From NCBI RefSeq assembly GCF_000429925.1, contig NZ_AUCU01000008.1, forward strand, positions 124,001-188,000: a stretch of 64,000 bases of DNA. Direction: 5' to 3'. The notes beneath the pieces were generated by a model. That model was not told the origin of the DNA. It did no database searches and saw only the letters and a program-made list of their open reading frames with translations. The translations under genes were made by a program, and so were the position numbers. This stretch comes from Desulfatirhabdium butyrativorans DSM 18734 (GTDB lineage Bacteria; Desulfobacterota; Desulfobacteria; Desulfobacterales; Desulfatirhabdiaceae). Positions 1 to 64,000 of this stretch are shown piece by piece. Positions within the stretch are counted from its first letter, which is position 1. Every line of letters starts with the position of its first letter.

Positions 1-1
1 T

Positions 2-1003
2 GATCTTGTCCGGAAAATGCGCGCCTCGATTCTGGTGCTGGGCCCTCTGGTGGCCAGGCTGAAAACGGCGAGGGTATCGCTTCCCGGTGGATGCGCCATA
101 GGGGCACGGCCCATCAACCTGCACCTGAAGGGTCTTTCGGAAATGGGTGCTCGCATCGAATTGCAGCACGGTTACGTCGAAGCGAAGGCCGATCATCTGA
201 AGGGAGCGGATATTTACTTCGATCTGGTAACGGTGACCGGTACCGAAAACCTGATGATGGCAGCCACCCTGGCCGATGGTACGACCGTGCTGCGCAACGC
301 CGCCCGCGAACCCGAGGTTTCGGCCCTGGCAGATACCCTCAATGCCATGGGTGCAAGGATCGAAGGAGCAGGTACATCGGTGATCACCATCCATGGCGTC
401 GAGAGCCTCCATCCTGTCAAATTCCGAATCATTCCGGACCGGATCGAGACAGGAACGTTCATGGTGGCTGCGGCCTTGACCCGGGGAGATGTGGAAATCG
501 TCGGCTGCGAGCCTGGCCATCTGGATGCGATCATACATAAGCTGCGCCTGACGGGCGCCCGAATCGATACGGGGCCGGATCGTGTCCGGGTGATCGGGCC
601 CGAGACCATCCACAGTGTGGATATCAAAACCCTGCCGTATCCAGGGTTTCCGACCGACATGCAGGCCCAGTTCATGGTGCTGATGTCGGTTGCGCAGGGG
701 CTCAGCCTCATATCCGAGACCATTTTCGAAAACCGATTCATTCACGTCAGTGAATTGCGGCGGATGGGAGCCGACATTACCGTTTCGGGAAATGCCGCAC
801 TGATCAAGGGGGTGCCGAAGCTCTCCGGCGCACCGGTGATGGCGAGCGATCTTCGGGCCTCGGCCTGTCTGGTGCTGGCGGGACTCATCGCCGAGGGCGT
901 TACGGAAGTACAGCGGGTGTATCATCTGGATCGGGGCTATGAGGCGATGGAGAAAAAATTTCAGGCGCTTGGAGCGGCAATCGAGCGGGTCCGGGATGGA
1001 TGA
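2..1003 (+). CDS. murA: UDP-N-acetylglucosamine 1-carboxyvinyltransferase MurA, 5' end outside window
   Basis: MurA transfers the enolpyruvyl group of PEP to UDP-GlcNAc, the first committed step of peptidoglycan synthesis, in the cytoplasm. The frame is open from the first bases of the window, and about 90 N-terminal residues lie upstream. The visible protein begins [19 protein letters not shown]. It carries the catalytic loop [13 protein letters not shown] with the PEP-binding cysteine, and later [12 protein letters not shown] and the [14 protein letters not shown]-terminal motif. The stop is TGA at 1001-1003. The full family is about 420 residues, so this is a truncated view and not a broken gene. 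Identification is secure. Confidence 0.97.
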
Positions 1004-1133
1004 GGCGGTTGCATACCGCCGCTGCAAGCTCTATTATTTGTGAAAGTTGGGCTTGAAATTGGGCGATGGTCGCCTCTTTGCCGCCGTACAACAGTTGCTT
1101 GCCTTGGTATTACACAAAAAAAGGAGAAGACCG

Positions 1134-1703
1134 ATGCATCCAAAAAGAATTGCCGTTATCGTCGGAAGTCTGCGGAAAGAATCCTTCAACCGGAAAATGG
1201 CCAGGGTGCTCTCTGACCTTGCTCCCGAGTCTCTCAGCCTGGAAATTGTCGAGATTGGCGATCTTCCACTTTACAATGAGGATTTCGACGCGAATCCGCC
1301 TGCAGAATGGGTGCGGTTTCGTGAAAGCATCCGGAAATTTGATGGTGTCCTGTTCGTTACCCCCGAGTACAATCGTTCCGTTCCCGGGGTACTCAAGAAT
1401 GCCATCGATGTCGGTTCCAGACCCTACGGCCAGAGCGTTTGGGCCGGGAAACCGGGTGCCGTCATGAGTGTTTCGATCAGTGCAATCGGGGGGTTCGGCG
1501 CCAACCACCATTTGCGCCAATCCCTCGTGTTTCTGAATGTTCCCGCCATGCACCAGCCTGAGGCTTACATTGGCAATGCCGCCAGCCTCTTTGACGAGAA
1601 GGGAAACCTGATCAACGATTCGACCCGGGATTTTGTACAGAAATATATCCGTGCGTTTGCCGCCTGGGTCGAAACCAATCTCTCGGGTGTCCATTCCGGG
1701 TAG
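1134..1703 (+). CDS. NADPH-dependent FMN reductase (flavodoxin-like)
   Basis: A 189-residue cytoplasmic flavoprotein of the NAD(P)H:FMN/quinone reductase family (ChrR/YieF type). The N-terminus IAVIVGSLRKESFNRKMA is the phosphate-binding loop for FMN, and TPEYNRSVPGVLKNAIDV is the second flavin-binding signature. The ATG at 1134 is preferred over upstream in-frame starts because AAGGAG at 1121-1126 sits 7 nt before it. The physiological substrate (quinone, free flavin or metal) cannot be told from sequence. It lies between murA and clpB with no sign of an operon with either. Confidence 0.9.
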   Translation: MHPKRIAVIVGSLRKESFNRKMARVLSDLAPESLSLEIVEIGDLPLYNEDFDANPPAEWVRFRESIRKFDGVLFVTPEYNRSVPGVLKNAIDVGSRPYGQSVWAGKPGAVMSVSISAIGGFGANHHLRQSLVFLNVPAMHQPEAYIGNAASLFDEKGNLINDSTRDFVQKYIRAFAAWVETNLSGVHSG

Positions 1704-2091
1704 AATGGTGGGTGAACCGAACCTCTGGTCTTGTGCTGGACTGGCGAGCGCGCAAGGGCGCAAATATCCCGCTGTTTCGCAAGATTTTCCGTCTGCAGGC
1801 GAGGCGTTGCCTTGAAAGTGGATTTCCGTTCACGCAGGGCGGAGGTGTCGAAAAAGCGCGAAACGGTTTTTGTGATGAACCAATTGAAAAAGTCCTTTTC
1901 CGTCCTTCCGGAATAAGTCGGAATCCAACCTTTTCGCCACATTCTGGAACCCGGCTTTCACCGGCGTGATGAAGCAGGCTGTCCTTGCAATTGGCTCTGA
2001 TCAATTGACAATTCATATCAACTGGTTATCTTGATACCCAAAATGGATATGCTGTCAATTGAATCGACTCATCGATACAGGAGAAATCACA
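1704..2091. other. Intergenic region upstream of clpB
   Basis: This 388-nt stretch holds no convincing gene. Short pieces resemble the dispersed repeats of the window, such as GGATTTCCGTTCACGC near 1820. The last 90 nt contain the candidate clpB promoter and the ribosome binding site GGAG at 2080. Confidence 0.5.
2005..2032 (+). promoter_or_regulatory. Candidate sigma70-type promoter for clpB
   Basis: TTGACA at 2005-2010 is followed after 16 nt by TATCTT at 2027-2032, about 60 nt before the clpB start. No convincing heat-shock sigma32 pair or CIRCE inverted repeat was seen. Support is motif only. Confidence 0.4.
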
Positions 2092-4674
2092 ATGCGTTTC
2101 GACAAATTTACGATCAAATCCCAGGAACTGATACAGCAGGCCCAGGGCCTCGCGTCGGAGCAGCACAACCAGCAGATCGAACCCGAGCATCTGCTCGCCG
2201 CCATGCTTTCTGAAAAGGACGGCATTGCCGTTTCCGTCCTCCGGAAGCTCGGGATATCGCCTCAGGCCGTATCCCAGGAACTTCTGCTTGCCATCAACCG
2301 GCTCCCGAAAGTCAGCGGGGGGATGGACGTCTACATCTCTTCCCGGACGAAAATGCTCCTGGAAAAAGCCTTTTCCGAAGCATCCCAGATGAAGGACGAA
2401 TATGTCAGCATCGAGCACCTGCTGCTCGCCATCGTGGACGAAAAGAGCGGGGATGCGGCAAAAATCCTGGCCCGATACGGGGTCAACCGGGATGCCATTC
2501 TGCGGGTGCTGATCGATATCCGGGGCAACCAGCGCATCACCGACCAGAATCCCGAAGAAAAATATCAGGCTCTCGAAAAATACGGGCGCAACCTCACGGA
2601 TTTGGCCCGGCTGGGCAAACTCGATCCAGTCATCGGCAGGGATGAGGAAATCCGGCGTGTGGTGCAGGTGCTCTCCCGCAGGACCAAGAACAATCCCGTG
2701 CTGATCGGCGAGCCCGGCGTCGGCAAGACCGCCATCATCGAAGGGCTTGCCCAGCGGATCGTTGCAGGCGATGTGCCCGAATCCCTCAAGGATCGGAAAC
2801 TGATCGCCCTCGACATGGGTGCGCTCATTGCCGGAGCCAAGTACCGGGGCGAATTCGAAGACAGGCTGAAGGCTGTCATCAAGGAAGTGGAGAACGCCGA
2901 AGGCGAGGTGATCCTCTTCATCGACGAGTTGCACACCCTGGTCGGGGCCGGCGCATCGGAGGGGGCGATGGACGCCTCGAACATGCTCAAGCCCGCCCTG
3001 GCGAGAGGAACGCTTCGCTGCGTCGGGGCGACGACGCTGAACGAATACCGCAAGCACATCGAAAAGGATGCGGCCCTCGAGCGGCGTTTTCAGCCGGTTC
3101 TGGTGCGTGAGCCGACCGTCGAGGACACAATCTCGATCTTGCGGGGGCTCAAGGAGAAATACGAGGTGCATCACGGTGTGCGCATCAAGGATTCCGCCAT
3201 CGTATCGGCCGCCACCCTGTCGCATCGCTACATCACCGACCGGTTCCTGCCGGACAAGGCCATCGACCTGATCGATGAATGCGCATCGAAGCTGCGGATG
3301 GAAATCGACAGTATGCCGACCGAAATCGACGAAATCCAGCGCCGGATCACCCAGATGGAAATCGAGCGGGAAGCCCTGAGAAAGGAAACCGATGCGGCAT
3401 CCAAAGAACGACTGACCAAGCTGGAAAACGAACTGGCCGGGCTCAAGGAAGAACTCGACCGGATGAAGGCCCACTGGCAGAACGAAAAAGAGCTGATCCA
3501 GTCGATCCGCCGCATCCGTGAGGAACAGGAACAACTGGGCATCGAGGAGCAGCAGGCCCAGCGCGAAGGCAATCTGACCCGTGTGGCGGAAATCCGCTAC
3601 GGCAAGCTCGTGGAACTTTCCAGGAGGCTGGAGGAAGAAAACCGCAAACTGGCCGAAATCCAGCAGCACAGCAAGATGCTCAAGGAGGAAGTCGACGACG
3701 AGGATGTGGCCGAGGTGGTTTCCCGCTGGACGGGTATTCCGGTTGCGAAAATGCTGGAAGGGGAGCGGGAGAAACTGCTGCAAATGGAGAAAAGGCTCGC
3801 CAAACGGGTCATCGGCCAGAAAGAGGCCATCGTTGCCGTATCGAACGCCGTGCGGCGCGCCCGATCGGGGCTTCAGGATCCGAACCGGCCGATCGGCTCC
3901 TTCATCTTCATGGGACCGACCGGTGTGGGCAAAACGGAACTTGCCAAGGCGCTGGCCTGGTTCATTTTCGACAGCGAAGACGCCATGATCCGCATCGACA
4001 TGTCCGAATACATGGAAAAACACTCCGTTGCCCGGCTGATCGGCGCACCTCCCGGTTATGTCGGCTACGATGAGGGCGGATACCTGACGGAGGCCGTTCG
4101 CAGAAGACCATATTCCGTCGTGCTCTTCGATGAAATCGAGAAGGCCCATCCGGAGGTTTTCAACGTGCTGCTGCAGATTCTGGATGATGGGCGCATGACC
4201 GATGGTCAGGGCCGTACCGTGGATTTCAAGAACACGATCATCATCATGACATCGAACATCGGCAGCCAGTGGATTCTGGAGCTGGGAGAATCTCGAAGGG
4301 CGGAGATGGAAGCGCGGATCATGGAAGCCCTGAAGGCCAATTTCAAACCGGAATTTCTGAACCGGATCGATGAAACGATCATTTTCCACAACCTGACCCG
4401 GGAAGAAATCGGCCAGATCGTGGATATCCAGATTCAGCGTCTCGAAAAGCGGCTCTCGGACAGATCGATCCGCATCACGCTCGACGAGACGGCCAAAGCA
4501 CTGATCATCCAGCAGGGATACGATCCGATATACGGCGCACGTCCGCTCAAACGGGCCATTCAGCGGCTCATCGAAAATCCGCTGGCCGCAGCCGTTCTGG
4601 CCGGGCAAATCCGGGAAGGTCAGGCGATCCGGATCAGCGCGGAAGCGGACACCGTACATTTCGATGTCGTCTGA
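2092..4674 (+). CDS. clpB: ATP-dependent disaggregase chaperone ClpB
   Basis: An 860-residue AAA+ disaggregase that works with DnaK/DnaJ/GrpE to resolubilise aggregated proteins. Domain order is the N-domain (about 1-145), AAA1 with Walker [10 protein letters not shown] (about 205-213) and Walker B FIDELH, a coiled-coil M-domain (about 405-525) rich in Glu/Lys/Arg heptads, and AAA2 with GPTGVGKTE (about 608-616) and FDEIEKAHP. Length matches ClpB and not ClpA or ClpC. The start ATG at 2092 has AGGAG 9 nt upstream; a further in-frame TTG lies at 2059 without a comparable site. A hairpin follows the stop. Confidence 0.97.
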
Positions 4675-4700
4675 CAAATCGATGCAAGAAGGAATCGTGC

Positions 4701-4730
4701 CAGGAGCTGGGATGAAATTCCCGGCTCCTG
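4701..4730 (+). terminator. Hairpin after clpB, possible terminator
   Basis: CAGGAGCTGGGA at 4701-4712 pairs with TCCCGGCTCCTG at 4719-4730, giving a 12-bp stem with one G-U pair and a 6-nt loop, 26 nt after the clpB stop. No T-tract follows, so it may only stabilise the mRNA end. Confidence 0.5.
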
Positions 4731-4802
4731 ACCGGCAAGCGGGACTGAAGGTCACGCCTCGAATCCCGCTCCGATCTTCCCGCCCCCAATCCCATTTCTC
4801 CC

Positions 4803-4832
4803 TTGACAGAACCATTCGGAACCCCTTACAAG
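4803..4832 (+). promoter_or_regulatory. Candidate promoter of the nuoKLMN block
   Basis: TTGACA at 4803-4808 and TACAAG at 4827-4832 with 18-nt spacing, about 115 nt before nuoK. The preceding hairpin makes a separate transcript plausible. Motif evidence only. Confidence 0.35.
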
Positions 4833-4947
4833 GGAAATGGTTTTCTCTCCGCCTCCTGATTGCTTGATTGCTCACAGTGATGGCGGATTCCGCCATTCAT
4901 CGAAAACGGGCCGTCTTCTGAAACCGGAGAGTCTGCAGGATCACGAC

Positions 4948-5292
4948 ATGATCGTTCCATTCAGCCATGCCATGGGACTGGTGGGCCTACTTTTCATCCT
5001 CGGGATGATCTGCACGATCACCCGCAACAGCCTGATCATGGTTCTTCTGGGCCTGGAAATCATGCTGAATGCCGGCGCCCTGGGGCTTGTTGCGGCCTCG
5101 CTTCGCTGGCAGCAGATCGACGGCCAGACGATGGCCATTTTTGTGTTGGTCGTCGCGGCTGCCGAAGTCAGCCTGGGTCTTGCCATGATCGTTCATGCCA
5201 GCAGGCACGGAAGCGGCGCGCTCCAGCCCTCCACAGATGCAACGGACCCTAAGGCGCCCTCAGACGCTCTGCCGTGCCGGGGGAAGGCATGA
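4948..5292 (+). CDS. nuoK: NADH-quinone oxidoreductase subunit K
   Basis: A 114-residue inner-membrane protein with three hydrophobic segments, homologous to NuoK of complex I and related to MrpC. The typical GLEIMLNAG segment carries the conserved membrane glutamate, and FVLVVAAAEVSLGLA carries the second one. The ATG at 4948 gives the usual NuoK N-terminus. The C-terminal 25 residues are polar and longer than in typical 100-residue NuoK. The stop overlaps nuoL as ATGA at 5289-5292, so the two are translationally coupled. It opens a block of the four antiporter-like membrane-arm genes. Confidence 0.93.
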   Translation: MIVPFSHAMGLVGLLFILGMICTITRNSLIMVLLGLEIMLNAGALGLVAASLRWQQIDGQTMAIFVLVVAAAEVSLGLAMIVHASRHGSGALQPSTDATDPKAPSDALPCRGKA

Positions 5293-7175
5293 TCGGGGCC
5301 CCCTTCTCCCACCCTCTGGTGGCCGTTGCCCTGACGGCCTGTCTGCTCCCCCTCGTTTCCTTTGTATCCATCGTCATCGGGCTGCACCGGTGGCCCCGTC
5401 TTTCGGCCCGCGTTGCCCTATCCGCAGTGGCGGGTTCCTGGCTCTGCAGCCTGTATCTGCTCATCCGCATGGCCCTTGCGCCTGCCGCCATCGATGTAAG
5501 CCGCTCCTGGATGATGTCCTCCGGCATCCATATCCCCGTCGGTCTGCTCATCGATCCACTCAGCGTGCTCATGCTCTGCATCGTCTCGACCATCAGTTGG
5601 CTCGTTCAGATCTATTCGCTGGGATACATGGCCGGCGATCCCCGCTTTTCGCGGTATTATGCCTACATGAGTCTCTTCGCCTGGGCCATGATGAGCCTTA
5701 CGATCTCCTCCTCCCTGTTTCAGCTCTACATGTTCTGGGAATTGGTCGGCCTCTCTTCGTATCTGCTGATCGGGTTCTGGTTCGAGCGCTTCAGCGCCAG
5801 CCAGGCCGGGAAAAAAGCCTTCGTCATGACCCGGCTGGGGGATGTGGCTTTCCTGCTGGGGCTTTTCGTGATTTTCCTGCATACCGGCCATCTCGACATC
5901 GCCATCCTCAATGGCTCATTGCCTGCCGCCCTGCCTTCCGGCTCCTGGATCACGATTTCTGCTGTGCTCGTTTTTGGGGGTATTGTCGGGAAAAGCGCCC
6001 AATTTCCCCTGCTCACCTGGCTTCCCGATGCCATGGAAGGTCCCACGCCTGTCAGCGCGTTGCTGCATTCGGCAACCATGGTGGCCGCCGGGGTGTATCT
6101 GATGGCCCGGATGTTCGGCTTCTTCAGCCTTTCTCCCGCAGCGATGGGCGTGTTTCTGGCCATCGGCACCATCAGCATGCTCATGGCTTCCACCATGGCC
6201 ATGGTCAGCCGGGACATCAAACAGGTCTGGGCCTATTCCACCATCAGCCAGCTCGGTTTCATGATCATGGGGCTTGCCGCAGGCGGATACAGCGCCGGCG
6301 TCTTTCACTTGACAACCCATGCGGGCTTCAAGGCGTTGCTGTTCCTTTGCTCAGGCGTGTTCATCCACGCCATCGGCACGAACGATATGGTGGCCATCGG
6401 CCGGGCCGGTGGCGGCCGCATGAAAATACCCATGATCTGCATGGCCATCGCTGCTGCATCCCTCTCCGGCATCCCGCCGTTTTCGGGTTTTTTCAGTAAG
6501 GAGCTCATTCTCGGGGTGCTCGCCCGTCAGGCCAATCCCGTTTGGATTACAGCCGGCCTTCTGGGCGCATTTCTGACTGCCTATTACACGTTTCGTCTGG
6601 TCTTCACGATTCTCGTGCCCGATCCGGCGCAACCCCGGCAGGAAGGCCATACGCATGCCGGCGAATCCGGCGCCGACGATCACTGGATGATGCCGCCGCT
6701 GATCATCCTGGCTGGCCTGGCTCTGATCCTCGGATGGATCGAGCCCGCTTTCGTCTCGTTTCTCAACCCGGAGCACTCCGCCCAATCGCATTCAGCGGGT
6801 TTTTCCTGGATCGCCTACGCCGGAATGGGCGCCTGTTTTGCCGGCGTCCTGCTCGCCTGGATCGAATTCGGCCGGAAACGAGCGCCCCGGATCGGTTTTG
6901 TGGAGCGCCTTCCCGGCCTGGCCGCATTTTTTTCGAACCGATGGTATCTGGATCGTTTCTACCAGTCATTGCTGGCAAAGCTGGTGGACAACGGGATTGC
7001 ACGGCTCTTCGCGTTCAACGACACCCGGATCATCGATGGGGCGCTGGATGGTCTGGGGACCGGCGCAGACAGGGGAAGTGAAAGGTTCGGGTTCTTGCAG
7101 ACCCTTTCCGCCCAGACGCGGCTTGCCGTCGTCTATTCCGTGCTGGTGCTCCTGGCGCTGGCCAGCCTTGTATAG
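5289..7175 (+). CDS. nuoL: NADH-quinone oxidoreductase subunit L
   Basis: A 628-residue proton-pumping subunit with about 14-16 membrane helices. Family signatures are FWELVGLSSYLLIGFW (with the helix-5 glutamate), KKAFVMTRLGD, and LLTWLPDAMEGPTPVSALLH followed by HSATMVAAGVYLMAR. A C-terminal hydrophilic stretch before the last helix fits the lateral helix HL. The ATG at 5289 overlaps the nuoK stop and is preceded by GGGGGAAGG, which makes it better than the in-frame GTG at 5274. It is followed at 9 nt by nuoM. Conserved charged residues look intact. Confidence 0.95.
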   Translation: MIGAPFSHPLVAVALTACLLPLVSFVSIVIGLHRWPRLSARVALSAVAGSWLCSLYLLIRMALAPAAIDVSRSWMMSSGIHIPVGLLIDPLSVLMLCIVSTISWLVQIYSLGYMAGDPRFSRYYAYMSLFAWAMMSLTISSSLFQLYMFWELVGLSSYLLIGFWFERFSASQAGKKAFVMTRLGDVAFLLGLFVIFLHTGHLDIAILNGSLPAALPSGSWITISAVLVFGGIVGKSAQFPLLTWLPDAMEGPTPVSALLHSATMVAAGVYLMARMFGFFSLSPAAMGVFLAIGTISMLMASTMAMVSRDIKQVWAYSTISQLGFMIMGLAAGGYSAGVFHLTTHAGFKALLFLCSGVFIHAIGTNDMVAIGRAGGGRMKIPMICMAIAAASLSGIPPFSGFFSKELILGVLARQANPVWITAGLLGAFLTAYYTFRLVFTILVPDPAQPRQEGHTHAGESGADDHWMMPPLIILAGLALILGWIEPAFVSFLNPEHSAQSHSAGFSWIAYAGMGACFAGVLLAWIEFGRKRAPRIGFVERLPGLAAFFSNRWYLDRFYQSLLAKLVDNGIARLFAFNDTRIIDGALDGLGTGADRGSERFGFLQTLSAQTRLAVVYSVLVLLALASLV

Positions 7176-7184
7176 GAAAAACCG

Positions 7185-8666
7185 ATGCCCATGGTTTTTG
7201 CACCCTTTCCGGTTCTGAGCACGATCCTGCTGTGCTGTGCGGCAGGGCTTGGACTGATTTTGCTCACACCTGCGCAGAACACCCGCCGGATCAAATGGAT
7301 CAGCGCCGTGGGCTCGGCCGCCACCATGCTCGTTTCCATCTTCCTGTTCGTTTCGTACGATCGGCAGGCGGGTGGCTTCCAATTCTGCGAGCGCTTCGAC
7401 TGGATTCCCCAATTGGGCGTTTCCTATTTCAACGGCGTGGACGGGTTCGGCCTTCCCATGCTGCTGCTGACCGGTATCGTCTTTTTTACCGCCGTGTTGA
7501 CCAGTTGGGAGCTCGAAAACCGGGTCAAGGAATTCTTTGCCCTGATGTTTTTTCTCGTTCTCGGTGTCTTCGGCATGTTCATGGCGCTCGATCTGTTTTT
7601 CATCTTCGTCTGGTATGACGTGTCGCTGTTTCCCATGTATCTGCTGATCGCCGTCTGGGGGAGCACCCGCAAGGAATACGGCGCCATGAAGCTTACCCTC
7701 TATCTGCTCGCCGGCAGCGCCCTCATTCTCCCCGCCATCCTGTATCTTGTGGTCCATGCAGGTCTCCGAACCTTCGATCTGACGGCGCTCATGACATCGG
7801 GCGCATTCTCCGGTTCCCAGCAGCTCTGGATTTTCCCGCTGCTCTATCTCGGTTTCGGAATCCTGGCCGGTGTGTGGCCGTTTCACACCTGGTCGCCTGT
7901 AGGCCATGTGGCCGCGCCCACATCCGTCAGCATGATTCATGCCGGTGTTCTGATGAAAATCGGCGCCTTTGGCGTCCTCCGGGTCGGGATGTTTCTGTGC
8001 CCCCAGGGCTGGCACGCGTGGGCGCCCGTGATGGCGGTGCTCGCCACCATCGGCATCGTTTACGGTGTTCTGGTCGGCCTGCGGCAGACCGATCTCAAAT
8101 TTGTCATTGGTTATAGCAGCGTTTCCCATATGGGCATCGTTGGATTGGGGCTCTCGACACTCAGCGTGGACGGATTGAACGGAGCCGTATTCCAGATGTT
8201 CGCGCATGGCATCATGACCGCACTGCTGTTTTCTTCGGTCGGTTACATCTACGACAAAACCCATACGAAGATGATCCCGGAGCTGGGCGGACTCGCCACG
8301 CCGATGCCCGTGATCACCGGATATTTCCTGCTTGCCGCAATGGCAGGCATCGGTGTGCCCTGCCTGGCCAGCTTCTGGGGGGAACTCACCGTATTCATCG
8401 CCGCATTCCGGGTGTATCCGCTTTCCGGGACACTGGTCGTGTGTGCGCTGGTGATCGGCGCCCTCTTCATGCTGCGTGTTGTGCAGAAAACCTGTTTCGG
8501 CCAAACCCCGATCCATCTGGCGGCATTGCCGGATGTCACGGCCCTGCAGGCTTTGCCCCGCCTCATTCTGGCCTCGGTCATCGTGTTGTTCGGATTTTTT
8601 CCGGCGCTGCTTTTCGATGTGATCCAGAGCGCATCGACAGCCTTCATCGCAGGATGGGCGCAATGA
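7185..8666 (+). CDS. nuoM: NADH-quinone oxidoreductase subunit M
   Basis: A 493-residue antiporter-like complex I membrane subunit with about 14 helices. The helix-5 motif reads VWYDVSLFPMYLLIAVWG, with Asp where the well-studied E. coli NuoM has an essential Glu (E144). The segment that is usually LPDAHVEAPT reads SPVGHVAAPTSVSMIHAG, without the usual Asp and Glu. The helix-7 lysine motif GVLMKIGAFGVLR is present. The start has AGGAAAAACC before ATG 7185. The stop overlaps nuoN as ATGA. NuoM is the best assignment, though it is a divergent clade. Confidence 0.92.
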   Translation: MPMVFAPFPVLSTILLCCAAGLGLILLTPAQNTRRIKWISAVGSAATMLVSIFLFVSYDRQAGGFQFCERFDWIPQLGVSYFNGVDGFGLPMLLLTGIVFFTAVLTSWELENRVKEFFALMFFLVLGVFGMFMALDLFFIFVWYDVSLFPMYLLIAVWGSTRKEYGAMKLTLYLLAGSALILPAILYLVVHAGLRTFDLTALMTSGAFSGSQQLWIFPLLYLGFGILAGVWPFHTWSPVGHVAAPTSVSMIHAGVLMKIGAFGVLRVGMFLCPQGWHAWAPVMAVLATIGIVYGVLVGLRQTDLKFVIGYSSVSHMGIVGLGLSTLSVDGLNGAVFQMFAHGIMTALLFSSVGYIYDKTHTKMIPELGGLATPMPVITGYFLLAAMAGIGVPCLASFWGELTVFIAAFRVYPLSGTLVVCALVIGALFMLRVVQKTCFGQTPIHLAALPDVTALQALPRLILASVIVLFGFFPALLFDVIQSASTAFIAGWAQ

Positions 8667-10093
8667 ACGGCATGCTCCTGTGTGTTCCGGAAATGGTTTA
8701 CGGCGTCATGGCCCTGGTGTTCGGCTGGATTTCGCTGCGATCTCCGGCGGATGGCCGGTGCAAGTCGTCCGGAATCGCCATCGTCCTGGCTCTTCTGGGT
8801 CTTGGGGTGAGTGTTGCCGGCATGGGCCTTGCGGGAAACGCCTTTGCAGGGGCCTACCATGTGGATCGGTTCTCGCAGTTCTTCAAGGTGCTGCTGGCTG
8901 CTGGCCTGTTGATGGTGGTCTGGCTTTGCCGAAACATCGAGGAGCAGACCGAGGGCATCGAATGCAAATGGGTGCCGGAGTGCTTTCTTCTCCTGACGCT
9001 CTCCACTGCCGCCATGATGGTGATGGTGAGCGCGGTTCATTTGATCGGCATCTATCTTTCGCTCGAGGTTTCCAGCTACAGCCTGTACATTCTCGTATCC
9101 CTTCGCAGGGAGCGCTCGGAGCCGCTTGCATCCGCCATTCGCTATTTTCTGATCGGCGCGGGCGCATCCGCCTTGATGCTGCTGGGCCTGGTTCTGCTCT
9201 ACGGCTTTTCCCGAAGCGCTCAAACGGCGGACATTGCCGGGCTGGGTGCGGAAATCTGGCGCGAGCCAGGGCCCATGATCGGCATCCTGCTGTTTTGCTG
9301 TGGTTTTCTGTTTAAACTCGCCGTCTTTCCCTTTCATTTCTGGGCCCCGGAAGTTTACCAGTCTGCAGCCAACCCGATTGCCGCCTATATTGCCACGGCA
9401 TCCAAGGTGGCGGCCATCGCGCTGTTGATTCGCCTCTGCTCCCTTTCCGCGATGAACGCCTTTGTACCGGATGCGCTGGCCGTACTGGCGGTGCTGACCA
9501 TGACCGTTGGCAATCTTTCCGCCATCGTTCAGAAGGATTTCAAAACCCTCCTGGCCTTTTCCAGTGTCGCACAGGCAGGGTATGTGCTGATCGGCGTGCT
9601 GGCCATGAGCCCGGAGGGTTTTGCCGCATCCGCTTTTTACAGCCTTGGGCTTCTGACCATGAAAACGACTTGTTTTCTGGTCGTGGTGAAGGTGGCGGCA
9701 AACGGGCAAAATCCCAAAATCGAGGATTTGGCCGGGCTGCATCGCAGAAGCCCCGTCCTGGCGCTTGCCCTGATGCTGGCCCTGTTCGGTCTTGCCGGTA
9801 TTCCGCCCACGATCGGATTTTCCGGAAAACTGCTGCTGTTTACCGCAGCCATGCAGCAAGGCAGGTTCGGCCTGGTGCTCTTTGCCATGATCAATGTCGT
9901 CATATCGCTGTATTATTACCTGCAGGTGCTCAAAGCGGCTTATCTGCGCGATCCATCTCCATCCCAGCCGGAGTTGCAGCTTACTTCGGGGGATCGCATC
10001 CTGGTATATGGGTTGATCCTTGTGATGCTCGTTGCCGGGTTTTATCCGGAGCCTCTGCTTCGCGCTGCGGCAGCAGCGACGGCGGTATTGTGA
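8663..10093 (+). CDS. nuoN: NADH-quinone oxidoreductase subunit N
   Basis: A 476-residue complex I antiporter-like membrane subunit. Signatures are LIGIYLSLEVSSYSLYIL (helix-5 Glu), LLFCCGFLFKLAVFPFHFW with the helix-7 Lys, APEVYQSAANPIAAYIATASK, and LFGLAGIPPTIGFSGK. The ATG at 8663 overlaps the nuoM TGA and is preceded by AGGA at about 8651; an in-frame ATG also exists at 8654. It is the last gene of the block. No quinone or Fe-S subunit genes (nuoA-J) are in the window, so these membrane subunits must assemble with products encoded elsewhere. Confidence 0.94.
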   Translation: MNGMLLCVPEMVYGVMALVFGWISLRSPADGRCKSSGIAIVLALLGLGVSVAGMGLAGNAFAGAYHVDRFSQFFKVLLAAGLLMVVWLCRNIEEQTEGIECKWVPECFLLLTLSTAAMMVMVSAVHLIGIYLSLEVSSYSLYILVSLRRERSEPLASAIRYFLIGAGASALMLLGLVLLYGFSRSAQTADIAGLGAEIWREPGPMIGILLFCCGFLFKLAVFPFHFWAPEVYQSAANPIAAYIATASKVAAIALLIRLCSLSAMNAFVPDALAVLAVLTMTVGNLSAIVQKDFKTLLAFSSVAQAGYVLIGVLAMSPEGFAASAFYSLGLLTMKTTCFLVVVKVAANGQNPKIEDLAGLHRRSPVLALALMLALFGLAGIPPTIGFSGKLLLFTAAMQQGRFGLVLFAMINVVISLYYYLQVLKAAYLRDPSPSQPELQLTSGDRILVYGLILVMLVAGFYPEPLLRAAAAATAVL

Positions 10094-10493
10094 TCCGCAA
10101 CTTTCCTATCCATTCGGTTTTTTTCCGGATTAGCGCTTGAATTCGGCATCGATTTGCAGTAAGAGAAACCTCTTGATCCAAAGCGGGCATTCGGCAGTGG
10201 GCAGCCTGTAGGGGCGACCGGCCTCGCCCCTACGAGGTTCAGCGTAGGCCAACATTCTGGATTCCTCCCGCCACTGGCGGGATTTCGCCGGAATGACGAC
10301 CCGAGGCCCCCCAACGAAATGACGGTCGTATTTTCATCTCCGTGGGGTGGCAGCGTTTTCACGCTGTATCGCAAAATTGCCTGCCCACAGGCGGCGCGCT
10401 GCTCCAAAAAGGGGTTTTTCGTTCAGGCACTATAATGAGGGTTTCTTCAACGGGGCGTTTTCCCGATAATCCCACAAGGACAGGAGTACACAG
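10094..10493. repeat. Repeat-filled gap: GTAGGGGCGACC palindrome (10208-10233) and right half of the TGCCTGAACG element (10353-10430)
   Basis: The 400-nt gap contains no gene. It holds GGCAGTGGGCAG (10192-10203), a slightly shortened copy of the GTAGGGGCGACC palindrome, a TTCCTCCCGCCACTGGCGGG / TTTCGCCGGAATGACG unit, and a 78-nt right half of the dispersed element ending in GTTTTTCGTTCAGGCAC. TATAAT follows the element directly at 10431, about 60 nt before the usp start, so the repeat edge may contribute a -10 box; no good -35 is present. Confidence 0.75.
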
Positions 10494-10964
10494 ATGGCTA
10501 TCCGCATACTGGTTCCGATGGACGATTCCCCCAACGCTTTCCGAACAATCGATTTCATTGCCTCCACCTTCAAACCGGACTGCGATATCACCCTGTTCAG
10601 CGTCCTGCCCGACACGGCGGCATTGTGTGAAATGAACAGCCCGGAGCTCACCCCGTATTTTGTTTCCCAGCAGGCCAATTTCTGCCAGTTGGAAATCAAG
10701 AAACGCGAACTGGTCACCGAAGCCCTCAATCGGGCCAAAAATGCCCTTCGGGATGCCGGTTTCGATCCGTTCCGCATCCAAATCAAAATCAATCCCAAAA
10801 AGGAAGGCGTCGCCCGAGACATCGTCAAGGAAGCCGCAAAGGGTTATCAGGTGATTGTCATGGGCAGGCGGGGTCTTTCGGGGGTCCAGCAATTTTTGAT
10901 GGGAAGCGTTTCCCAGAAGGTGCTCAACTCCGTGCGGGATATCAGTGTGGTGATTGCCAATTGA
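10494..10964 (+). CDS. Universal stress protein, single UspA domain
   Basis: A 156-residue soluble UspA-fold protein. The N-terminal strand is IRILVPMDDSPNA, and the C-terminal nucleotide-binding motif VMGRRGLSGVQQFLMGSVS fits G-2x-G-9x-G(S), so it is probably an ATP-binding Usp. AGGAG lies 9 nt before ATG 10494. It is monocistronic between repeats and the Rnf operon. The same family appears as a tandem-domain protein at 25252. The exact role in stress or metabolic signalling is unknown. Confidence 0.93.
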   Translation: MAIRILVPMDDSPNAFRTIDFIASTFKPDCDITLFSVLPDTAALCEMNSPELTPYFVSQQANFCQLEIKKRELVTEALNRAKNALRDAGFDPFRIQIKINPKKEGVARDIVKEAAKGYQVIVMGRRGLSGVQQFLMGSVSQKVLNSVRDISVVIAN

Positions 10965-11248
10965 CGGGATTTCATCGTTGTTTTGATCCATGATGTCCAA
11001 CAAATCGTCTTGAACCACCGAGGGAATTGTGGTAGGCGATATGGGCTTCAGGATGAACCAGATACCGCCAGTCGATATCCGGTGTTCTCCGTGGTCGATA
11101 TGACCCCGGCGCGAGATTCGGGCTTGCCGGAATCGGATCGGTGCAAGGATGTTCAAACCTGGATGGGCCCTGCGCCATGTTCGCCGCGGGCACGGATGTT
11201 TTTCGATCCAACCATCTTTCGAGAACTCTGAAAGGACAAGATCGTGTC

Positions 11249-11683
11249 ATGAAAGCCGACAAACCGTTTCGGATCGCTCTGGGTTCCGCCATTGTCCTGC
11301 TGGTGATCGGGTTGTTCAGTTATGCGGGATATTCGCAAAAATCGCCGGATCGGCCCGTCCGGGTCGTTTTCAAAGGCATTGCAGGAAACGTTTTTTTCGA
11401 CCACAAGACACATGCCGCAGATAACGGTTACGGCATCGCCTGCACCGATTGTCATCACAATCCTCCCCATCTCGATGAAAAATACCGCACCTGTTCCACG
11501 TGCCATAAACCTGAAGGGGATAATGTCAAACCCGAAATCTGCAAGGACTGCCATGATCCTTCGGAAATCGAAGGCTTCCAGATGCTCAGCAAGACCGATG
11601 CTTACCATACACAGTGTATTTCCTGCCACAAGCAGTTCGGCGCCGGGCCGACAGCGTGTGCCGAGTGTCATTCAAGCTTCTGA
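11249..11683 (+). CDS. Membrane-anchored or exported multihaem cytochrome c (five CXXCH)
   Basis: A 144-residue periplasmic-side class III-like cytochrome. Residues 8-29 (IALGSAIVLLVIGLFSYAGY) form a signal or anchor helix. Five haem-binding motifs follow: CTDCH, CSTCH, CKDCH, CISCH and CAECH. The first is followed by a second His (CHH), and upstream His residues (FFDHKTH) could be sixth ligands. It ends 65 nt before rnfC on the same strand, so it is probably co-transcribed. By analogy with Rnf clusters of other sulfate reducers and Methanosarcina it would exchange electrons between Rnf and the periplasmic cytochrome pool. The start ATG 11249 has AAGGAC 12 nt upstream. Confidence 0.9.
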   Translation: MKADKPFRIALGSAIVLLVIGLFSYAGYSQKSPDRPVRVVFKGIAGNVFFDHKTHAADNGYGIACTDCHHNPPHLDEKYRTCSTCHKPEGDNVKPEICKDCHDPSEIEGFQMLSKTDAYHTQCISCHKQFGAGPTACAECHSSF

Positions 11684-11748
11684 TCGTTATCCGGGATACA
11701 TTGACCAATGAGCTCCCCCTGCATCCAATCGGAAAGAAGGCGTGCATC

Positions 11749-13032
11749 ATGTTGAAAAAATCCTTTTTCGGCTTTTTGAAACCATGGATCACCTACGAGC
11801 GCATTTCAAAGAAACCGCTTGTTCCCCAAACGGTATCCCCTCCCGGCCAGGCTGTTTTCATCATCGATACTCCCTATGCCACGCAAAACAATGTGCTTCT
11901 CCAACCATCGGTCGCAGTCAAGGCGTTTCAGAAACTTCGCCTCTATGAAGAGGCACCTGCCTATGCCATTGCATCGGTCGGCGGCAAAATTGCTCATATC
12001 GAGCCATACATCGGATCCTTCGGGAAAAAGCAGACGCGGATTACCCTGGACCACGATCCCCATCAGGGTGAGGATGACAGTTTCGCTCAGGCGGCTGCAG
12101 AACCCGGTGTCGCCATCCTGACCGATTTTCTGGAGTGTCTTCCCGGCAAACCCGATTTCTGGCGCCTGCAGCAACGGGAAAAGCCCATTTCGACATTGCT
12201 GGTTTGCGCTGCAGATGGCGATGTGATGGTCAACACCCGGCAGCATGTCATCAATACCCGAATGGATGCCGTTCAGGACGGAATCGCCCGGCTCAAAAGC
12301 CTGACCGGCATCGACGATGTCCGGATTGCCGTACCGAAGGATTTTATCCATGGATACGGGCATATCGGCGCAACGGTTCACTTCGTGGACACCGTTTATC
12401 CGGCGGCTCTGCCCAATTTGATGATTCAGCAAGTCATGGGAAAAGTCGTTCCTGCCGGTAAAACGCCCGAAGATCTCGGCATCATGCCGATCAGCGTGGA
12501 ATCCATTGCGGCTTTGACTGATTCCTTCCAAACCGGCAAACCGGCCTGTGAAAAGATTTTGACCGTCGTCGCTCCGGACGGAACGCGGCATCTGGCTGCA
12601 GCCCGCATCGGAACATGCATCCGCAGCGTTCTGGATGCGTTCGGCATCGATGTTGCGGATGGCGATCGCCTCATCCAGGGCGGGCCCATGACCGGCTCGC
12701 CGTTGTATTCGCTCGATCAACCCATCACACCCGAAATGGATGCGCTGATGGTCCAGAAGGGAACGGAAGTCCCTGCCTATGCAGACACCCCGTGTATCAA
12801 CTGCGGGGAATGCAATCGGGTTTGTCCGGCCCGCATTCAGGTCAATATGCTGATCCGATTTCTCGAAGCCCGGCAATATCAGGAGGCAGCGGACCTGTAC
12901 GACCTGCTCTCCTGTATCGATTGCGGACTTTGTACCTTCGTATGCGTTTCCCGAATTCCCATCTCCCAATACATCGCTCTGGGCAAACACGAGCTGGCCC
13001 TGGCGCATTCAGCGGAGGAAGTCCATGGATAA
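11749..13032 (+). CDS. rnfC: Rnf-complex subunit RnfC-like, nucleotide-binding signature missing
   Basis: A 427-residue peripheral Fe-S subunit. The barrel-sandwich part (SVAVKAFQKLRLYEEAPAYA, then GGKIAHIEP), the RnfC/NuoF-like core and two C-terminal 4Fe-4S motifs, CINCGECNRVCP (about 349) and CIDCGLCTFVC (about 389), are clear. Classical RnfC has a glycine-rich AGIVGMGGAGFPTH-type loop and an ECEPYLT-type motif for FMN/NADH. The first is replaced by unrelated sequence, and the second region reads LLVCAADGDVMVNTRQH (about 150-166). Binding of NADH is therefore doubtful. ATG 11749 has AAGAAGG upstream; the 3' end overlaps rnfD by 8 nt. Confidence 0.9.
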   Translation: MLKKSFFGFLKPWITYERISKKPLVPQTVSPPGQAVFIIDTPYATQNNVLLQPSVAVKAFQKLRLYEEAPAYAIASVGGKIAHIEPYIGSFGKKQTRITLDHDPHQGEDDSFAQAAAEPGVAILTDFLECLPGKPDFWRLQQREKPISTLLVCAADGDVMVNTRQHVINTRMDAVQDGIARLKSLTGIDDVRIAVPKDFIHGYGHIGATVHFVDTVYPAALPNLMIQQVMGKVVPAGKTPEDLGIMPISVESIAALTDSFQTGKPACEKILTVVAPDGTRHLAAARIGTCIRSVLDAFGIDVADGDRLIQGGPMTGSPLYSLDQPITPEMDALMVQKGTEVPAYADTPCINCGECNRVCPARIQVNMLIRFLEARQYQEAADLYDLLSCIDCGLCTFVCVSRIPISQYIALGKHELALAHSAEEVHG

Positions 13033-13990
13033 AGCGACATTCATCGTTTCACCCGCACCGTACTGGCATGACGGAAGCAGCATTACCGAGCGGCATCTGC
13101 ACAAAATATGGGCAGCCCTGCCCGCGGTCGTTTTCGGCATTGCAATGTACGGCATTCCGGCGCTCGGCGTCGTCTGCCTTTCTGTTTCAACGGCCATGCT
13201 GTGGGAGCTTCTGTCAAACCGTCTGACCAAAAGGCCTTACAGTATTGCAGACGGAAATGCCGCGCTGATCGGGTTGCTGCTCGCCATGATGATGCCTGCC
13301 ACCGTTCCCTGGTGGACAGTGGTGATCGGCACCTTTGTCGCCATTTTCATCGGCAAGGAGATTTACGGCGGCTTGGGCGGCAATCCGTTCAACCCGGCAC
13401 TGATCGGGCTTGCCATCATCATGATTTCCTGGAAACCGCTGTTCGATTTCAATGCTTCCCTGATCAACTACGATTTCGGCTTCAACATGGCCTATCCCCT
13501 CACGATGATCAAACAGCATGGTTCCGCCGCAGTCGGAACATACAAATGGTACGAGCTGATACTCGGTCTGCAGGCGGGCGGCATTGGCTCCACATGTTCG
13601 ATTGGTCTCATCCTTGGCGGTATTTACCTGATGCTGCGGGGCTTCATCCGATGGGAGATTTCACTCTCCTTTCTGGTGGGTATTTTCCTGACGGCGGCCA
13701 TCTTCAACGGAGCAAACCCGGTCAAATACGCCACCCCCTTCATTCACCTGATCACCGGATATACCCTGATCGGCGCCTTTTTTCTGGCAACCGACGATTC
13801 CTCCTCTCCCGTGAATTTTCTGCCCATGATCCTCTATGGGCTTGGAGCCGGAATCATGACGGTACTCATCCGCAATATCGGGGCTTATGCGGACGGTGTC
13901 GTATTTGCCATTCTTCTGTTCAATATCGCCAATCCTTTGCTGGATAAAATCCGGCCCATCGCTTTGGGAAAGGTGAACGATCATGCGTGA
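13025..13990 (+). CDS. rnfD: Rnf-complex membrane subunit RnfD-like, FMN-acceptor Thr not seen
   Basis: A 321-residue integral membrane protein homologous to RnfD/NqrB with about 9-10 helices. KRPYSIADGNAALIGLLLAM and GGLGGNPFNPALIG are typical. Where RnfD proteins have the SGATPL flavinylation site, this protein reads DFGFNMAYPLTMIK (150-163), with Tyr157 in place of the Thr. The later GGIGSTCSIGLILGG matches the conserved GSIGET/STLA region. It overlaps rnfC by 8 nt at its start and rnfG by 8 nt at its end, so it belongs firmly to the operon. Covalent FMN is probably absent or attached elsewhere. Confidence 0.93.
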   Translation: MDKATFIVSPAPYWHDGSSITERHLHKIWAALPAVVFGIAMYGIPALGVVCLSVSTAMLWELLSNRLTKRPYSIADGNAALIGLLLAMMMPATVPWWTVVIGTFVAIFIGKEIYGGLGGNPFNPALIGLAIIMISWKPLFDFNASLINYDFGFNMAYPLTMIKQHGSAAVGTYKWYELILGLQAGGIGSTCSIGLILGGIYLMLRGFIRWEISLSFLVGIFLTAAIFNGANPVKYATPFIHLITGYTLIGAFFLATDDSSSPVNFLPMILYGLGAGIMTVLIRNIGAYADGVVFAILLFNIANPLLDKIRPIALGKVNDHA

Positions 13991-14585
13991 AATGGTGAAA
14001 ATGGTGGTCGTGCTGACGTTGCTGTGTTCGGTTTCGGGGGGACTGCTTGCCGCATTGCGGGACGGTACCAAGGACCGGATTGAAAACCAGCAACTGGAAT
14101 TCGTCAAGGGTCCGGCCATTCGCAAAATCCTGGTGGAAGGGGCCGGTGCGACCAACGATCCCATCAAGGATAGGTTCAAGCTGAAAGTCGATGGACGCGA
14201 GGAAAGTTTCTTTGTGGGCATCGTGAACGGCAAGCCCAATCTGGTCACTTTCGAGACGTCCGGAAAAGGATTTGGCGGCACGCTGGGTATGGTGGTCGGT
14301 GTCGATGTGACCACGGACAAGATCATCGGCGTTGCCGTGACCACACACAGCGAGACACCGGGTATCGGTGCGCGGGCGCAGACCGATCCGAGATTCGCCA
14401 AACAGTTTGCAGGAATGCCGCTTGCCGGTGAATTCAAGGTGAAATCCGATGGCGGAAAGGTCGATGCCCTGTCCGGAGCCACGGTGACCTCCCGCGGTGT
14501 TTCCGGCGCTTTGACCGGAGCGGCCAAGCTGTATCAGGATGCGAAACCAGCTCTCATTGAAAAACTCAACACACTGAAAAAATAG
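13983..14585 (+). CDS. rnfG: Rnf-complex flavoprotein subunit RnfG
   Basis: A 200-residue protein with an N-terminal membrane anchor (MVVVLTLLCSVSGGLLAAL) and an extracytoplasmic FMN-binding domain. The flavinylation motif DALSGATVTSRGV is intact, with the expected FMN-threonine at about Thr167. ETSGKGFGGTLGMVVGVD and TTHSETPGIGAR are family hallmarks. It needs an ApbE flavin transferase, which is not in the window. ATG 13983 lies inside the rnfD 3' end, indicating translational coupling. Confidence 0.95.
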   Translation: MREMVKMVVVLTLLCSVSGGLLAALRDGTKDRIENQQLEFVKGPAIRKILVEGAGATNDPIKDRFKLKVDGREESFFVGIVNGKPNLVTFETSGKGFGGTLGMVVGVDVTTDKIIGVAVTTHSETPGIGARAQTDPRFAKQFAGMPLAGEFKVKSDGGKVDALSGATVTSRGVSGALTGAAKLYQDAKPALIEKLNTLKK

Positions 14586-14593
14586 GAGTGGCT

Positions 14594-15187
14594 ATGGCTA
14601 AATCCGTTGCACAGGAATTTACGAAAGGGTTGTGGGCGGAAATCCCCCCGTTTCGTCTCGTGCTGGGGCTGTGTCCGACGTTGGCCGTCACCAAGACTGT
14701 GGAAAATGCGGTGGGTATGGGCATTGCCGTCGTATTTGTCCTGGCGGGCTCCAACGTTCTGGTATCCATGCTGAGAAAGATCATTCCGAACAAGGTCCGA
14801 ATCGCCTGCTTCATCATCGTCGTAGCCACCTTCGTCACTGTTGTCGAATTGCTGATGCAGGCATACACGTATTCGCTTTTCATGAAGTTGGGGATATTCA
14901 TTCCCCTCATCGTGGTCAACTGCATTCCTCTCGGTCGGGCGGAAGCCTTCGCATACAAGAACAAAGTCCTTCCTTCGGCGGCCGACGGTCTGGGGCTCGG
15001 CATCGGATACGGGCTTTCCCTGACGGCGCTCTCCGCTCTCCGGGAGGTGTTCGGCGCAGGCACATTTTTGGGTCATTCGGTATTCGGCCCGTCTTTTCAA
15101 CCATTCACGTTCATGGTGGAAGCCCCAGGTGCCTTCGTGTGTCTCGGTCTCATGTTGTGCGTGATGAACGTTCTGGGCAAGAAATAG
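14594..15187 (+). CDS. rnfE: Rnf-complex membrane subunit RnfE
   Basis: A 197-residue six-helix membrane protein paralogous to RnfA and NqrD. It keeps the two cysteines in GLCPTLAVT and VVNCIPLGRAEAFA that, with RnfA, ligate the intramembrane Fe-S cluster. The ATG at 14594 has AGGAG 5 nt upstream; an in-frame GTG at 14588 would overlap that site. It follows rnfG at 8 nt and is 12 nt from rnfA. Confidence 0.95.
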   Translation: MAKSVAQEFTKGLWAEIPPFRLVLGLCPTLAVTKTVENAVGMGIAVVFVLAGSNVLVSMLRKIIPNKVRIACFIIVVATFVTVVELLMQAYTYSLFMKLGIFIPLIVVNCIPLGRAEAFAYKNKVLPSAADGLGLGIGYGLSLTALSALREVFGAGTFLGHSVFGPSFQPFTFMVEAPGAFVCLGLMLCVMNVLGKK

Positions 15188-15199
15188 GAGAGTGCGGAC

Positions 15200-15775
15200 A
15201 TGGGTGATATTTTTGTCCTGTTGATCAGTACGATTCTCGTCAACAATATCCTGCTGATTCAGTATTTGGGGAATTGTCCGTTTCTGGGCACTTCCAAGAG
15301 GATGGAAACCGCAACCGGCATGGCCATGGCCGTCGTTTTCGTGATCGTTCTGGCGGGCGTGATCACCTGGCTGGTCGAATACTTCGTTCTCAGGACCCTG
15401 AATCTGGAATACCTGCGAACGATGTCCTTCATCGTCGTCATTGCATCCCTGGTGCAGTTCGTCGAAATGTTCCTCAAGAAATCCATTCCGGCGTTGTATG
15501 CCGGGCTGGGCATTTACCTGCCACTGATCACGACGAACTGCGCCGTTCTGGGTGTCTGCCTCATCAATATCAAAGAGGACTACAATTTCCTGCAGACCGT
15601 GATCACCTCTTTGGGGTACTCGGTCGGGTATGGTTTTGCCTTGGTTCTATTTGCAGGCGTTCGGGAGCGAATTTTGCTTGCGAGGGTCCCCAAACCCCTT
15701 CAGGACACCTCGATCGGTCTCGTCACCGCAGGCCTTTTTTCCCTTTCCTTTTTTGCCTTCAAGGGCATGGTTTGA
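15200..15775 (+). CDS. rnfA: Rnf-complex membrane subunit RnfA
   Basis: A 191-residue six-helix membrane protein. The signatures VNNILLIQYLGNCPFLGTSK and PLITTNCAVLGVCL contain the paired cysteines expected to hold the RnfA/RnfE iron-sulfur cluster. AGGAG precedes ATG 15200. A terminator-like hairpin follows the stop, so rnfA may be the last gene of the main transcript. Confidence 0.96.
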   Translation: MGDIFVLLISTILVNNILLIQYLGNCPFLGTSKRMETATGMAMAVVFVIVLAGVITWLVEYFVLRTLNLEYLRTMSFIVVIASLVQFVEMFLKKSIPALYAGLGIYLPLITTNCAVLGVCLINIKEDYNFLQTVITSLGYSVGYGFALVLFAGVRERILLARVPKPLQDTSIGLVTAGLFSLSFFAFKGMV

Positions 15776-15789
15776 ATACTGAACATATC

Positions 15790-15847
15790 GGATGAATCGA
15801 CCGCAAAAACCTTCCTGCAGCCCGGGTCGGTTCATCCTTTGGTTTTT
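15790..15847 (+). terminator. Terminator or attenuator between rnfA and rnfB
   Basis: GGATGAATCGACC at 15790-15802 pairs with GGTCGGTTCATCC at 15825-15837 (13 bp with one G-U pair, 22-nt loop). TTTGGTTTTT follows. It lies in the 113-nt gap between rnfA and rnfB, while the other rnf genes overlap or are less than 15 nt apart. It should lower rnfB expression relative to the rest. Confidence 0.65.
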
Positions 15848-15888
15848 CGCTTTCCGTTCCGTTCCTGTCACCTGTTTCGGAGATGCCC

Positions 15889-16161
15889 ATGATCGAAGCC
15901 GTCCTGTTCATGCTCGCACTGGGATGCGCATGCGGCACCTTGCTCAGCGCAGCTTCTCGCATTTTTTACGTGTATGAAGACCCTCGCATTGCCCAGGTGG
16001 AAGAATGCCTCGCGGGGGCCAATTGCGGCGGATGCGGCTTTGCCGGATGTTCCGCCGCCGCTGTCGTTGCCGGAAAGGCAAAACCGGGCGTCTGCATCGT
16101 CGCCGGGGCCGAAGGCGTGCCGCTCGCTCGATGCACTTGTATCTCAGCGGGCAGGAAGTGA
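15889..16161 (+). CDS. rnfB: Short RnfB-like protein, Fe-S domain only
   Basis: A 90-residue protein containing the N-terminal part of RnfB. It has a membrane anchor (IEAVLFMLALGCACGTLL), the YVYEDPRIAQVEECL linker and the 4Fe-4S motif ANCGGCGFAGC, with a further Cys in KPGVC. Canonical RnfB is about 260 residues or more and adds two ferredoxin-type clusters; these are missing. ATG 15889 has CGGAG 6 nt upstream; ATG 15883 is too close to it. The stop TGA at 16159 overlaps a GTG of the next frame. It may be a minimal RnfB or the first half of a frameshifted gene. Confidence 0.8.
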   Translation: MIEAVLFMLALGCACGTLLSAASRIFYVYEDPRIAQVEECLAGANCGGCGFAGCSAAAVVAGKAKPGVCIVAGAEGVPLARCTCISAGRK

Positions 16162-16394
16162 CGCCTGTGCCGCAGTCCTTGAGAAAACGGCACATTCCGG
16201 AAGCCCTGTTCCAGCATGTCGAAGGGATCGAGAAAAAGAAACGCACACCCATGCCGGAACTTCCGGTGGCGGAGCGGATCCGGTCCTTTGCCGAAAGCGA
16301 TCTGGTCATTTCCGAACAGAATGCCCTGCATGAAGCCGACCGATGCCTGAACTGCTGCAGGCTGTGCACGAACGTGGAACGGGCGGCAGCATAG
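16158..16394 (+). CDS. Small out-of-phase ORF resembling an Fe-S linker of GltD/HdrA-type flavoproteins
   Basis: A 78-residue frame overlaps the rnfB stop as GTGA (16158-16161). The product contains PMPELPVAERIRSFAESDL and QNALHEADRCLNCCRLC. This resembles the segment 'R..F.E...g....A..EA.RCLNC..C' that precedes the FAD/NAD domain of GltD-like oxidoreductases. No flavin domain follows; the frame ends at 16394. It may be a coupled small protein, or the continuation of RnfB after a frameshift. The start codon is uncertain, as AGGA at 16153 is too close to GTG 16158. Confidence 0.5.
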   Translation: MTPVPQSLRKRHIPEALFQHVEGIEKKKRTPMPELPVAERIRSFAESDLVISEQNALHEADRCLNCCRLCTNVERAAA

Positions 16395-16555
16395 GCCCTT
16401 GTGGGTGTTATTTCGGACTGGCAATACCGCTATGCTCCATTGCCATGTGGTTATTCGGACCATTGGCAGGTATTCAGGGCACGGATATTTTCCAAGCTTG
16501 ACAACAATACCACCAAGATGTGCAGCAATACTGTACTTCGATTTGGGAGACCATC

Positions 16556-16834
16556 ATGGCAATTCAAACAACATATACCCACGCCCGAGCAAAGCTGGAT
16601 TCTATATTAGACATGGTAACCAAAAATCGGGAAGTGGTCATCATCCAGCGACGCGGGAGTGAGGACGTCGCCTTGATAACCGCCGACGAGTTAGCCGGTA
16701 TAATGGAAACCGCGCATTTGCTTCGATCTCCTAACAATGCAAGGCGGCTTCTTGCCGCACTCGATAGAGCACGAAAAGCATCAGGCGCATCGCAGACGAT
16801 TGATGAGCTTCGTAACGAGGTTGGTTTTGAGTAA
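16556..16834 (+). CDS. yefM: YefM/Phd-family antitoxin
   Basis: A 92-residue antitoxin with an N-terminal DNA-binding Phd/YefM fold (THARAKLDSILDMVTKNREV, then VVIIQRRGSEDVALITADEL) and a C-terminal tail that would wrap the toxin. It neutralises YoeB and normally represses its own operon. The start ATG 16556 lacks a strong Shine-Dalgarno (GGGAG is 9 nt upstream). The toxin begins inside its last codons. Codon choice (more A/T-rich third positions) differs from the neighbouring rnf genes, consistent with horizontal acquisition. Confidence 0.93.
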   Translation: MAIQTTYTHARAKLDSILDMVTKNREVVIIQRRGSEDVALITADELAGIMETAHLLRSPNNARRLLAALDRARKASGASQTIDELRNEVGFE

Positions 16835-17123
16835 GCGGCCTTCAGAGAAATCCGAGACCAAATTGCTGAGAGAGTCTGTATTTCAACCAGAGTTTAGGGA
16901 TGACCTGAAATTCTGGGTAGAAACAGACCGCAAGACAGCCCTTCGCGTTTTTCAATTGATTGAGGCAATCATGCATGATCCCTTTCAAGGTATCGGCAAA
17001 CCTGAGCCTCTAAAATTTCTCGGACCCGGAGTTTGGTCCCGTCGAATTACCCAGGAACATCGGCTGGTTTATGTTGTGGCGAATGAAAAAATTGATTTTC
17101 TTCAAGCGCGCTATCATTATTAA
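16827..17123 (+). CDS. yoeB: YoeB-family mRNA interferase toxin
   Basis: A 98-residue RelE-superfamily ribosome-dependent endoribonuclease. The family C-terminus is intact: DPFQGIGKPEPLKF, WSRRITQEHRLVYVV and the terminal RYHY, with the Arg, His and Tyr residues used for catalysis in YoeB. No ATG gives this N-terminus. A TTG at 16827 with GAGG 6 nt upstream, overlapping the antitoxin stop, is the best start. The pair looks functional. Confidence 0.93.
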   Translation: MSKRPSEKSETKLLRESVFQPEFRDDLKFWVETDRKTALRVFQLIEAIMHDPFQGIGKPEPLKFLGPGVWSRRITQEHRLVYVVANEKIDFLQARYHY

Positions 17124-17653
17124 AAGGGATCATTCACACAGCGTTAACCCATCAGGTTTGATCTGAGCGGGAAATCGAAAATGGACCTGACAATGCCCCT
17201 GTTCCGGTCAGAATCAAACCATTGTTCAAGATGCCTGTGTTTAGAATGATATTCGTGCCTGAACGAAAAAGCCCTATTTGGAGCGGTGCGCCGCCTGCGG
17301 GCAGGCAATTTTGCGATGCAGCGTGAAATCCTGCGGAACACAGGACAGCCGCCCGATCTCATACGGGTCGGGCGGATCCGGATCCATCCAGAAAAGTCGA
17401 ATCCTATGGATTCATGGGGGTTATATCGTGCTTTCTCGTTGAGAACGCCCGACCCATCACGCCGTTGGCGTGACTCCGGCGGCCTCAGACAAGTTCCCGC
17501 TGCATCGCAAAACAGCCCGCCCTCCGGCTCAGTTTGTACCCAAAACGGATTTTTCGTTCAGGCACGAATTATAGACGGTTGATCCCGACAAATGGGTTTA
17601 TTGACACATTCCGAAAGAAATGACACGACACCGCCTGCTGATCGACAGATGAT
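17124..17653. repeat. Gap with full 311-nt palindromic element at 17255-17565
   Basis: The element starts GTGCCTGAACGAAAAAGCCC and ends with the near-complement TTTTTCGTTCAGGCAC. Inside the ends lies a second inverted pair, TTTTGCGATGCAGCGTGAA (17310-17328) against the GCTGCATCGCAAAAC side (17499-17513). Two smaller hairpins occur inside (CCGCCCGA/TCGGGCGG near 17349-17375, and TCACGCC/GGCGTGA near 17457-17473). A second copy of the same length lies at 46771-47081. No ORF or transposase is encoded. The flanks to 17653 show nothing else. Confidence 0.85.
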
Positions 17654-18763
17654 GTGAATATCCTCTTTTACAGTCCGATGAAACCGCTTGACCATCCGAA
17701 TCCTTCCGGGGATCAGACGACGGCCATCGGACTGGTTTCCTTTCTGAAAGCCTGCGGGCATCGGGTGGAGACGGCGAGTCGGGCCCGGGCCCGCTGGCTC
17801 TACTGGAAACCCTGGCTATTCCCCGGAATCATCGCGGACATCCGCCGCATCGAGCGCGGATGCTTCTGCCACAAACCCGATCTCTTTCTCACCCATCACA
17901 GCTATTACAAGGCCCCGGATGTCATCGGCCCTGAAGTATGCCGAAGACTTGGGATTCCCTATGTCGTTTTTCAGGGGATATTTTCCACCAAACAGCGCCG
18001 GAATCCGAAAACCTGGCCGGGCTATGTGCTCAACCGAAAGGCGTTGCGGTTTACGGATCACGTATTTACCAATCGGCTTATCGATTTCGAAAACCTCAAG
18101 CGGCTTGTTCCCGTCTCCCGGTTGAGCTATGTGCGTCCCGGGATCAATCCGGAAGAATTCCGCTTTTCGCAAGTGCAACGGGCCCAATGGCGAGAGCGCC
18201 TCGGCATTGCTCCCGATATGCCGATCGTCGTGAGTGCCGCCATGATGCGACCGGGCGTCAAGGCGGACGGTATTGCCTGGATGATCGAAACCAGCAAACG
18301 GCTTCTGGCCGGAGGGCAGCGTCATGTCCTGCTCGTTGCGGGAGCCGGTCCCGAAGAAGATCGGCTCAAAGCGCTTGCTTCCGGAAACCGCTCCATCGTA
18401 TTCTTGGGAAAAATTCCCCGAAACTGCCTGTTTTCGGTATATAGTACGGGAGACGTTTTCGCTTTTCCCGGCATTCGGGAAAGTCTCGGGATGGTTTATC
18501 TGGAGGCACAAAGTTGCGGGCTTCCGGTGGTCGCTTTCGACAATGGCGGCATTGCGGAGGTTGTCTGCCGCAATGAAACGGGATTCCTGACGCCGCCTTT
18601 CGATACGGGAGCCTTCGATGCCGCCCTGATCCGGTTGCTGAACGATGCCCGCTTGCGCAGGCAGATGGGCGTTGCAGCGATGCATTCGGTGCGAAGCGAC
18701 TATGATGCCGCCAAAAACTTCCGAACGGTTGAAAGCGTTCTCCTGGGCCTGTCTGGGGGATAG
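17654..18763 (+). CDS. GT4-family glycosyltransferase
   Basis: A 369-residue GT-B-fold glycosyltransferase (family 4, glycosyltransferase 1 domain). The N-terminus NILFYSPMKPLDHPNPSGDQ is the acceptor domain. RPGINPEEF, GAGPEEDRL and FAFPGIRESLGMVYLEAQSC (the E-x7-E motif) followed by GLPVVAFDNGGIAEVV form the nucleotide-sugar domain. The start is a GTG at 17654 with no strong ribosome site. It is 57 nt upstream of selD and may be co-transcribed with it, though no functional link is evident. The sugar and acceptor are unknown. Confidence 0.9.
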   Translation: MNILFYSPMKPLDHPNPSGDQTTAIGLVSFLKACGHRVETASRARARWLYWKPWLFPGIIADIRRIERGCFCHKPDLFLTHHSYYKAPDVIGPEVCRRLGIPYVVFQGIFSTKQRRNPKTWPGYVLNRKALRFTDHVFTNRLIDFENLKRLVPVSRLSYVRPGINPEEFRFSQVQRAQWRERLGIAPDMPIVVSAAMMRPGVKADGIAWMIETSKRLLAGGQRHVLLVAGAGPEEDRLKALASGNRSIVFLGKIPRNCLFSVYSTGDVFAFPGIRESLGMVYLEAQSCGLPVVAFDNGGIAEVVCRNETGFLTPPFDTGAFDAALIRLLNDARLRRQMGVAAMHSVRSDYDAAKNFRTVESVLLGLSGG

Positions 18764-18820
18764 GCAAGAATCGTTCGGGGTGATGGACGGAATATCCCCA
18801 CAATCAGAAGGAATGGATGC

Positions 18821-19873
18821 ATGCAGCAGGAAAAGCCTCTTCGCCTGACACAGACCGTCAAAGGCGCCGGCTGAGCGTCGAAACTGGCTCCGGGGGACCT
18901 GGAGCGGGCTTTGTGCGGTCTGGTGTTTCCAACCGACGAAAACGTGATGGTCGGCTTGTCTCGAGCCGACGATGCGGGTGTGTACCGTATTTCGGATACC
19001 CTTGCCCTCATCCAGACGGTCGATTTCTTCACACCTGTCGTGGATGACCCGTATTGGTTCGGGCAGATTGCGGCTGCCAATGCGCTGAGCGATGTCTATG
19101 CGATGGGCGGTGTTCCCAAGACAGCCATGAATCTGGTCGGATTTCCCAGCAAGACGATGGATATCGGTATTCTCCGGCAGGTGATCCAGGGCGGTATCGA
19201 CAAGATTGCCGAGGCGGGCGCCGTTCTGATCGGCGGGCACAGCGTGGACGATACGGAGTTGAAATATGGCCTTTCGATTACGGGCTTCGTGCATCCGGAT
19301 CGGGTGCTGATCAAGACCAGTCTGCAGCCCGGGGATCAATTGATTCTCACCAAACCCCTTGGAACGGGTATCGTCAACACGGCCATCAAGGCAGGGCTTG
19401 CGGAAACCGCGCTGATCGAGCGTGTCACCCAATGGATGGCTGCCTTGAACCGAACGGCAGCCGAGACCATGGCATCCTATCGCGTGCACGCCTGCACGGA
19501 CATTACAGGATTCGGCCTTTTGGGACATCTGGCCGAAATGGTGCAGGGTTCGGGTTACGGGGTCCGCATACTCGCAGGCAGTGTGCCGTTTTTCCCGGAG
19601 GCAAAAGCGTTTGCCGCCATGGGCCTTGTGCCTGCCGGTGCGTACCGGAACCGGGAATTCCGAAATACAATGGTTCGTTTCGCCCCGGAGATCGATCCGT
19701 TTGTCGGCGATATTTTCTTCGATCCACAGACTTCCGGCGGGCTTCTGATCGGCGTAGCGCAGACGGATGCCGGTTCCCTGCTGGATGCGCTGCATCGAAA
19801 CGGCCTGCAGGATGCGGCCCGGATCGGTCACGTATTGCCGGAACAGCAGGCCATCATAGAGGTGCTCCCCTGA
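18821..19873 (+). CDS. selD: Selenide, water dikinase SelD, a selenoprotein read through UGA at codon 18
   Basis: SelD makes selenophosphate from selenide and ATP. The frame from ATG 18821 reads MQQEKPLRLTQTVKGAG, then TGA at 18872-18874, then ASKLAPGDLERALCGLV and an uninterrupted SelD protein to 19873 (350 residues counting Sec). In E. coli the corresponding active-site residue is Cys17 of GAGCGCK, so this TGA is selenocysteine and not a stop. The ATP-binding part (MVGLSRADDAGVYRI, NALSDVYAMGGVP, IGGHSVDDTELKYGLS, ACTDITGFGLLGHLAEM) is complete. An automatic caller would start near 18911 and lose the active site. The window also needs SelA, SelB and SelC from elsewhere. Confidence 0.95.
18872..18905 (+). 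promoter_or_regulatory. Bacterial SECIS-like hairpin for SelD selenocysteine
   Basis: Directly 3' of the UGA, GCTCC (18887-18891) pairs with GGAGC (18901-18905) around a G-rich loop GGGGGACCT. The stem begins 12 nt after the UGA, the position expected for a SelB-binding bacterial SECIS with G residues in the apical loop. The fold was seen by eye; the lower stem is not resolved. Confidence 0.7.
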
Positions 19874-20164
19874 CGGGGCTTCCTCGTGTTCGTCCGGAAA
19901 CATCCTCATAGGGGCGGTGCCTGCGGGCGGTCGGCAGTGGGCAGTGGGTAGTTTGGCCCGTCACCCCGGCGAAAGCCGTGGTCCAATACCTGTCGAAGTC
20001 CCGCTCCTGTGGATCTGGATTCCGGCTTTCGCCGGAATGACGTCGGGATATCGATCAACCGGCTGAAGAGCTTAAGGCGTGCCTGAACGGAAACCCGGTT
20101 TTGGTTACAACCTGATCCGGAGGGCAGACTGTTTCACGCTGTATCGCCAAATCGCTCGCCCTCA
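19874..20164. repeat. Composite repeat gap after selD
   Basis: Contains CGGCAGTGGGCAGTGGG (19932-19948), a GTCACCCCGGCGAAAGCC ... GGCTTTCGCCGGAATGACG inverted pair (19959-20042), and a left half of the TGCCTGAACG element beginning at 20079. No gene is seen. Confidence 0.75.
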
Positions 20165-21286
20165 CTATCTCACGCTCTCACGCTCCCCGGCGAAGATCCT
20201 TCGCAGCGCCTCTGCGAAGGCACGCATGACCTCCATTTCCCGGATGGTGATGCGGATCCATCCGGGAAACCGGAAGCCGGTCATGGTGCGGATCATGAAT
20301 CCCTGTTTCATCAGCTTGCGATAGAGCAGGGTGTCGTTGACAGGCGTTTTCATCATGACCCAATTGCCTTCTCCCGCCTGGCAGGGAAAGTCCAGTTCGG
20401 CAGCCAGGCGTTTCAGAAACGCTTTTCCCTCCGCAACGAGCGCCCGCGTATTTTCGATGTGTCTCCCATCGTCCAGAAGTGCAGCCTGGGCCGCCTCCTG
20501 TGCCGGGCGATTCACCGAGTAAGCGACAACGGTTTTTCGGATAAATTGGGAAATGGCTTCGGAAGCCGCCAGATAGCCGATACGCAGCCCTGCCAGGGCG
20601 TACATCTTGGAAAAGGTCCGGAAGACCACGACGTTTTCGAAATGCCGCATCAGCTCGTACCCGTCCGGAAAATCCGGATCCGAAACGTATTCTCGATAGG
20701 CCTCGTCCACTACCACGATACAGCGGCCATCCACCCGCTCCAGGAACCGATGCATCCGATCCCGATCCCACCATGTCCCCGTCGGGTTGTTGGGGTTACA
20801 CAGGAAGAGAATTTTTGTCCGGCCGTCGATTCGGGAAAGGATTCCTTCGTCATCGAAAGTGAAATCGACAAGCGGCACAAGACGGGCATCCACGCCCGAA
20901 AAGCTTGCCACCCATTCGTAGACGGCAAACGTGCGATCCGCGGTGACGATATTGTCACCGGCCGCGCAGAATGCCTTGATGACAGCCGTGATGACTTCGC
21001 AGGAACCATTGCCGACCAGAAAACCATCCGGGCTCAGTCCGAAGCGCTCTGAAAGCGTACGCCGCAGCGAATAGGAATCCCCGCTGGGGTACAGGGCCGC
21101 CTTTTCGGGAGGAAATCGGCGGATGATTTCGGCTGCAAGCGTCGGCGGCCCAAGCGGATTTTCATTGTTGTTCAGCCGGTGGAGCTGGCTGCACCCGTAT
21201 TCGGCCATGAGGATATCGTCTGGCTTGCTCGGCGTATACGCCTCGAAAGACCGAACGTATTCCGGTATGAATGTGCTCCAGTCCAT
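20165..21286 (-). CDS. Histidinol-phosphate aminotransferase-like PLP enzyme
   Basis: A 373-residue fold-type I aminotransferase of the HisC branch. Motifs are LHRLNNNENPLGPP (substrate arm), YPSGDSYSLRRTLSERFG, LFLCNPNNPTGTWW, VVVDEAYREYV and the PLP-lysine segment FRTFSKMYALAGLRIGY, plus the C-terminal arginine region WIRITIRE. The start ATG is at 21284-21286, 3 nt after the stop of the HATPase gene at 21290, so the two genes are one transcript. No his genes are nearby; it could act on histidinol phosphate or an aromatic amino acid. Confidence 0.88.
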   Translation of the reverse strand: MDWSTFIPEYVRSFEAYTPSKPDDILMAEYGCSQLHRLNNNENPLGPPTLAAEIIRRFPPEKAALYPSGDSYSLRRTLSERFGLSPDGFLVGNGSCEVITAVIKAFCAAGDNIVTADRTFAVYEWVASFSGVDARLVPLVDFTFDDEGILSRIDGRTKILFLCNPNNPTGTWWDRDRMHRFLERVDGRCIVVVDEAYREYVSDPDFPDGYELMRHFENVVVFRTFSKMYALAGLRIGYLAASEAISQFIRKTVVAYSVNRPAQEAAQAALLDDGRHIENTRALVAEGKAFLKRLAAELDFPCQAGEGNWVMMKTPVNDTLLYRKLMKQGFMIRTMTGFRFPGWIRITIREMEVMRAFAEALRRIFAGERESVR

Positions 21287-21289
21287 GGC

Positions 21290-22615
21290 TCATTTCCCTG
21301 AAGGCGTTTCGGCGGTGAAGAGCACCAGATCCCGCTGCCCGCCGTCTGGAATGATGAGTCTCGGTCGGAAACCTGCGGCGAGAATCTGCGAGGCATGGAC
21401 ACTTTCTTCCGTTTTTCCGAGATCCAGTTCCAGCAGAATGTTCCGGATACCCTCCTGTTGCAAAACCCGCACATGCGCTTGAAGGTTGTCCCGGAGGTCC
21501 ATTCCGGTCCGCTGCAGACGCAGTGTCGCACGGGATGCTTCCCGGACGAATTCCACCGAAAGAACCGAATGAGGTGGAATCCGGTTTCCCAGATCGGGTA
21601 CCTGGAGCAGGAGCCGGGGAAGGGCGAGGCGGTCATATTGCTCTTCCAGGAAGTCTTTCATTCCGGGATCGACATATACCGTTGTGCCTTCATCCTCCCG
21701 GAGCAGGCGATAATAGACCGGCTGATCGACCTTTCCATCGGGCCCGGTTTCCGGAATCGATCCGAGCGTATCGAAAAACCGCGCGGTGAAAGGTATGGGC
21801 GTATGGCGGCAGATCAGTGCCAGAGCCCCGGTGCGGGCTGTCCGTATCAGGCAGTCTTCAACGAGCTCTGTCCGGATGGATTCGGCAATCGGGGCGTCTG
21901 TCAACAGATACGGGCCGAAGAATTCCATGCAACGGGGGCTCAACCAGTTCCTGCAGGCAACCGCCAGCAGGCTGCCGTTTGGTGCGCAGGCCAGCGTCGC
22001 CTCCAGGTCACCGGCCGCATGCATGTCTGCGGCCAGTGCCGGCATCCGCAGGAAGGACGGAAGTCCTTTCATCCGGGCGGCCCCGAGCTGCAGCACGGCA
22101 TAGCGGAAGGCTTCGGTGGAAGGGGATGGAATCAAGTCGAATCGCTCGATGGCATCAGGCAGCGGATCCAGCGGCGCTTCTGCAGGTTGTGACGGGTAAG
22201 AGCGATGCTTGGTCAGACACAGGTGAAGCCGGTCTCTGGGAGAGGAAATCGTCATGCAATCGACCATCCGGGACGCTATCAGCAAACCCATCTGTTCCAG
22301 GCTCTTCTCGTCCTGGCCCATGCGCCAGGTCAGGTTGAATGCCCTCAGATCGATATTTGCCGCGGAACAGTCGATGTTGAGGGTCAGGTGCCAGAATCCG
22401 TCATGCATGCTGAGTTCGATCGTGTCCGATGGTTTCTGCAGATTCATGACATAAGCGACGATTTCTTCTGCTGCAAGGGTAAGGGAATCGTCTTCCTCCT
22501 GGCCGAATCCGAAGCCCTGTGCGCCTTGCCGGACAAATTCCATGGCAAGTGACAGGAACGGCAGATTGGCCGGAATCCGGAGCTGGATATCCATATCGCC
22601 GAGATCTGGGTTCAT
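21290..22615 (-). CDS. RsbW-like HATPase protein with C-terminal GNAT-like domain
   Basis: A 441-residue soluble protein. Residues about 8-120 resemble an anti-sigma/serine-kinase HATPase_c_2 domain (NLPFLSLAMEFVRQGAQGFG, DSLTLAAEEIVAYVMN), but a clear G-box is not visible. The middle is unassigned. The last 80 residues (ILLELDLGKTEESVHASQIL, AAGFRPRLIIPDGGQRDLVL) resemble the C-terminus of the divergent neighbour at 22799. ATG 22615 is preferred to the upstream ATG because GGGAG lies 8 nt before it. It is co-directional with the HisC-like gene. A role in sigma-factor or partner-switch regulation is only inferred. Confidence 0.7.
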   Translation of the reverse strand: MNPDLGDMDIQLRIPANLPFLSLAMEFVRQGAQGFGFGQEEDDSLTLAAEEIVAYVMNLQKPSDTIELSMHDGFWHLTLNIDCSAANIDLRAFNLTWRMGQDEKSLEQMGLLIASRMVDCMTISSPRDRLHLCLTKHRSYPSQPAEAPLDPLPDAIERFDLIPSPSTEAFRYAVLQLGAARMKGLPSFLRMPALAADMHAAGDLEATLACAPNGSLLAVACRNWLSPRCMEFFGPYLLTDAPIAESIRTELVEDCLIRTARTGALALICRHTPIPFTARFFDTLGSIPETGPDGKVDQPVYYRLLREDEGTTVYVDPGMKDFLEEQYDRLALPRLLLQVPDLGNRIPPHSVLSVEFVREASRATLRLQRTGMDLRDNLQAHVRVLQQEGIRNILLELDLGKTEESVHASQILAAGFRPRLIIPDGGQRDLVLFTAETPSGK

Positions 22616-22798
22616 CGATTCTTTCTCCCATTGAGGTGGATGCATGATTCAACGTATCAGATTCGATTAGCACGATACAAGAGAAGATCGCATACCGTGC
22701 TCGCTGCGAGTTCATCAAATTTCCCTTTCATTCGGCCTTGAAATCACGTAGAAAGGGCTACCATCCGTCAAAAAACCCCATGATCACAGGAGGGCGAT

Positions 22799-23845
22799 GT
22801 GATATCCGAACAGAACAGCCAGACGGCAATCCCTGAACAGGAATCCTTTCAGATCGGCCGGTTTCATCCGGAAGACGCCGAAGGAATTTCACAACTTGTT
22901 CGCTCGGTTTACGGAGAGCATTACCCGATTCGGCTGTTTTATGATCCGAAGGCCATCCTCGAGGCAAACCAGGAGGGCCGTTATCTTTCTTTCGTGGCCC
23001 GAACCGATTCCGGGAATGTCGTCGGTGTAACCCATCTGTTCCCTTCGACGCCGAATCCGGCGCTTCTCGAATGCGGTGTAGGCATGGTTCACCGGGATTA
23101 TCGGGGCTCGGGGTTCAATACCCGAATTCTGCATTACATCTACGAGGAATATGTTCCTGCGGATTCGAAGATTGAAGCGGTTTTCGGCGAGGGTGTCTGC
23201 AACCACACCATTCAACACAAGATGGCGCGGAAGTTCGGGTTTGTCGAAACGGCCATCGAAGTGGCCCTGATGCCTGCAGAAGCTTACAGCAAGGAAAACA
23301 GCGCTGCAGGCCGGGTAGCTACAATGGACGCATTCCGAACCTATCGGAAAAAACCGCATCGGGTTTATCTGCCTGCAGCCTATCGTGATTTTCTGCAGAC
23401 CATTTATGCCTGTCTCGACGATCGGCGTGAAATCGCCATGTCCGAAAAGAAACCATCTGAATCCGCTTCATCTGCCATTGACCTGCAGGTATTCGATTTT
23501 GCAGGAGTGGCCCGGATGGCCGTGCGGACCATCGGAGCGGATTTCGCGGAAGTCTTCGATGCAATGGAAAAACAGGCCCTTTCCAGAAAGGTTGTTGTCC
23601 TTCAGGCATGGCTCGATCTGGGTACCCCCTGGGTCGGACGGGCTGTGGAAGATCTGAGGGGGAGAGGGTATTTCTTTGGCGGGCTTTTACCCCGATGGTT
23701 CGATTCGGACGGGCTGTTGATGCAAAAGCTGCTCTGTCCAGGCGATTACGATCAAATTCATCTGTTTACCGATTTTTCCAAAGAGCTGCTGGCTTATATC
23801 CGGAAGGATCATCACAGGGCGTTATCAGCCCAGCCAAATTCATGA
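22799..23845 (+). CDS. GNAT-family N-acetyltransferase, two-domain
   Basis: A 348-residue protein. Residues 15-165 form a GNAT fold with an acetyl-CoA-type segment (VGMVHRDYRGSGFNTRILHY). The C-terminal 110 residues (VVVLQAWLDLGTPWVGRAVE, DLRGRGYFFGGLLPRWFDSD) look like a degenerate second GNAT domain shared with the divergent gene at 21290-22615. The start is GTG 22799 with AGGAGGG 4 nt upstream. The 183-nt divergent intergenic region could hold a shared operator. The substrate is unknown. Confidence 0.8.
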   Translation: MISEQNSQTAIPEQESFQIGRFHPEDAEGISQLVRSVYGEHYPIRLFYDPKAILEANQEGRYLSFVARTDSGNVVGVTHLFPSTPNPALLECGVGMVHRDYRGSGFNTRILHYIYEEYVPADSKIEAVFGEGVCNHTIQHKMARKFGFVETAIEVALMPAEAYSKENSAAGRVATMDAFRTYRKKPHRVYLPAAYRDFLQTIYACLDDRREIAMSEKKPSESASSAIDLQVFDFAGVARMAVRTIGADFAEVFDAMEKQALSRKVVVLQAWLDLGTPWVGRAVEDLRGRGYFFGGLLPRWFDSDGLLMQKLLCPGDYDQIHLFTDFSKELLAYIRKDHHRALSAQPNS

Positions 23846-23971
23846 AATTGAAGACGTGAAGGGTTTGCAACAATTCGATTGCTCTCAAACGAGCCGCCCA
23901 CATGCTCGGACCCTGCAATAACGGGCCTCCGGGGCCGAGAGACTTTATTCGGGACCCTCGAAAATTGGGGG

Positions 23972-23999
23972 TTGACTTATCGTGGCTGGTTGATATATA
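23972..23999 (+). promoter_or_regulatory. Candidate promoter of the DUF882 gene
   Basis: TTGACT at 23972-23977 and TATATA at 23994-23999 with a 16-nt spacer, about 90 nt before ATG 24091. The surrounding 200 nt has no gene. Confidence 0.45.
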
Positions 24000-24090
24000 G
24001 GGACACAATTATCTGTTTCCATTGGATTTCGTTGGGAGAATCGCAAATTCTTCCCGTATCACCGATCCGGCAAGGAGGAGAAGACTGAAG

Positions 24091-24720
24091 ATGCGGCAAG
24101 GAATTTATCACGACGCTTTGAATGGAATTTGCGTCGACAGGCGTGGATTTTTGAGGTGGGGAACAGTTCTGGCGCTTTTTGGGCTTGTCGGCGAATCGGC
24201 GGAAGCGGCGGTAAAAAGAGCGGCCAAAATCGCAAAAACGCACAAAGCCGTCAAGGCCACCAAGGTCATTTCACGAGATCTGCATTTCTTCAATCCCCAT
24301 ACCGGCGAGAAAGTCGATGTCACCTATTTCACGAAGGGAAAATATCTAACTTCCGCCATGAGGGATATCAACCACATCTTCCGGGACCACCGGACCGGGG
24401 TCATCAAACCCATCGACACAAAACTCCTCGACAGCTTGTATGCCCTTTCCAAAAAACTTGAAATGAAAGCACCCTTTCACATCATTTCCGGATACCGAAC
24501 CCCAGAAACAAATGCCATGCTCAGAAGGGAAAGCAGCCAGGTGGCCCAAAAAAGCTACCATATCAAAGGCAAGGCTGCCGATATTCGTGTTCCGGGGCGA
24601 AGCCTTTCGATTGTCCATCGGGCAGCCGTCGGCATCAAGGCGGGAGGCGTGGGGTATTATCCGGGTGATGATTTCGTCCACATCGATACCGGTGAAATCC
24701 GGTATTGGTCACAGGCATAA
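24091..24720 (+). CDS. Tat-exported DUF882 / YcbK-like peptidase M15-fold protein
   Basis: A 209-residue protein with a twin-arginine signal (DRRGFLRWGTVLALFG), so it is probably exported folded. The mature part has the DUF882 signatures LHFFNPHTGEKVDVTYF, SGYRTPETNAMLRR, SYHIKGKAADIRVPG and FVHIDTGEIRYW, which include the zinc-site His/Asp/His pattern of M15-type peptidases. It probably acts on peptidoglycan cross-links. ATG 24091 follows AAGGAGGAG at 24072-24080; an upstream frame from 24022 lacks a signal-peptide layout. Confidence 0.9.
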   Translation: MRQGIYHDALNGICVDRRGFLRWGTVLALFGLVGESAEAAVKRAAKIAKTHKAVKATKVISRDLHFFNPHTGEKVDVTYFTKGKYLTSAMRDINHIFRDHRTGVIKPIDTKLLDSLYALSKKLEMKAPFHIISGYRTPETNAMLRRESSQVAQKSYHIKGKAADIRVPGRSLSIVHRAAVGIKAGGVGYYPGDDFVHIDTGEIRYWSQA

Positions 24721-25251
24721 CCAAGCCGATCCAGCGCACTATCCTTTGCCGATTTTGATTTCAATCAACGGAGCAATCCGGTTGATCTGCGACACCGCCA
24801 CACCCCTTTTCCAAGGCGGGCTTTCGTCCGCAACCCGAATCACACAAACGAACATCCTGAAAATCGAGAAAACGGTGGCATGAAAATCAGCCCATTCCCC
24901 ACGAAGAGCGGGCTGATTTTCTGCTCCGGAATTTCTTGCCGCCCATTCTGACAGATTCCAACCACCAGACAGGTTCCGATTACTGAAAGCAAATGACATA
25001 CTGCCGACAAATCGGCACCAACCTTTTTCAGGGATTGTTTGCATTCCCCTTTTTTGGGCACATTATCAGTTCGCCGTACCGGAAACGCCGACATGGATTT
25101 CAAACGATTGTCCTTGACAGTCGGCAAGACAGATGGTAGCGAAAACCAGCTTTAAAAAGCATTTTCGGTCTATTCGGCCATGAATTTCGGTATTGCATCC
25201 GATTTCGATTTGAACGACATTCAAACCCGGTAGAGGCAGGGGGGAACCGAC
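24721..25251. other. Gene-free 531-nt gap with a strong hairpin at 24883-24920
   Basis: AAAATCAGCCC (24883-24893) and GGGCTGATTTT (24910-24920) form a perfect 11-bp stem with a 16-nt loop. It ends in TTTT on the top strand and starts AAAA on the other, so it could terminate in both directions. The rest of the gap shows no convincing gene; it is lower in GC than the flanks. Confidence 0.55.
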
Positions 25252-26208
25252 ATGCGCATTTCAAATAAATTCCTGGTATTGGTGGACGGCTCCGAGAGGT
25301 CCATCCAAACAGCATCGTACATCAAGGCTTTTCTGCCCGTCCGTAAGGAAACGCAACTTGTTTTATTTCATGTATTCGGCAACTTGCCCGAACCTTATCA
25401 GGAATTGGAAGACGAATCCAATTGCGATGAGGTCCTCTCCAGGCTGAAGCACTTGAAAGAAGAGCAGAAGATCAAGTTTCGGGAACATCTGGAGCGGGTG
25501 AAACAGATCCTGATTTCAGATGGTTTTTCAGAGAAGTCCATCGTAATCAAACTGCATCCTCTGGAAAAAGGCGTGGCACGGGACATCATCGAAGAGGCCA
25601 GAAAGGGCTATACGGCAATTATCATGAGGCGTCGGGGAATGGGGGCGCTCACCAGCATCATCCTGGGAAGTGTTGCTGTGAAGCTGCTGCAGGCATTGAC
25701 TTTTGTCCCGATCATCCTGGTGGGGCAAGCTCCTCCCGTCAAAAAACTTTTGCTGGCTGTCGATGAATCATCCTTTTCCATGAAAGCTGTCGACTTTGTC
25801 GCTTCGTTGCTGGGCGGTCAGGGCTATGAAGTCTGTATTTTCCACGCTATTATCGGTCTGGATGCAGTAACTTTCGAAATTCCGGCGCAAACAATGCCGG
25901 AGTCTCATGAATCCGAGCTGCCGGATTCTTGCCTCGAGGCATTCAAAATTCGGGTGGCGCGCCTTTTTCAGAACATCCGTGGAAAACTGGTCCGGGCAGG
26001 CTTTGCACCCGAAAATATTTCCGAAAAGATCAGGACGGGCGTATACAGCAGGTCCGATGCAATCGTAAAAGAAGCACAGGATGGAGGCTACAGCACCATT
26101 GTTGTCGGTCGCAGGGGGCTTTCGCAGGTCGATGCATTTTTCATGGGCCGGGTCGGACACGAGGTGGTCTACGCCGGAAAGAATTTCACCGTATGGGTCG
26201 TCAGTTAA
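25252..26208 (+). CDS. Tandem-domain universal stress protein
   Basis: A 318-residue protein with two Usp domains (1-155 and 165-318). Domain 1 has FLVLVDGSERSIQTASYI and MRRRGMGALTSIILGSVA; domain 2 has LLLAVDESSFSMKAVDFV and VVGRRGLSQVDAFFMGRVGH. The second domain's motif lacks the final G-S/T pair, which may weaken ATP binding. It is followed at 21 nt by a ferredoxin and then a HEAT protein, probably one operon. The start ATG 25252 follows AGGCAGGGGGG. Confidence 0.92.
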   Translation: MRISNKFLVLVDGSERSIQTASYIKAFLPVRKETQLVLFHVFGNLPEPYQELEDESNCDEVLSRLKHLKEEQKIKFREHLERVKQILISDGFSEKSIVIKLHPLEKGVARDIIEEARKGYTAIIMRRRGMGALTSIILGSVAVKLLQALTFVPIILVGQAPPVKKLLLAVDESSFSMKAVDFVASLLGGQGYEVCIFHAIIGLDAVTFEIPAQTMPESHESELPDSCLEAFKIRVARLFQNIRGKLVRAGFAPENISEKIRTGVYSRSDAIVKEAQDGGYSTIVVGRRGLSQVDAFFMGRVGHEVVYAGKNFTVWVVS

Positions 26209-26229
26209 GGCCATCCTGGATGCCGGATC

Positions 26230-26427
26230 ATGAAAAACACCAGAAAACCGATCATCGATCTGAGCGATTGCATTCTGTGCGGGGTATGCGTCGATGTGGC
26301 ACCTCTTGTATTTCGAATGAATCCCTCAGGTTATATTGAAATCGTGGACTTGGCCTCCTACCCGGAAACGCAGATTCAGGAGGCCATTCGCAATTGCCCG
26401 GCCCGTTGCATCGGCTGGGAAACGTGA
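26230..26427 (+). CDS. Small single-cluster 4Fe-4S ferredoxin
   Basis: A 65-residue acidic electron carrier resembling type I ferredoxin of Desulfovibrio. It has CILCGVCVDVAP, where the fourth position of a bacterial-type motif is Ala and not Cys, and a distal NCPARC that supplies the last ligand. One 4Fe-4S cluster is expected. It lies between the tandem Usp and a DVU0298-family HEAT protein, an arrangement fitting a sulfate reducer. Confidence 0.88.
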   Translation: MKNTRKPIIDLSDCILCGVCVDVAPLVFRMNPSGYIEIVDLASYPETQIQEAIRNCPARCIGWET

Positions 26428-26451
26428 CCTTTTCCCGGCGTTGGAGATCCG

Positions 26452-27069
26452 ATGAGCTCCGTTTCCTTCCGTACACTCAAATCCAGACTGTCCGATTGGA
26501 TGCTGCATCTCGAGGCAAGCGAATTGCAGAATCGGCTCTCCGAATTTCCGGTGGCCAGATGGGTTCACCCGGTCGTATCGCTGTTGTACAGTCAAAACGA
26601 AATCCTGTTCCGGAAGGCCGTCGAGATTTGCGGCTGGGTGGTCGACCGGTTGTGGACCGAAAATCGGGAAGACGCCCGAAACGTCATCCGCAGACTTTTC
26701 TGGAGCCTGAATGAGGAAAGCGGCGGCATCGGGTGGGGGGCCGCCGAAGCGCTCGGTGCAATTCTGGCCCGAAACGAAGCGATCGCCAAGGAATATGGCC
26801 GGATGCTCGCCTCCCTGCTTCGCACCCAGTCCAGTTTCATCGATCATCCGCGAATCCTGCAAGGCATTCTCTGGGCCGTTGGACGGGTGGCGCGACGTTT
26901 CCCCGATTCCCTCGGAAGCGATGCAGCGGAGCTGATCGCCCCCTACCTTCAAAGCCCCGACGTCCGGATTCAACGCCTTGCCCTTCAGGCGCGGCAAATC
27001 CTCCAGCCAATCGACGACGCCAAAGATGGTGCTTTCATGGACGATGCAATCAAAACGGGATGCTTGTAA
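26452..27069 (+). CDS. HEAT-repeat protein, DVU0298 family
   Basis: A 205-residue all-alpha protein. The highly conserved segment RRLFWSLNEESGGIGWGAAE, then ALGAILA, and the later HPRILQGILWAVGRVARRFP identify the DVU0298 family known from sulfate reducers. It has no catalytic residues, so it is probably a binding scaffold. GGAG lies 6 nt before ATG 26452. It sits 24 nt after the ferredoxin, which hints at an electron-transfer or maturation partner role; function is unknown. Confidence 0.82.
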   Translation: MSSVSFRTLKSRLSDWMLHLEASELQNRLSEFPVARWVHPVVSLLYSQNEILFRKAVEICGWVVDRLWTENREDARNVIRRLFWSLNEESGGIGWGAAEALGAILARNEAIAKEYGRMLASLLRTQSSFIDHPRILQGILWAVGRVARRFPDSLGSDAAELIAPYLQSPDVRIQRLALQARQILQPIDDAKDGAFMDDAIKTGCL

Positions 27070-27094
27070 CCGATTTGCCCGATACCCGCTCTAT

Positions 27095-27166
27095 AGCGGC
27101 GTGCTGCTTCAAATAGGTGGTTTGCGTTCAGGTACTAAACGAAGCGACCAGCGGGTCGCCCCTACA
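27095..27166. repeat. Degenerate repeat halves before tolC
   Basis: A right half of the TGCCTGAACG element (ends GTTTGCGTTCAGGTAC at 27135) followed by a decayed GTAGGGGCGACC palindrome, AGCGACCAGCGGGTCGCCCC at 27144-27163. Confidence 0.6.
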
Positions 27167-27206
27167 GGGTACGTTGATTTTCACGAAAGCACTTGAAGGA
27201 GGGCCG

Positions 27207-28577
27207 ATGAGCTGTCCCCGTTTCTGCAAGTTTTCGTTCCTCGGGACACTGGTCTTGAGTATGGTATTGTCTCCCCTGGCCGCAAATGCGGTTCCCCTAC
27301 CTCTGCAGGAAGCCATCCAGGAGGCGATCCGGAACAATCCCCAAACTGCGGCGAGCCGCTCCGTCATCGAGCAGGCGGAACAGCAGGTGGTTCAAGCCAA
27401 ATCCGGATACCAGCCCCAGCTCTATCTTTCGGAAACCTACAGCACGACGAACAACCCCATGTGGGCCTTCGGCACGAAATTGAACCAGGAACGCATCACC
27501 CAGGAAGATTTTGCGCCGGATCGGCTGAACCATCCGGATGCCATCAACAATTCCGCAACCGTGCTGAACATGGAATGGCCCATTTATACCGGGGGTCAGG
27601 TCGGGCTCCGGGTGGATCAGGCCAGAATTCAGGTGCAGGGTGCAACCCGCCAGGCAGAGCGGGTGAAACAGGAGCTGATCGCCAGGACCGTGTCCGCCTA
27701 TTCGGGGCTCGTTCTGGCCAAGGCCAATCTGAACGTCATCGAAGAGGCCATCCACACGGCGTCCGCCTATCGGGATATGATCGAAACCCGGTATCGGAGC
27801 GGTCTTTCCGTAAAAAGCGACGCCCTGCGCGCCCAGGTGCGGGTGGCGGAGCTCGAGCAGGAGCGCATTCAGGCCGAAAGCCAAATCCGGGTGGCTCAGG
27901 CCATGCTGAACAGCATTTTGGGCCGATCCATCGACGAAGAATTTGACGTGGTCGATGTCCTGCATTCGCCCAGGGCCCTCCCTCCGGAGCGGATCGATTT
28001 CTGGGAAGAAAAGGCGCTTCAGGCAAGGCCCGATCTGGCCGCCATTCGGTTGAAGAAGGAGATGGCGGATAAGGAAGTGGCCCGCGCCAAGGCGGAGCAT
28101 CTGCCGCAACTGGCCCTGGTCGGCAATTACGAAATCAACAGCGAAAAATTCGACGATGCGGGCACCAACTACACCCTCGGAGCGATGGTAAAACTCAACC
28201 TTTACAGCGGCCAGCGCATTTCCGGCAAAACACGGGAAGCGGAAGCTGCGGTGAAGCAGGTTGCGGCCATCCAGCGGGAAATGGATTCGGCCGTTCTGGT
28301 GCAGACCCGGCAGGCGTATCTGCGCCTGCAGAGCGCCTACAACCGGATTTCCGTTGCACAGGCATCCATCGCCCAGGCTGAAGAAGGTCTCAAAATCGTT
28401 CGGGATCGCTATGAAAACGGGCTCTATCCCCTGGTGAGCCTGCTCGATGCCGAGCTCTCGCTCAAGCAGGCCAGAACGGCCCATATCCAGGCCCTGTACG
28501 ATTATCTGGTGGCAACCGCAGAACTGCGATTGGCCAGCGGCACCATCGATGAAGGATTTCCGGAATCCGCACAATAG
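27207..28577 (+). CDS. TolC-family outer-membrane efflux protein
   Basis: A 456-residue outer-membrane channel. A signal peptide (FLGTLVLSMVLSPLAANA) is followed by two TolC/OEP domains of coiled helices (LPLQEAIQEAIRNNPQTAAS and the repeat LYSGQRISGKTREAEAAVKQ). ATG 27207 has GAAGGAGGG 4 nt upstream. It opens a three-gene tripartite efflux operon; the adaptor begins 25 nt later. Confidence 0.93.
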   Translation: MSCPRFCKFSFLGTLVLSMVLSPLAANAVPLPLQEAIQEAIRNNPQTAASRSVIEQAEQQVVQAKSGYQPQLYLSETYSTTNNPMWAFGTKLNQERITQEDFAPDRLNHPDAINNSATVLNMEWPIYTGGQVGLRVDQARIQVQGATRQAERVKQELIARTVSAYSGLVLAKANLNVIEEAIHTASAYRDMIETRYRSGLSVKSDALRAQVRVAELEQERIQAESQIRVAQAMLNSILGRSIDEEFDVVDVLHSPRALPPERIDFWEEKALQARPDLAAIRLKKEMADKEVARAKAEHLPQLALVGNYEINSEKFDDAGTNYTLGAMVKLNLYSGQRISGKTREAEAAVKQVAAIQREMDSAVLVQTRQAYLRLQSAYNRISVAQASIAQAEEGLKIVRDRYENGLYPLVSLLDAELSLKQARTAHIQALYDYLVATAELRLASGTIDEGFPESAQ

Positions 28578-28602
28578 GCGGCTTACAGACAGGAGCGACA
28601 CC

Positions 28603-29787
28603 ATGAACCAGCACCAGAAACCGATCCTTCGAGCCTATATGGCCATTGCCCTCCTGTGGCTTGCATCGGCAGGCTTTGGATGCGGCGAAAAAATTCAACC
28701 GGGCAACCAGGCCGGCGTCTCCGGCAAGACGATCCAGATGGCGACCGCCGTTGCCGGTCTCACCAGCCAGCCCATCGTTCATGAAGCCGTCGGCACCGTC
28801 ACGGCCCGAACGCGAGCCGTTCTGTCTGCCAAAATCATGGGTACGGTGACGGCCGTCCACGTCCGGGAAAGCGATCGGGTCAGCGAAGGCCAATTGCTGA
28901 TCGAAATCGATCCGAGAACGGTCGCCGCCCAGCGAAAGCAGGCCGAAGCAGGCCTTGCCGAGGCCAAGAAAGCCTATGAAGCGGTCGTTGCATCCCGGGA
29001 CAGTGCGGCGTCGATGGCCGAGCTGGCCAAGGCGACCTACCAGCGCTATGCGCAGCTCATGAAAAACGAATCCGCCAGCAGGCAGGAATTCGATGAAGTG
29101 GCGGCGCGATACCGTCAAGCCGAGGCCGGGCTTGCCCAGGCCAGGGCCATGGTGGAAGCGACCGCCGAAAAAGTTCGCCAGGCCGAAGCTGCCGTGTCGG
29201 CTTCCCGGGTGATGGATGCGGACAGCCGTGTTACCGCCCCCTATGACGGGGTCATCACCCAGCGATTCGTCGATCCGGGAAGCCTTGCCAGCCCGGGGAC
29301 CCCGCTGGTGGCCATCCGTTCGGCATCCGGATACCGGGTGGATCTCATCATTCCGGAAAATCTCACCCCATTCATGAAACCGGGGCTTTCCGTGGCGCTT
29401 CAGGTCCCCGCACTTGCCCATCCGGAAGTACGCGGCACGGTATCCACCGTCGTCCCCTTTTCCGACCCGGCAAGCCATTCCTTTGTGGTTCAGATCGACA
29501 TGCCGGCTACGGCAGGTCTTCAGGAAGGGCAATATGCCAAGGGCCGCTTCGTGATCGGTGCAAGCGAGCGCATCCTCGTGCCTGCCAAAGCCCTGGTGTT
29601 GCGGGGGCAACTGACAGGCGTTTACTGGGTCGATCCGGAGCGGACGGCGCGTTTTCGGCTGGTCCGTACGGGCAATGCCGAAGGTGAAGATATCGAAGTG
29701 CTCTCGGGCTTGCGGCCGGGAGATCGCTATGTGGTCGAGCCCGGTGTGCAGATCGCGGACGGCATGAAAGTGGAGGGCGTATCATGA
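28603..29787 (+). CDS. RND efflux periplasmic adaptor (membrane fusion protein)
   Basis: A 394-residue adaptor linking the RND pump to TolC. After an N-terminal hydrophobic leader ([17 protein letters not shown], with a Cys that may be lipidated although the lipobox is weak) come the lipoyl domain ([20 protein letters not shown], then [20 protein letters not shown]), a coiled-coil hairpin about 105-210, and the beta-barrel ([20 protein letters not shown]). AGGAG is 7 nt before ATG 28603. The stop overlaps the pump start as ATGA. Confidence 0.93.
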
Positions 29788-32700
29788 GCGGTTCGAGAGG
29801 CATCGCCGGAACACTGGCAGCCACCTTCATTCATTCGAAACTGACCCCGCTCATCATGATCGCATCGATCCTGCTCGGCATCGCTGCCGTGATCAGCCTT
29901 CCACGGGAAGAAGAGCCCCAGATCATCGTGCCCATGATCGATGTGTTTGTGAGCATGCCGGGCGCCAGCGCCAAGGAAGTGGAGGAGCGGGTCACCAGCC
30001 CCATGGAGAAGCTGCTGTGGGAAATCCCGGGGGTGGAATACATCTATTCGACATCGAGCCCGGGCATGTCCATGGCCATCGTTCGCTTCTATGTCGGGCA
30101 GGATGAGGAAAAATCCATCGTCCGGCTGCAGTCCAAACTGATGGCCAACATGGACCGCATCCCCTGCAACGTCAGCCCGCCGCTCGTCAAGCCGCGCTAC
30201 ATCGATGATGTGCCCATTCTGGCGGTGACTTTCTGGTCGGAGCATGCCGACCATTACACCCTGCGACGGGTCGCCGCGGAAGTGGAAAACGTCGTCAAGC
30301 AGGAAAACGACGTATCTCTGACGACGCTGATCGGCGGCACCCGAAGGCAGATGCGCATCGAACCCGATCCGGTGAAGCTTGCCGCATACGGCATCGACAT
30401 CAAACAACTGATCGCCATGATCTGCGCCACCAACCAGGAGGCGGATGCGGGGTCCTATCCTTCGGCCAAAGGGCAAATCCTGGTGCATACCGGCGGATTT
30501 CTGAAAACCATCGATGACGTGCGCGCCGTCGTTGTCGGGGTGCATCAGGGCAAACCCGTTTATCTGCGGGATGTCGCCGCCATTCAGGACGGGCCCGAGG
30601 AGCCGGATCAGTATGTATTTTACGGCGAAGGACCTGCGGATGCACATCAGAAGCAGGAGATCGCCAGGGACAAGATCGGCGTCTTTCCGGCCGTAACCCT
30701 TACGGTTGCCAAACGAAAAGGCACCAACGCAACGGCCATCGCGCATCGGGTGCTGGAGCGCATCGAACACGTGAAGGGGAATCTCATCCCGGACGATATC
30801 CACATGAGCGTCACCCGCAATTACGGGGAGACGGCCAAGGAAAAATCGGACGAGCTTCTCTATCACATGCTCATTGCCGTTTTTTCCGTCACCGTTCTCA
30901 TCTGGTTCACCCTCGGCCACCGGGAGTCCGGTGTCGTGGCCCTGGCCATTCCCGTAACCCTGGCGCTCACCCTCACCGTATTCTATCTCTACGGATACAC
31001 CCTGAACCGGATCACGCTTTTTGCGCTCATTTTTTCGATCGGTATCCTGGTGGACGATGCCATCGTCGTCGTGGAGAACATGGTGCGGCATTTCCGGCTT
31101 CCCGAAAACCAGGGGCGGGATCGGCTTGCCGTAGCCATCGAGGCGGTGGACGAGGTCGGCAACCCCACGATTCTGGCGACATGGACCGTCATCGCCGCCA
31201 TTTTGCCGATGGCCTTTGTCGGCGGGCTGATGGGCCCCTACATGCGGCCCATCCCGATAGGTGCATCGGCCGCCATGGTCTTTTCGCTGCTGGTCGCCTT
31301 CATTGTCACCCCGTGGGCGGCGCTCCGGCTCATCCCGGCTCATGGCCATCATGCCCACTTCGATGCCGAGGGTCATGAAACGGCCGAAGACTGGACGACA
31401 AGGCTCTACCGCAAGATCATGGATCCGCTCCTCCATCATGCCGGATGGCGATGGGCCTTTCTGGCGGCCGTTGTCGTGCTGCTGCTGACCTCCTGCGCCC
31501 TTGTCGGCATCGGATGGGTGAAGGTGAAAATGCTTCCCTTCGACAACAAGAGCGAGTTTCAGGTCGTCATCGATTTGCCGGATTCCGCAACCCTCGAAGA
31601 GACGGCCTCCGCGACACTCGAGATGGGCAATTATCTGCGTACTGTCAACGAAGTCACCAATTATCAGGCGTATGTGGGTACGGCTGGACCTTTCAATTTC
31701 AACGGTCTCGTCCGGCATTATTATCTGCGCAGAGGCCCCAAGATGGCCGACATTCAGGTGAATCTCGCATCCAAGGACAAACGGGGGCAGCAGAGCCACG
31801 AAATCGCCAAACGGGTGCGCGGGCCGCTGGTGGAGATCGCCAAACGATACGGCGCCCGGATCAAGGTGGCCGAAGTGCCGCCGGGCCCGCCGGTGCTCTC
31901 CACCCTGGTTGCCGAAATTTACGGTCCGGATTACCAGCGGCAGAAAGCGCTCGCCCGGCAGATCCGGGGCATTTTCGAAAGCACGGCGGGGGTTGTGGAT
32001 GTCGACTGGTACATGGAAGAAAACCAGACCAGGATGCTCGTGGAAATCGATCGGGAAAAGGCGAGTCTGAGCGGCATTGCAACGGCGGTCATTGCGGATA
32101 CGCTCGAGACGGCGCTTTCCGGAAAACGAATCGGTCTGATCCACGATCCTGCCGAGAAGGAAGACATGCCGATCGTCGTGCGGCTGCCGCTTGCCAAACG
32201 GGCCGGAATGGAGCGGCTCGAGGCGATTCAACTGGCATCGCCATCCGGCAAGATGGTGCCGCTTTCCGCCCTGGTCCGGGTCCGGGACGCGCAGATCGAT
32301 ACGAGCATCTACCACAAGAACCTCATGCCGGTCGTCTATGTGATCGGGGATGTAGCTGGCGAAAAGGAAAGCCCGGTTTACGCCATCCTGGAAATGCAGA
32401 AGGCCATCGATGCCATCCAGCTTCCCGAAGGTTACCGGATCGAGCAGCTCACGGCTTCCCTGCCCAAGACGGACCGTCTGTTTGCGATGAAGTGGGACGG
32501 TGAATGGCACATCACCTATGAAGTGTTCCGGGACCTCGGGATTGCCTTCGGCGTGGTGCTGGTCATCATTTTCGTGCTGGTGGTCGGCTGGTTCCAGTCG
32601 TTTTCGACGCCGATCACCATCATGATGGCCATTCCCTTTTCGTTGATCGGCATCCTGCCCGCGCATGCAGCGCTGGGGGCGTTTTTCACCGCGACATCCA

Positions 32701-33053
32701 TGATCGGCTTCATTGCGGGTGCGGGCATCGTTGTCCGCAACTCGATCATCCTGGTCGATTTCATCGAGTTGCGCATCCAGCAGGGCATGCCCCTGGACAA
32801 GGCCGTCATCGACGCCGGGGCTGTCCGATTCCGGCCGATGATGCTCACCGCCGCCGCCGTGGTTGTCGGCGCGTCGGTCATCCTCTTCGATCCGATCTTC
32901 CAGGGGCTGGCCATTTCGCTCATGGCCGGCGAGGTGGCATCGCTGCTGTTTTCGCGGATGACGGTGCCGATCCTCTACTATCTTGACAAACGATGGGAAA
33001 AACAGCATCTTCACCATCCGCCGCAGAAAGAGCCTGCTGCGGAACAGGCATAG
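29784..33053 (+). CDS. RND-family efflux transporter, AcrB/MMPL type
   Basis: A 1089-residue inner-membrane proton-driven pump. Twelve helices and two large periplasmic loops are arranged as in Acr[21 protein letters not shown] is TM1, [15 protein letters not shown] follows, and [20 protein letters not shown] carries the two TM4 aspartates of proton relay. [20 protein letters not shown] is TM10-11. The sequence resembles the branch found in Deltaproteobacteria, lacking the drug-pump Phe-rich pocket signature, so the substrate could be a metal, a solvent or a hydrophobic compound. Genes for TolC, adaptor and pump are contiguous. Confidence 0.93.
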
Positions 33054-33058
33054 GACAG

Positions 33059-33182
33059 CGCCTGAACGGAAAGCCCCTATTCGGAACAGCGCGTCGCCTG
33101 CGGGCAGACAAGTTCCCGCTGCATCGCAAAACAGCCTGCCCTCCGGCTCAGGTTGTACCCAAAACGGGTTTTCCGTTCAGGC
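33059..33182. repeat. Shortened palindromic element, 124 nt
   Basis: Begins GCGCCTGAACGGAAAGCCCC and ends GGGTTTTCCGTTCAGGCG. Compared with the 311-nt copies it lacks the internal block between the two TTTTGCGATGCAGCG arms: CGCCTGCGGGCA joins directly to GACAAGTTCCCGCTGC. It sits 6 nt past the RND stop. Confidence 0.85.
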
Positions 33183-33198
33183 GTCAGGATCGGGGGCA

Positions 33199-34389
33199 AT
33201 GGACGGAGCAAGAGCGTTGATCCATGGAAAAAGGAGCGCGGAATTGGAGCCAGAAGAAATCTTTTCTCTAACGGAAACGGATCCGTATGGATACGTCAAT
33301 GCATATCGGGCGGAAACCGGAAGGCCCGTCGTCGGGTATAGCTGCTCCTATGCGCCGGTGGAAATCATTCATGCGGCCGGAGCGCTGCCGTTTCGAATCC
33401 CCATGCGCTCCGGCAGTGGCTCTAATGATGCCGAACGCCATCTCCAGCCCTATTGCTGCAGTTTTGCCAAAGGGATTCTGGATGACGCCCTCTGCGGCCG
33501 GCTCGATTTTCTGGATGCCATGGTCTTTCCGCATACCTGCGACACGATGCAGCGGCTATCGGACATCTGGCGGGTAAACGGATTGCCGGGAAAGCATTTC
33601 GATATCGATCTGCCTGCCGTTCTGAACACGCCCGAAGCCCGTTCCTATGCAGAACGGATTTTCCATTCCTTTGCGCATGCTCTTTTCGGTTACTTTGGGT
33701 GCGAATACGACGAGAATCGTCTCCGGGAGAGCGTTGATCGCTACAATCGGATCAAGGAAGCGTTGCGATCTCTCGTGAAACGGCGGAACAACGGCGAAAT
33801 TGATGCGTCCGGATCGGAGATCGCCGCCATCCTGAAGGCATCCTCGATGATGGATCCGGACGTTTTTCTGAACCATCTCGATGTCTGGATGCATCGCCGG
33901 CAGCAGCCATCGCACGAACGGCGCAAACCGCAGGCAAAGCCCGTTCTGCTCTCCGGCAGCCAGTGTGCCTTCCCGGAGCTTTATCACATCATCGAGGATG
34001 CAGGCGCGCTCATCGTTGCAGACGATTCGTGCACCGGCATGCGCAATACTGGCGGCGCCATCGATATGGCCGAAGAAATGATCCCGGCCATCAGCCGCTG
34101 GTACCTGGAGAGGGTTCCTTGCCCCGCCAAACACCGGGGGCTTGCCGACAGGGGCGAGCATTTGATTCAATTGGCTCAGGAACACGGTGCAGCAGGCGTG
34201 ATCTTCGTTCACCTGAAGTTTTGCGATCCCCATGGTTTCGATTATCCGGATATCAAATCGAAGCTGGACGAGAGGGGAATTGCAAGTCTTCGAATCGAGG
34301 TCGACGAGGGTACCATCGGGGAAGGGCAGATTCAGACGCGGATACAGGCTTTCATGGAAACCCTGGCGGCTTCAGAAGGCAGGCCGTGA
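33199..34389 (+). CDS. 2-hydroxyacyl-CoA dehydratase family protein (HgdB/BcrBC-like)
   Basis: A 396-residue subunit of the HgdB/FldB/BcrC family that carries a 4Fe-4S cluster and dehydrates 2-hydroxyacyl-CoA by a radical route. Matching segments are VVGYSCSYAPVEIIHAAGAL, FPHTCDTMQRLSDIW, LLSGSQCAFPELYHIIEDAG and VADDSCTGMRN; the cysteines in these are candidate ligands. It is encoded alone: no partner subunit, no HgdC-type ATPase activator and no CoA-transferase lies next to it. The start is uncertain: ATG 33199, or TTG 33244 which has the better AAGGAG 7 nt upstream. It is convergent with tetR. Confidence 0.85.
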   Translation: MDGARALIHGKRSAELEPEEIFSLTETDPYGYVNAYRAETGRPVVGYSCSYAPVEIIHAAGALPFRIPMRSGSGSNDAERHLQPYCCSFAKGILDDALCGRLDFLDAMVFPHTCDTMQRLSDIWRVNGLPGKHFDIDLPAVLNTPEARSYAERIFHSFAHALFGYFGCEYDENRLRESVDRYNRIKEALRSLVKRRNNGEIDASGSEIAAILKASSMMDPDVFLNHLDVWMHRRQQPSHERRKPQAKPVLLSGSQCAFPELYHIIEDAGALIVADDSCTGMRNTGGAIDMAEEMIPAISRWYLERVPCPAKHRGLADRGEHLIQLAQEHGAAGVIFVHLKFCDPHGFDYPDIKSKLDERGIASLRIEVDEGTIGEGQIQTRIQAFMETLAASEGRP

Positions 34390-34438
34390 CGATCTGACGA
34401 TGGGGTTTGTTTGGCATCGAGGCATGGCGCCTACCGAC

Positions 34439-34563
34439 TGCCTGAACGAAAATCCCCTGTTCGGAGCATCACCCCGCCTGAGGGCAGGCAATGATGCAAC
34501 AAAGCGTAAAACAGCCTGCCCTTCGGCTCAGATCGGGCAAGAGCCGGGCTTCCGTTCGGACGT
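34439..34563. repeat. Shortened palindromic element, 125 nt
   Basis: Begins TGCCTGAACGAAAATCCCC and ends GGCTTCCGTTCGGACG. It touches the end of tetR (the stop of tetR is at 34563), so the element edge lies at the tetR 3' end. Confidence 0.7.
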
Positions 34564-35210
34564 TATGGCAGTTCCGCTCCGTTTTTCTTCACGCCCCGTT
34601 TGAACAGTTCAAAGGCGATATCGAGAGTCGGTTTCAGGTAGTCTTTCTTGTCATCCATGATTTTCTTGCTGGCTTCCCACAGGACGACACCCGAAAAAAG
34701 CGACCAGAAAATGTCCGACAGGGCCACTGGATGCTTGTCGATGAATACCCCTTTCTGAATGCCCTCTTCGAATACCTTCGAAATGGCGCCGATGGATTTC
34801 CGGGAAAGATCCTCGATCTGCGATAATACGCCTTCCGACAGATTCTTCAGGGTTTCGGAAGACTGCAGGTGGAACATGTTGATGATGATCAGCGGATCGA
34901 ACGAATAGACATCGTACATGGCCTCGATCAATTGATCCAGTTTCTGCTCCGGACTGAGACTGGTTTCGTTGTTGACATGTTCCACCCGGATATGCAGAAA
35001 CTGAAGGATGCGAAGCGAAAGCGAAGCATAAAGTTCTTCCTTGTTCTTGAAATACAGGTATAATGTGCCCGGACTGAGCTCAGCCTCGCTGGCGATGTCT
35101 TCCATGGTGGATTTGTTGAAGCCTTTTTCCGAAAAGACGCGTTTGGCAGCCACGATGATCTGCTGCCTGCGTCGCTCTTTCTCTCGTTCCTTGCGTTCCT
35201 GAATGCCCAT
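34563..35210 (-). CDS. TetR/AcrR-family transcriptional regulator
   Basis: A 215-residue repressor. The N-terminal helix-turn-helix is typical (QQIIVAAKRVFSEKGFNKST, then MEDIASEAELSPGTLYLYFK); the C-terminal ligand domain is of the fatty-acid-responsive type. The DNA-binding segment STMEDIASEAELSPGTLYLY is well conserved. It is transcribed away from fhs, with a 635-nt repeat-filled region between. Possible targets are itself, fhs or the RND operon; no operator was identified. Confidence 0.92.
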   Translation of the reverse strand: MGIQERKEREKERRRQQIIVAAKRVFSEKGFNKSTMEDIASEAELSPGTLYLYFKNKEELYASLSLRILQFLHIRVEHVNNETSLSPEQKLDQLIEAMYDVYSFDPLIIINMFHLQSSETLKNLSEGVLSQIEDLSRKSIGAISKVFEEGIQKGVFIDKHPVALSDIFWSLFSGVVLWEASKKIMDDKKDYLKPTLDIAFELFKRGVKKNGAELP

Positions 35211-35845
35211 GTTTCACCTCTGAATATTGTTTATTCATAATATAAAAGGTATTTTATTTTTCCAGTTTGATCAAGAATATTTTTTACATCTGGGCCAATT
35301 GCCCCCATGTAACGTCACCCCGGCGAAATCCTGCCTCTGGCAGGAGGGGTCCAGAATCTGTCCAAGTCCCGATCCCGTTAATCTGGATTCCGGCTTCCGC
35401 CGGAATGACAGGGAAGAACTTTTGCAATCGCCTCCTACGAAAGTCGGCAGTGGGCAGTCGGCAGGGGCGACCGGCGGGTCGCCCCTGCGAGTCCCTGCGA
35501 ATGCCTTGGTCTGTCTTACCGCAACTGCAGGAATGACGGCCGGATTTTCATCTACCGGGGGCGCGGCGGCCCTCGCCATGAACATTTTTTTGATTTTTGA
35601 ATCGTACCTGGTTGATGGAACAGGCGCTCCCCATTTGAAATTGCGCTTGCAGAACTCCGATGCTTCATGATAAGGACAACTGATTTTATAGCTGATGAAG
35701 TCTTCCCAAATCGCATTCATCGGCTCTTTTACGGCGTGATCAAGGTTTGTCGTCCACAACCGGAAACAGACAGTGGACAGGGGCGAAGCGGGGGCAGCAC
35801 GAATGCCCGAGGTCAACAAACTTTTTTGCAACGGGAGGTATTTGT
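35211..35845. repeat. Repeat-rich gap between tetR and fhs
   Basis: Contains an AT-rich stretch near tetR (35220-35285) that could hold its promoter, a GTCACCCCGGCGAAATCC ... CCGGCTTCCGCCGGAATGAC inverted pair (35313-35410), CGGCAGTGGGCAGTCGGCAG (35444-35463) and a 28-nt GCAGGGGCGACC palindrome at 35461-35488, followed by the conserved tail CCCTGCGAATGCCTTGGTCT. The last 150 nt before fhs hold no clear motif except the ribosome site. Confidence 0.7.
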
Positions 35846-37609
35846 ATGGCGTATGATGCAGTCAAAATGGCCGACTGGCAGATTTCGGAAGCAGCCGAAA
35901 AGAACATGCCGTCACCGGATCAATGGCGGGAAAAGCTTGGACTGGAAAAGGATGAAATCCTTCCCATGGGGAGACTGGCCAAACTCGATTTTCTGAAAAT
36001 CATCAATCGGCTTCAGAATCGGCCGGATGGGAAATACATCGAGGTAACGGCCATTACCCCGACACCGCTTGGCGAAGGTAAAAGTACGACATCCGTTGGT
36101 CTGATGGAAGGACTTGGCAAGCGGGGAAAGAACGTCGGCGGCGCGCTTCGCCAACCCTCCGGCGGTCCGACGATGAACGTCAAGGGAACGGCTGCAGGCG
36201 GCGGAAACGCCCTCATCATCCCGATGACGGAATTCTCCCTGGGCCTTACGGGCGACATCAACGACATCATGAATGCCCACAACCTCGCCATGGTTGCCCT
36301 TACGGCCCGGATGCAGCATGAGCGCAACTACAACGACGAGCAGCTTGCCCGGCTCACCAAAATGCGCCGGCTCGACATCGATCCCACCCGGGTGGAGATG
36401 GGCTGGATCATCGATTTTTGCGCCCAGTCACTCCGGAACATCGTCATCGGCCTCGGCGGCAGAACCGATGGGTATACGATGCAGTCGAAATTCGGGATCG
36501 CCGTCGGCTCCGAATGCATGGCCATTCTCGCCATCATCAAGGACTTGGCAGATCTGAAGAAACGCCTGAACGAAATCACCGTTGCCTTTGACAAGGCCGG
36601 TAAACCGGTTACGACAGGCGATCTGGAAGTCGGCAATGCCATGACCGCCTTCATGCGCAACACCATCAATCCCACCCTGCTCAGCACGGCCGAATATCAG
36701 CCCTGCATGATTCACGCAGGTCCTTTCGCCAACATCGCCGTCGGTCAGTCCTCCATCATCGCGGACCGGATCGGTCTCAAGATGTTCGATTATCATGTTA
36801 CGGAAAGCGGATTCGCGGCAGACATCGGATTCGAGAAATTCTGGAACGTCAAATGCCGCAACAGCGGGTTGAAGCCCCATGTTTCGGTGCTCACCACCAC
36901 GATCCGCGCCCTCAAGATGCACGGCGGCGGGCCCAAGGTCGTGGCCGGGATCGCGCTTCCGGAAGCCTACACGAAGGAAAACCTGGAACTGGTCGAAAAA
37001 GGCTGCGCCAACATGGTGCACCACATCAATACCATCCGCAAGGCAGGGATCAATCCGGTTGTCTGCATCAACTGCTTCCATACGGATACGGATGCGGAAG
37101 TCGCCATCGTTCGAAAGGCAGCAGAAGCGGCCGGCGCCCGTTGCGCCAAATCTACCCATTGGGCTGACGGCGGTGATGGCGCGCTCGAGCTGGCCGATGC
37201 CGTCATCGATGCCTGCAACGAAGGCAACGATTTCAAATTCCTCTACCCGCTCGAAATGAAACTGCGGGATCGGGTCGCCCTGATCGCGAAGGAAGTTTAC
37301 GGCGCGGACGGCGTCACCTGGACGCCCGAAGCAGAGGCCAAGGCAAAGATGCTCGAAGGCGATCCGAAATATGCGGATTTCGCCACGATGATGGTCAAGA
37401 CCCACTTGAGCCTGACCCACGATCCGGTATTGAAGGGTGTGCCGAAAGGCTGGGTCCTGCCGATTCGGGACGTCCTCATTTACTCAGGCGCCAAGTTTCT
37501 GTGCCCCTGTGCCGGTGCGATCAGCCTCATGCCCGGAACGAGCTCCAACCCGGCTTTCCGACGGATCGATGTCGATACCGCCACCGGAAAAGTCAGCGGC
37601 TTGTTCTAA
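35846..37609 (+). CDS. fhs: Formate-tetrahydrofolate ligase
   Basis: A 587-residue ATP-dependent ligase that forms 10-formyl-THF from formate, the first methyl-branch step of the Wood-Ljungdahl pathway. The P-loop-like segment [20 protein letters not shown] and later [37 protein letters not shown] and [18 protein letters not shown] are diagnostic. Length exceeds the clostridial enzyme by about 30 N-terminal residues, starting [19 protein letters not shown], a form common in sulfate reducers. GGGAGG is 7 nt before ATG 35846. A strong terminator follows. Confidence 0.97.
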
Positions 37610-37619
37610 TCTCCACACC

Positions 37620-37747
37620 GATGTCCGTTGCAGACCGTTTTCGCTGGAACGGACATCGCAACAAACGCGTGTTTGCCCCCGAATCAGCGGGGGCTTGCTT
37701 CAAGCGGCAGGGATTTCCCCAGAGAAGTCCTTGCCGCTTCTCTTTTT
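37620..37747 (+). terminator. Three consecutive stem-loops ending in a Rho-independent terminator
   Basis: GATGTCCGTT/AACGGACATC (37620-37657), GCCCCCG/CGGGGGC (37675-37694) and AAGCGGCAGGGATTT/AAGTCCTTGCCGCTT (37702-37739, 15 bp with two G-U pairs, 8-nt loop) are followed by CTCTTTTTG. The last is a convincing terminator for fhs. The two upstream helices could make this a structured leader for the radical SAM gene 50 nt downstream. Confidence 0.8.
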
Positions 37748-37798
37748 GAAGCTGGAATTGCGCATTCAGACATCAACCTTGGAACCGTGAATCCCATC

Positions 37799-39379
37799 AT
37801 GAACGTCCTTCTCATCAATCCCTGGTACCCCATTTCCGAAACCCCTTCTCCCCCGCTCGGGCTGGCTTATCTGGCCGCCAGCCTGGAAAGGGCGGGGCAT
37901 CGGGTGAACATTCTCGATTATGTCGTTTATCCCTACAGCATCGATGGTCTGAAAAGACAGATCGAACGGTTTTCACCGGACTGGGTCGGCGTGACCGCCG
38001 TAACCATGAATGTCAACAAGGCCCTTCAGATCGTTCGCGATGTCAAGTCAATCGATCCGCACATTGGAACCGTCATGGGCGGGCCCCATGTCACGTTTGC
38101 CGCCGAAGATACCCTTGCGGCATGCCCCGGCCTGGATGTCGCGGCGATCGGCGAAGGGGAACATACGCTGATCCGGCTTGTCGAAAGCCCGGCTCAGCGT
38201 GATGCCTGGTTGCAGATTCCCGGCATCGTCTATCGGGATGGGGAACGATTCATCCGAACGGCGCCCAAAGCCGGCTTTCTCGATGTGAAGCTCCTGCCCG
38301 ATCCGGCCCGGCATCTGCTCGCGCTTGCCAGATATCGGATTCTCCACATGCCGATTACCCTCACCACCTCTCGCGGCTGTCCGTTTCAATGCATTTTTTG
38401 TGTCGGCAGAAAAATGGTCGGGGCCAAGGTCCGATACCGTGAGCCGGAAAAAGTGGCGGATGAGATCGAATCCATCGCCGGTCTTGGATTCCATCAGATC
38501 AACATCGCCGACGATCTGTTCACGGCAAACGAGAAGCACTGCCTCGCCATCTGCGATGAAATCCGGCGGCGCGGGTTGCAGGTTCCGTGGACTTCCTTTG
38601 CCCGGGTGGACACGGTCTCCCTGAAAGTGCTCGAAAACATGAAAGCTGCCGGATGTACTGCGGTGAGTTTCGGCATGGAATCGGCCAACGCCGCAATTCT
38701 CAAAACCTGCCGCAAAGGCATTACCCGCCAGCAAATCCTCGATGCGGTGCAGATGTGCGCTCAGGCAGGGATTCAGGCGCACGGCTCATTCATCCTGGGG
38801 CTTCCCGGTGAAAGCGCAGAGACCATTTCCGAAACGCTTGCCTTCGGAGAACGGCTCAAGGAAATGGGGGTATCGTTCGGTTTTCATTTGCTGGCGCCTT
38901 TTCCGGGCACCCGGGTGCGGGAAGAGCGAGAGGCCTATGGCATACGGATTTTGAGCGACAATTGGGACGATTACCATGCGAATCGCGCCATTGTCGAAAC
39001 GAATCAGGCCGATCGGCAGATGATGAATGCCATCGTGGAGCGATGGGAAGATGCTTTCAATGCGGAGCTGGGCAGGATTTCCGAGCGGATGCGCAGCGGG
39101 GCGGCCACGCCGGAAGAAAGCGGCCTGGTGACCAATCTCGAACGGACCGTATGGATCTACGAAATGATGATGGCCGAAGCCCTCGAAACGATCGGCGCCC
39201 TGCCTGCCGAACCGCCTGATGCCGCCATCCGGACCCTTGCCGGAAAGGCGATTTCCTTTGTGAAACATGCAACCCCGGACAGGCTCGTTTTCGCGCTTCA
39301 GACGGCTCGGGACCGAGGCGATCTGGTGGATGTCAGCACGGGAAACGAGATGCACTGGCGATGGCGGGAAAAACTCTAA
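37799..39379 (+). CDS. B12-binding-domain radical SAM protein
   Basis: A 526-residue enzyme. The N-terminal cobalamin-binding Rossmann domain (NVLLINPWYPISETPSPPLG to GGPHVTFAAED) lacks a clear DxHxxG. It is followed by the radical SAM core with CPFQCIFC (CxxxCxxC cluster motif) and SFGMESANAAILKTCRKG. This class often modifies lipids, hopanoids or cofactors, but the substrate is unknown. The ATG at 37799 gives a standard start; the upstream frame is the structured region. The C-terminal 120 residues are not assigned. Confidence 0.85.
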   Translation: MNVLLINPWYPISETPSPPLGLAYLAASLERAGHRVNILDYVVYPYSIDGLKRQIERFSPDWVGVTAVTMNVNKALQIVRDVKSIDPHIGTVMGGPHVTFAAEDTLAACPGLDVAAIGEGEHTLIRLVESPAQRDAWLQIPGIVYRDGERFIRTAPKAGFLDVKLLPDPARHLLALARYRILHMPITLTTSRGCPFQCIFCVGRKMVGAKVRYREPEKVADEIESIAGLGFHQINIADDLFTANEKHCLAICDEIRRRGLQVPWTSFARVDTVSLKVLENMKAAGCTAVSFGMESANAAILKTCRKGITRQQILDAVQMCAQAGIQAHGSFILGLPGESAETISETLAFGERLKEMGVSFGFHLLAPFPGTRVREEREAYGIRILSDNWDDYHANRAIVETNQADRQMMNAIVERWEDAFNAELGRISERMRSGAATPEESGLVTNLERTVWIYEMMMAEALETIGALPAEPPDAAIRTLAGKAISFVKHATPDRLVFALQTARDRGDLVDVSTGNEMHWRWREKL

Positions 39380-39824
39380 AATTATCGTGACAATACTGCA
39401 GTGGGCAGCATGTAGGGGCGACCGGCGGGTCGCCCCTACGAATCCCTGAGAATGCTTTGGTTTGTATTACCGCATCTGCCGGAATGACGGGTTGGATCTT
39501 CATTCACGGGGGTGGCGTCCCTCGCAATGATCATTATATCGTGCCTGAACGAAAAACCTCTATTTGGAGCAGTGCGCCGCCTGCCCTCCGGCTCAGGTTG
39601 TACCCAAAACGGGTTTTCCGTTCAGGCACTAAGCTAACGATAGCTACTGGTGGTTTCAGTAGAACCCTTCCTCAGTTTTATGGTTCTGCCTGTCAAATGA
39701 GATAATCATTGAAGTAGATCATTTACCTTGAGTAGTCGTCCACCCCAAAATCCTCTTGACTCGGCGGAAGATGACGTGCAAGAGAATATGCGTTTCCCGG
39801 ACAACAGTCCATACGAGGTGAAAC
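39380..39824. repeat. Repeat gap: GTAGGGGCGACC palindrome 39412-39439 and 89-nt palindromic element 39541-39629
   Basis: The first repeat is followed by the tail CCCTGAGAATGCTTTGGTTT also seen near 35489 and 58062. The second is the shortest copy with both ends: GTGCCTGAACGAAAAACC to CCGTTCAGGCAC, with the central arms deleted. From 39630 to 39824 is AT-richer DNA that probably holds the acs promoter, but no clear -35/-10 pair was found. Confidence 0.75.
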
Positions 39825-41585
39825 GTGTTTTGGAGGCCGATTCAAAAGCATCCCGAATCGTGGGCGGAATCGCCCAACCTGCTGAATTATGAAGATGCTG
39901 TTGCCCGTTTTTCCTGGGATACCGTTCGCCGTTCCCTGGATGGACTCCCTGGCGGCAGGGGCCTCAACATTGCCCACGAGGCGGTCGATCGTCATGCGGA
40001 AGGCGAACTGCGTGATCATGTGGCCTTGCGGTGGCTTGGCGGCGATGGTTCCGTCCGCGAATTGACTTATGAAGGGCTCAAACGGCAGAGCAGTCGTTTC
40101 GCCAATGTGCTGAAAGGGCTTGGCATCGGGAAGGGCGATACGGTTGCCGTTTTGGCGGGGCGCATTCCCGAGCTCTATATCGCTGCGCTGGGCATTTTCA
40201 AAAACACGAGCATCTTTTGCCCCCTTTTCTCCGCCTTCGGCCCGGAGCCCATATATCAGCGTCTGAGCAGGGGGGATGCGAAAATCCTGGTCACCACCGA
40301 GCTCGCTTTCACGCGGAAGATTCGCCAGCTCCGGGACAGGCTGCCCGGATTGCAGCAGGCGCTCATCGTCGACATACCCGACCATCAGGCAAACGACATG
40401 CTGTCGCTGCCTCGCCTGATGGCGGAATCCAGCGATACATTCCCGATTCCCCCGACCGATCCGGAAGACATGGCAATCCTTCATTTTACGAGCGGCACCA
40501 CCGGAATGCCCAAGGGGGCGATCCATGTGCACAATGCCGTATTGTGTCATTATATGACCGGCAGGTATGTCCTGGATTTTCATCCGCAAGACGTATTCTG
40601 GTGTACGGCGGACCCCGGATGGGTCACCGGCACCTCTTACGGAATCATTGCTCCCCTGCTCCACGGAATCACCAACATCGTCGACGAGGCGGATTTTGAT
40701 GCCATGCGCTGGTGCCGAATTCTGGAGACGCAACGGGTCAGCGTCTGGTACACGGCGCCTACGGCCATCCGGAGGTTCATGCGTTTGGGCATGGAGCCGG
40801 CTCGCCAGTTTGATCTGAGGCATTTGCGTGCCATTCACAGCGTAGGCGAGCCTCTCAATCCCGAGGCCGTGGTCTGGGGGCAGAAGGCCATGGGGTTGCC
40901 GATCCATGACAACTGGTGGCAGACGGAAACGGGCGGCATCATGATTGCCAACTTTCCCGCCATGGATATCCGGCCCGGCTCCATGGGCCGCCCGCTTCCC
41001 GGAATCGAAGCCGCCGTTGTCCAGCGCATGGGCAAGGGTACCGTCCGCGTGATCGATGCGCCGGGCGTTCAGGGCGAGCTTGCGTTGCGACCGGGCTGGC
41101 CTTCCATGTTTCGGGGTTACCTGCACGAGGAACAGCGATACCGGAAATGCTTTGTTGATGGCTGGTATTTGACAGGAGACCTGGCAACATGTGATCAGGA
41201 CGGCTATTTCTGGTTCGTTGGCCGCGCGGATGACATCATCAAGACATCCGGTCACATGGTGGGCCCCTTCGAAGTCGAAAGCACGCTCATGGCGCATCCG
41301 GCAGTTGCCGAGGCAGGCGTTATCGGAAAGCCGGATCCGCTTATCGGAGAAATGGTAAAAGCCTTTGTCACGCTCAAGAGCGGGATCGATCCGAGCGACG
41401 ATCTCCGTTTGGAACTCATGGGTTTTGCACGCAAGAAGCTGGGGTCTGCGGTGGCGCCCAGGGAAATTGATTTCAGATCCAATCTTCCCAAAAACAAGGC
41501 CGGCAAGATCATGCGCCGCTTGCTCAAGGCTCGGGAGCTGGGCTTGCCGGAAGGAGACCTTTCGACGGTGGAGGAAAGCGACTGA
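39825..41585 (+). CDS. acsA: AMP-forming acetyl-CoA synthetase-like ligase
   Basis: A 586-residue acyl-adenylate-forming enzyme of the AcsA (Bacillus-type, about 570 residues) branch. ATP-binding [31 protein letters not shown], the acetyl-CoA synthetase hallmark [20 protein letters not shown] and the C-terminal [15 protein letters not shown] with the catalytic lysine (about Lys561) are present. That lysine is the site acetylated in regulated Acs enzymes. The start is GTG 39825 with CGAGG nearby. The next gene on the strand encodes an acyl-CoA synthetase/GNAT fusion that could modify it. Confidence 0.88.
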
Positions 41586-41639
41586 AACCGGATCGTTTGC
41601 GAAAAGACATGTTTTTTTCGGTCTGCGGCTCACTCAACG

Positions 41640-41822
41640 TGCCCCGGTAGGATGCGCATTTCTCGAAGGTTCGTGGAATATACTGCCTGCCCGCAGGCGA
41701 TGAGCTGCACCGAATAGGGCTTTCCGCTCAGACGCAGGATAGCGTCAACGGAGGGACATCGGTTTGCATGAGCTGAGATGGGGATCATCCGGGATACGGA
41801 TGGGTAACAACGGGGGGATACG
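41640..41822. repeat. Half palindromic element between acsA and the ACD-GNAT gene
   Basis: ACTGCCTGCCCGCAGGCGAT through AATAGGGCTTTCCGCTCAGACG (about 41682-41736) is a right half of the dispersed element. The rest is a short leader. Confidence 0.6.
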
Positions 41823-44519
41823 ATGACGATTCGCAATCTGGATTTCATGTTCAACCCTTCTTCTGTCGCTCTGGTAGGCGCAAGCCCCAAACGGGGCTCC
41901 ATCGGCGCCGTTCTTGCCCATAATCTGGTGCATGCCGGTTTTCAAGGGGAAATTTTTTTCGTGAATCCGAAATACAGCAGCATCGAAGGGCTTCCCGTCT
42001 ATCCCGATCCGGACAGTCTGCCAAAGGCGCCTGATCTTGCCGTGATCGCCACGCCGCCGGATACGGTCCCCCAACTGATTGAAACATTTGGGAAGCGGGG
42101 CACCCGCTCTGCAGTGGTCATCACGGCCGGGTTTCAGGAAGTCGGCAGCGAAGAAGCGAAAAGGCTGTGCGACCAAATGCTCGAATCGGCGAAACCCCAT
42201 CTGCTGCGCATCCTGGGTCCCAACTGCATGGGGATCATGGTGCCCGGTATCGGCCTGAATTCGAGTTTCGGCCATGTGCAGCCCCTCAAGGGGAACATTG
42301 CTTTTGTCGCCCAGTCCGGGGCTGTTCAGACATCCGTATTGGACTGGGCCACATCGAGGGGTATCGGCTTTTCCCATTTCGTATCCGTTGGCAACATGTC
42401 CGATGTCGATTTTGGTGACATGCTCGATTATCTGGCTACCGAATCCAGCGCCAAATCGATTCTGCTCTATATCGAGAACATTACCCATGCCCGAAAATTC
42501 ATGTCTGCCGCCCGGGCTGCCGCACGGATGAAACCGGTTGTCGTGGTCAAGGCCGGGCGCCATGCCGAGGCCGCCCGAGCCGCCGCCTCCCATACCGGTG
42601 CATTGGCAGGAGCCGATGAAGTGTACAGCGCGGCCTTTATGCGCGCAGGCATGCTCCGGGTGATGGACATGCAGGCGCTGTTCAATGCCGTGGAAACCCT
42701 GGCCATGTCTCATCAGTTCACTGGAGATCGCCTGGCCATCCTGACCAACGGCGGTGGCGTGGGGGTCCTGGCCACGGATGTCCTGATCGACAAAAAGGGC
42801 CGCCTGGCCGAGCTGTCTCCGGAAACCATTGGCCGCCTGAACAGCGTGCTCCCGCGGACCTGGTCGCACAACAATCCCGTTGATCTCATCGGTGATGCGC
42901 CTCCGGAGCGTTATGCCGATGCCTTACAGGCGCTTCTGGAAGATGACGGGGTGGATGCCCTGCTGGTGCTGAACTGTCCCACGGCAGTGGCATCCAGCAC
43001 GGATGTCGCCCGGGTGGTGGTCGATACCTTGAAAAAAAGCGGTCTGAAGGCGCTCCATCGGGGCATTTTCACAAGCTGGCTGGGCGCGGATTCCGCCCGG
43101 GAAGCCCGCAGGATATTCGCTGAAAACAGGATCCCGAGCTACGAAACACCGGATGAAGCCGTTCGCGGATTCATGCAGATGGTGCGCTACCGCCGCAGCC
43201 AGGAAATGCTCATGGAAACGCCGCCCAGCATCCCGGAAGTCTTCGAGCCGGAGGTGGATATCGCCCGGGAGATTGTGAACCGGGCCTTGTCTCAGGGCCG
43301 CGGTTGGCTGAGCGAGTTGGAGGCGAAAGCGGTCCTGGCCGCTTACAAAATCCCTACGGTTGAGACATACGAAGCGGCCACACCCGAAGAGGCGGGAAAG
43401 ATCGCCGCCAGGCTGGGCGGATCGCTGGTGTTGAAAATTCTGTCCCCGGATATTCCCCACAAATCGGATGTGGAGGGCGTGGCATTGGATCTGAAATCGG
43501 CGGAAATCGTTACGCAAACCGCCCGGCTCATGGAAGAGCGAATCCGCGCGCGGATGCCAGGAGCGATGCTGTCCGGATTTACGGTTCAACCGATGGTGAA
43601 TCGTCCCAATGCCAGGGAACTGATTGTCGGGGTCAGCGATGACATGCAGTTCGGCCCGGTGATCCTGTTCGGGCATGGCGGTACGGCCGTCGAGATCATT
43701 CAGGACAAGGCCATCGCGTTCCCGCCGCTCAATTTGCACCTTGCCCGGGAGGTCATGGCCCGCACACGTGTATACCGACTGCTGGAAGGATTTCGTGGCA
43801 AGCCGCCTGCGGATATGGACGCTATCGCACGGACGCTGATCAAGGTATCGCAGCTCGTCATCGATATGGCCGATATCGCCGAGCTGGATATCAATCCATT
43901 GCTGGCAGATGAACAGGGCGTGCTGGCTCTGGATGCACGCATCAGGGTGGCTCAATCCCATCTGCCTGCTTCGCAGCGCCTGGCGATTTGCCCGTATCCG
44001 AAGGAACTGGAGGAAACGATTACCCTTCCTGGCGGCCAAACGCTGCTGATTCGCCCCATCCGGCCGGAGGATGAACCGGCGTTTCAGGCGCTTTTCTCCA
44101 GACTTTCCATGGATGAAATCCGCATGCGGTTTCTGCATTTCATGAAATATTTGTCTCATGATATGGCGGCTCGCCTGACCCAGATTGACTACGACCGGGA
44201 GATGGCGCTTGTCCTTTGCGAGCCTGCCGTTCAAACAGAACCGGAGCTGTATGGCGTGGTGCGCTTTGCTGCGGATCCGGACAAGGCACGCGCGGAATTT
44301 GCGATCCTCATTCGCCGCGATATGACCGGCATGGGTTTGGGGCCGATGCTCATGCGCCGGATCATCAAGTACGCCAGAAATCGGGGGATCGGGGAGCTTT
44401 TCGGTGAAGTGCTGGCTGAAAATGCGCCCATGTTGAAAATCTGCGAGGCTTTCGGTTTCAAAAAAAGACGCGACCCGGACGATCCCGGGGTGATGATCGT
44501 TTCATTGCCGCTGGGATGA
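41823..44519 (+). CDS. ADP-forming acyl-CoA synthetase fused to GNAT acetyltransferase
   Basis: An 898-residue three-part protein: CoA-binding/ligase alpha (1-460), ATP-grasp beta (about 480-710) and a C-terminal GNAT domain (about 730-898), the layout of protein acetyltransferase Pat/PatZ. Unlike Pat proteins, which are reported to have lost the ligase active site, this one has Glu218 (LLYIENITHARK) and His257 (AAASHTGALAGADE) at the positions used as catalytic Glu and phospho-His in archaeal ADP-forming acetyl-CoA synthetase. GHGGTAVEIIQDKAIAFPPL is beta-domain. It may both make acyl-CoA (or ATP from it) and acetylate Acs next door. Confidence 0.88.
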   Translation: MTIRNLDFMFNPSSVALVGASPKRGSIGAVLAHNLVHAGFQGEIFFVNPKYSSIEGLPVYPDPDSLPKAPDLAVIATPPDTVPQLIETFGKRGTRSAVVITAGFQEVGSEEAKRLCDQMLESAKPHLLRILGPNCMGIMVPGIGLNSSFGHVQPLKGNIAFVAQSGAVQTSVLDWATSRGIGFSHFVSVGNMSDVDFGDMLDYLATESSAKSILLYIENITHARKFMSAARAAARMKPVVVVKAGRHAEAARAAASHTGALAGADEVYSAAFMRAGMLRVMDMQALFNAVETLAMSHQFTGDRLAILTNGGGVGVLATDVLIDKKGRLAELSPETIGRLNSVLPRTWSHNNPVDLIGDAPPERYADALQALLEDDGVDALLVLNCPTAVASSTDVARVVVDTLKKSGLKALHRGIFTSWLGADSAREARRIFAENRIPSYETPDEAVRGFMQMVRYRRSQEMLMETPPSIPEVFEPEVDIAREIVNRALSQGRGWLSELEAKAVLAAYKIPTVETYEAATPEEAGKIAARLGGSLVLKILSPDIPHKSDVEGVALDLKSAEIVTQTARLMEERIRARMPGAMLSGFTVQPMVNRPNARELIVGVSDDMQFGPVILFGHGGTAVEIIQDKAIAFPPLNLHLAREVMARTRVYRLLEGFRGKPPADMDAIARTLIKVSQLVIDMADIAELDINPLLADEQGVLALDARIRVAQSHLPASQRLAICPYPKELEETITLPGGQTLLIRPIRPEDEPAFQALFSRLSMDEIRMRFLHFMKYLSHDMAARLTQIDYDREMALVLCEPAVQTEPELYGVVRFAADPDKARAEFAILIRRDMTGMGLGPMLMRRIIKYARNRGIGELFGEVLAENAPMLKICEAFGFKKRRDPDDPGVMIVSLPLG

Positions 44520-44538
44520 TCGGGGATGTGAAAAAAGG

Positions 44539-44790
44539 CTACGGGGTGCATTTCGATTTCAAATAGGCAATGCATCCATTGATCGTAGCCAGTTGCGGAT
44601 AGTCTTCTTCCGGAATTTTCACGTTCAGGTGCGCCTGTAGCGCAATGGCGAAATTCAGAAAGTCGACGGAATCGAAATCAAACTGGTTGCGCAGCCGTTC
44701 GGCAGGATCGAGATGTGCGATGTCCGCTTCGGGTGCAATCTTGCCGATAATCTCCAATATGGTTTTCTGAATCTGGTCTTCGCTCAGCAC
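44539..44790 (-). CDS. Acyl carrier protein-like
   Basis: An 83-residue acidic four-helix protein with the phosphopantetheine attachment serine in FDFDSVDFLNFAIALQ. It is not next to fab genes and faces the ligase at 45169. It probably carries acyl groups for a dedicated ligase or transfer step and not for general fatty-acid synthesis. Translation starts at ATG 44790; the ribosome site is not strong. Confidence 0.83.
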   Translation of the reverse strand: MLSEDQIQKTILEIIGKIAPEADIAHLDPAERLRNQFDFDSVDFLNFAIALQAHLNVKIPEEDYPQLATINGCIAYLKSKCTP

Positions 44791-45168
44791 GTGACCGCAC
44801 TTTCGGTTTGGGTGTTGCCGGTAGTCCCTTTGGTTTGATAGCTTCCATCCGGGCGCTCAATACGGATGAACTCGCAACAAGTCACAGAATATCCAAGTCC
44901 GTCATTCCGGCGAAATCCCGCCAGTGGCGGGAGGAATCCAGAACGATAGCCCATGCTGGACCTCGTAGGGGCGACCGGCCGGTCGCCCCTACAGGCTGCC
45001 GACTGCCGCATTTTCAGGATAAATCAGATGGTAATGATGGACCCTGGCTTTCGCCGGGATGACCACTTTTTGCAATGGCATCCATACCGCCTGCCCGCAG
45101 GCGGCGAGCCCCTCTGCCCCAAATGTGGGTTTCCGATCAAACATTATATACCGGGAAAGGAGTGAGTC
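44791..45168. repeat. Composite repeat between the acp gene and the acyl-CoA ligase
   Basis: Holds a GTCATTCCGGCGAAATCC/CCAGTGGCGGGAGG unit from 44901, a perfect-type GTAGGGGCGACCGG palindrome at 44965-44992, GGCTGCCGACTGCCGC, and a right half of the TGCCTGAACG element to about 45145. The ligase leader with AAAGGAG follows. Confidence 0.75.
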
Positions 45169-46743
45169 ATGCAAGTTCCAATGTCGCCAGTCAGAATTCT
45201 TCGTCGAGCTGTCAAGTTGTATCCCCATAAAACGGCAATCGTCGATGGGAACCTCCGGTTTTCCTACCTGGAACTTCAGGACAGGGTCAACCAGGTCACG
45301 CATGCATTGACGAAACTCGGCATATCCGAACGGGGGCGGGTTGCCATCCTGGATTACAATACGCACCGCTATATGGAAATGTACTACGGGATGGCGCAGT
45401 CCAGCCGGGCGCTGCTTCCTCTGAACACACGACTGTCCGCAGAGGAATATGCCTATATCCTGAATGACGCGGAGGCTGAATGCCTGATATTTCACGCCGA
45501 TTACAAGCCCTTGATTGAAAAGATCCTCCAGTCCGTCAAGACGGTCAAAACGTATGTCATCTGCGATGGGCAGGCCGACCGGAACTGGATTTCCCAGGAT
45601 TATGAGGCCATGCTTTCAGAGGCTTCCAATGAACCCGTAAATTATGAGCCGCCTGACGAGAACGACATGCTGAATCTCTACTATACCAGCGGAACGACGG
45701 GTCGGCCGAAGGGCGTTGTGCTCACGCACCGGAATATCTACGCCAATGCATTGACAACGATCATTTCCTTCAAACTGGACGATACGACGGTCTGGTACCA
45801 TATCGCTCCTCTTTTTCATCTTGCAGACGCCTTCTTCGCCTGGTCGGTCACCTTTCAGGGGGGCAGACATGTCATGCAGCGGCAGTTCAACCCGAAAGCT
45901 GTTCTGCAAACCATCCAGAAGGAGCATATTACTTCCTGCATGATGGTGCCCACGATGATCAACTTCATTTTGAACGAACCCGATCTGGACAGCTATGATC
46001 TGGCATCCCTGCAATGGATCATGGTCGGGGGAGCGCCCATGTCGCCGGCAAATGCCCAAAGAATGATGGAACGCCTCGGTTGCCGCTACATATCCGGTTA
46101 TGGGTTGACGGAGACATGCCCGCTGCTGACGGTTGGCAACATCAAGGATACGCTGAGCGGCGAATCCGATGAGGTCAAAATGAAGTATCTGACCCGGACC
46201 GGACTGGAAGTCGTTGGCGTCGATCTGAGAGTGGTTGACGTCAACGGCGTGGACGTTCCCTGGGATGGCAAAACGGTAGGTGAAATCATCGCCAGGGGGG
46301 ACAATGTCATGAAGCAATATTGGAACCTTCCCGGTGAAACGCAAAACGCCATTCGTGACGGGTATTTCCATACCGGTGATCTGGCCAATGTGGATTCCGA
46401 AGGATATATTCTGATTGTTGACCGGGCCAAGGACATCATCATCAGCGGCGGTGAGAACGTGGCCTCTGTCGAGATCGAGAACGTGGTCTATTCACATCCG
46501 GATGTGCTCGAATGCGCAGTGATCGCCTATCCGGATGACAAATGGGGGGAAGTACCCAAATTGCTGGTTGTCCTGAAGCCGGGCAGGCAACTCGATACGC
46601 CACAAATCGTGCAGTACTGCAAAGAGCGGCTCGCTGCGTTTAAGGTCCCCAAACACGTTGAATTTGTATCCGAACTGCCCAAAACGGGTTCCGGTAAAAT
46701 CCTCAAGGGCGAACTCAGAAAGGTCTTTGGGGCCAGGCCATAG
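45169..46743 (+). CDS. AMP-forming acyl-CoA ligase (fatty-acid type)
   Basis: A 524-residue adenylate-forming enzyme. Motifs are LYYTSGTTGRPKGVVLTHRN, SGYGLTETCP, DGYFHTGDLA, DRAKDIIISGGENVASVEIE and the catalytic LPKTGSGKILKGELR. It resembles medium/long-chain fatty-acid or aryl-acid CoA ligases. AAGGAG lies 8 nt before ATG 45169. Its divergent neighbour is an acyl carrier protein, so acyl-ACP or acyl-CoA traffic is plausible. The exact acid is unknown. Confidence 0.9.
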   Translation: MQVPMSPVRILRRAVKLYPHKTAIVDGNLRFSYLELQDRVNQVTHALTKLGISERGRVAILDYNTHRYMEMYYGMAQSSRALLPLNTRLSAEEYAYILNDAEAECLIFHADYKPLIEKILQSVKTVKTYVICDGQADRNWISQDYEAMLSEASNEPVNYEPPDENDMLNLYYTSGTTGRPKGVVLTHRNIYANALTTIISFKLDDTTVWYHIAPLFHLADAFFAWSVTFQGGRHVMQRQFNPKAVLQTIQKEHITSCMMVPTMINFILNEPDLDSYDLASLQWIMVGGAPMSPANAQRMMERLGCRYISGYGLTETCPLLTVGNIKDTLSGESDEVKMKYLTRTGLEVVGVDLRVVDVNGVDVPWDGKTVGEIIARGDNVMKQYWNLPGETQNAIRDGYFHTGDLANVDSEGYILIVDRAKDIIISGGENVASVEIENVVYSHPDVLECAVIAYPDDKWGEVPKLLVVLKPGRQLDTPQIVQYCKERLAAFKVPKHVEFVSELPKTGSGKILKGELRKVFGARP

Positions 46744-46770
46744 AAAATCCGGTCGTTCACCGAATAATTT

Positions 46771-47081
46771 GTGCCTGAACGGAAAATCCCTATTCGGAGC
46801 AGCGCGCCGCCTGCGGGCAGGTAATTTTGCGATACAGCGTGAAATCCTGCGGAACACAGGACTGCCGCCCGATATCGTAAGGGCCGGGCGGGTCCGGATC
46901 CGTCCAGAAAAGCCGAATCCAATGAATGAGGGGTTTATATCGAGACTTCTCCTGGAGAACGCCCGGCCCAATCACGCCTTTGGCGTGATCTCCGGCGGCT
47001 TCAGACAAGTTTCCGCTGCATCGCAAAACAGCCCGCCCTCCGGCTCGGGTTGTATCCAAAACGGGTTTTCCGTTCAGGCAC
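46771..47081. repeat. Full 311-nt palindromic element, second copy
   Basis: Begins GTGCCTGAACGGAAAATCCC and ends GGGTTTTCCGTTCAGGCAC. Its length equals that of the copy at 17255-17565. Inner arms TTTTGCGATACAGCGTGAA and GCTGCATCGCAAAAC and the two small hairpins are kept, with scattered substitutions. It contains no ORF with homology. It lies between an acyl-CoA ligase and yihY. Confidence 0.88.
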
Positions 47082-47110
47082 CAGATAGGAAGTGAGTATC
47101 CGATTCTATC

Positions 47111-48004
47111 ATGAACAGACGGCAGCGCAGATTCTGGTTGAAGGAAAATCTCTGGCGTTTTTTGCTGCGTGTCATGCACAGTTTCAGAAGAAACCAGGGT
47201 TTCTTGCTGGCTGGTGCCGTGTCCTATTATACGCTGCTGTCCATTGTACCCCTGTCGATTCTTGCGCCTATTGTTCTGGCGCATTTCATCGATGAGCACC
47301 AGTTGATTCAAACCTTGTCGACCTATCTGGGGATGATGATTCCGGGTTATGCGGATACGTTGATTGGACAGGTACAGACTTTTCTTGACCATCGCCATGT
47401 TGTCGGCATCATCGGTTTTATCGGCATGTTGTTTTTCAGCTCGCTTGCTTTTTCCATGCTGGAAAAGGCCATGTTTGTGATTTTTGTCAGGCCGGATACG
47501 ATCTATCGCCGCTACTTTCTGGTTTCGGCAATTCTTCCCTATGTGTATATCGTTGTGATGGGGATCGGCATGGCGGTGGCGACGTTTGTGGTGGGCGCAG
47601 TCGAGAGACTGGAAACCCGGCATTTGTCCATTCTCAACTGGAATGTGGATCTTGGCGGCACGACCGGGGTGGTGCTGTATATGCTGGGGATCATTGGCGA
47701 GGTATTGATGCTTACATCCATCTATCTGGTGATGCCCGTGGTGCGTGTCCGGATTCGTTATGCACTCATTGGCGGAATCACTGCCGCGATATTGTGGGAG
47801 ATTACCCGCCGGGTGCTGATCTGGTATTACGCAGCCATATCCATCGTGAATGTGATCTATGGTTCCATTGCCACAACGGTTGTGGCGCTTCTCAGTATTG
47901 AGGTTGTCACCATCATCCTGCTGCTTGGCGCGCAGGTTATTGCAGAGCTGGAGCACAGCCATGACAAACCTGCGGATGGGAAACATGCCGGATTCGGGCT
48001 ATGA
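47111..48004 (+). CDS. YihY/UPF0761 family inner-membrane protein
   Basis: A 297-residue protein with about six or seven hydrophobic helices and the family motif GFLLAGAVSYYTLLSIVPL near the N-terminus. It was once annotated ribonuclease BN, but the membrane topology does not support nuclease function. ATG 47111 has a weak ribosome site. It converges with the cation ATPase on the other strand. Confidence 0.9.
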   Translation: MNRRQRRFWLKENLWRFLLRVMHSFRRNQGFLLAGAVSYYTLLSIVPLSILAPIVLAHFIDEHQLIQTLSTYLGMMIPGYADTLIGQVQTFLDHRHVVGIIGFIGMLFFSSLAFSMLEKAMFVIFVRPDTIYRRYFLVSAILPYVYIVVMGIGMAVATFVVGAVERLETRHLSILNWNVDLGGTTGVVLYMLGIIGEVLMLTSIYLVMPVVRVRIRYALIGGITAAILWEITRRVLIWYYAAISIVNVIYGSIATTVVALLSIEVVTIILLLGAQVIAELEHSHDKPADGKHAGFGL

Positions 48005-48137
48005 AGCTTTTGGCGAAGAATGGGCGTTTCCCCGGATGCTCGAAATCCGATGAACTCGACAAGAGTGTCGAAATAGCCCATTTCGTCATTGCAGGAAAAC
48101 GCGATGCATCCGCTCTTATCCAGCAGGGAGCAGCCCC

Positions 48138-50807
48138 TCAAGGTTGTTTCAAAAACCGTCTTTTCACGAATTTCTCGATTTCCACAACCACGAAGATGAC
48201 GCAGGACAGGGCCAGGGTGATGCACAGTTCGGTGGCTGTGAGGGGCTGTGTCTTGAAAATGGGGTTCAGAAAAGGCACATAAATAGTCGCCAGTTGCATG
48301 ATCAAGGTGAAAACAACACTGAAAAACAGGAACCGGTTGGACATGACGCCCTGTTTGAACAGGGATTGGGTTTCCGAACGGATTGCCATGACATGGCCGA
48401 GCTGGGCCAGACAGAGTACCGTAAAGACCATCGTTTGCCAGTGAGCGTCTCCGACATGGATGGACCATGCCTGGCAGCCCAGCGTAATGCCGCCCATCAG
48501 AAGCCCCACCCAGACGGCATGGATTCCGAGGCCATGCGCGAAAATGCTTTCCTTCGGATGGCGGGGCGACCGTTTCATGATACCCTCTTCCGCAGGTTCC
48601 ATGGAGAGGGCCAGGGCGGGCAGACCGTCCGTGGCCAGGTTGATCCAGAGGATATGGATCGGCAGCAGGGGGATGGGCAAACCGAGAAAAGGGGCGAGAA
48701 ACAGGGTCCAGATTTCGCCGGAGTTTGACGTCATCAGGTATTTCACGAATTTCCGGATGTTGTCGTAAATTTTCCGGCCTTCGCGTACGGCCTTCAGGAT
48801 GGTGGCGAAGTTATCGTCCAGCAGGATCATGTCCGCCGCTTCCTTGGAGACGTCGGTTCCGGTAACCCCCATCGCCACGCCGATATCGGCGCTCTTCAGC
48901 GCGGGGGCGTCGTTGACCCCATCGCCCGTCATGGCGACAAACTGGCCTTTGTCCTGAAGTGCCTTGACGATCTTGAGCTTCTGCTCCGGCGCTACGCGCG
49001 CATACACCCGGATATGCTCGACCTTCTGTTCAAATGCCTCCATGGAAAGCGCTTCCAGCTCCCGGCCCGTCATGACGGCGTCCGAATCATCATCCATCAA
49101 TCCAATGCGCCGGGCAATGGATGACGCCGTGAGCGGATGATCTCCGGTAATCATGACCGGCCGGATGCCCGCTGCTTTGCAGAGGCCAACCGCTTCTCTG
49201 GCTTCTTCTCTCGGAGGATCGAGCAGCCCCACAAGACCGAGCAGGATCAACCCGCTTTCAGCCGCCTGCGGCCTCAGGGGTTCGGGCGGGGCGTCCCACT
49301 GCTTCATGCACAGACAAAGAACCCGCATGCCATCGCTGGCCATGGCCTCGTTGATGCGCTCGATCCCGGAATCGACGGGTTTCACGCCATCCCGTGTCCA
49401 TACGCCGCTCACTTGCGGCAGGAGGATATCCAGGGCGCCCTTGGTGAAGGAGATATAGGGAGGAGCTTCTTCGGGCCCCGTCGAAAGGCGTTTGTGCAAG
49501 GTGCTCATGCACTTGCGCTCGGAGTCGAACGGGATTTCGGCGATTCTCGGAAAGATGGCTTCCAGCTCTTTCCTGTCGAACCCATGACGGGCGGCAATGT
49601 CGTATAGGGCGATTTCCGTGGGATCGCCGATGAAACGATTGTCCTGGTCCAGTTGCGCATCGTTGCTCAAGGCGAGAGCGCTCATCAGATGTCGCCAGAC
49701 GGGGCTTTGGCTGGCGAGCCGTTCGATCGCATCGCCTGCCTGGATGTCTGCGGATTGGATCAGGGTTCCGTCCGCATAGATTTCATCGACGCTCATCTGG
49801 TTCATCGTGAGGGTTCCCGTTTTATCCGAGCAGATGAAGGTCACGGATCCAAGTGTCTCGACGGCCGGCAGCTTTCGAACCAGGGCGTTTTGAGCGACCA
49901 TGCGTTTGGCGCCCAGAGCGAGAGAAATGGTGATGACGGCAGGCAGTGCTTCCGGGATAGCGGCAACGGCGAGGGAAATGGCTGTGAGCAGCATCAGCAG
50001 GGGATCCACGCCCCGCAGGATGCCCGTAAGGAAAACGATTGCGCAGATGATCAGCACGGCAATGGCCAGCTTGCGCCCGAAGACGGCGAGCCTCTTTTGC
50101 AGCGGGGTTTTGATTTCTTCCTGTTCCTGGAGCATGCCGGCAATTTTGCCCAGTTCCGTGTCCATACCGGTTGCCGTTACGACACAACGGGCCCGCCCGT
50201 ATGTTGCAAAAGTGCCCCGATAGGCCATATTCTTTCGATCTCCCAGGGACAGGGCTTCATCGAGGGTCGGATCGGCATGTTTTTCGACGGGAACCGACTC
50301 TCCGGTCAATGCCGCCTCATCGACGCGCAGATTGGCCGCCTCCACGATGCGCATGTCTGCAGGAACGATTTTGCCGGCCTCCAGCAGCACGACATCGCCG
50401 GTGACGACTTCTCTGGCGGGAATCGTGGCCGGGCTGCCGCCGCGGATAACGGTTGCGGAGGCTCCCGCCATTTTCTGCAGGGCTTCCATCGCTTTTTCCG
50501 CCCGATATTCCTGGATGAAACCGATGGCGGCGTTCAGGATGAGGATGACGGCAATGGCGATCGTATCGGAAAGCTCGCCGATAAAGCCGGAGATGACAGC
50601 GGCGACCATCAGCACCAGAATCATGAAATCCTTGAACTGGTCGATGAACATCATGAATGGGGATTTCTGTTTCTTTTCGATCAGTTCATTCGGGCCTTGC
50701 CGCTCCAGCCGCAAGGATGCTTCCTGCTGGCTGATTCCCTGCGGCGTGGAGTTCATCAAGCGATAAATTTCTTCAATTTCTTTCTGATGCCAAATCGGTT
50801 CTTCCAT
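48138..50807 (-). CDS. Cation-transporting P-type ATPase (Ca2+/PMCA-like, type II)
   Basis: An 889-residue pump. Domain order is the N-terminal cation ATPase domain (about 1-60), actuator with [12 protein letters not shown]4 [20 protein letters not shown], phosphorylation site [12 protein letters not shown] (Asp328), hinge [20 protein letters not shown], and a six-helix C-terminal region with [16 protein letters not shown]. The order and the PEAL motif fit Ca2+ or Mn2+ transport of the PMR1/PacL group. ATG 50807 has GGAAGAG 3 nt upstream; frames farther upstream run into the hexanucleotide array and are not coding. Confidence 0.92.
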
Positions 50808-51345
50808 GTTCTCTTCCGGCTTGTATTGAAATGCCATTTCACAGAATAGCGGTGAATCCTTTTCGTAATCGTCGTCGCTATCGCTATCGTTGTCGTTGTC
50901 GCTATCGTTGTCGTTGTCGCTATCGTTGTCGCTATCGTTGTCGTAATCGTAGTCGTAATCGTAATCGAATTCCCGAAACCACAAACCGGGGCGGCGAAAT
51001 TTCCATCTCCTGGGAGAGTGTTCTCCGCAGTATCGCAAAACAGCCTTTTCGCCTTCCTGCGTTATGCGAAGAGCCAATTGCAAAACCAGCCTATTTTGTG
51101 CCTGAGCGATGCCAATGGGAAACGTACCACAGAAAGCCTCAGGCAGAAAAGAGAAATAGACGGAACGCATGGTTCCATGATCTCCGGCTTGTAATCCGCG
51201 GCCTTGATTGCCGATTGGAATTCTTTTACAGTTCAAACGCACAGATCAGCGCCCGATCCCCCTGCAATAAAATGTCCCATCGCAGGAAGCGCTTCCCGAA
51301 ATGTTTTCGGATTTTTTTCAGAACCCTTCATGTTTCGGAGCGAAG
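50808..51345. repeat. Hexanucleotide tandem array 50863-50967 in a 538-nt gap
   Basis: On the + strand TCG alternates with TAA, CTA, TTG, TAG or TCG triplets for 105 nt, i.e. about 17 six-base units. The other strand reads CGATTACGACAACGATAGC-type repeats. It lies 56 nt upstream of the ATPase start and would translate as Asp-Tyr/Asp-Asn/Asp-Ser if read with it. The rest of the gap (50968-51345) shows no clear gene; a short trace of GTGCCTGAGCG occurs at 51098. Confidence 0.85.
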
Positions 51346-53724
51346 ATGAAAGCGATCAGCAATCGATTGTTTACGGTATCATTCAGCCCGGAAACGGGAA
51401 AAATGGATATCCTGCGCCATGATGGCCGGATTCTTCTCAGGCAGGCTGCCACCCGGGCAAATGCGGGGAGGGGGAAGACATCGACGGCAGATGCGGTGTA
51501 TGCCCATACGGTTGCGCTCAACCATGTGAAGGATCGGTTTGGCAACGGAAAACAACTGATCCGGATTTCGAGGGATCGGACAACCATGCTCGATTTCCGG
51601 ATCACCGTCACCCTCTACGATGGGTTGAACGCCGTTTTCATCGATTCCGCCTGTCAAAACCCATCCGGAAAACCCGTCATCATCAGAAGCATCGAACCCG
51701 TCTGCGCCATTTCGGAAATCGGCGCATCCCTGCACTGGCCATCGGCTGAAACCGTCCTTACCAATGGCCCCATGTATTATGATGCCGGAACGATCCACCA
51801 TTTGGGCGATGACTTCAAGGAACCCCAGCCCTATGGCCCGATCAAGGGGGGCGCTCTGTCGCCGGAGTTTCCGTATCCATCCCCGAAGCGGATCAGGAGC
51901 TGGTGGCATGCGGGCCTGTTCGGCGGCTATCACCGGGAAGCGCTTGTTTGCGGCTTCATCGAAAATGCAACCGGTTTGGGCCAGATCGTTCTGGGCCAAA
52001 CCGGATCGGAAGACTTCTCGCTGTTTACCGAATCGGTCTTTGCCGAGGGCACTGAATTGGGCCCCGGCCAAATGATCTCGGCCGGGACATTCGTCTTCCA
52101 TGTTGGCCCGGACCCGTATGCCGCCCTGGAGGGATACGCCGATATTATGGGCATTGCCAACAATGCCCGCCATCATGCCATTGTCAACGGATGGTGCAGC
52201 TGGTTTTACACCTATGAATGGATTTCGGAAGAAGAGGTCCTCCGAAACGCTGTCTACGCTGCGCGTTATCTGAAACCCTTCGGTCTGGAATATGTCCAGA
52301 TCGATGAGGGATTTCAGCGCTATCATGGCGAATGGGAGGGCAACGAGCGCTTTCCGCATGGCATGAAGTGGCTTGCCGACCGGATCAAGGATTATGGCCT
52401 GAAACCGGGCATCTGGCTGGCGCCCTTCATCATTTCCGAACCGACGGAAGTGTTCCGGAAACATCCGGACTGGCTGCTGCAGAATGCCGAAGGTGAGCCC
52501 ATGCGTGTCGGGCCCTGGCCATCGGAAGAGAGCGAATGGGCAAGAAATGAAGTCCCGAAGCGATATTGCCTCGATATTTCACACCCCGAAGCGCAGAAAT
52601 GGTTTTACGACCTGTTCGATACCGTCGCCAACCGGTGGGGCTATGAAATGTTCAAAATCGATTTTGTGGCATGGTCCGTTCTTTCGGCACAGCGGTATCA
52701 TGATACCGCCTTTACGCCGGCCATGGCTTATCGAAAGGGAATGCAGATCATCCGGGACGCGATCGGCCCCCACAAACACATCAACGATTGCGGCCCCGGT
52801 CCGGTTACGGTGGGTTTGATCGACAGCATGCGCATCGAGCTGGATCAGAATTACGGTTTCTCCGAGGCCGCATGGAAACAATATTTCCTGGATGCTTCCA
52901 GCAGCGCCCCGGCTGCGGCAAAACGCTACGGTTTTCACCGAAGAACCTGGATCAATGACGCCGATCATGTGTGCATGCAATTGCTCCCCCTGCCGCAGGC
53001 CCAGGCGGCGGCCACCCTGATTGCACTCAGCGGGGGCAATGTCATCTCGGGAGATCGCCTGGCGGATCTCGATCCTTCAAGGCTCGAAATTCTGCGCAAG
53101 GTGTTTCCTTCCTGCGGGGAGGCGGCCCGGCCGATCGATCTGCTGGACAGTGACCGCCATACCATATTTGCGTTACGCATCCGGAAATCTTTCGGCGAGT
53201 GGACAGTCCTGGGCTGCTTCAACCCGAGCCTCACGGAGACGGTCCTGAAATCGATCCCGCTTGACCGGCTTGGATTGAGTCCGAAAAAAACCTTCATTGC
53301 CTACGATTTCTGGATGGAGCGGCTTTTTGGCGAAATTACCGGAAGCCTCGAATTGACTGTGCAGCCCGGAAGCGTCACCTTGCTGGCCCTGCATGAAAAG
53401 AAGGCTGTTCCCCAGGTGATTTCGACCGACAGGCATGTTCTGCAGGGTGCATTCGAGACGGAGGATGTCCGATGGATCGATGCCACCGGAACATTGCGGG
53501 GAATATCCGCCGGGGTGAGGGATTCTGCTTATAACGTAATGATTTATCAGCCTGAAGCGATCCAGTGGACGCAAGGGGGCCGGTCTCTGTACAGGGATTT
53601 TGACCATTACTCCGTCAAACCGGTCGGCTCCCATCTGCTTCGGGTCAGGCTGAAATTCAAGGAGATGGAGAAGATTCGCTGGGAAATCCCTTTCAATCGT
53701 AATTTCGGATTGGACGCGGCATGA
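51346..53724 (+). CDS. Glycoside hydrolase family 36 (alpha-galactosidase-like)
   Basis: A 792-residue enzyme. An N-terminal beta-sandwich (1-280) precedes a (beta/alpha)8 barrel with NGWCSWFYTYEWISEE, LEYVQIDEGFQ, GLKPGIWLAPFI and YEMFKIDFVAW, whose Asp (about 438) is the expected nucleophile. HINDCGPGPVTVGLIDSMRI follows. The C-terminus is a beta-domain. No signal peptide is seen, so it is probably cytoplasmic. ATG 51346 has GGAG nearby. The stop overlaps the next gene as ATGA. The substrate could be an alpha-galactoside such as raffinose or a galactinol-like compound. Confidence 0.88.
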   Translation: MKAISNRLFTVSFSPETGKMDILRHDGRILLRQAATRANAGRGKTSTADAVYAHTVALNHVKDRFGNGKQLIRISRDRTTMLDFRITVTLYDGLNAVFIDSACQNPSGKPVIIRSIEPVCAISEIGASLHWPSAETVLTNGPMYYDAGTIHHLGDDFKEPQPYGPIKGGALSPEFPYPSPKRIRSWWHAGLFGGYHREALVCGFIENATGLGQIVLGQTGSEDFSLFTESVFAEGTELGPGQMISAGTFVFHVGPDPYAALEGYADIMGIANNARHHAIVNGWCSWFYTYEWISEEEVLRNAVYAARYLKPFGLEYVQIDEGFQRYHGEWEGNERFPHGMKWLADRIKDYGLKPGIWLAPFIISEPTEVFRKHPDWLLQNAEGEPMRVGPWPSEESEWARNEVPKRYCLDISHPEAQKWFYDLFDTVANRWGYEMFKIDFVAWSVLSAQRYHDTAFTPAMAYRKGMQIIRDAIGPHKHINDCGPGPVTVGLIDSMRIELDQNYGFSEAAWKQYFLDASSSAPAAAKRYGFHRRTWINDADHVCMQLLPLPQAQAAATLIALSGGNVISGDRLADLDPSRLEILRKVFPSCGEAARPIDLLDSDRHTIFALRIRKSFGEWTVLGCFNPSLTETVLKSIPLDRLGLSPKKTFIAYDFWMERLFGEITGSLELTVQPGSVTLLALHEKKAVPQVISTDRHVLQGAFETEDVRWIDATGTLRGISAGVRDSAYNVMIYQPEAIQWTQGGRSLYRDFDHYSVKPVGSHLLRVRLKFKEMEKIRWEIPFNRNFGLDAA

Positions 53725-54047
53725 TCGAGCAACCCTTTGCCATTCCTTCCGCCATCTTTTTCATCCTTGCCGTACCGCTCATGCTCGGGCTTGTTCCAAG
53801 GAATCGGTACTACGGCGTTCGGACAGTCCGAACACTCTCGGATGACAAGATCTGGTATCGCACCAATCGAATTGCGGGTGGGGCGGTGATGCTCGCAAGC
53901 ATCATATACGGAGCTGTGGTCATGGTGATGCCCTATCACCGATCTTCGAGTGGCAATTTGGGGACGTGGGGCGTGCACCTTGCGGCGTTTGTCGTTCCGC
54001 TCGCGATTGGGCTGTGGGTGGCGGCACGGTCGGCAAGGGGCCGCTGA
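53721..54047 (+). CDS. SdpI/YhfL-family small membrane protein
   Basis: A 108-residue protein with about four hydrophobic segments and the SdpI-type core RYYGVRTVRTLSDDKIWYRT, then NRIAGG. SdpI of Bacillus gives immunity to the SdpC toxin, but most relatives have no known role. It overlaps the GH36 stop by 4 nt and is co-translated. Confidence 0.8.
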   Translation: MIEQPFAIPSAIFFILAVPLMLGLVPRNRYYGVRTVRTLSDDKIWYRTNRIAGGAVMLASIIYGAVVMVMPYHRSSSGNLGTWGVHLAAFVVPLAIGLWVAARSARGR

Positions 54048-54156
54048 CGCACAGGCAGGAACAGGCAACGCGTGATCCCCGGGGCATGGTGCCTGTGGCC
54101 GATACGCCCGATGTGCTGGCTGCCCCTGGGGCCAGACGAGCGGGATTCCGTCGCGC

Positions 54157-55065
54157 TCAGGGAAGTCGATCCACAACGAATCTTTCCGAGACTTGAGAGA
54201 CCTTGCTGGGAGAGACATTCAGGAATTCGGCGATTTTCGATGGTTCTTGCCCCTGCCGGATCAACTGATAGATCTGCAGGTCTTTGCCCGACAACCGGCT
54301 CAGGCGCGGGCTCCGGCGGGAGATGAAGGGTGATGTCACTTCTTTCAGGTTCGTTTCGATAATGTCGATACACATGGCTTGTGTCGGGGTAAGTCCGGTT
54401 GACTTCAATTTTTCGATATAGGGCAGAACAAAGTCCCGAACATTGGCAATGACATCCATTTCCACATCGATCAGATCCTGCCTGCGTTTTTCCGCAAGCC
54501 GCGCCAGCGCCCGATTCGATTCCTCCAGATTTTCGGAGGCTTTTTCCAAACGGGCCTCCTTTTCCCTCAGCTTCTGATTCAACCGATCCTGCTCCCCGAT
54601 TTGTTCCCGCAGTTTCTCGTTGATTCGCCGGATTTCATCGGTTCTTTCCTGAACCAGGGTTTCCAGATGGTTGTTGATGCGGTCAAGTTCCTGCTCCAGC
54701 CGGTGCTTGTGCAGCGCGATTTCAATAATGGGCTTGAAATAGTCCGGATGAAACGGTTTGGGGAGATAACCGTACGGCCCAAGCGCTTTGGCCCTCAGTG
54801 TATATTCATCGGATGGGTAGGCGGTCATGAAAATTACGGGAATGGGTCTGCTTTCCCGAATCATGGTCGCGGCCTCGATACCGTCCGTGCCATCGGGCAG
54901 TTTGATGTCCATCAGAATGAGATCGGGTTTGCAATCGAGCGCCATCGAAACGGCTTCTTTTCCGCCGGTGGCGATGCCAACAACCGCATATCCCATCGTT
55001 GTCAGGATTTCCTCGAGCTGGGTGGCGATAATGGCTTCATCATCCACAATCATCAGCCGAATCAT
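54157..55065 (-). CDS. Response regulator with coiled coil and LuxR-like C-terminus
   Basis: A 302-residue two-component protein. The receiver has Asp8/Asp9, phospho-acceptor Asp53 (LILMDIKLPDG) and Lys in LPKPF. A coiled coil of about 70 residues follows (HRLEQELDRINNHLETLVQE to LAEKRRQDL). The end resembles a LuxR helix-turn-helix (RLSGKDLQIYQLIRQGQEPS, then KIAEFLNVSPSKV), but it breaks off after SQVSERFVVDRLP. The recognition helix looks altered or frameshifted. No histidine kinase gene is adjacent. Confidence 0.82.
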   Translation of the reverse strand: MIRLMIVDDEAIIATQLEEILTTMGYAVVGIATGGKEAVSMALDCKPDLILMDIKLPDGTDGIEAATMIRESRPIPVIFMTAYPSDEYTLRAKALGPYGYLPKPFHPDYFKPIIEIALHKHRLEQELDRINNHLETLVQERTDEIRRINEKLREQIGEQDRLNQKLREKEARLEKASENLEESNRALARLAEKRRQDLIDVEMDVIANVRDFVLPYIEKLKSTGLTPTQAMCIDIIETNLKEVTSPFISRRSPRLSRLSGKDLQIYQLIRQGQEPSKIAEFLNVSPSKVSQVSERFVVDRLP

Positions 55066-55149
55066 GGCATCAAACCTCGCAGGTTGGTATCGGCCAAACA
55101 GGAAACCGGTTTTTCGGAATGGCGTACAGATCGGGGCACAGATGGAAAA

Positions 55150-56046
55150 TCATCTATGGGAAGGATTGGGTTGCTGGCAGTGGATGAAGATTTTGGTGGC
55201 CAGCTTGGCCGCCGTGAATTCCGAAACCTGGGTATGCGGAATTTTACTCAGCTCCGTGATGTCGGCGGCAACGACGTGCCGTTTTGCCCCGAGCTTCCGG
55301 ATGAGGGTGACGGCCTGGCGGTAGCTCAGCCCTCCTGGCTCGGGCGTTCCGACTCCCGGCATGACGGCCGGATCGAGGCCGTCCAGATCGAAGGTCAGGT
55401 AGACGTTTTCGGGCAATCGATCGATTGCCTCATCCATCCAGGCATCGTTGAACGGATCGATCCGGGAAGCAAAAAAGGGCTGCAAGCCTCGCTCCTGGAC
55501 ATAACGGTATTCTTCGGGAGAAAACGACCGGATACCGACCTGGGCGGTTTTCAGACCCATGTCTTCTACGACACGCCGCATGACGCAGGCATGATTCAAT
55601 GGGCTCCCGTTCCAGGTTTCCCGAAGATCGAGGTGGGCATCGATCTGAAGCACGCCAAGATTCGGCCAGATTTCGGCGGCTGCGCGAATCGGACCGATGG
55701 AAACCGCATGATCGCCTCCCAGGGAAAGCAGAAACCGCTTTTGTCGGAACACATCGAGGGCCTGCATGTACATCTGGGCAACGGCACAGACCGGATCGTC
55801 CGGATCGGGCCGGAAAGCATCGAGGGTATGGATGCCTGCCCGGCGCCAGTCCTGAAACGTTTCTTCATCCATCACTTCGAGCTGGGCGGAGGCTTCGAGC
55901 AGGTGAATCGGTCCTTCGACCGTTCCGGTGCCATAAGATACGGCATGCTCGTAACACAGCGGCAGAATCACGATCCCCGCATCTTCGATTCGGTCGACGC
56001 TGGCTCCTGCTTCCCCGAAGGATGGATGACCGTTTTTCGGTTTCAT
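55150..56046 (-). CDS. speB: Agmatinase (ureohydrolase)
   Basis: A 298-residue manganese enzyme that hydrolyses agmatine to putrescine and urea. Manganese-ligand motifs are GGDHAVS, DAHLDLRE and FDLDGLDPA. The N-terminal part (SYGTGTVEGPIHLLEAS) and the C-terminal ADITEL motif are typical. It is transcribed after the pyruvoyl arginine decarboxylase, 54 nt downstream, so arginine is converted to putrescine by an adjacent gene pair. Confidence 0.94.
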   Translation of the reverse strand: MKPKNGHPSFGEAGASVDRIEDAGIVILPLCYEHAVSYGTGTVEGPIHLLEASAQLEVMDEETFQDWRRAGIHTLDAFRPDPDDPVCAVAQMYMQALDVFRQKRFLLSLGGDHAVSIGPIRAAAEIWPNLGVLQIDAHLDLRETWNGSPLNHACVMRRVVEDMGLKTAQVGIRSFSPEEYRYVQERGLQPFFASRIDPFNDAWMDEAIDRLPENVYLTFDLDGLDPAVMPGVGTPEPGGLSYRQAVTLIRKLGAKRHVVAADITELSKIPHTQVSEFTAAKLATKIFIHCQQPNPSHR

Positions 56047-56100
56047 ATGTGCTTCCGATGCAACAATGTCCTGTCTCGATCAAAACTGCCGTCAATCCGT

Positions 56101-56646
56101 TTACATGACCAGAATGGCCGCCGCAAGAACCGTTGTCCACAGGTTTCCTTCGGCACCCAGTGCACCCTGACTGATATTGATGGACTTGACGATTTTGCCG
56201 GACATTTTGTAAACTTCCCGTCGTTCGTCATAGTCCTTGTCGGCATCGAACTCGATGCCAAGGGTGTTGGCCAGCATGGTGGCCGCCAGATCCTCCGCAT
56301 ATTCGCCGGCTTCGATTTCGGTTTGCCCGAAGCCGTGGTGTTCGGAAAGGTAGCCATATCGCCCTTTTTCGGCAGGCAGGGCCAGGCCGATGCTTGCAAC
56401 GATTCTTCTGCCCGGTTCGCATATCTGTTCTCTGGCCATGACACAGTGGGTGATTTCTCCCGGTTCCAGCAGATCGCTTCCCCTGTCAATATCGATGATA
56501 TTGCAGTAAGGCGGAAAAATGGAGGAAACGGTCACCAGGTTCAGGTGAGCGATACGGGCTTCCCGTAAGGCGTTCTCAAAAGAGGAAAGCTTTTCCTTGG
56601 CGATTCCTATTCCCCTGGTAAAGAACATATACCGTGGTACAGACAT
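56101..56646 (-). CDS. Pyruvoyl-dependent arginine decarboxylase
   Basis: A 181-residue PvlArgDC that makes agmatine. The proenzyme self-cleaves at a Ser-Ser bond in [14 protein letters not shown] (between Ser41 and Ser42), leaving a pyruvoyl group on the larger chain. [20 protein letters not shown] and [12 protein letters not shown] are family motifs. ATG 56646 has GGGAGGG 7 nt upstream. It is the first gene of the decarboxylase-agmatinase pair. Confidence 0.93.
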
Positions 56647-56877
56647 TGATCGACCCTCCCAGCAGAAAAAATGCAGCCCCACCGGCTGTACACATATCGG
56701 CATCCGGATCGGACGCCAGAAAACCACGGAAAAATAATGGAAAACGAGCGGCATGTCAAAAAAAAACTGATTCGGATGAAAAACTCAGGCCGACTGACGG
56801 GGAACGGAGCCGGACAGGATCCATTCTTCATATGTGCGCGGATCAGAAAATCAACCTCCTGAAGTGGGATTACAACC

Positions 56878-57183
56878 GTGCGTATTCCTCTGGATTTGAG
56901 CCATCACTGTGTCGAAACCGCCATGAAACACCAGTTCGAAAAGCAACTCGGCCGTTATTTTTCCGATGCGGCAGCCCGAAATGAACTCGAACCGTTGCTG
57001 GACGCCATGAGTGATATACTGGCGACTTGGGACTTTCCCTATCTGAGATCCGCATTCCCGGCGCTTTCCGGAGGCGCTGCAACACCGGTATTTCTGGTGC
57101 TTCCGGAGGATGATTCGTCGCCCTTCCTCGAAGTTTCGGAGAAAAGGATCGATCCCCTGCTGCGCCATCCGGCACCTGTATAG
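56878..57183 (+). CDS. Hypothetical protein, about 100 residues
   Basis: A 101-residue frame begins at GTG 56878 with no strong ribosome site. The product (ETAMKHQFEKQLGRYFSDAA, then WDFPYLRSAFPALSGG) shows no family motif that I recognise. It lies between the arginine decarboxylase and the DUF6125-like gene, both on the other strand. It may be a real short gene or a chance frame. Confidence 0.4.
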   Translation: MRIPLDLSHHCVETAMKHQFEKQLGRYFSDAAARNELEPLLDAMSDILATWDFPYLRSAFPALSGGAATPVFLVLPEDDSSPFLEVSEKRIDPLLRHPAPV

Positions 57184-57219
57184 CGCTTGTGAACGGAAAA
57201 CCTCCGCTGCGAAACGGCG

Positions 57220-57978
57220 CTACTGCTTCTCCTGCAGCGTAAAGCGCCAACTGCAGTACCACTCTTGCGGATGGGCATCGGGCGGGCATCCAATGCATTC
57301 CGTTTGAATCCGGGAATCGATGGAACGGGCAAAACCGGTATATTCCACAAGACCGCCGGATTTGCAGGGGTAATCCTGCAGTCCTTTGCGTTTTCGCGCC
57401 GATTGCACACGGCAGTCGTTCATCTGGAACACCAGGCTGTTATCGTTTTCCCAAACGAAGGACTGCACGTTGATCCGGGCATAGAGCCGCAGGCCCAGAG
57501 CCTGTTGCAAGCCTTCCAGACCCGCGTTTTCCGGCAGGTGCAGCAAGCGCTTGATGGCCCAGGCTTCCACCGGAGAAAACCGGCCCCAGCAACTGTCGTT
57601 GCATCGTTTGGCATCATTCATACCATGCTGGAATTCGATGGCCTGAAACCACACCCCGTCATTGGCCAGCCAGTTTGCGGCAACGGCATCCAGAAGTCCG
57701 AGTATACGCTCTTTGGTCATATCGAGCAGCGCCTGTGGAATACCCTGCTGTACCGGGAAACCAAGCGTTTTCGAAAGCCGGTTCATCTGGATGGGGAGCC
57801 CCCGGTCAAAGGCCGTTCCGAGCGCTTCGAGAGCCTTTTCCTGGCCCATCTGATGCCATACCTCGTTGAACCACAATGCATAATGCACCACGATGCGATG
57901 CATGAAATCCACGACAAGACCCGCAAGTTCCTGGTTGTCCATCCGTTCGATGGGCGAAGTTGTGATAGCCTCTGGCAT
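57220..57978 (-). CDS. DUF6125-like cytosolic protein
   Basis: A 252-residue soluble protein. The cysteine-containing C-terminal segments VFQMNDCRVQSARKRKGLQD and TECIGCPPDAHPQEWYCSW match a family of uncharacterised proteins seen in Desulfobacterota. The cysteines could bind a metal or Fe-S cluster. Translation begins at ATG 57978, and ACAAGGGATC lies just upstream. Function unknown. Confidence 0.75.
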   Translation of the reverse strand: MPEAITTSPIERMDNQELAGLVVDFMHRIVVHYALWFNEVWHQMGQEKALEALGTAFDRGLPIQMNRLSKTLGFPVQQGIPQALLDMTKERILGLLDAVAANWLANDGVWFQAIEFQHGMNDAKRCNDSCWGRFSPVEAWAIKRLLHLPENAGLEGLQQALGLRLYARINVQSFVWENDNSLVFQMNDCRVQSARKRKGLQDYPCKSGGLVEYTGFARSIDSRIQTECIGCPPDAHPQEWYCSWRFTLQEKQ

Positions 57979-58033
57979 GATCCCTTGTCCTCTTTTTTAT
58001 CGTGAAAATACATCAGTGGTCATTGGTTAGCCT

Positions 58034-58061
58034 GTAGGGGCGACCGGCCGGTCGCCCCTAC
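58034..58061. repeat. GTAGGGGCGACC palindrome, 28 nt
   Basis: A copy with the CGGCCG centre, followed by CGAGTCCCTGCGAATGCCTT, the shared tail seen after other copies. The rest of the 257-nt gap (57979-58235) holds the related ACCGCATCTGCCGGAATGAC unit and no gene. Confidence 0.9.
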
Positions 58062-58235
58062 GAGTCCCTGCGAATGCCTTGGTCTGTATTACCGCATCTG
58101 CCGGAATGACGACCGAATTGTCATCTCCGGGGGCGGCGATACCGCCATGAGCATTTATATTACCCGGGGCGCGACGCTTCGCCCCCCTGCAACCGACCTT
58201 CAGGCTCCTGCCTGAAAACATCTTTCCGGTAGCGA

Positions 58236-59375
58236 TTACATTGTTCCCCAATCGGCCGGAAGTTTCTGATCTGGCTTTTCGCCAAATTTTTCCTTCAATT
58301 TCTTCAGCCCGGGCCGTGCATACTGGGGGTGTCCCTGTTTCTGGGTCCTGCCGTTCACCACGGCCTCCGAGCGAAGCCTTCGACCGATGGTCTTTTCCAT
58401 CATCTTGCCGAGCCACAGCACCCGGTCCACATTATATCCGTGTTCGATGCCCATTTCATCGATCTGAACGAGGGTGTCTTCCAGGCAGACCAGGCCGACA
58501 TAGCGCGGATCATCGTAATAATAGTCGCCCGTTCCTTTGGTGGGGCAATCGTCGAGGAAATTGGCCGGCTGGCCGCCCAACCCGCCGAGCGTGCATTCGA
58601 AATGGGTAATTCCCGCCTGAAGAGCCGCCAGGATCGATGCGGAGGCCATCCGTTTGGTTTCGTGAAAATGGGCGATGTGCAGATTCGGGTCGGGCATGGC
58701 GTCGAGAACCATCGAATAGTACCGATACACTTCGGCCGCAGAAGCGCTTCCGTCATGGTCGGCATGTTCGATGTCATGTGCGCCGATGGAAAGCCATCGC
58801 CTGGAGAACTCCACGGCATCTTTTAGCTCCGTCGCGCCGCCGATGGGACTGCCCCAGATGGTGCTGACCGTTCCGCACATTTTCATGCCGGCATCGTTGC
58901 ATTTTCGGATACAACGCTCGGCCTCCTTCCAGTAATCGGGAAGGGTCGTTCCGGAATTGGCGAAATGGTGCTGCTCTTCGGTGGAGACCATCATGAGCAG
59001 CCGGTCCGGGCCGATGCCTTTCTGTTTCAATGCAATGGCCCGATCCACGGCGCCTTCCCGGATCGTTACCGCCGTAAAACAGATGTCTTCGTATTTGATC
59101 CCTTTTTTGGCGCATCGATTCTTGAATGCATCGCTTCGAGCATGGGTCAAAAGCTGTTCGGCATCCCGAAATTGCGGCATCAGGTAGGGATTGCCCAGGT
59201 TGGTGATTTCGATGTTGCGGCACCCGGCCATAATCATTTCTTCCATGTAAAAAATCTTGGCTGCGGTCGAAATGAATTTTTCTTCGTGCTGGAAGCCATC
59301 GCGAACGGTAATGTCTCCGATCGTCACTTTCCGGGGCATGCGGGGGAAAATCTTCCAGTAATCGTACTCGGTCAT
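58236..59375 (-). CDS. HMG-CoA lyase-like DRE-TIM enzyme
   Basis: A 379-residue (beta/alpha)8 barrel of the pyruvate-carboxyltransferase/HMG-CoA lyase family, larger than a typical HMG-CoA lyase (about 300). ITVRDGFQHEEKF resembles the lyase signature, as do HIAHFHETKRMASASILAAL and GITHFECTLGGLGGQP. HMG-CoA lyases have a catalytic Cys in GLGGCP; here it is Gln. Chemistry may therefore differ. It lies upstream on the complementary side of a crotonase and an acyl-CoA dehydrogenase, suggesting a shared catabolic pathway. Confidence 0.8.
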   Translation of the reverse strand: MTEYDYWKIFPRMPRKVTIGDITVRDGFQHEEKFISTAAKIFYMEEMIMAGCRNIEITNLGNPYLMPQFRDAEQLLTHARSDAFKNRCAKKGIKYEDICFTAVTIREGAVDRAIALKQKGIGPDRLLMMVSTEEQHHFANSGTTLPDYWKEAERCIRKCNDAGMKMCGTVSTIWGSPIGGATELKDAVEFSRRWLSIGAHDIEHADHDGSASAAEVYRYYSMVLDAMPDPNLHIAHFHETKRMASASILAALQAGITHFECTLGGLGGQPANFLDDCPTKGTGDYYYDDPRYVGLVCLEDTLVQIDEMGIEHGYNVDRVLWLGKMMEKTIGRRLRSEAVVNGRTQKQGHPQYARPGLKKLKEKFGEKPDQKLPADWGTM

Positions 59376-59573
59376 GGCGGTCAGATTCCTTTCTACGGTT
59401 CAAGGTTGCGCATTACAGGTTGACGGTTACAGGATGCAGGTTATCGATTGATGGGACTTCGACGCCGGAGCGCCGGACGTCACTCTGCCAATGAATGTGC
59501 GTGTCGGGAGCATGACATTCGCTCTGGGAAACGGTACCCCCCAACGGTTTCCTGACTCCCGACGGTGAATCGG

Positions 59574-60356
59574 TCATTCCCCTCTATAGACAGGCTTTCG
59601 CTTTTCCTGAAAAGCGGCAAGTCCTTCGAGTCTGTCCTTGGTGGGGATACAGACCCAGTATGCATTCGATTCAATGGCCAGCCCGGTGTTCAGATCGGTT
59701 TCCATGCCATAATTGATGGCGTATTTTGCCTGTTCGATGGCGATGGGCCCGGTTTCACAGATCATGGCAGCCATCTTTCCGGCCTCATCCAGCAGGGCTT
59801 CGGGTTTGACCACATGATTGGCCAGACCGATCGCAAGCGCCTCAGCGGCGCCGATGCGTTTTCCGGTAAAGATGAGTTCCTTGGCCTTGCCTTTGCCGAC
59901 AAGCCGGGGAAGCCGCTGGGTCCCGCCCGCACCGGGAATGATGGCCAGACGGGTTTCGGTCAGGCCCATCGTTGCGGTTTCGGAAACGATCCGAATGTCC
60001 GAGGCCAGCGCAAGCTCCGTGCCGCCGCCAAGCGCAATGCCGTTTACCGCCGCAATGACGGGTTTGTTCAGGTTTTCGATTTCCGAAAACAAGGTCCGGA
60101 TCGTCAGGATGTATTCCTTGACCTGGAGCGGCGCCAGGGTTCTGCGTTCCTTGAGGTCCGCTCCGGAGCAAAAGGCCTTCTCTCCTGCCCCGGTGATGAT
60201 GACCACCCGGACTTCGGGCTGAAAGCGAATGGCACCGATTTCTTTGCGCAAGGCATGGAGCAGATCGAAATTCAGGGAATTCATTACTTCGGGCCGGTTC
60301 AGGGTCAAGCGGCAAACACCGTCCGAAAACGATTTGATCAGGATTTCTTCTGTCAT
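59574..60356 (-). CDS. Enoyl-CoA hydratase/isomerase family protein
   Basis: A 260-residue crotonase. Oxyanion-hole loops GEKAFCSGADLKER and NGIALGGGTELALASDIRI are present, with the catalytic Glu of GGGTELALA and the Glu of GLTETRLAIIPGAGGTQRLP. It resembles methylglutaconyl-CoA hydratase and short-chain enoyl-CoA hydratases. It sits 58 nt downstream of the acyl-CoA dehydrogenase, on the same strand, so probably co-transcribed. Confidence 0.9.
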   Translation of the reverse strand: MTEEILIKSFSDGVCRLTLNRPEVMNSLNFDLLHALRKEIGAIRFQPEVRVVIITGAGEKAFCSGADLKERRTLAPLQVKEYILTIRTLFSEIENLNKPVIAAVNGIALGGGTELALASDIRIVSETATMGLTETRLAIIPGAGGTQRLPRLVGKGKAKELIFTGKRIGAAEALAIGLANHVVKPEALLDEAGKMAAMICETGPIAIEQAKYAINYGMETDLNTGLAIESNAYWVCIPTKDRLEGLAAFQEKRKPVYRGE

Positions 60357-60414
60357 GGTCCCGTTTTCCTCTCTGTAAGTGGGATGGGTTGCAGGTAAGC
60401 CCGTTTTCGAAGCC

Positions 60415-61563
60415 TCAGCATCCGATGTATCGTGAAATGACCAGCCGCTGGACTTCGGATGTCCCTTCTCCGATTTCGAGCAGTTTGTGATCCCGATAAA
60501 AGCGCTCGACGTTATAGTCTTTCATCAGGCCGTATCCGCCATGGATCTGAACGGCGTGATCCGCCACCCTGCCCATCATCTCGGAGCAGAAAAGCTTCGC
60601 CATTGCGGCCTCTTTTTCGAAAGGCCTCTTGTGGTTGCGCAACCAGCAGGCTTTGTAGAGCAGATTCCGGCCGCATTCGATATCGACGGCGCAGTCGGCC
60701 AGCTTGAAGGCGACGGCCTGGAATTTGCTGATGGGCTGACCGAATTGCTCCCGCTGTTTGGCATAGCTGAGGGCTGCATCGTAGGCCCCCTGGGCGCCTC
60801 CGAGACCCATCGCGGCGATGGAAAGCCTTCCGCCGTCGAGGGTTTTCAGCATCTGGTGAAAACCGTCTCCTTGTTTGCCGAGGATGTTTTCGGGGGGTAC
60901 CCGGACATCGTCGAAATAGAGCTCGGCCGTGTTGGACGCCCGCCACATCATTTTCTTGTGCATGGGAACGGCCCGAAACCCCGGGGTTCCCTTCTCCACG
61001 ATGAAACAGGTGTATTCGGGTCTGCCGTTGGGTCTGGTGCCGGTGACGGCCTGCACCGTGACGCCCATGGTCAGGTCGTTGGCCGCGTTCGTGATGAAAA
61101 TCTTCGATCCGTTGATGACCCAGTGGGTGCCGTCGAATACAGCTGTCGTCCGGCTGCCGCCGGCATCCGATCCGGCTGTGGGTTCCGTCAGCCCGAATCC
61201 CCAGAGGCCTTTTCCGCTGCACAGGGTCGGCAGGTACTTGTGTTTCTGTTCTTCCGTGCCAAAATAATAAATCGGCCCGATACCGAGGGAATTCCCGGCG
61301 GCGATGGTCGCTGCCTGGGAACCGTCTACCCGTGCGACCTCCTCGACGGCAATGATGTAGGACAGATAATCCATCCCCTGCCCGCCGTAGGTTTCCGGGA
61401 CGAACATCCCAAAAAGGCCGATTTCGCCCATCCGGATGGTGATTTCCGAAGAAAACTCTTCTTTTTCATCCAGTTCTCCCGCAATGGGAGCGATGACCTT
61501 CTGGGCGAATTTTCGGACTTCCTTGCGAATCATTTCCTGTTCGGGTGTCAGATCAAAATCCAA
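60415..61563 (-). CDS. Acyl-CoA dehydrogenase
   Basis: A 382-residue FAD enzyme. WGFGLTEPTAGSDAGGSRT, INGSKIFITNA, KRPFEKEAAMAKLFCSE, QIHGGYGLMKDYNVERFYRD and EIGEGTSEVQRLVISRYIG are typical. Isovaleryl-CoA dehydrogenases have their base as Glu in an ERL motif (helix G); here the site is GGRL, so the base is probably the Glu of GEGTSE. The start is TTG 61563 with GAGGAGG 5 nt upstream. It heads the acyl-CoA cluster. Electron transfer would go to an ETF not encoded here. Confidence 0.93.
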   Translation of the reverse strand: MDFDLTPEQEMIRKEVRKFAQKVIAPIAGELDEKEEFSSEITIRMGEIGLFGMFVPETYGGQGMDYLSYIIAVEEVARVDGSQAATIAAGNSLGIGPIYYFGTEEQKHKYLPTLCSGKGLWGFGLTEPTAGSDAGGSRTTAVFDGTHWVINGSKIFITNAANDLTMGVTVQAVTGTRPNGRPEYTCFIVEKGTPGFRAVPMHKKMMWRASNTAELYFDDVRVPPENILGKQGDGFHQMLKTLDGGRLSIAAMGLGGAQGAYDAALSYAKQREQFGQPISKFQAVAFKLADCAVDIECGRNLLYKACWLRNHKRPFEKEAAMAKLFCSEMMGRVADHAVQIHGGYGLMKDYNVERFYRDHKLLEIGEGTSEVQRLVISRYIGC

Positions 61564-62004
61564 CGTGGCCTCCTCTGATCGGTTTTCTGCCGGGTTGATG
61601 GTCGTCAGCAAGATCGATGGAAATGCAAAGGCTGAAAATTTCAGCGCTACAATATAGCCTTGCCTACGAGTAAACGCAATCGCATTCATTTTCAAGAAGG
61701 AAATGCAGTGGGGGAGGTCGGCACGCTTATGGGGCACTTACGAGGCGATTGCAAAAGTTCTTCTGTGCCATGCCAAGCCGGTGGTCAGGAGGCAGGATGC
61801 CAGAGGCGGGAGGAATCCAGAACGTAGATCTACGCTGGACCTCGTAGGGGCGACCGGCCGGTCGCCCCTACAGGCCACGTTGATGAACACGACAAATGCT
61901 CAAGGCGGAGTTGCCTCCCCCCGGGAATAAAAAATAGGCGAAAAATCTACTGCCGACTGCCGACTGCCGACTGCCCACTGTCCACTGTCCGCAGGGCGGC
62001 TGTC
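61564..62004. repeat. Repeat-rich gap: palindrome 61844-61871 and heptamer array 61950-61990
   Basis: The GTAGGGGCGACC palindrome is preceded by GAGGAATCCAGAACGTAG... and followed by CAGGCCACGTTGATGAACAC. The heptamer array is CTGCCGA repeated three times, then CTGCCCA and CTGTCCA. Its complement, GGCAGTGGGCAGTCGGCAG, occurs at three other sites. No gene was seen; the first part (61564-61740) may hold the promoter of the acyl-CoA dehydrogenase gene. Confidence 0.75.
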
Positions 62005-63597
62005 TCAGAAAATCGGCTGGAATCGTTTCATCCAGTCGAGGAGTTCGGGTTCTGCGGGTAACGGCATGGTATCGGGAAGATTCATGTCTTCCGGATGGTG
62101 TTCGATGGCGCGAATCAGGGCATCGACAACCTGGGGGTCGAGGGTTTTGCCGGCCATCTGCCGGAGTTTGGTCATGGCTTCCCGCAGGGATATGGCCTGG
62201 ATATAGGCCCTGCCGGAAATCATGGTTTCAAAGCAGTCGCAAGCCGCCAGAATTCTGGCTCCCAGCGGGATGGCATCACCTCGAAGCCCTTCCGGATAAC
62301 CGCTGCCGTCGTAGCGTTCATGGTGGTATTTCACCAGCGCAACGATGTCTTTCAGGAAAGCGAGCGGTTGCAGGATGGCGGCGCCGATCTGCGGATGCTT
62401 CTGGATGGCCGCATATTCCCTGGTGTTCAGCATCCCCAGTTTGTTCAGGTGCTGGTCCCGGATGCCGATTTTCCCGATATCGTGGAGCAATCCGGCGCGA
62501 TAGAGGCGTTCCGCCTCTTTGTCGTTCAATCCGAATTCCAGGGCCGTCATCCGGCAATAGGTGGCGACCTTCAACGAATGGCCGTGGGTTGTGGCATCCT
62601 TTGCCTCGATGGCCAGAGCGAGCCCTTCGATGGTCTGGCGAAAGGTGTCGATCATGTTGCGGTCGTAGCGCATGGCGCGCTGAAGCGCCAGCGCCCCCTG
62701 TTCGGCAAGGGCTTTCAGGAAATCGATTTCCCGTTTGGCTGGCCGCTTGATCTGCCCGAAATAGACGGCAAGAATGCCGCGATATTCGTCCACGATGGAA
62801 ACCGGCACGCCGACGATGGAGCGTACCCGCTTTTTCCCGAGCCGCTCCAGATCCGGAATCCGGGGCTCGTAGCGGGCGTCCTCGATCAGCACCGGATCGG
62901 TGCCGCACTGGCCAAATAAGCTGCAGAGCGTCTGGTAATCGACCGATGCGAGACTGGCGTAGGAAAATCCATGCATGGCCGAGTTGTCGATCCGCCGGTG
63001 TTCTTCATTGACGATCCAGAAAATGCAACCTTTGGCAGCCATGGCTTCCGCAGCCTGCTGAACGATGGTCTGCAGAATGGTTTGAATATCTTCCCCGCAG
63101 TGAATGGCGGCGCTGACGTTTCGAAACACGTCGAAATATCGGCTGTAACGCCATGCCACACGAATCGCCGCCCCATGGGTGTCCAATACCGATTGAAGTG
63201 CTTTGCAGCAGCCGTCGCAGTCGATACCCGAAGAGACATCCAGCAAAAGCAGCATCACCCACTGGCCGGCATGCTGCACCAGCGGGACAATCAGACAGGA
63301 GATCGGACGGCCTGCAGCATCGGGCAGGACAATCGCTCCCGGCTCTTCCAGCAGGCAATCGGAGATACGGGCGTTCAGGATCTGCGCAAGCGCATCGCTT
63401 TCGTCCGGTTTCAGACCGGCGGTTTGCAATGGCTTCACCGTAAAGGGCATCATGCCGATCTGAAACAGCATGGTGCCCCGGGCGGAAAACGCGTTTGCCA
63501 GGTGCCCGGCGAATGCCTGAAGAACCTCGAGGACATCCCGGCCGTCATCGAGGTTTCGATTCATTTCCAGAAGGGTGCTGGTCAGTGTTTGGATCAT
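62005..63597 (-). CDS. GAF and HD-GYP domain protein (cyclic-di-GMP phosphodiesterase type)
   Basis: A 530-residue soluble sensor. A GAF-like domain (about 160-310) with MHGFSYASLASVDYQTLC and VRSIVGVPVSIVDEYRGILA precedes a complete HD-GYP: GLLHDIGKIGIRDQHLNKLG (about 367-386) and YHHERYDGSGYPEGLRGD (about 423-440). All motif residues look intact, so active c-di-GMP hydrolysis is likely. The first 140 residues may be another GAF. ATG 63597 has no strong ribosome site; no partner cyclase is adjacent. Confidence 0.9.
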   Translation of the reverse strand: MIQTLTSTLLEMNRNLDDGRDVLEVLQAFAGHLANAFSARGTMLFQIGMMPFTVKPLQTAGLKPDESDALAQILNARISDCLLEEPGAIVLPDAAGRPISCLIVPLVQHAGQWVMLLLLDVSSGIDCDGCCKALQSVLDTHGAAIRVAWRYSRYFDVFRNVSAAIHCGEDIQTILQTIVQQAAEAMAAKGCIFWIVNEEHRRIDNSAMHGFSYASLASVDYQTLCSLFGQCGTDPVLIEDARYEPRIPDLERLGKKRVRSIVGVPVSIVDEYRGILAVYFGQIKRPAKREIDFLKALAEQGALALQRAMRYDRNMIDTFRQTIEGLALAIEAKDATTHGHSLKVATYCRMTALEFGLNDKEAERLYRAGLLHDIGKIGIRDQHLNKLGMLNTREYAAIQKHPQIGAAILQPLAFLKDIVALVKYHHERYDGSGYPEGLRGDAIPLGARILAACDCFETMISGRAYIQAISLREAMTKLRQMAGKTLDPQVVDALIRAIEHHPEDMNLPDTMPLPAEPELLDWMKRFQPIF

Positions 63598-63610
63598 CGC
63601 TTATATGTTC

Positions 63611-63808
63611 GTGGCTGAACGGAAACCCCGTTTATTACCGACCTGAGCCGGAGGGCAGGCGGATTTTCGATACAGCGGGAAGCTGACAGATTCTGGACCC
63701 CTCCTGCCAGAGGCAGGATTTCGGCCGAGTGACGAACCCCACTGCCAACGGTTTTCACGGTAAATGTTCATGGAGCCCTGCTCCGAATACGTGATTTCCG
63801 TTCAGACA
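63611..63808. repeat. Split palindromic element and GTCATTCCGG-type unit
   Basis: GTGGCTGAACGGAAACCCCG (63610 on) through GATACAGCGGGAAGC is the left half of the TGCCTGAACG element; CCCCTCCTGCCAGAGGCAGG is an inserted inverted repeat, and GATTTCCGTTCAGACATG near 63792 is the right end. The gap of 221 nt to prfB has no gene. Confidence 0.6.
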
Positions 63809-63818
63809 TGAGGCTATG

Positions 63819-64000
63819 CTAAATCCGGACCTCGCTCGATTTTCCGGCCAATAGAACGCCGTTGATGAACGGATCCAGCCCGCCATCCAGTACATCTGCG
63901 GCATTGCCGACATCGAGATCGATCCGGTGGTCCTTCACCATCTGGTAGGGATGCAGGATATAGGAGCGGATCTGCCTTCCCCAGGCGATCTCGTCCTTGC
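63819..64000 (-). CDS. prfB: Peptide chain release factor 2, C-terminal part
   Basis: The visible 59 residues read (K)[18 protein letters not shown] and [20 protein letters not shown], then [14 protein letters not shown], the C-terminal region of RF2 (WG.QIRSY.., ...LDGDLD.FI..). RF2 ends translation at UGA and UAA. The stop TAG is at 63819-63821. The start and the possible programmed frameshift site lie beyond the window. RF2 competes with SelB at UGA codons such as that in selD. Confidence 0.95.

Follow-up and report, generated by a model that had tools for sequence, protein, structure and literature searches.

The 64,000-nucleotide stretch of Desulfatirhabdium butyrativorans DSM 18734 analyzed here (contig NZ_AUCU01000008.1, positions 124,001 to 188,000; hereafter the window) carries two full-length copies of a 311-bp palindromic element, which is very probably a MITE moved by the DDE transposase of one clade, clade A, of ISNCY insertion sequences (NF033593), as judged from sequence comparison. 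The element is short and without a transposase gene, is bounded by terminal inverted repeats, exists in many dispersed copies, and has its ends in common with autonomous insertion sequences (ISs), while target duplications were found at some of the other copies in the genome but not at the two in the window. The first-pass annotation described it as a MITE or a structured non-autonomous element, a description now supported by hundreds of copies, by these duplications, and by parental ISs with matching ends. Its palindromic core is also present between a second, different type of end.

Both copies lie where they had been placed (17255-17565 and 46771-47081) and are equal in length, with 88% identity over the full length (DNA search; the second copy is G000:C2:170771-171081). 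The shared ends reported earlier are present in both copies, although the actual ends include one more base than claimed, namely GTGCCTGAACG/CGTTCAGGCAC. Inner arms and internal hairpins were recovered in the 17255-17565 copy, and no ORF of at least 100 aa is located wholly within either copy, in line with the reported absence of a transposase ORF. A YefM/YoeB-type toxin-antitoxin pair is located at 16520-17123, directly upstream of this copy. The features are collected in Table 1.

Table 1. Copies and parts of the element in the window, transposase remnants, and examples of elements with the second type of end
Feature	Location	Strand	Remark
Full-length palindromic MITE, 311 bp	17255-17565	+	no target duplication in flanks
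Left terminal inverted repeat GTGCCTGAACGAAAA	17255-17269	+	
Right terminal inverted repeat	17551-17565	-	
Inner arm TTTTGCGATGCAGCG	17309-17323	+	
Inner arm CGCTGCATCGCAAAA	17498-17512	-	complement of 17309-17323
Internal hairpin CCGCCCGA...TCGGGCGG	17349-17375	no strand	
Internal hairpin TCACGCCGTTGGCGTGA	17457-17473	no strand	missing from some other copies; tandemly expanded in L049
Second full-length copy, 311 bp	46771-47081	+	no target duplication
Internal-deletion form, 127 bp	33058-33184	+	
Internal-deletion form, 89 bp	39541-39629	+	itself amplified in genome
Diverged copy, 199 bp	63611-63809	+	
Half copy, single end	10355-10430	-	
Half copy, single end	20079-20134	+	
Degenerate copy, ~127 bp	34439-34565	+	
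Degenerate half copy	1763-1836	-	
Degenerate half copy	27083-27134	-	
Degenerate half copy	41658-41733	-	
Weak degenerate half copy	45086-45143	-	E 8e-5
ISNCY remnant	C20:47126-47527		168.7 bits; matching end within ~300 bp downstream
ISNCY remnant	C3:119985-120104		51.4 bits; matching end within ~300 bp downstream (C3:119703)
Elements with GATGGACTCGCAAAAAGTC ends, own genome	L224:12073-12386, L232, L233, L236, L246, L249		examples

The element is highly repeated in its own genome. Matches to the 15-base end number 21 in the window when three mismatches are allowed (3.5 expected), and a profile search detected 12 element copies there. In the 4.48-Mb draft genome they number 573 at up to two mismatches, compared with 17 for a reversed control. 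The absence of further copies, which the first-pass annotation had named as counter-evidence, was therefore not observed. A further 17 copies were found in 300 kb outside the window, which corresponds to about 250 per genome (hand count from 58 overlapping profile hits, window included), in a sample consisting of the window and fifteen 20-kb stretches that were chosen by position, neither by content nor at random. Taken roughly, the draft genome contains 250-290 MITE copies. A DNA search of the genome with the 311-bp sequence gave at least 40 copies at 81-100% identity, with 40 of 348 candidates scored.

The family comprises several size classes sharing both ends (311, 284-297, 127, 89, and 82/83 bp), and individual elements in the own genome range from 65 to 381 bp (n = 50). 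The 284-297-bp forms equal the 311-bp form minus one or both of two hairpins, whereas the L049 copy has one hairpin unit repeated six times. The 127-, 89-, and 82/83-bp forms look like internal deletions, and by eye the deletion in the 89-bp form is located at a short direct repeat, GCCTGC. Deletion derivatives have been amplified in turn, because the 89-bp query matched at least 40 places in the own genome at 84-100% identity (40 of 377 candidates scored).

According to the first-pass annotation, direct target repeats were unclear at the two copies, and inspection agrees: the 6-bp flanks differ at 17255-17565 (ATATTC at 17249-17254, GAATTA at 17566-17571) and at 46771-47081 (TAATTT at 46765-46770, CAGATA at 47082-47087). 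The proposed test of flanks gave a different picture for the rest of the family, with exact 6- or 7-bp repeats at 17 of 72 paired own-genome copies (shuffled mean 0.84, maximum 6) and exact 6-bp repeats at 16 of them (shuffled mean 0.87, maximum 4); the other 55 copies, as well as both window copies, carry no exact duplication. Flank-blind sets were available from the own genome and from loci L055-L074 of other genomes. In the latter, 12 of 15 elements have exact repeats (shuffled mean 2.26, maximum 6), while at up to one mismatch the count is still 12 of 15 and falls inside the shuffles (mean 8.95, maximum 12), because nearly all flanks there are TANNTA. The four fixed positions of this consensus are kept in 57, 59, 58, and 56 of 59 exact repeats from own and other sets, many of which come from loci selected for TANNTA at one flank. 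For the same reason, only the second flank counts as evidence at loci fetched from GTDB contigs, where TANNTA was required on one side.

A transposase with matching terminal repeats, which had been suggested as a further check, was found in relatives as an ISNCY IS. In a Chlorobiaceae MAG (L147), two such ends are 1,889 bp apart, flanked by TATGTA on both sides, and enclose an ISNCY transposase split over two ORFs. The NF033593 model gave a match in 190 of 389 genomes of the order, above the cut-off in 40, with the L194 transposase reaching 521.9 bits against a family cut-off of 325. Among the 30 best-scoring loci, which were fetched, 13 of the upper 16 (L189-L204) are bounded by GTGCCTGAACG-type ends that agree at 11-15 of 15 bases and lie 1.67-1.91 kb from each other, and five of these 13 have exact 6-bp repeats, including L189, whose repeat is TAGCTT and not TANNTA; no clean pair of ends was found at L192, L193, and L198. 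The lower 14 (L205-L218) carry GTGTCCATCCA-like ends in 12 cases, about 1.67-1.7 kb apart, with exact TANNTA repeats in eight, L211 and L215 being those without such an end pair.

In a tree of the transposases, clade A (the upper loci, with the own-genome remnant inside) is split from clade B (the lower loci) at 100/100. L189, L195, L213, and L216 were left out of the tree, as their longest ORF was not the transposase. The end labels on the tree are to be read with care: GTGCCTGAACG was also given to L192, L193, and L198 despite the lack of a clean end pair, and requires two changes there, since the own remnant lies inside the group under a separate label, while GTGTCCATCC was given only to L205, L208, L214, L217, and L218, with such ends seen on more of the clade. 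Target choice looks common to both ISNCY clades and end sequence looks clade-specific. We take the clade with these ends to be the ISDol1 group of ISNCY in ISfinder, and the 6-bp repeat to be the one of that group. ISDol1 is named as an ISNCY subfamily in the accessible part of PMC8147514.

The likeness between the ISs and the MITE, as read by eye, is confined to the ends and to the 6-bp, mostly TANNTA duplication, together with the clade-A remnants lying near such ends in the own genome; the MITE differs in having no transposase, and by eye its interior is unlike the IS ends, so that this interior need not derive from the IS. A CGAAGATTTTCC-like motif was seen by eye about 60 bp inside one end of the clade-A ISs L190, L194, L196, L197, L201, and L202. 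Both arms of the MITEs L059, L062, and L098 contain a stretch similar to CGAAGATTTTCC, again by eye, as if these arms were two inverted copies of one IS end. As well, a plasmid search with the C-terminal piece of the L147 transposase gave 127 records, all below 60% identity; among the 20 rows listed, one was close (54.7%, a Methylotuvimicrobium alcaliphilum plasmid) and 19 were rhizobial-type at 26-29%. The Methylotuvimicrobium plasmid has ends of the same type, with one mismatch each, 1,905 bp apart, and its 6-bp flanks differ.

In the own genome, NF033593 gave two matches, both C-terminal (3') fragments and neither above the cut-off of 325 (Table 1). The C20 remnant shares 51% identity with the L194 protein and retains SFDKGF and HS-x-VES, stretches that presumably correspond to the second D and the E of the DDE transposase. 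No intact parental IS was found in the draft, although the assembly, at 97.3% completeness, may have missed one. Given that only 3' fragments of the parental IS were detected, the MITE family is probably immobile now and decaying in this genome. A pair of ends 2.7 kb apart in L045 (C2:449 and 3193) was considered as a parental IS and rejected, as none of its 14 listed ORFs is recognizable by eye as a transposase and one ORF merely starts in the end. A 602-aa ORF at L045:449, amidohydrolase-like by eye, is readable from a GTG within a solo MITE end, and on this example MITE ends may supply start codons.

The end is widely distributed outside this species. At up to one mismatch, it is far above the control in many of the 389 genomes of the order, with 249 occurrences in G136, 168 in G031, 108 in G044, 105 in G313, and 104 in G190; by hand count, 65 of the 389 genomes, own included, have at least 20 ends, and no control sum exceeds eight. 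Several end-rich genomes, such as the drafts G044, G313, and G332, have no NF033593 match at all. Among GTDB contigs, TANNTA followed by the end was found in at least 113 stretches, and 57 of the 80 titles among the matches listed belong to Desulfobacterota or Deltaproteobacteria (hand count), the remaining ones including Gammaproteobacteria, Bacteroidia, Calditrichaceae, Victivallaceae, Kiritimatiellota, Cloacimonadota, and Chlorobiaceae. Exact duplications are present in Bacteroidia (L087, L123), Calditrichaceae (L089), and an Alteromonadaceae MAG (L098, L105, L142); possibly, some of the MAGs labelled as other phyla contain misbinned contigs. Among viral contigs, the end with the target pattern was found in one only (L075).

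The interiors are far less uniform than the ends. Sixty elements of other genomes fell into 19 blastn clusters by interior, and 27 of the 60 interiors fold at z < -3, compared with 4 of 60 flanking controls; the ends are thus near constant and the interiors vary, with a palindromic interior common but not universal. Minimal palindromes of 37-38 bp, consisting almost only of the two ends, were observed in L078, L081, L082, L100, and L111, with exact 6-bp repeats at two of them (L082 and L100), and may represent the smallest transposable form.

Three other explanations of the repeat were weighed. One is a regulatory or chromosome-organizing repeat, domesticated from a MITE and kept by selection. 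Both window copies are intergenic, in gaps between co-oriented genes, and the 46771-47081 copy is tightly spaced, with 27 bp to the stop codon upstream and 29 bp to the start codon downstream, as such a role might suggest; however, many of the copies sampled are half or degenerate and compensated changes are limited to few pairs, and we regard this explanation as improbable.

Slightly less probable still is a conserved structured RNA, such as a riboswitch, a small RNA, or an RNA-based element, that happens to be repeated. Folding as RNA, as the first-pass annotation had proposed, showed that the 17255-17565 element is palindromic far above chance, with a very stable fold on both strands (z = -9.18 on the + strand and -11.76 on the - strand; none of 100 dinucleotide shuffles equal). 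Covariation was examined in a 30-row alignment (A2), which consists mostly of the best blastn hits to the window copy, with L027 left out and L233 added, so that its divergence is understated. The alignment contains 19 double-sided pair-change cells versus 7.2 in shuffles (0 of 500 as high), with 97.5% of cells paired versus 96.9%. Double-sided change is nevertheless confined to 6 of 83 pairs of the consensus fold (shuffled mean 2.5), and 12 of the 19 cells come from one pair, columns 116/201, which splits two subfamilies. The excess over shuffles appears small and inflated by related copies, and gives little sign of RNA function. Moreover, no Rfam match reached the gathering score in the 64-kb window, and size classes that lose most of the fold have still spread. 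Conserved synteny in distant relatives, the other observation that had been named as counter-evidence to a mobile element, was not seen either: 56 other genomes of the family and order, with at most 13 candidates scored per genome, gave no full-length match to the 311-bp sequence and a 35-bp hit in one, a result that also speaks against a conserved RNA.

The least credible of the three, a REP/BIME-type palindrome moved by a Y1 (RAYT, IS200/IS605-type) transposase, would fit the high copy number, the palindromic form, and the position of both window copies between genes, but hardly the long-range terminal inverted repeats and 6-bp duplications that match an ISNCY IS. To our knowledge, REP elements make no target duplications.

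For a MITE mobilized by an ISNCY transposase, the following course would be expected. The DDE transposase of one ISNCY clade would recognize the terminal inverted repeat of about 15 bp, GTGCCTGAACGRAAA, and excise or copy anything between two such ends, and insertion at a TANNTA target would generate the 6-bp, sometimes 7-bp, direct repeat. The interior, without a transposase gene and consisting of a long imperfect palindrome of nested hairpins, would presumably be mobilized in trans by the clade-A enzyme. Internal deletions of the palindrome, which we infer to result from replication slippage, would give the 127-, 89-, and 82/83-bp forms, which keep both ends and would spread in turn.

A second type of end was recognized through four profile hits that match the 311-bp model internally and leave out its ends (three about 30-279, one 90-275), as the elements behind them bear other ends, GATGGACTCGCAAAAAGTC. 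These ends occur 147 times in the own genome at up to three mismatches, compared with four for the control, and are found order-wide, for example 315 times in G016 and 222 times in G026, while the sequence of such an element (F2) had no match in the 56 other genomes. Fetched loci contain 27 GATGGACTCGCAAAAAGTC end pairs. Thirteen are 309-329 bp long and all of these match the interior of the MITE with ISNCY-type ends (E 2e-14 to 7e-28), eight of the matches running from model position 30-38 to 268-279; nine shorter pairs (eight of 87-166 bp, one of 257 bp) have no core match, and five longer ones span neighboring elements. Immediately flanking the 19-bp end, seven of the 13 show an exact 6-bp repeat, in all seven cases ANNNTT, and L252 has an exact 7-bp repeat, AACTTAT; of the rest, two deviate by a single base and three show no fit.

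The two end systems thus have a palindromic core of about 250 bp in common, with the swap located some 30 bp inward of either end. Among own elements, 45 of 46 with ISNCY-type ends and 11 of 16 with GATGGACTCGCAAAAAGTC ends have interiors that fall in a single blastn cluster, with stretches of up to 98% identity over 60 bp. A hybrid element, L229:17246-17564, opens with an end of the first type and closes with a GATGGACTCGCAAAAAGTC end; it has no target duplication. One further case was found elsewhere: L057, an element of G269 with the first type of end, and L322, an element of G245 with the second, have interiors that are 77% identical over 146 bp (E 6e-24), and the two genomes have the same genus label, g43. 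An interior palindrome TGTCATTTCGAG...CGAAATGACA was also observed with both end types, in L057, L089, L097, L106, and L322, and in MAGs labelled Calditrichaceae and Deltaproteobacteria.

The parent of the GATGGACTCGCAAAAAGTC-end MITEs may be an IS1182-like IS. G033 contains a 1,877-bp element whose ends differ from GATGGACTCGCAAAAAGTC by one and two mismatches, which links it to the F2 elements and not to the ISNCY-type MITE ends, and which encodes a 575-aa IS1182-like protein with the domains DDE_Tnp_1_6, DDE_Tnp_1, and DUF772. The protein scores 150.5 bits against the NF033551 cut-off of 270, and the flanks of the element, TATTAT/GTATTT, form no target repeat. In the own genome, the IS1182 model gave weak matches, none above the cut-off.

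It is possible, albeit on balance doubtful, that palindromic cores change ends between the two transposition systems. Recombination would change one end, the palindrome would fold back during replication, and the change would be copied to the other arm, which would explain both the symmetric swap and the hybrid L229. The shared core might also come from simple recombination between two neighboring elements, or both systems might have captured a free palindrome that predates them; a full-length core without either end type was not found in the 364-kb sample, which is weak evidence against the latter.

MITEs as such are already known, and the new part is the assignment of a parent and the core common to two systems. 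By description, the Chunjie MITE of Geobacter uraniireducens is likewise short, with inverted and direct repeats and size variants (review PMC10969869, accessible part). Similarly, the accessible part of PMC11448079 describes a 187-nt ISL3-type MITE of Microcystis as short, with terminal inverted and direct repeats and a stem-loop, but its ends are of the GGCTCTTCG type, its repeats are 8 nt long, and its parent is an ISL3 element. The MITEs of Candidatus Thiomargarita nelsonii also have many copies and hairpins, and their parent IS was not found in ISfinder, whereas the MITE in hupL differs, again by description, in its 10-bp direct repeat and 19-bp inverted repeat (PMC4853749, accessible part). 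No link between ISNCY and MITEs was found in the literature searched, which leaves subscription journals mostly uncovered, including the accessible parts of PMC8147514, PMC11448079, PMC4853749, PMC10969869, and PMC5109826, and the 11-base end string matched only in papers on Trichomonas and polyomavirus.

With this assignment, a class of repeats abundant in sulfate reducers and their neighbors gains a parent, one ISNCY clade with a nearly constant 15-bp end, and TANNTA followed by GTGCCTGAACGRAAA becomes a marker for annotating such repeats in MAGs. If end switching is true, it would account for the survival of MITEs beyond the loss of their transposases and for the fact that some bacterial MITEs are long palindromes: palindromy would be what allows an element without genes to turn to a second transposase once its first has died out.

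What the first reader, a model, noticed from the sequence alone, without database searches (positions are those of the whole stretch)
41823..44519. Pat-like fusion that keeps the ADP-forming ligase active site
Seen: Glu218 and His257, the positions known from archaeal ADP-forming acetyl-CoA synthetase, are conserved in a protein with a C-terminal GNAT, next to acsA whose target lysine motif GKIMRR is intact. Known: Pat enzymes are reported to have lost ligase activity. Inference: a bifunctional enzyme that could couple acyl-CoA energy state to Acs acetylation.
Basis: partly seen in the sequence, partly recalled or inferred. Interest (0 to 1): 0.6.

Follow-up and report, generated by a model that had tools for sequence, protein, structure and literature searches.

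The report
Acetyltransferase with apparently intact ATP-making half
This bacterial gene encodes a large protein that should switch off a neighbouring acetate-activating enzyme by acetylating it, and it has also kept every residue needed to make ATP from acyl-CoA; about two thirds of its relatives sampled in two phyla do the same, although reviews call this half of such proteins dead.

Summary
Window 41823-44519 (+) encodes an 898-aa type I protein lysine acetyltransferase: an ADP-forming acyl-CoA synthetase (ACD) half plus a C-terminal GNAT, homologous to E. coli PatZ over its whole length. Unlike PatZ it keeps His257, at the phosphorylated-loop position of known ACDs. It also keeps the second relay histidine (His546) and all other family-conserved ligase residues.

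The trait is not peculiar to this gene. In samples drawn on the GNAT alone, 21/33 Desulfobacterota and 26/39 Pseudomonadota fusions keep both histidines; PatZ is the derived exception, and the review statement that these domains are inactive is over-general.

Cautions: the two nearest orthologues (same family, 80-84% identical) have cleanly lost the ATP-grasp lid carrying His546; the genome's second fusion lost it too; no assayed GNAT-fused ligase was found; substrate unproven.

Best reading: a bifunctional ACD/Pat controlling acetyl-CoA/acetate flux with AcsA; both activities are inferred, not shown.

The parts
41823..44519 (+). ACD-GNAT fusion (type I Pat), 898 aa
   Evidence: ORF, Pfam architecture, PDB homology to PatZ and ACDs, structure match
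41862..42242 (+). CoA-binding domain, residues 14-140
   Evidence: PF13380, 7.5e-22
42288..42701 (+). Succ_CoA_lig domain, residues 156-293, with the phospho-histidine loop
   Evidence: PF13607, 2.4e-55
42474..42476 (+). Glu218 codon; conserved also in ligase-dead relatives, so not diagnostic
42591..42593 (+). His257 codon (ASHTGA), swinging-loop phospho-histidine position
   Evidence: aligned with 8wzu and 4xyl, absent in PatZ; loop block 251-260 has mean pLDDT 60; codon position
42735..43157 (+). Ligase_CoA_2 domain, residues 305-445
   Evidence: PF19045, 2.3e-11
43284..43949 (+). ATP-grasp domain, residues 488-709
   Evidence: PF13549, 1.8e-87
43425..43583 (+). ATP-grasp lid, residues 535-587; cleanly excised in the nearest orthologues L049 and L058
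43458..43460 (+). His546 codon (HKSD), second phosphoryl-relay histidine
   Evidence: aligned with the HKS/HKT histidine of ACDs
44043..44462 (+). GNAT acetyltransferase domain, residues 741-880; Glu825 codon 44295-44297
   Evidence: PF13302, 2.8e-11, and PF00583, 6.2e-9
39825..41585 (+). acsA, AMP-forming acetate-CoA ligase, 586 aa
   Evidence: NF003313, 913.8 bits, cut-off 729
41505..41507 (+). AcsA Lys561 codon in [11 protein letters not shown], presumed acetylation site
44539..44790 (-). acyl-carrier-protein-like gene, 83 aa (FDSVDFLNF), convergent, 19 bases from the fusion stop
   Evidence: PF00550, 28.8 bits over cut-off 20.8; conserved neighbour

Best explanation
A bifunctional type I protein acetyltransferase with a catalytically competent ADP-forming acyl-CoA synthetase half. 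The ligase half should work as in archaeal ACDs: acyl-CoA + Pi gives an enzyme-bound acyl phosphate; His257 on a mobile loop takes the phosphate and carries it to His546 in the ATP-grasp lid, which passes it to ADP (reversible). The GNAT half should use acetyl-CoA to acetylate Lys561 of the neighbouring AcsA and switch it off; one of the genome's two sirtuins could reverse this. The logic would be to prevent a futile cycle: AcsA spends two ATP equivalents to make acetyl-CoA, the fusion regains one by breaking it down, so one protein that drains acetyl-CoA to ATP while shutting AcsA makes the two directions exclusive. Shown: architecture, complete active sites, conservation, gene neighbourhood, no acetate kinase and no stand-alone Pta found in the genome. 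Inferred: both activities, acetate as substrate, AcsA as target, the switching logic.
For: Every position at least 95% conserved in 88 intact fusions matches here. In 39 fusions that lost a relay histidine the conserved ATP-grasp positions decay to 0.75 while GNAT positions stay at 0.945 and CoA-binding positions at 0.97, so the extra conservation in intact members tracks ligase catalysis. The two histidines tend to be lost together: Fisher p 4.7e-13 ignoring phylogeny; on independent pairs 6.3 same way, 0.1 opposite, median sign-test p 0.03, range 0.016-0.22. The lid is under purifying selection between this gene and intact L099 (dN/dS 0.125, 54 codons, dS near saturation). Acyl-pocket Gly357 is kept; PatZ has Asp. 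Structure match to ACDs. acsA is adjacent in the clade. No acetate kinase; the only PTA domain is the tail of a malic-enzyme-like protein; CODH/ACS present; two sirtuins. Relay precedent: PMC4500148, PMC11494057.
Against: No assay exists here, and none of a GNAT-fused ligase was found in the papers searched. Nearest orthologues L049 and L058 lost the lid yet keep acsA and the GNAT. The genome has four other ACD-like proteins without a GNAT, so the ligase may be redundant or use another acyl group. The ADP-forming acetate ligase model is not reached (TIGR02717 489.8 bits against 567). In S. aciditrophicus ADP-forming activity was negligible despite nine annotated genes (PMC4992975). The AcsA site PKNKAGK differs from the PKTRSGK form seen in some other linked AcsA.
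Confidence: 0.5

Rival explanations
1. Ordinary Pat-type acetyltransferase whose ligase half is only an acyl-CoA sensor and scaffold; the intact catalytic residues are a leftover on the way to loss.
For: Sister orthologues (80-84% identical) already lost the lid while keeping acsA and GNAT. Losses are frequent: at least 13 changes at H257 and 17 at H546 on the tree. In Salmonella and E. coli Pat the ligase-like half is reported to bind acetyl-CoA and to regulate the GNAT (PMC8556138).
Against: The full catalytic set is kept in 47 of 72 sampled fusions across two phyla and over long branches, which drift would not allow; lid dN/dS is 0.125.
Confidence: 0.27
2. Bifunctional, but the ligase acts on a non-acetyl acid (for example an aromatic or branched acid), and the GNAT acylates a different AMP-forming ligase, such as the one at 45169-46743.
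For: The acyl-pocket position equivalent to Nmar S385 varies among intact fusions (T, Q, S, L, N). ACDs use many acids: ten P. furiosus NDP-dependent synthetases (PMC3942289, title) and feruloyl-CoA synthetase FCS1 (PMC6388921). A second AMP-forming ligase lies 649 bases downstream.
Against: AcsA is the conserved neighbour across the clade.
Confidence: 0.15
3. The carrier protein is the real partner: AcsA and/or the fusion load or unload acetyl on the adjacent acyl carrier protein, and acetylation of AcsA is secondary.
For: ACP-like gene adjacent in all 5 of 297 Desulfobacterota genomes with this fusion type, and in lid-less G005 and G006. Related ACP genes end AcsA-E1-E2 operons in other genomes, where AcsA is 66-80% identical to this one.
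Against: Gene order only; no enzyme here is known to use ACP. The serine is lost in L105 (DLIDF). The ACP is absent from many other intact fusion loci.
Confidence: 0.08

Closest known systems
E. coli PatZ (YfiQ/Pka) and S. enterica Pat, type I (class I-alpha) lysine acetyltransferases
   Same: Same domain order over the whole length (9it0, E 1.2e-199; Z 44.0 over 873 residues); GNAT glutamate aligned; acts on Acs in enterobacteria.
   Different: PatZ lacks His257 (RLL----NTTAG) and has Asp at the acyl-pocket Gly357; this protein keeps both.
ADP-forming acetyl-CoA synthetase ACD1 (Ca. Korarchaeum 4xyl; P. furiosus ACD) and 4-hydroxybutyryl-CoA synthetase Nmar_0206 (8wzu)
   Same: Subdomains 1-2-5-4-3 as in Nmar_0206, both relay histidines, acyl-pocket glycine.
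   Different: Extra C-terminal GNAT; in ACD1 the two halves are separate subunits; the equivalog cut-offs are not reached.
AcuA-AcsA of Bacillus
   Same: A GNAT encoded next to AcsA that acetylates and inactivates it (PMC11255334 and PMC13121692, abstracts).
   Different: AcuA has no ligase half (own knowledge; listed as a single-domain type IV enzyme in PMC6456759).

Membership tests
[quoted passage not shown]
   898 aa, Pfam order; full-length homology to 9it0
Type I (class I-alpha) lysine acetyltransferase, PatZ-like | GNAT acetyl-CoA loop and conserved glutamate | tested here: met
   Glu825 aligned with the PatZ glutamate; GxGxG kept
Type I (class I-alpha) lysine acetyltransferase, PatZ-like | Ligase domain inactive (stated for type I and II in PMC8556138, with absence of the catalytic histidine as the reason) | tested here: not met
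   His257 and His546 present. 47 of 72 sampled type I fusions also keep both, so this is not a sound defining feature and does not remove the protein from the type
Type I (class I-alpha) lysine acetyltransferase, PatZ-like | Lysine acetylation of Acs | not testable with these tools
   only adjacency of acsA and an intact GKIMRR
ADP-forming acyl-CoA synthetase (ACD) | Phospho-histidine on the swinging loop | tested here: met
   His257 aligned with 8wzu and 4xyl
ADP-forming acyl-CoA synthetase (ACD) | Second histidine in the ATP-grasp lid | tested here: met
   His546 aligned
ADP-forming acyl-CoA synthetase (ACD) | Fold and domain order 1-2-5-4-3 | tested here: met
   8wzu_B Z 48.4, 617 aligned, 2.2 A
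ADP-forming acetate-CoA ligase alpha (NCBIfam TIGR02717 equivalog) | Score above the curated cut-off | tested here: not met
   489.8 bits against 567.15; acetate specificity cannot be claimed
ADP-forming acyl-CoA synthetase (ACD) | ATP formation from acyl-CoA, ADP and Pi | not testable with these tools
   needs an assay

The most novel reading that the evidence does not exclude
The ligase half is a working reporter as well as an enzyme: the phosphorylation state of the His257/His546 relay, set by acyl-CoA, Pi and ADP/ATP, gates the GNAT, so acetylation of AcsA reads phosphorylation potential directly. Lid-less copies are the energy-blind version of the same switch, and in this clade the module has a dedicated carrier protein. 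The L048 locus, lid-less fusion - AcsA - intact fusion, would hold both versions around one target.
Probability: 0.15. Interest if true: 0.75.

Novelty: new variant of a known kind. Interest (0 to 1): 0.45.

Why it matters
Reviews describe the acyl-CoA synthetase half of type I and II bacterial acetyltransferases as catalytically dead. Here about two thirds of sampled type I members in two phyla keep the complete relay, and the enterobacterial model enzyme is one of many losses. If the intact ones work, a large class of proteins both makes ATP from acyl-CoA and controls acyl-CoA synthetases, and the matched intact and lid-less pairs offered by nature make the question directly testable. The linked carrier protein is a further unstudied part.

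Tried and rejected
Glu218 as evidence: rejected, kept in ligase-dead relatives and PatZ. 'Unique to this gene': rejected by the GNAT-first survey. The survey with the whole protein as query (36 of 40 fetched proteins intact by lenient scoring) was set aside because its E-value limit favours lid-bearing proteins. The lenient scoring also miscounted some shifted stretches; the column-strict count is used. An own-genome Pta: rejected, the hit is the C-terminal part of a 770-aa malic-enzyme-like protein. Promoter and terminator scan 39300-45300: no more than chance, so operon structure is unresolved. Rfam on the window: nothing. Distances around His257 could not be measured because the model's coordinates are not given. 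Literature searches for an assayed GNAT-fused ligase or for the AcsA-ACP pairing found none in the open library, which lacks most subscription papers, among them Brasen 2008.

Full report
Observation. The ORF at 41823-44519 (+) is 898 aa long. Its Pfam order is CoA_binding_2, Succ_CoA_lig, Ligase_CoA_2, ATP-grasp_5, Acetyltransf_3, in essence the order of E. coli PatZ. phmmer against solved structures gives PatZ first (9it0, 1.2e-199, residues 2-881), then the ADP-forming synthetases 8wzu, 9y43 and 4xyl. His257 falls on the SHTG histidine of 8wzu and 4xyl; PatZ has a four-residue gap there. His256 of 8wzu is the histidine on the flexible swinging loop, and His535 the one proposed to take the phosphate from ATP first (PMC11494057); in P. 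furiosus the pair is His257-alpha and His71-beta (PMC4500148). The equivalent of the second histidine is His546 here (HKSD).

Glu218 is kept in 92% of 39 fusions that lack one or both relay histidines, and in PatZ, so it carries no information. The informative positions are Ala253, His257, Thr258, Gly259, Gly311, Lys538, Ser541, His546, Lys547, Gly552, Glu599, Gly603, Glu624, Asp704 and Arg706, which are at least 95% conserved in 88 intact fusions and fall to 18-59% in the others; this protein has the consensus residue at all of them. The intact set was defined by His257 and His546, so their own 100% is by construction; that of the others is not. Over the same comparison the conserved GNAT positions stay at 0.945 and CoA-binding positions at 0.97, which says that after ligase loss the protein is kept as an acetyltransferase that binds CoA. 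One acyl-pocket residue, Gly355 of Nmar_0206, is Gly357 here, Gly in 79 of 88 intact fusions and in 9 of the others, and Asp in PatZ.

How common it is. To avoid selecting for intact ligases I searched with a GNAT-only alignment (A1). In 148 Desulfobacterota genomes, 33 fusions could be read: 21 keep both relay histidines (His257 with Gly259, His546 with Lys547), 4 only His257, 1 only His546, 7 neither. In 150 Pseudomonadota genomes, 39 fusions: 26 both, 8 only His546, 5 neither. PatZ is of the 'only His546' class. A tree of 129 proteins with intact stand-alone ACDs as outgroup needs at least 13 changes at His257 and 17 at His546 (FastTree, so deep forks are soft). With the outgroup intact, loss is the natural direction, although such counts cannot themselves tell gain from loss. 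PatZ falls inside a starred set of 30 rows that mixes intact and dead members. The statement that type I and II ligase domains are inactive (PMC8556138) therefore seems to rest on a derived minority.

The nearest relatives. Orthologues at 80-84% identity in two genomes of the same family (L049 in G005; L058 in G006, whose contig has the same length and hits as JAPLJE010000760.1 = L098) have a clean in-frame loss of residues 535-587, the ATP-grasp lid with His546, while His257, the GNAT and the upstream acsA remain. L058 also has a frame break near residue 110-130, perhaps an assembly error. The next ones out, L099 and L101 (Desulfatitalea alkaliphila), are intact. dN/dS between this gene and L099 is about 0.12 in the ligase domains, 0.14 in the ATP-grasp core, 0.125 in the lid and 0.12 in the GNAT (dS is near saturation). 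The window's genome itself has a second fusion, 833 aa, without the lid (G000:C2:18294, L044). In L048 (G017) a lid-less fusion, AcsA and an intact fusion follow one another on one strand. Lid loss without GNAT loss has happened repeatedly, so the two functions are separable, which argues both for a real GNAT role and for caution about the ligase.

Structure. AlphaFold2 with 42 fusion sequences gives mean pLDDT 88 and pTM 0.85; the block 251-260 around His257 has the lowest confidence of the model (60), as expected of a mobile loop. VIA-align: 8wzu_B Z 48.4 (617 residues, 2.2 A), 4xym_C Z 47.8 (457 residues, 1.6 A), PatZ 9it0 Z 44.0 (873 residues, 4.6 A).

Metabolic setting. The genome (4.48 Mb, 97.3% complete) has no acetate kinase match; its only PTA domain is in a 770-aa protein whose N-terminal part reads to me as malic enzyme. 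It has CODH/ACS, formate-tetrahydrofolate ligase in the window, two sirtuins and four further ACD-like proteins without a GNAT, one of them with SHTA instead of SHTG (L005). Acetate and acetyl-CoA are therefore probably interconverted by AcsA, by one or more ACDs, or both. AcsA running forward and an ACD running backward would waste ATP, and a protein that is both an ACD and an AcsA-inactivating acetyltransferase would prevent it. This is inference. AcsA could also run backward, as Acs1 does in Syntrophus aciditrophicus, where ADP-forming activity was 0.02 against 1.3 U/mg for the AMP-forming one despite nine annotated ADP-forming genes (PMC4992975). In that case acetylation of AcsA would stop ATP formation, and the logic would differ.

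The third gene. An 83-aa ORF at 44539-44790 (-), convergent and 19 bases from the fusion's stop, is an acyl-carrier-like protein (PF00550, 28.8 bits, cut-off 20.8). Relatives sit beside the fusion or AcsA in at least 15 loci of the P0001 superclade, in varied orientations (convergent with the fusion in the window, L049, L101, L109, L180; AcsA then ACP on one strand in L105 and L107; fusion, AcsA, ACP on one strand in L108), and in none of the loci of the other Desulfobacterota fusion clade that were examined. In 297 Desulfobacterota genomes the five with a full-length P0001-type fusion of 58% identity or more are exactly the five with an ACP match below 1e-33, each next to it or to its AcsA. 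A second set of ACP relatives ends operons AcsA-E1alpha-E1beta-E2-ACP of pyruvate-dehydrogenase type, with AcsA 66-80% identical to the window's. The pairing AcsA-ACP thus recurs in two contexts that both handle acetyl-CoA. Its function is not known to me, and I found no paper on it.

Verdict. I put the chance that both activities are real and that AcsA is a target at about one half. The case is a widespread, apparently uncharacterised variant of a known protein kind, of moderate interest because it contradicts a general statement in reviews and is easy to test.

Noticed in passing
window 44539-44790 (-); L049, L101, L105, L107, L108, L109, L178, L180 and others: Acyl-carrier-like gene conserved beside AcsA and the ACD/GNAT fusion; not seen in the other fusion clade of Desulfobacterota.
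   Followed up: partly
L307, L308, L313, L314, L315: AcsA 66-80% identical to the window's heads operons with E1 alpha, E1 beta and E2 of a 2-oxoacid dehydrogenase, ending with a related acyl-carrier gene (all parts read in L307, L314 and L315; fewer in L308 and L313).
   Followed up: partly
L048:6389-13650 (G017): Lid-less fusion, AcsA and intact fusion in a row on one strand; a natural pair for testing what the ligase adds.
   Followed up: partly
L040:9528-11429, L042:3963-5888; many 600-700 aa frames: Acetyl-CoA hydrolase/transferase domains fused to a C-terminal GNAT appear to be common in Desulfobacterota: a second kind of CoA-enzyme/GNAT fusion, sometimes close to the ACD/GNAT ones.
   Followed up: no
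L044:7280-9778 (G000:C2:18294-20726): The window genome's own second ACD/GNAT fusion, 833 aa, without the ATP-grasp lid but with a histidine at the His257 position in a changed motif (DHTGA).
   Followed up: partly
L049/L058, L048:6389, L109/L103, L042-L044, L045-L047, L121/L133, L177, L240, L249: Loss of the ATP-grasp lid, in frame and with the GNAT kept, recurs in several separate lineages of the fusion.
   Followed up: partly
window about 41680-41710 and 44880-45130: Palindromic repeats in the gaps either side of the fusion (GCCTGCCCGCAGGC twice; GGGGCGACCGGCCGGTCGCCCC once), REP-like to the eye.
   Followed up: no
L005 (G000:C1:56240): A 734-aa stand-alone ACD-like protein with SHTA in place of SHTG.
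   Followed up: no
L161 (Afipia), L118 (Thiohalocapsa): Fusions that keep the loop histidine but have Ser or Pro at the lid histidine, a half-lost state worth comparing with the characterised Rhodopseudomonas palustris Pat.
   Followed up: no
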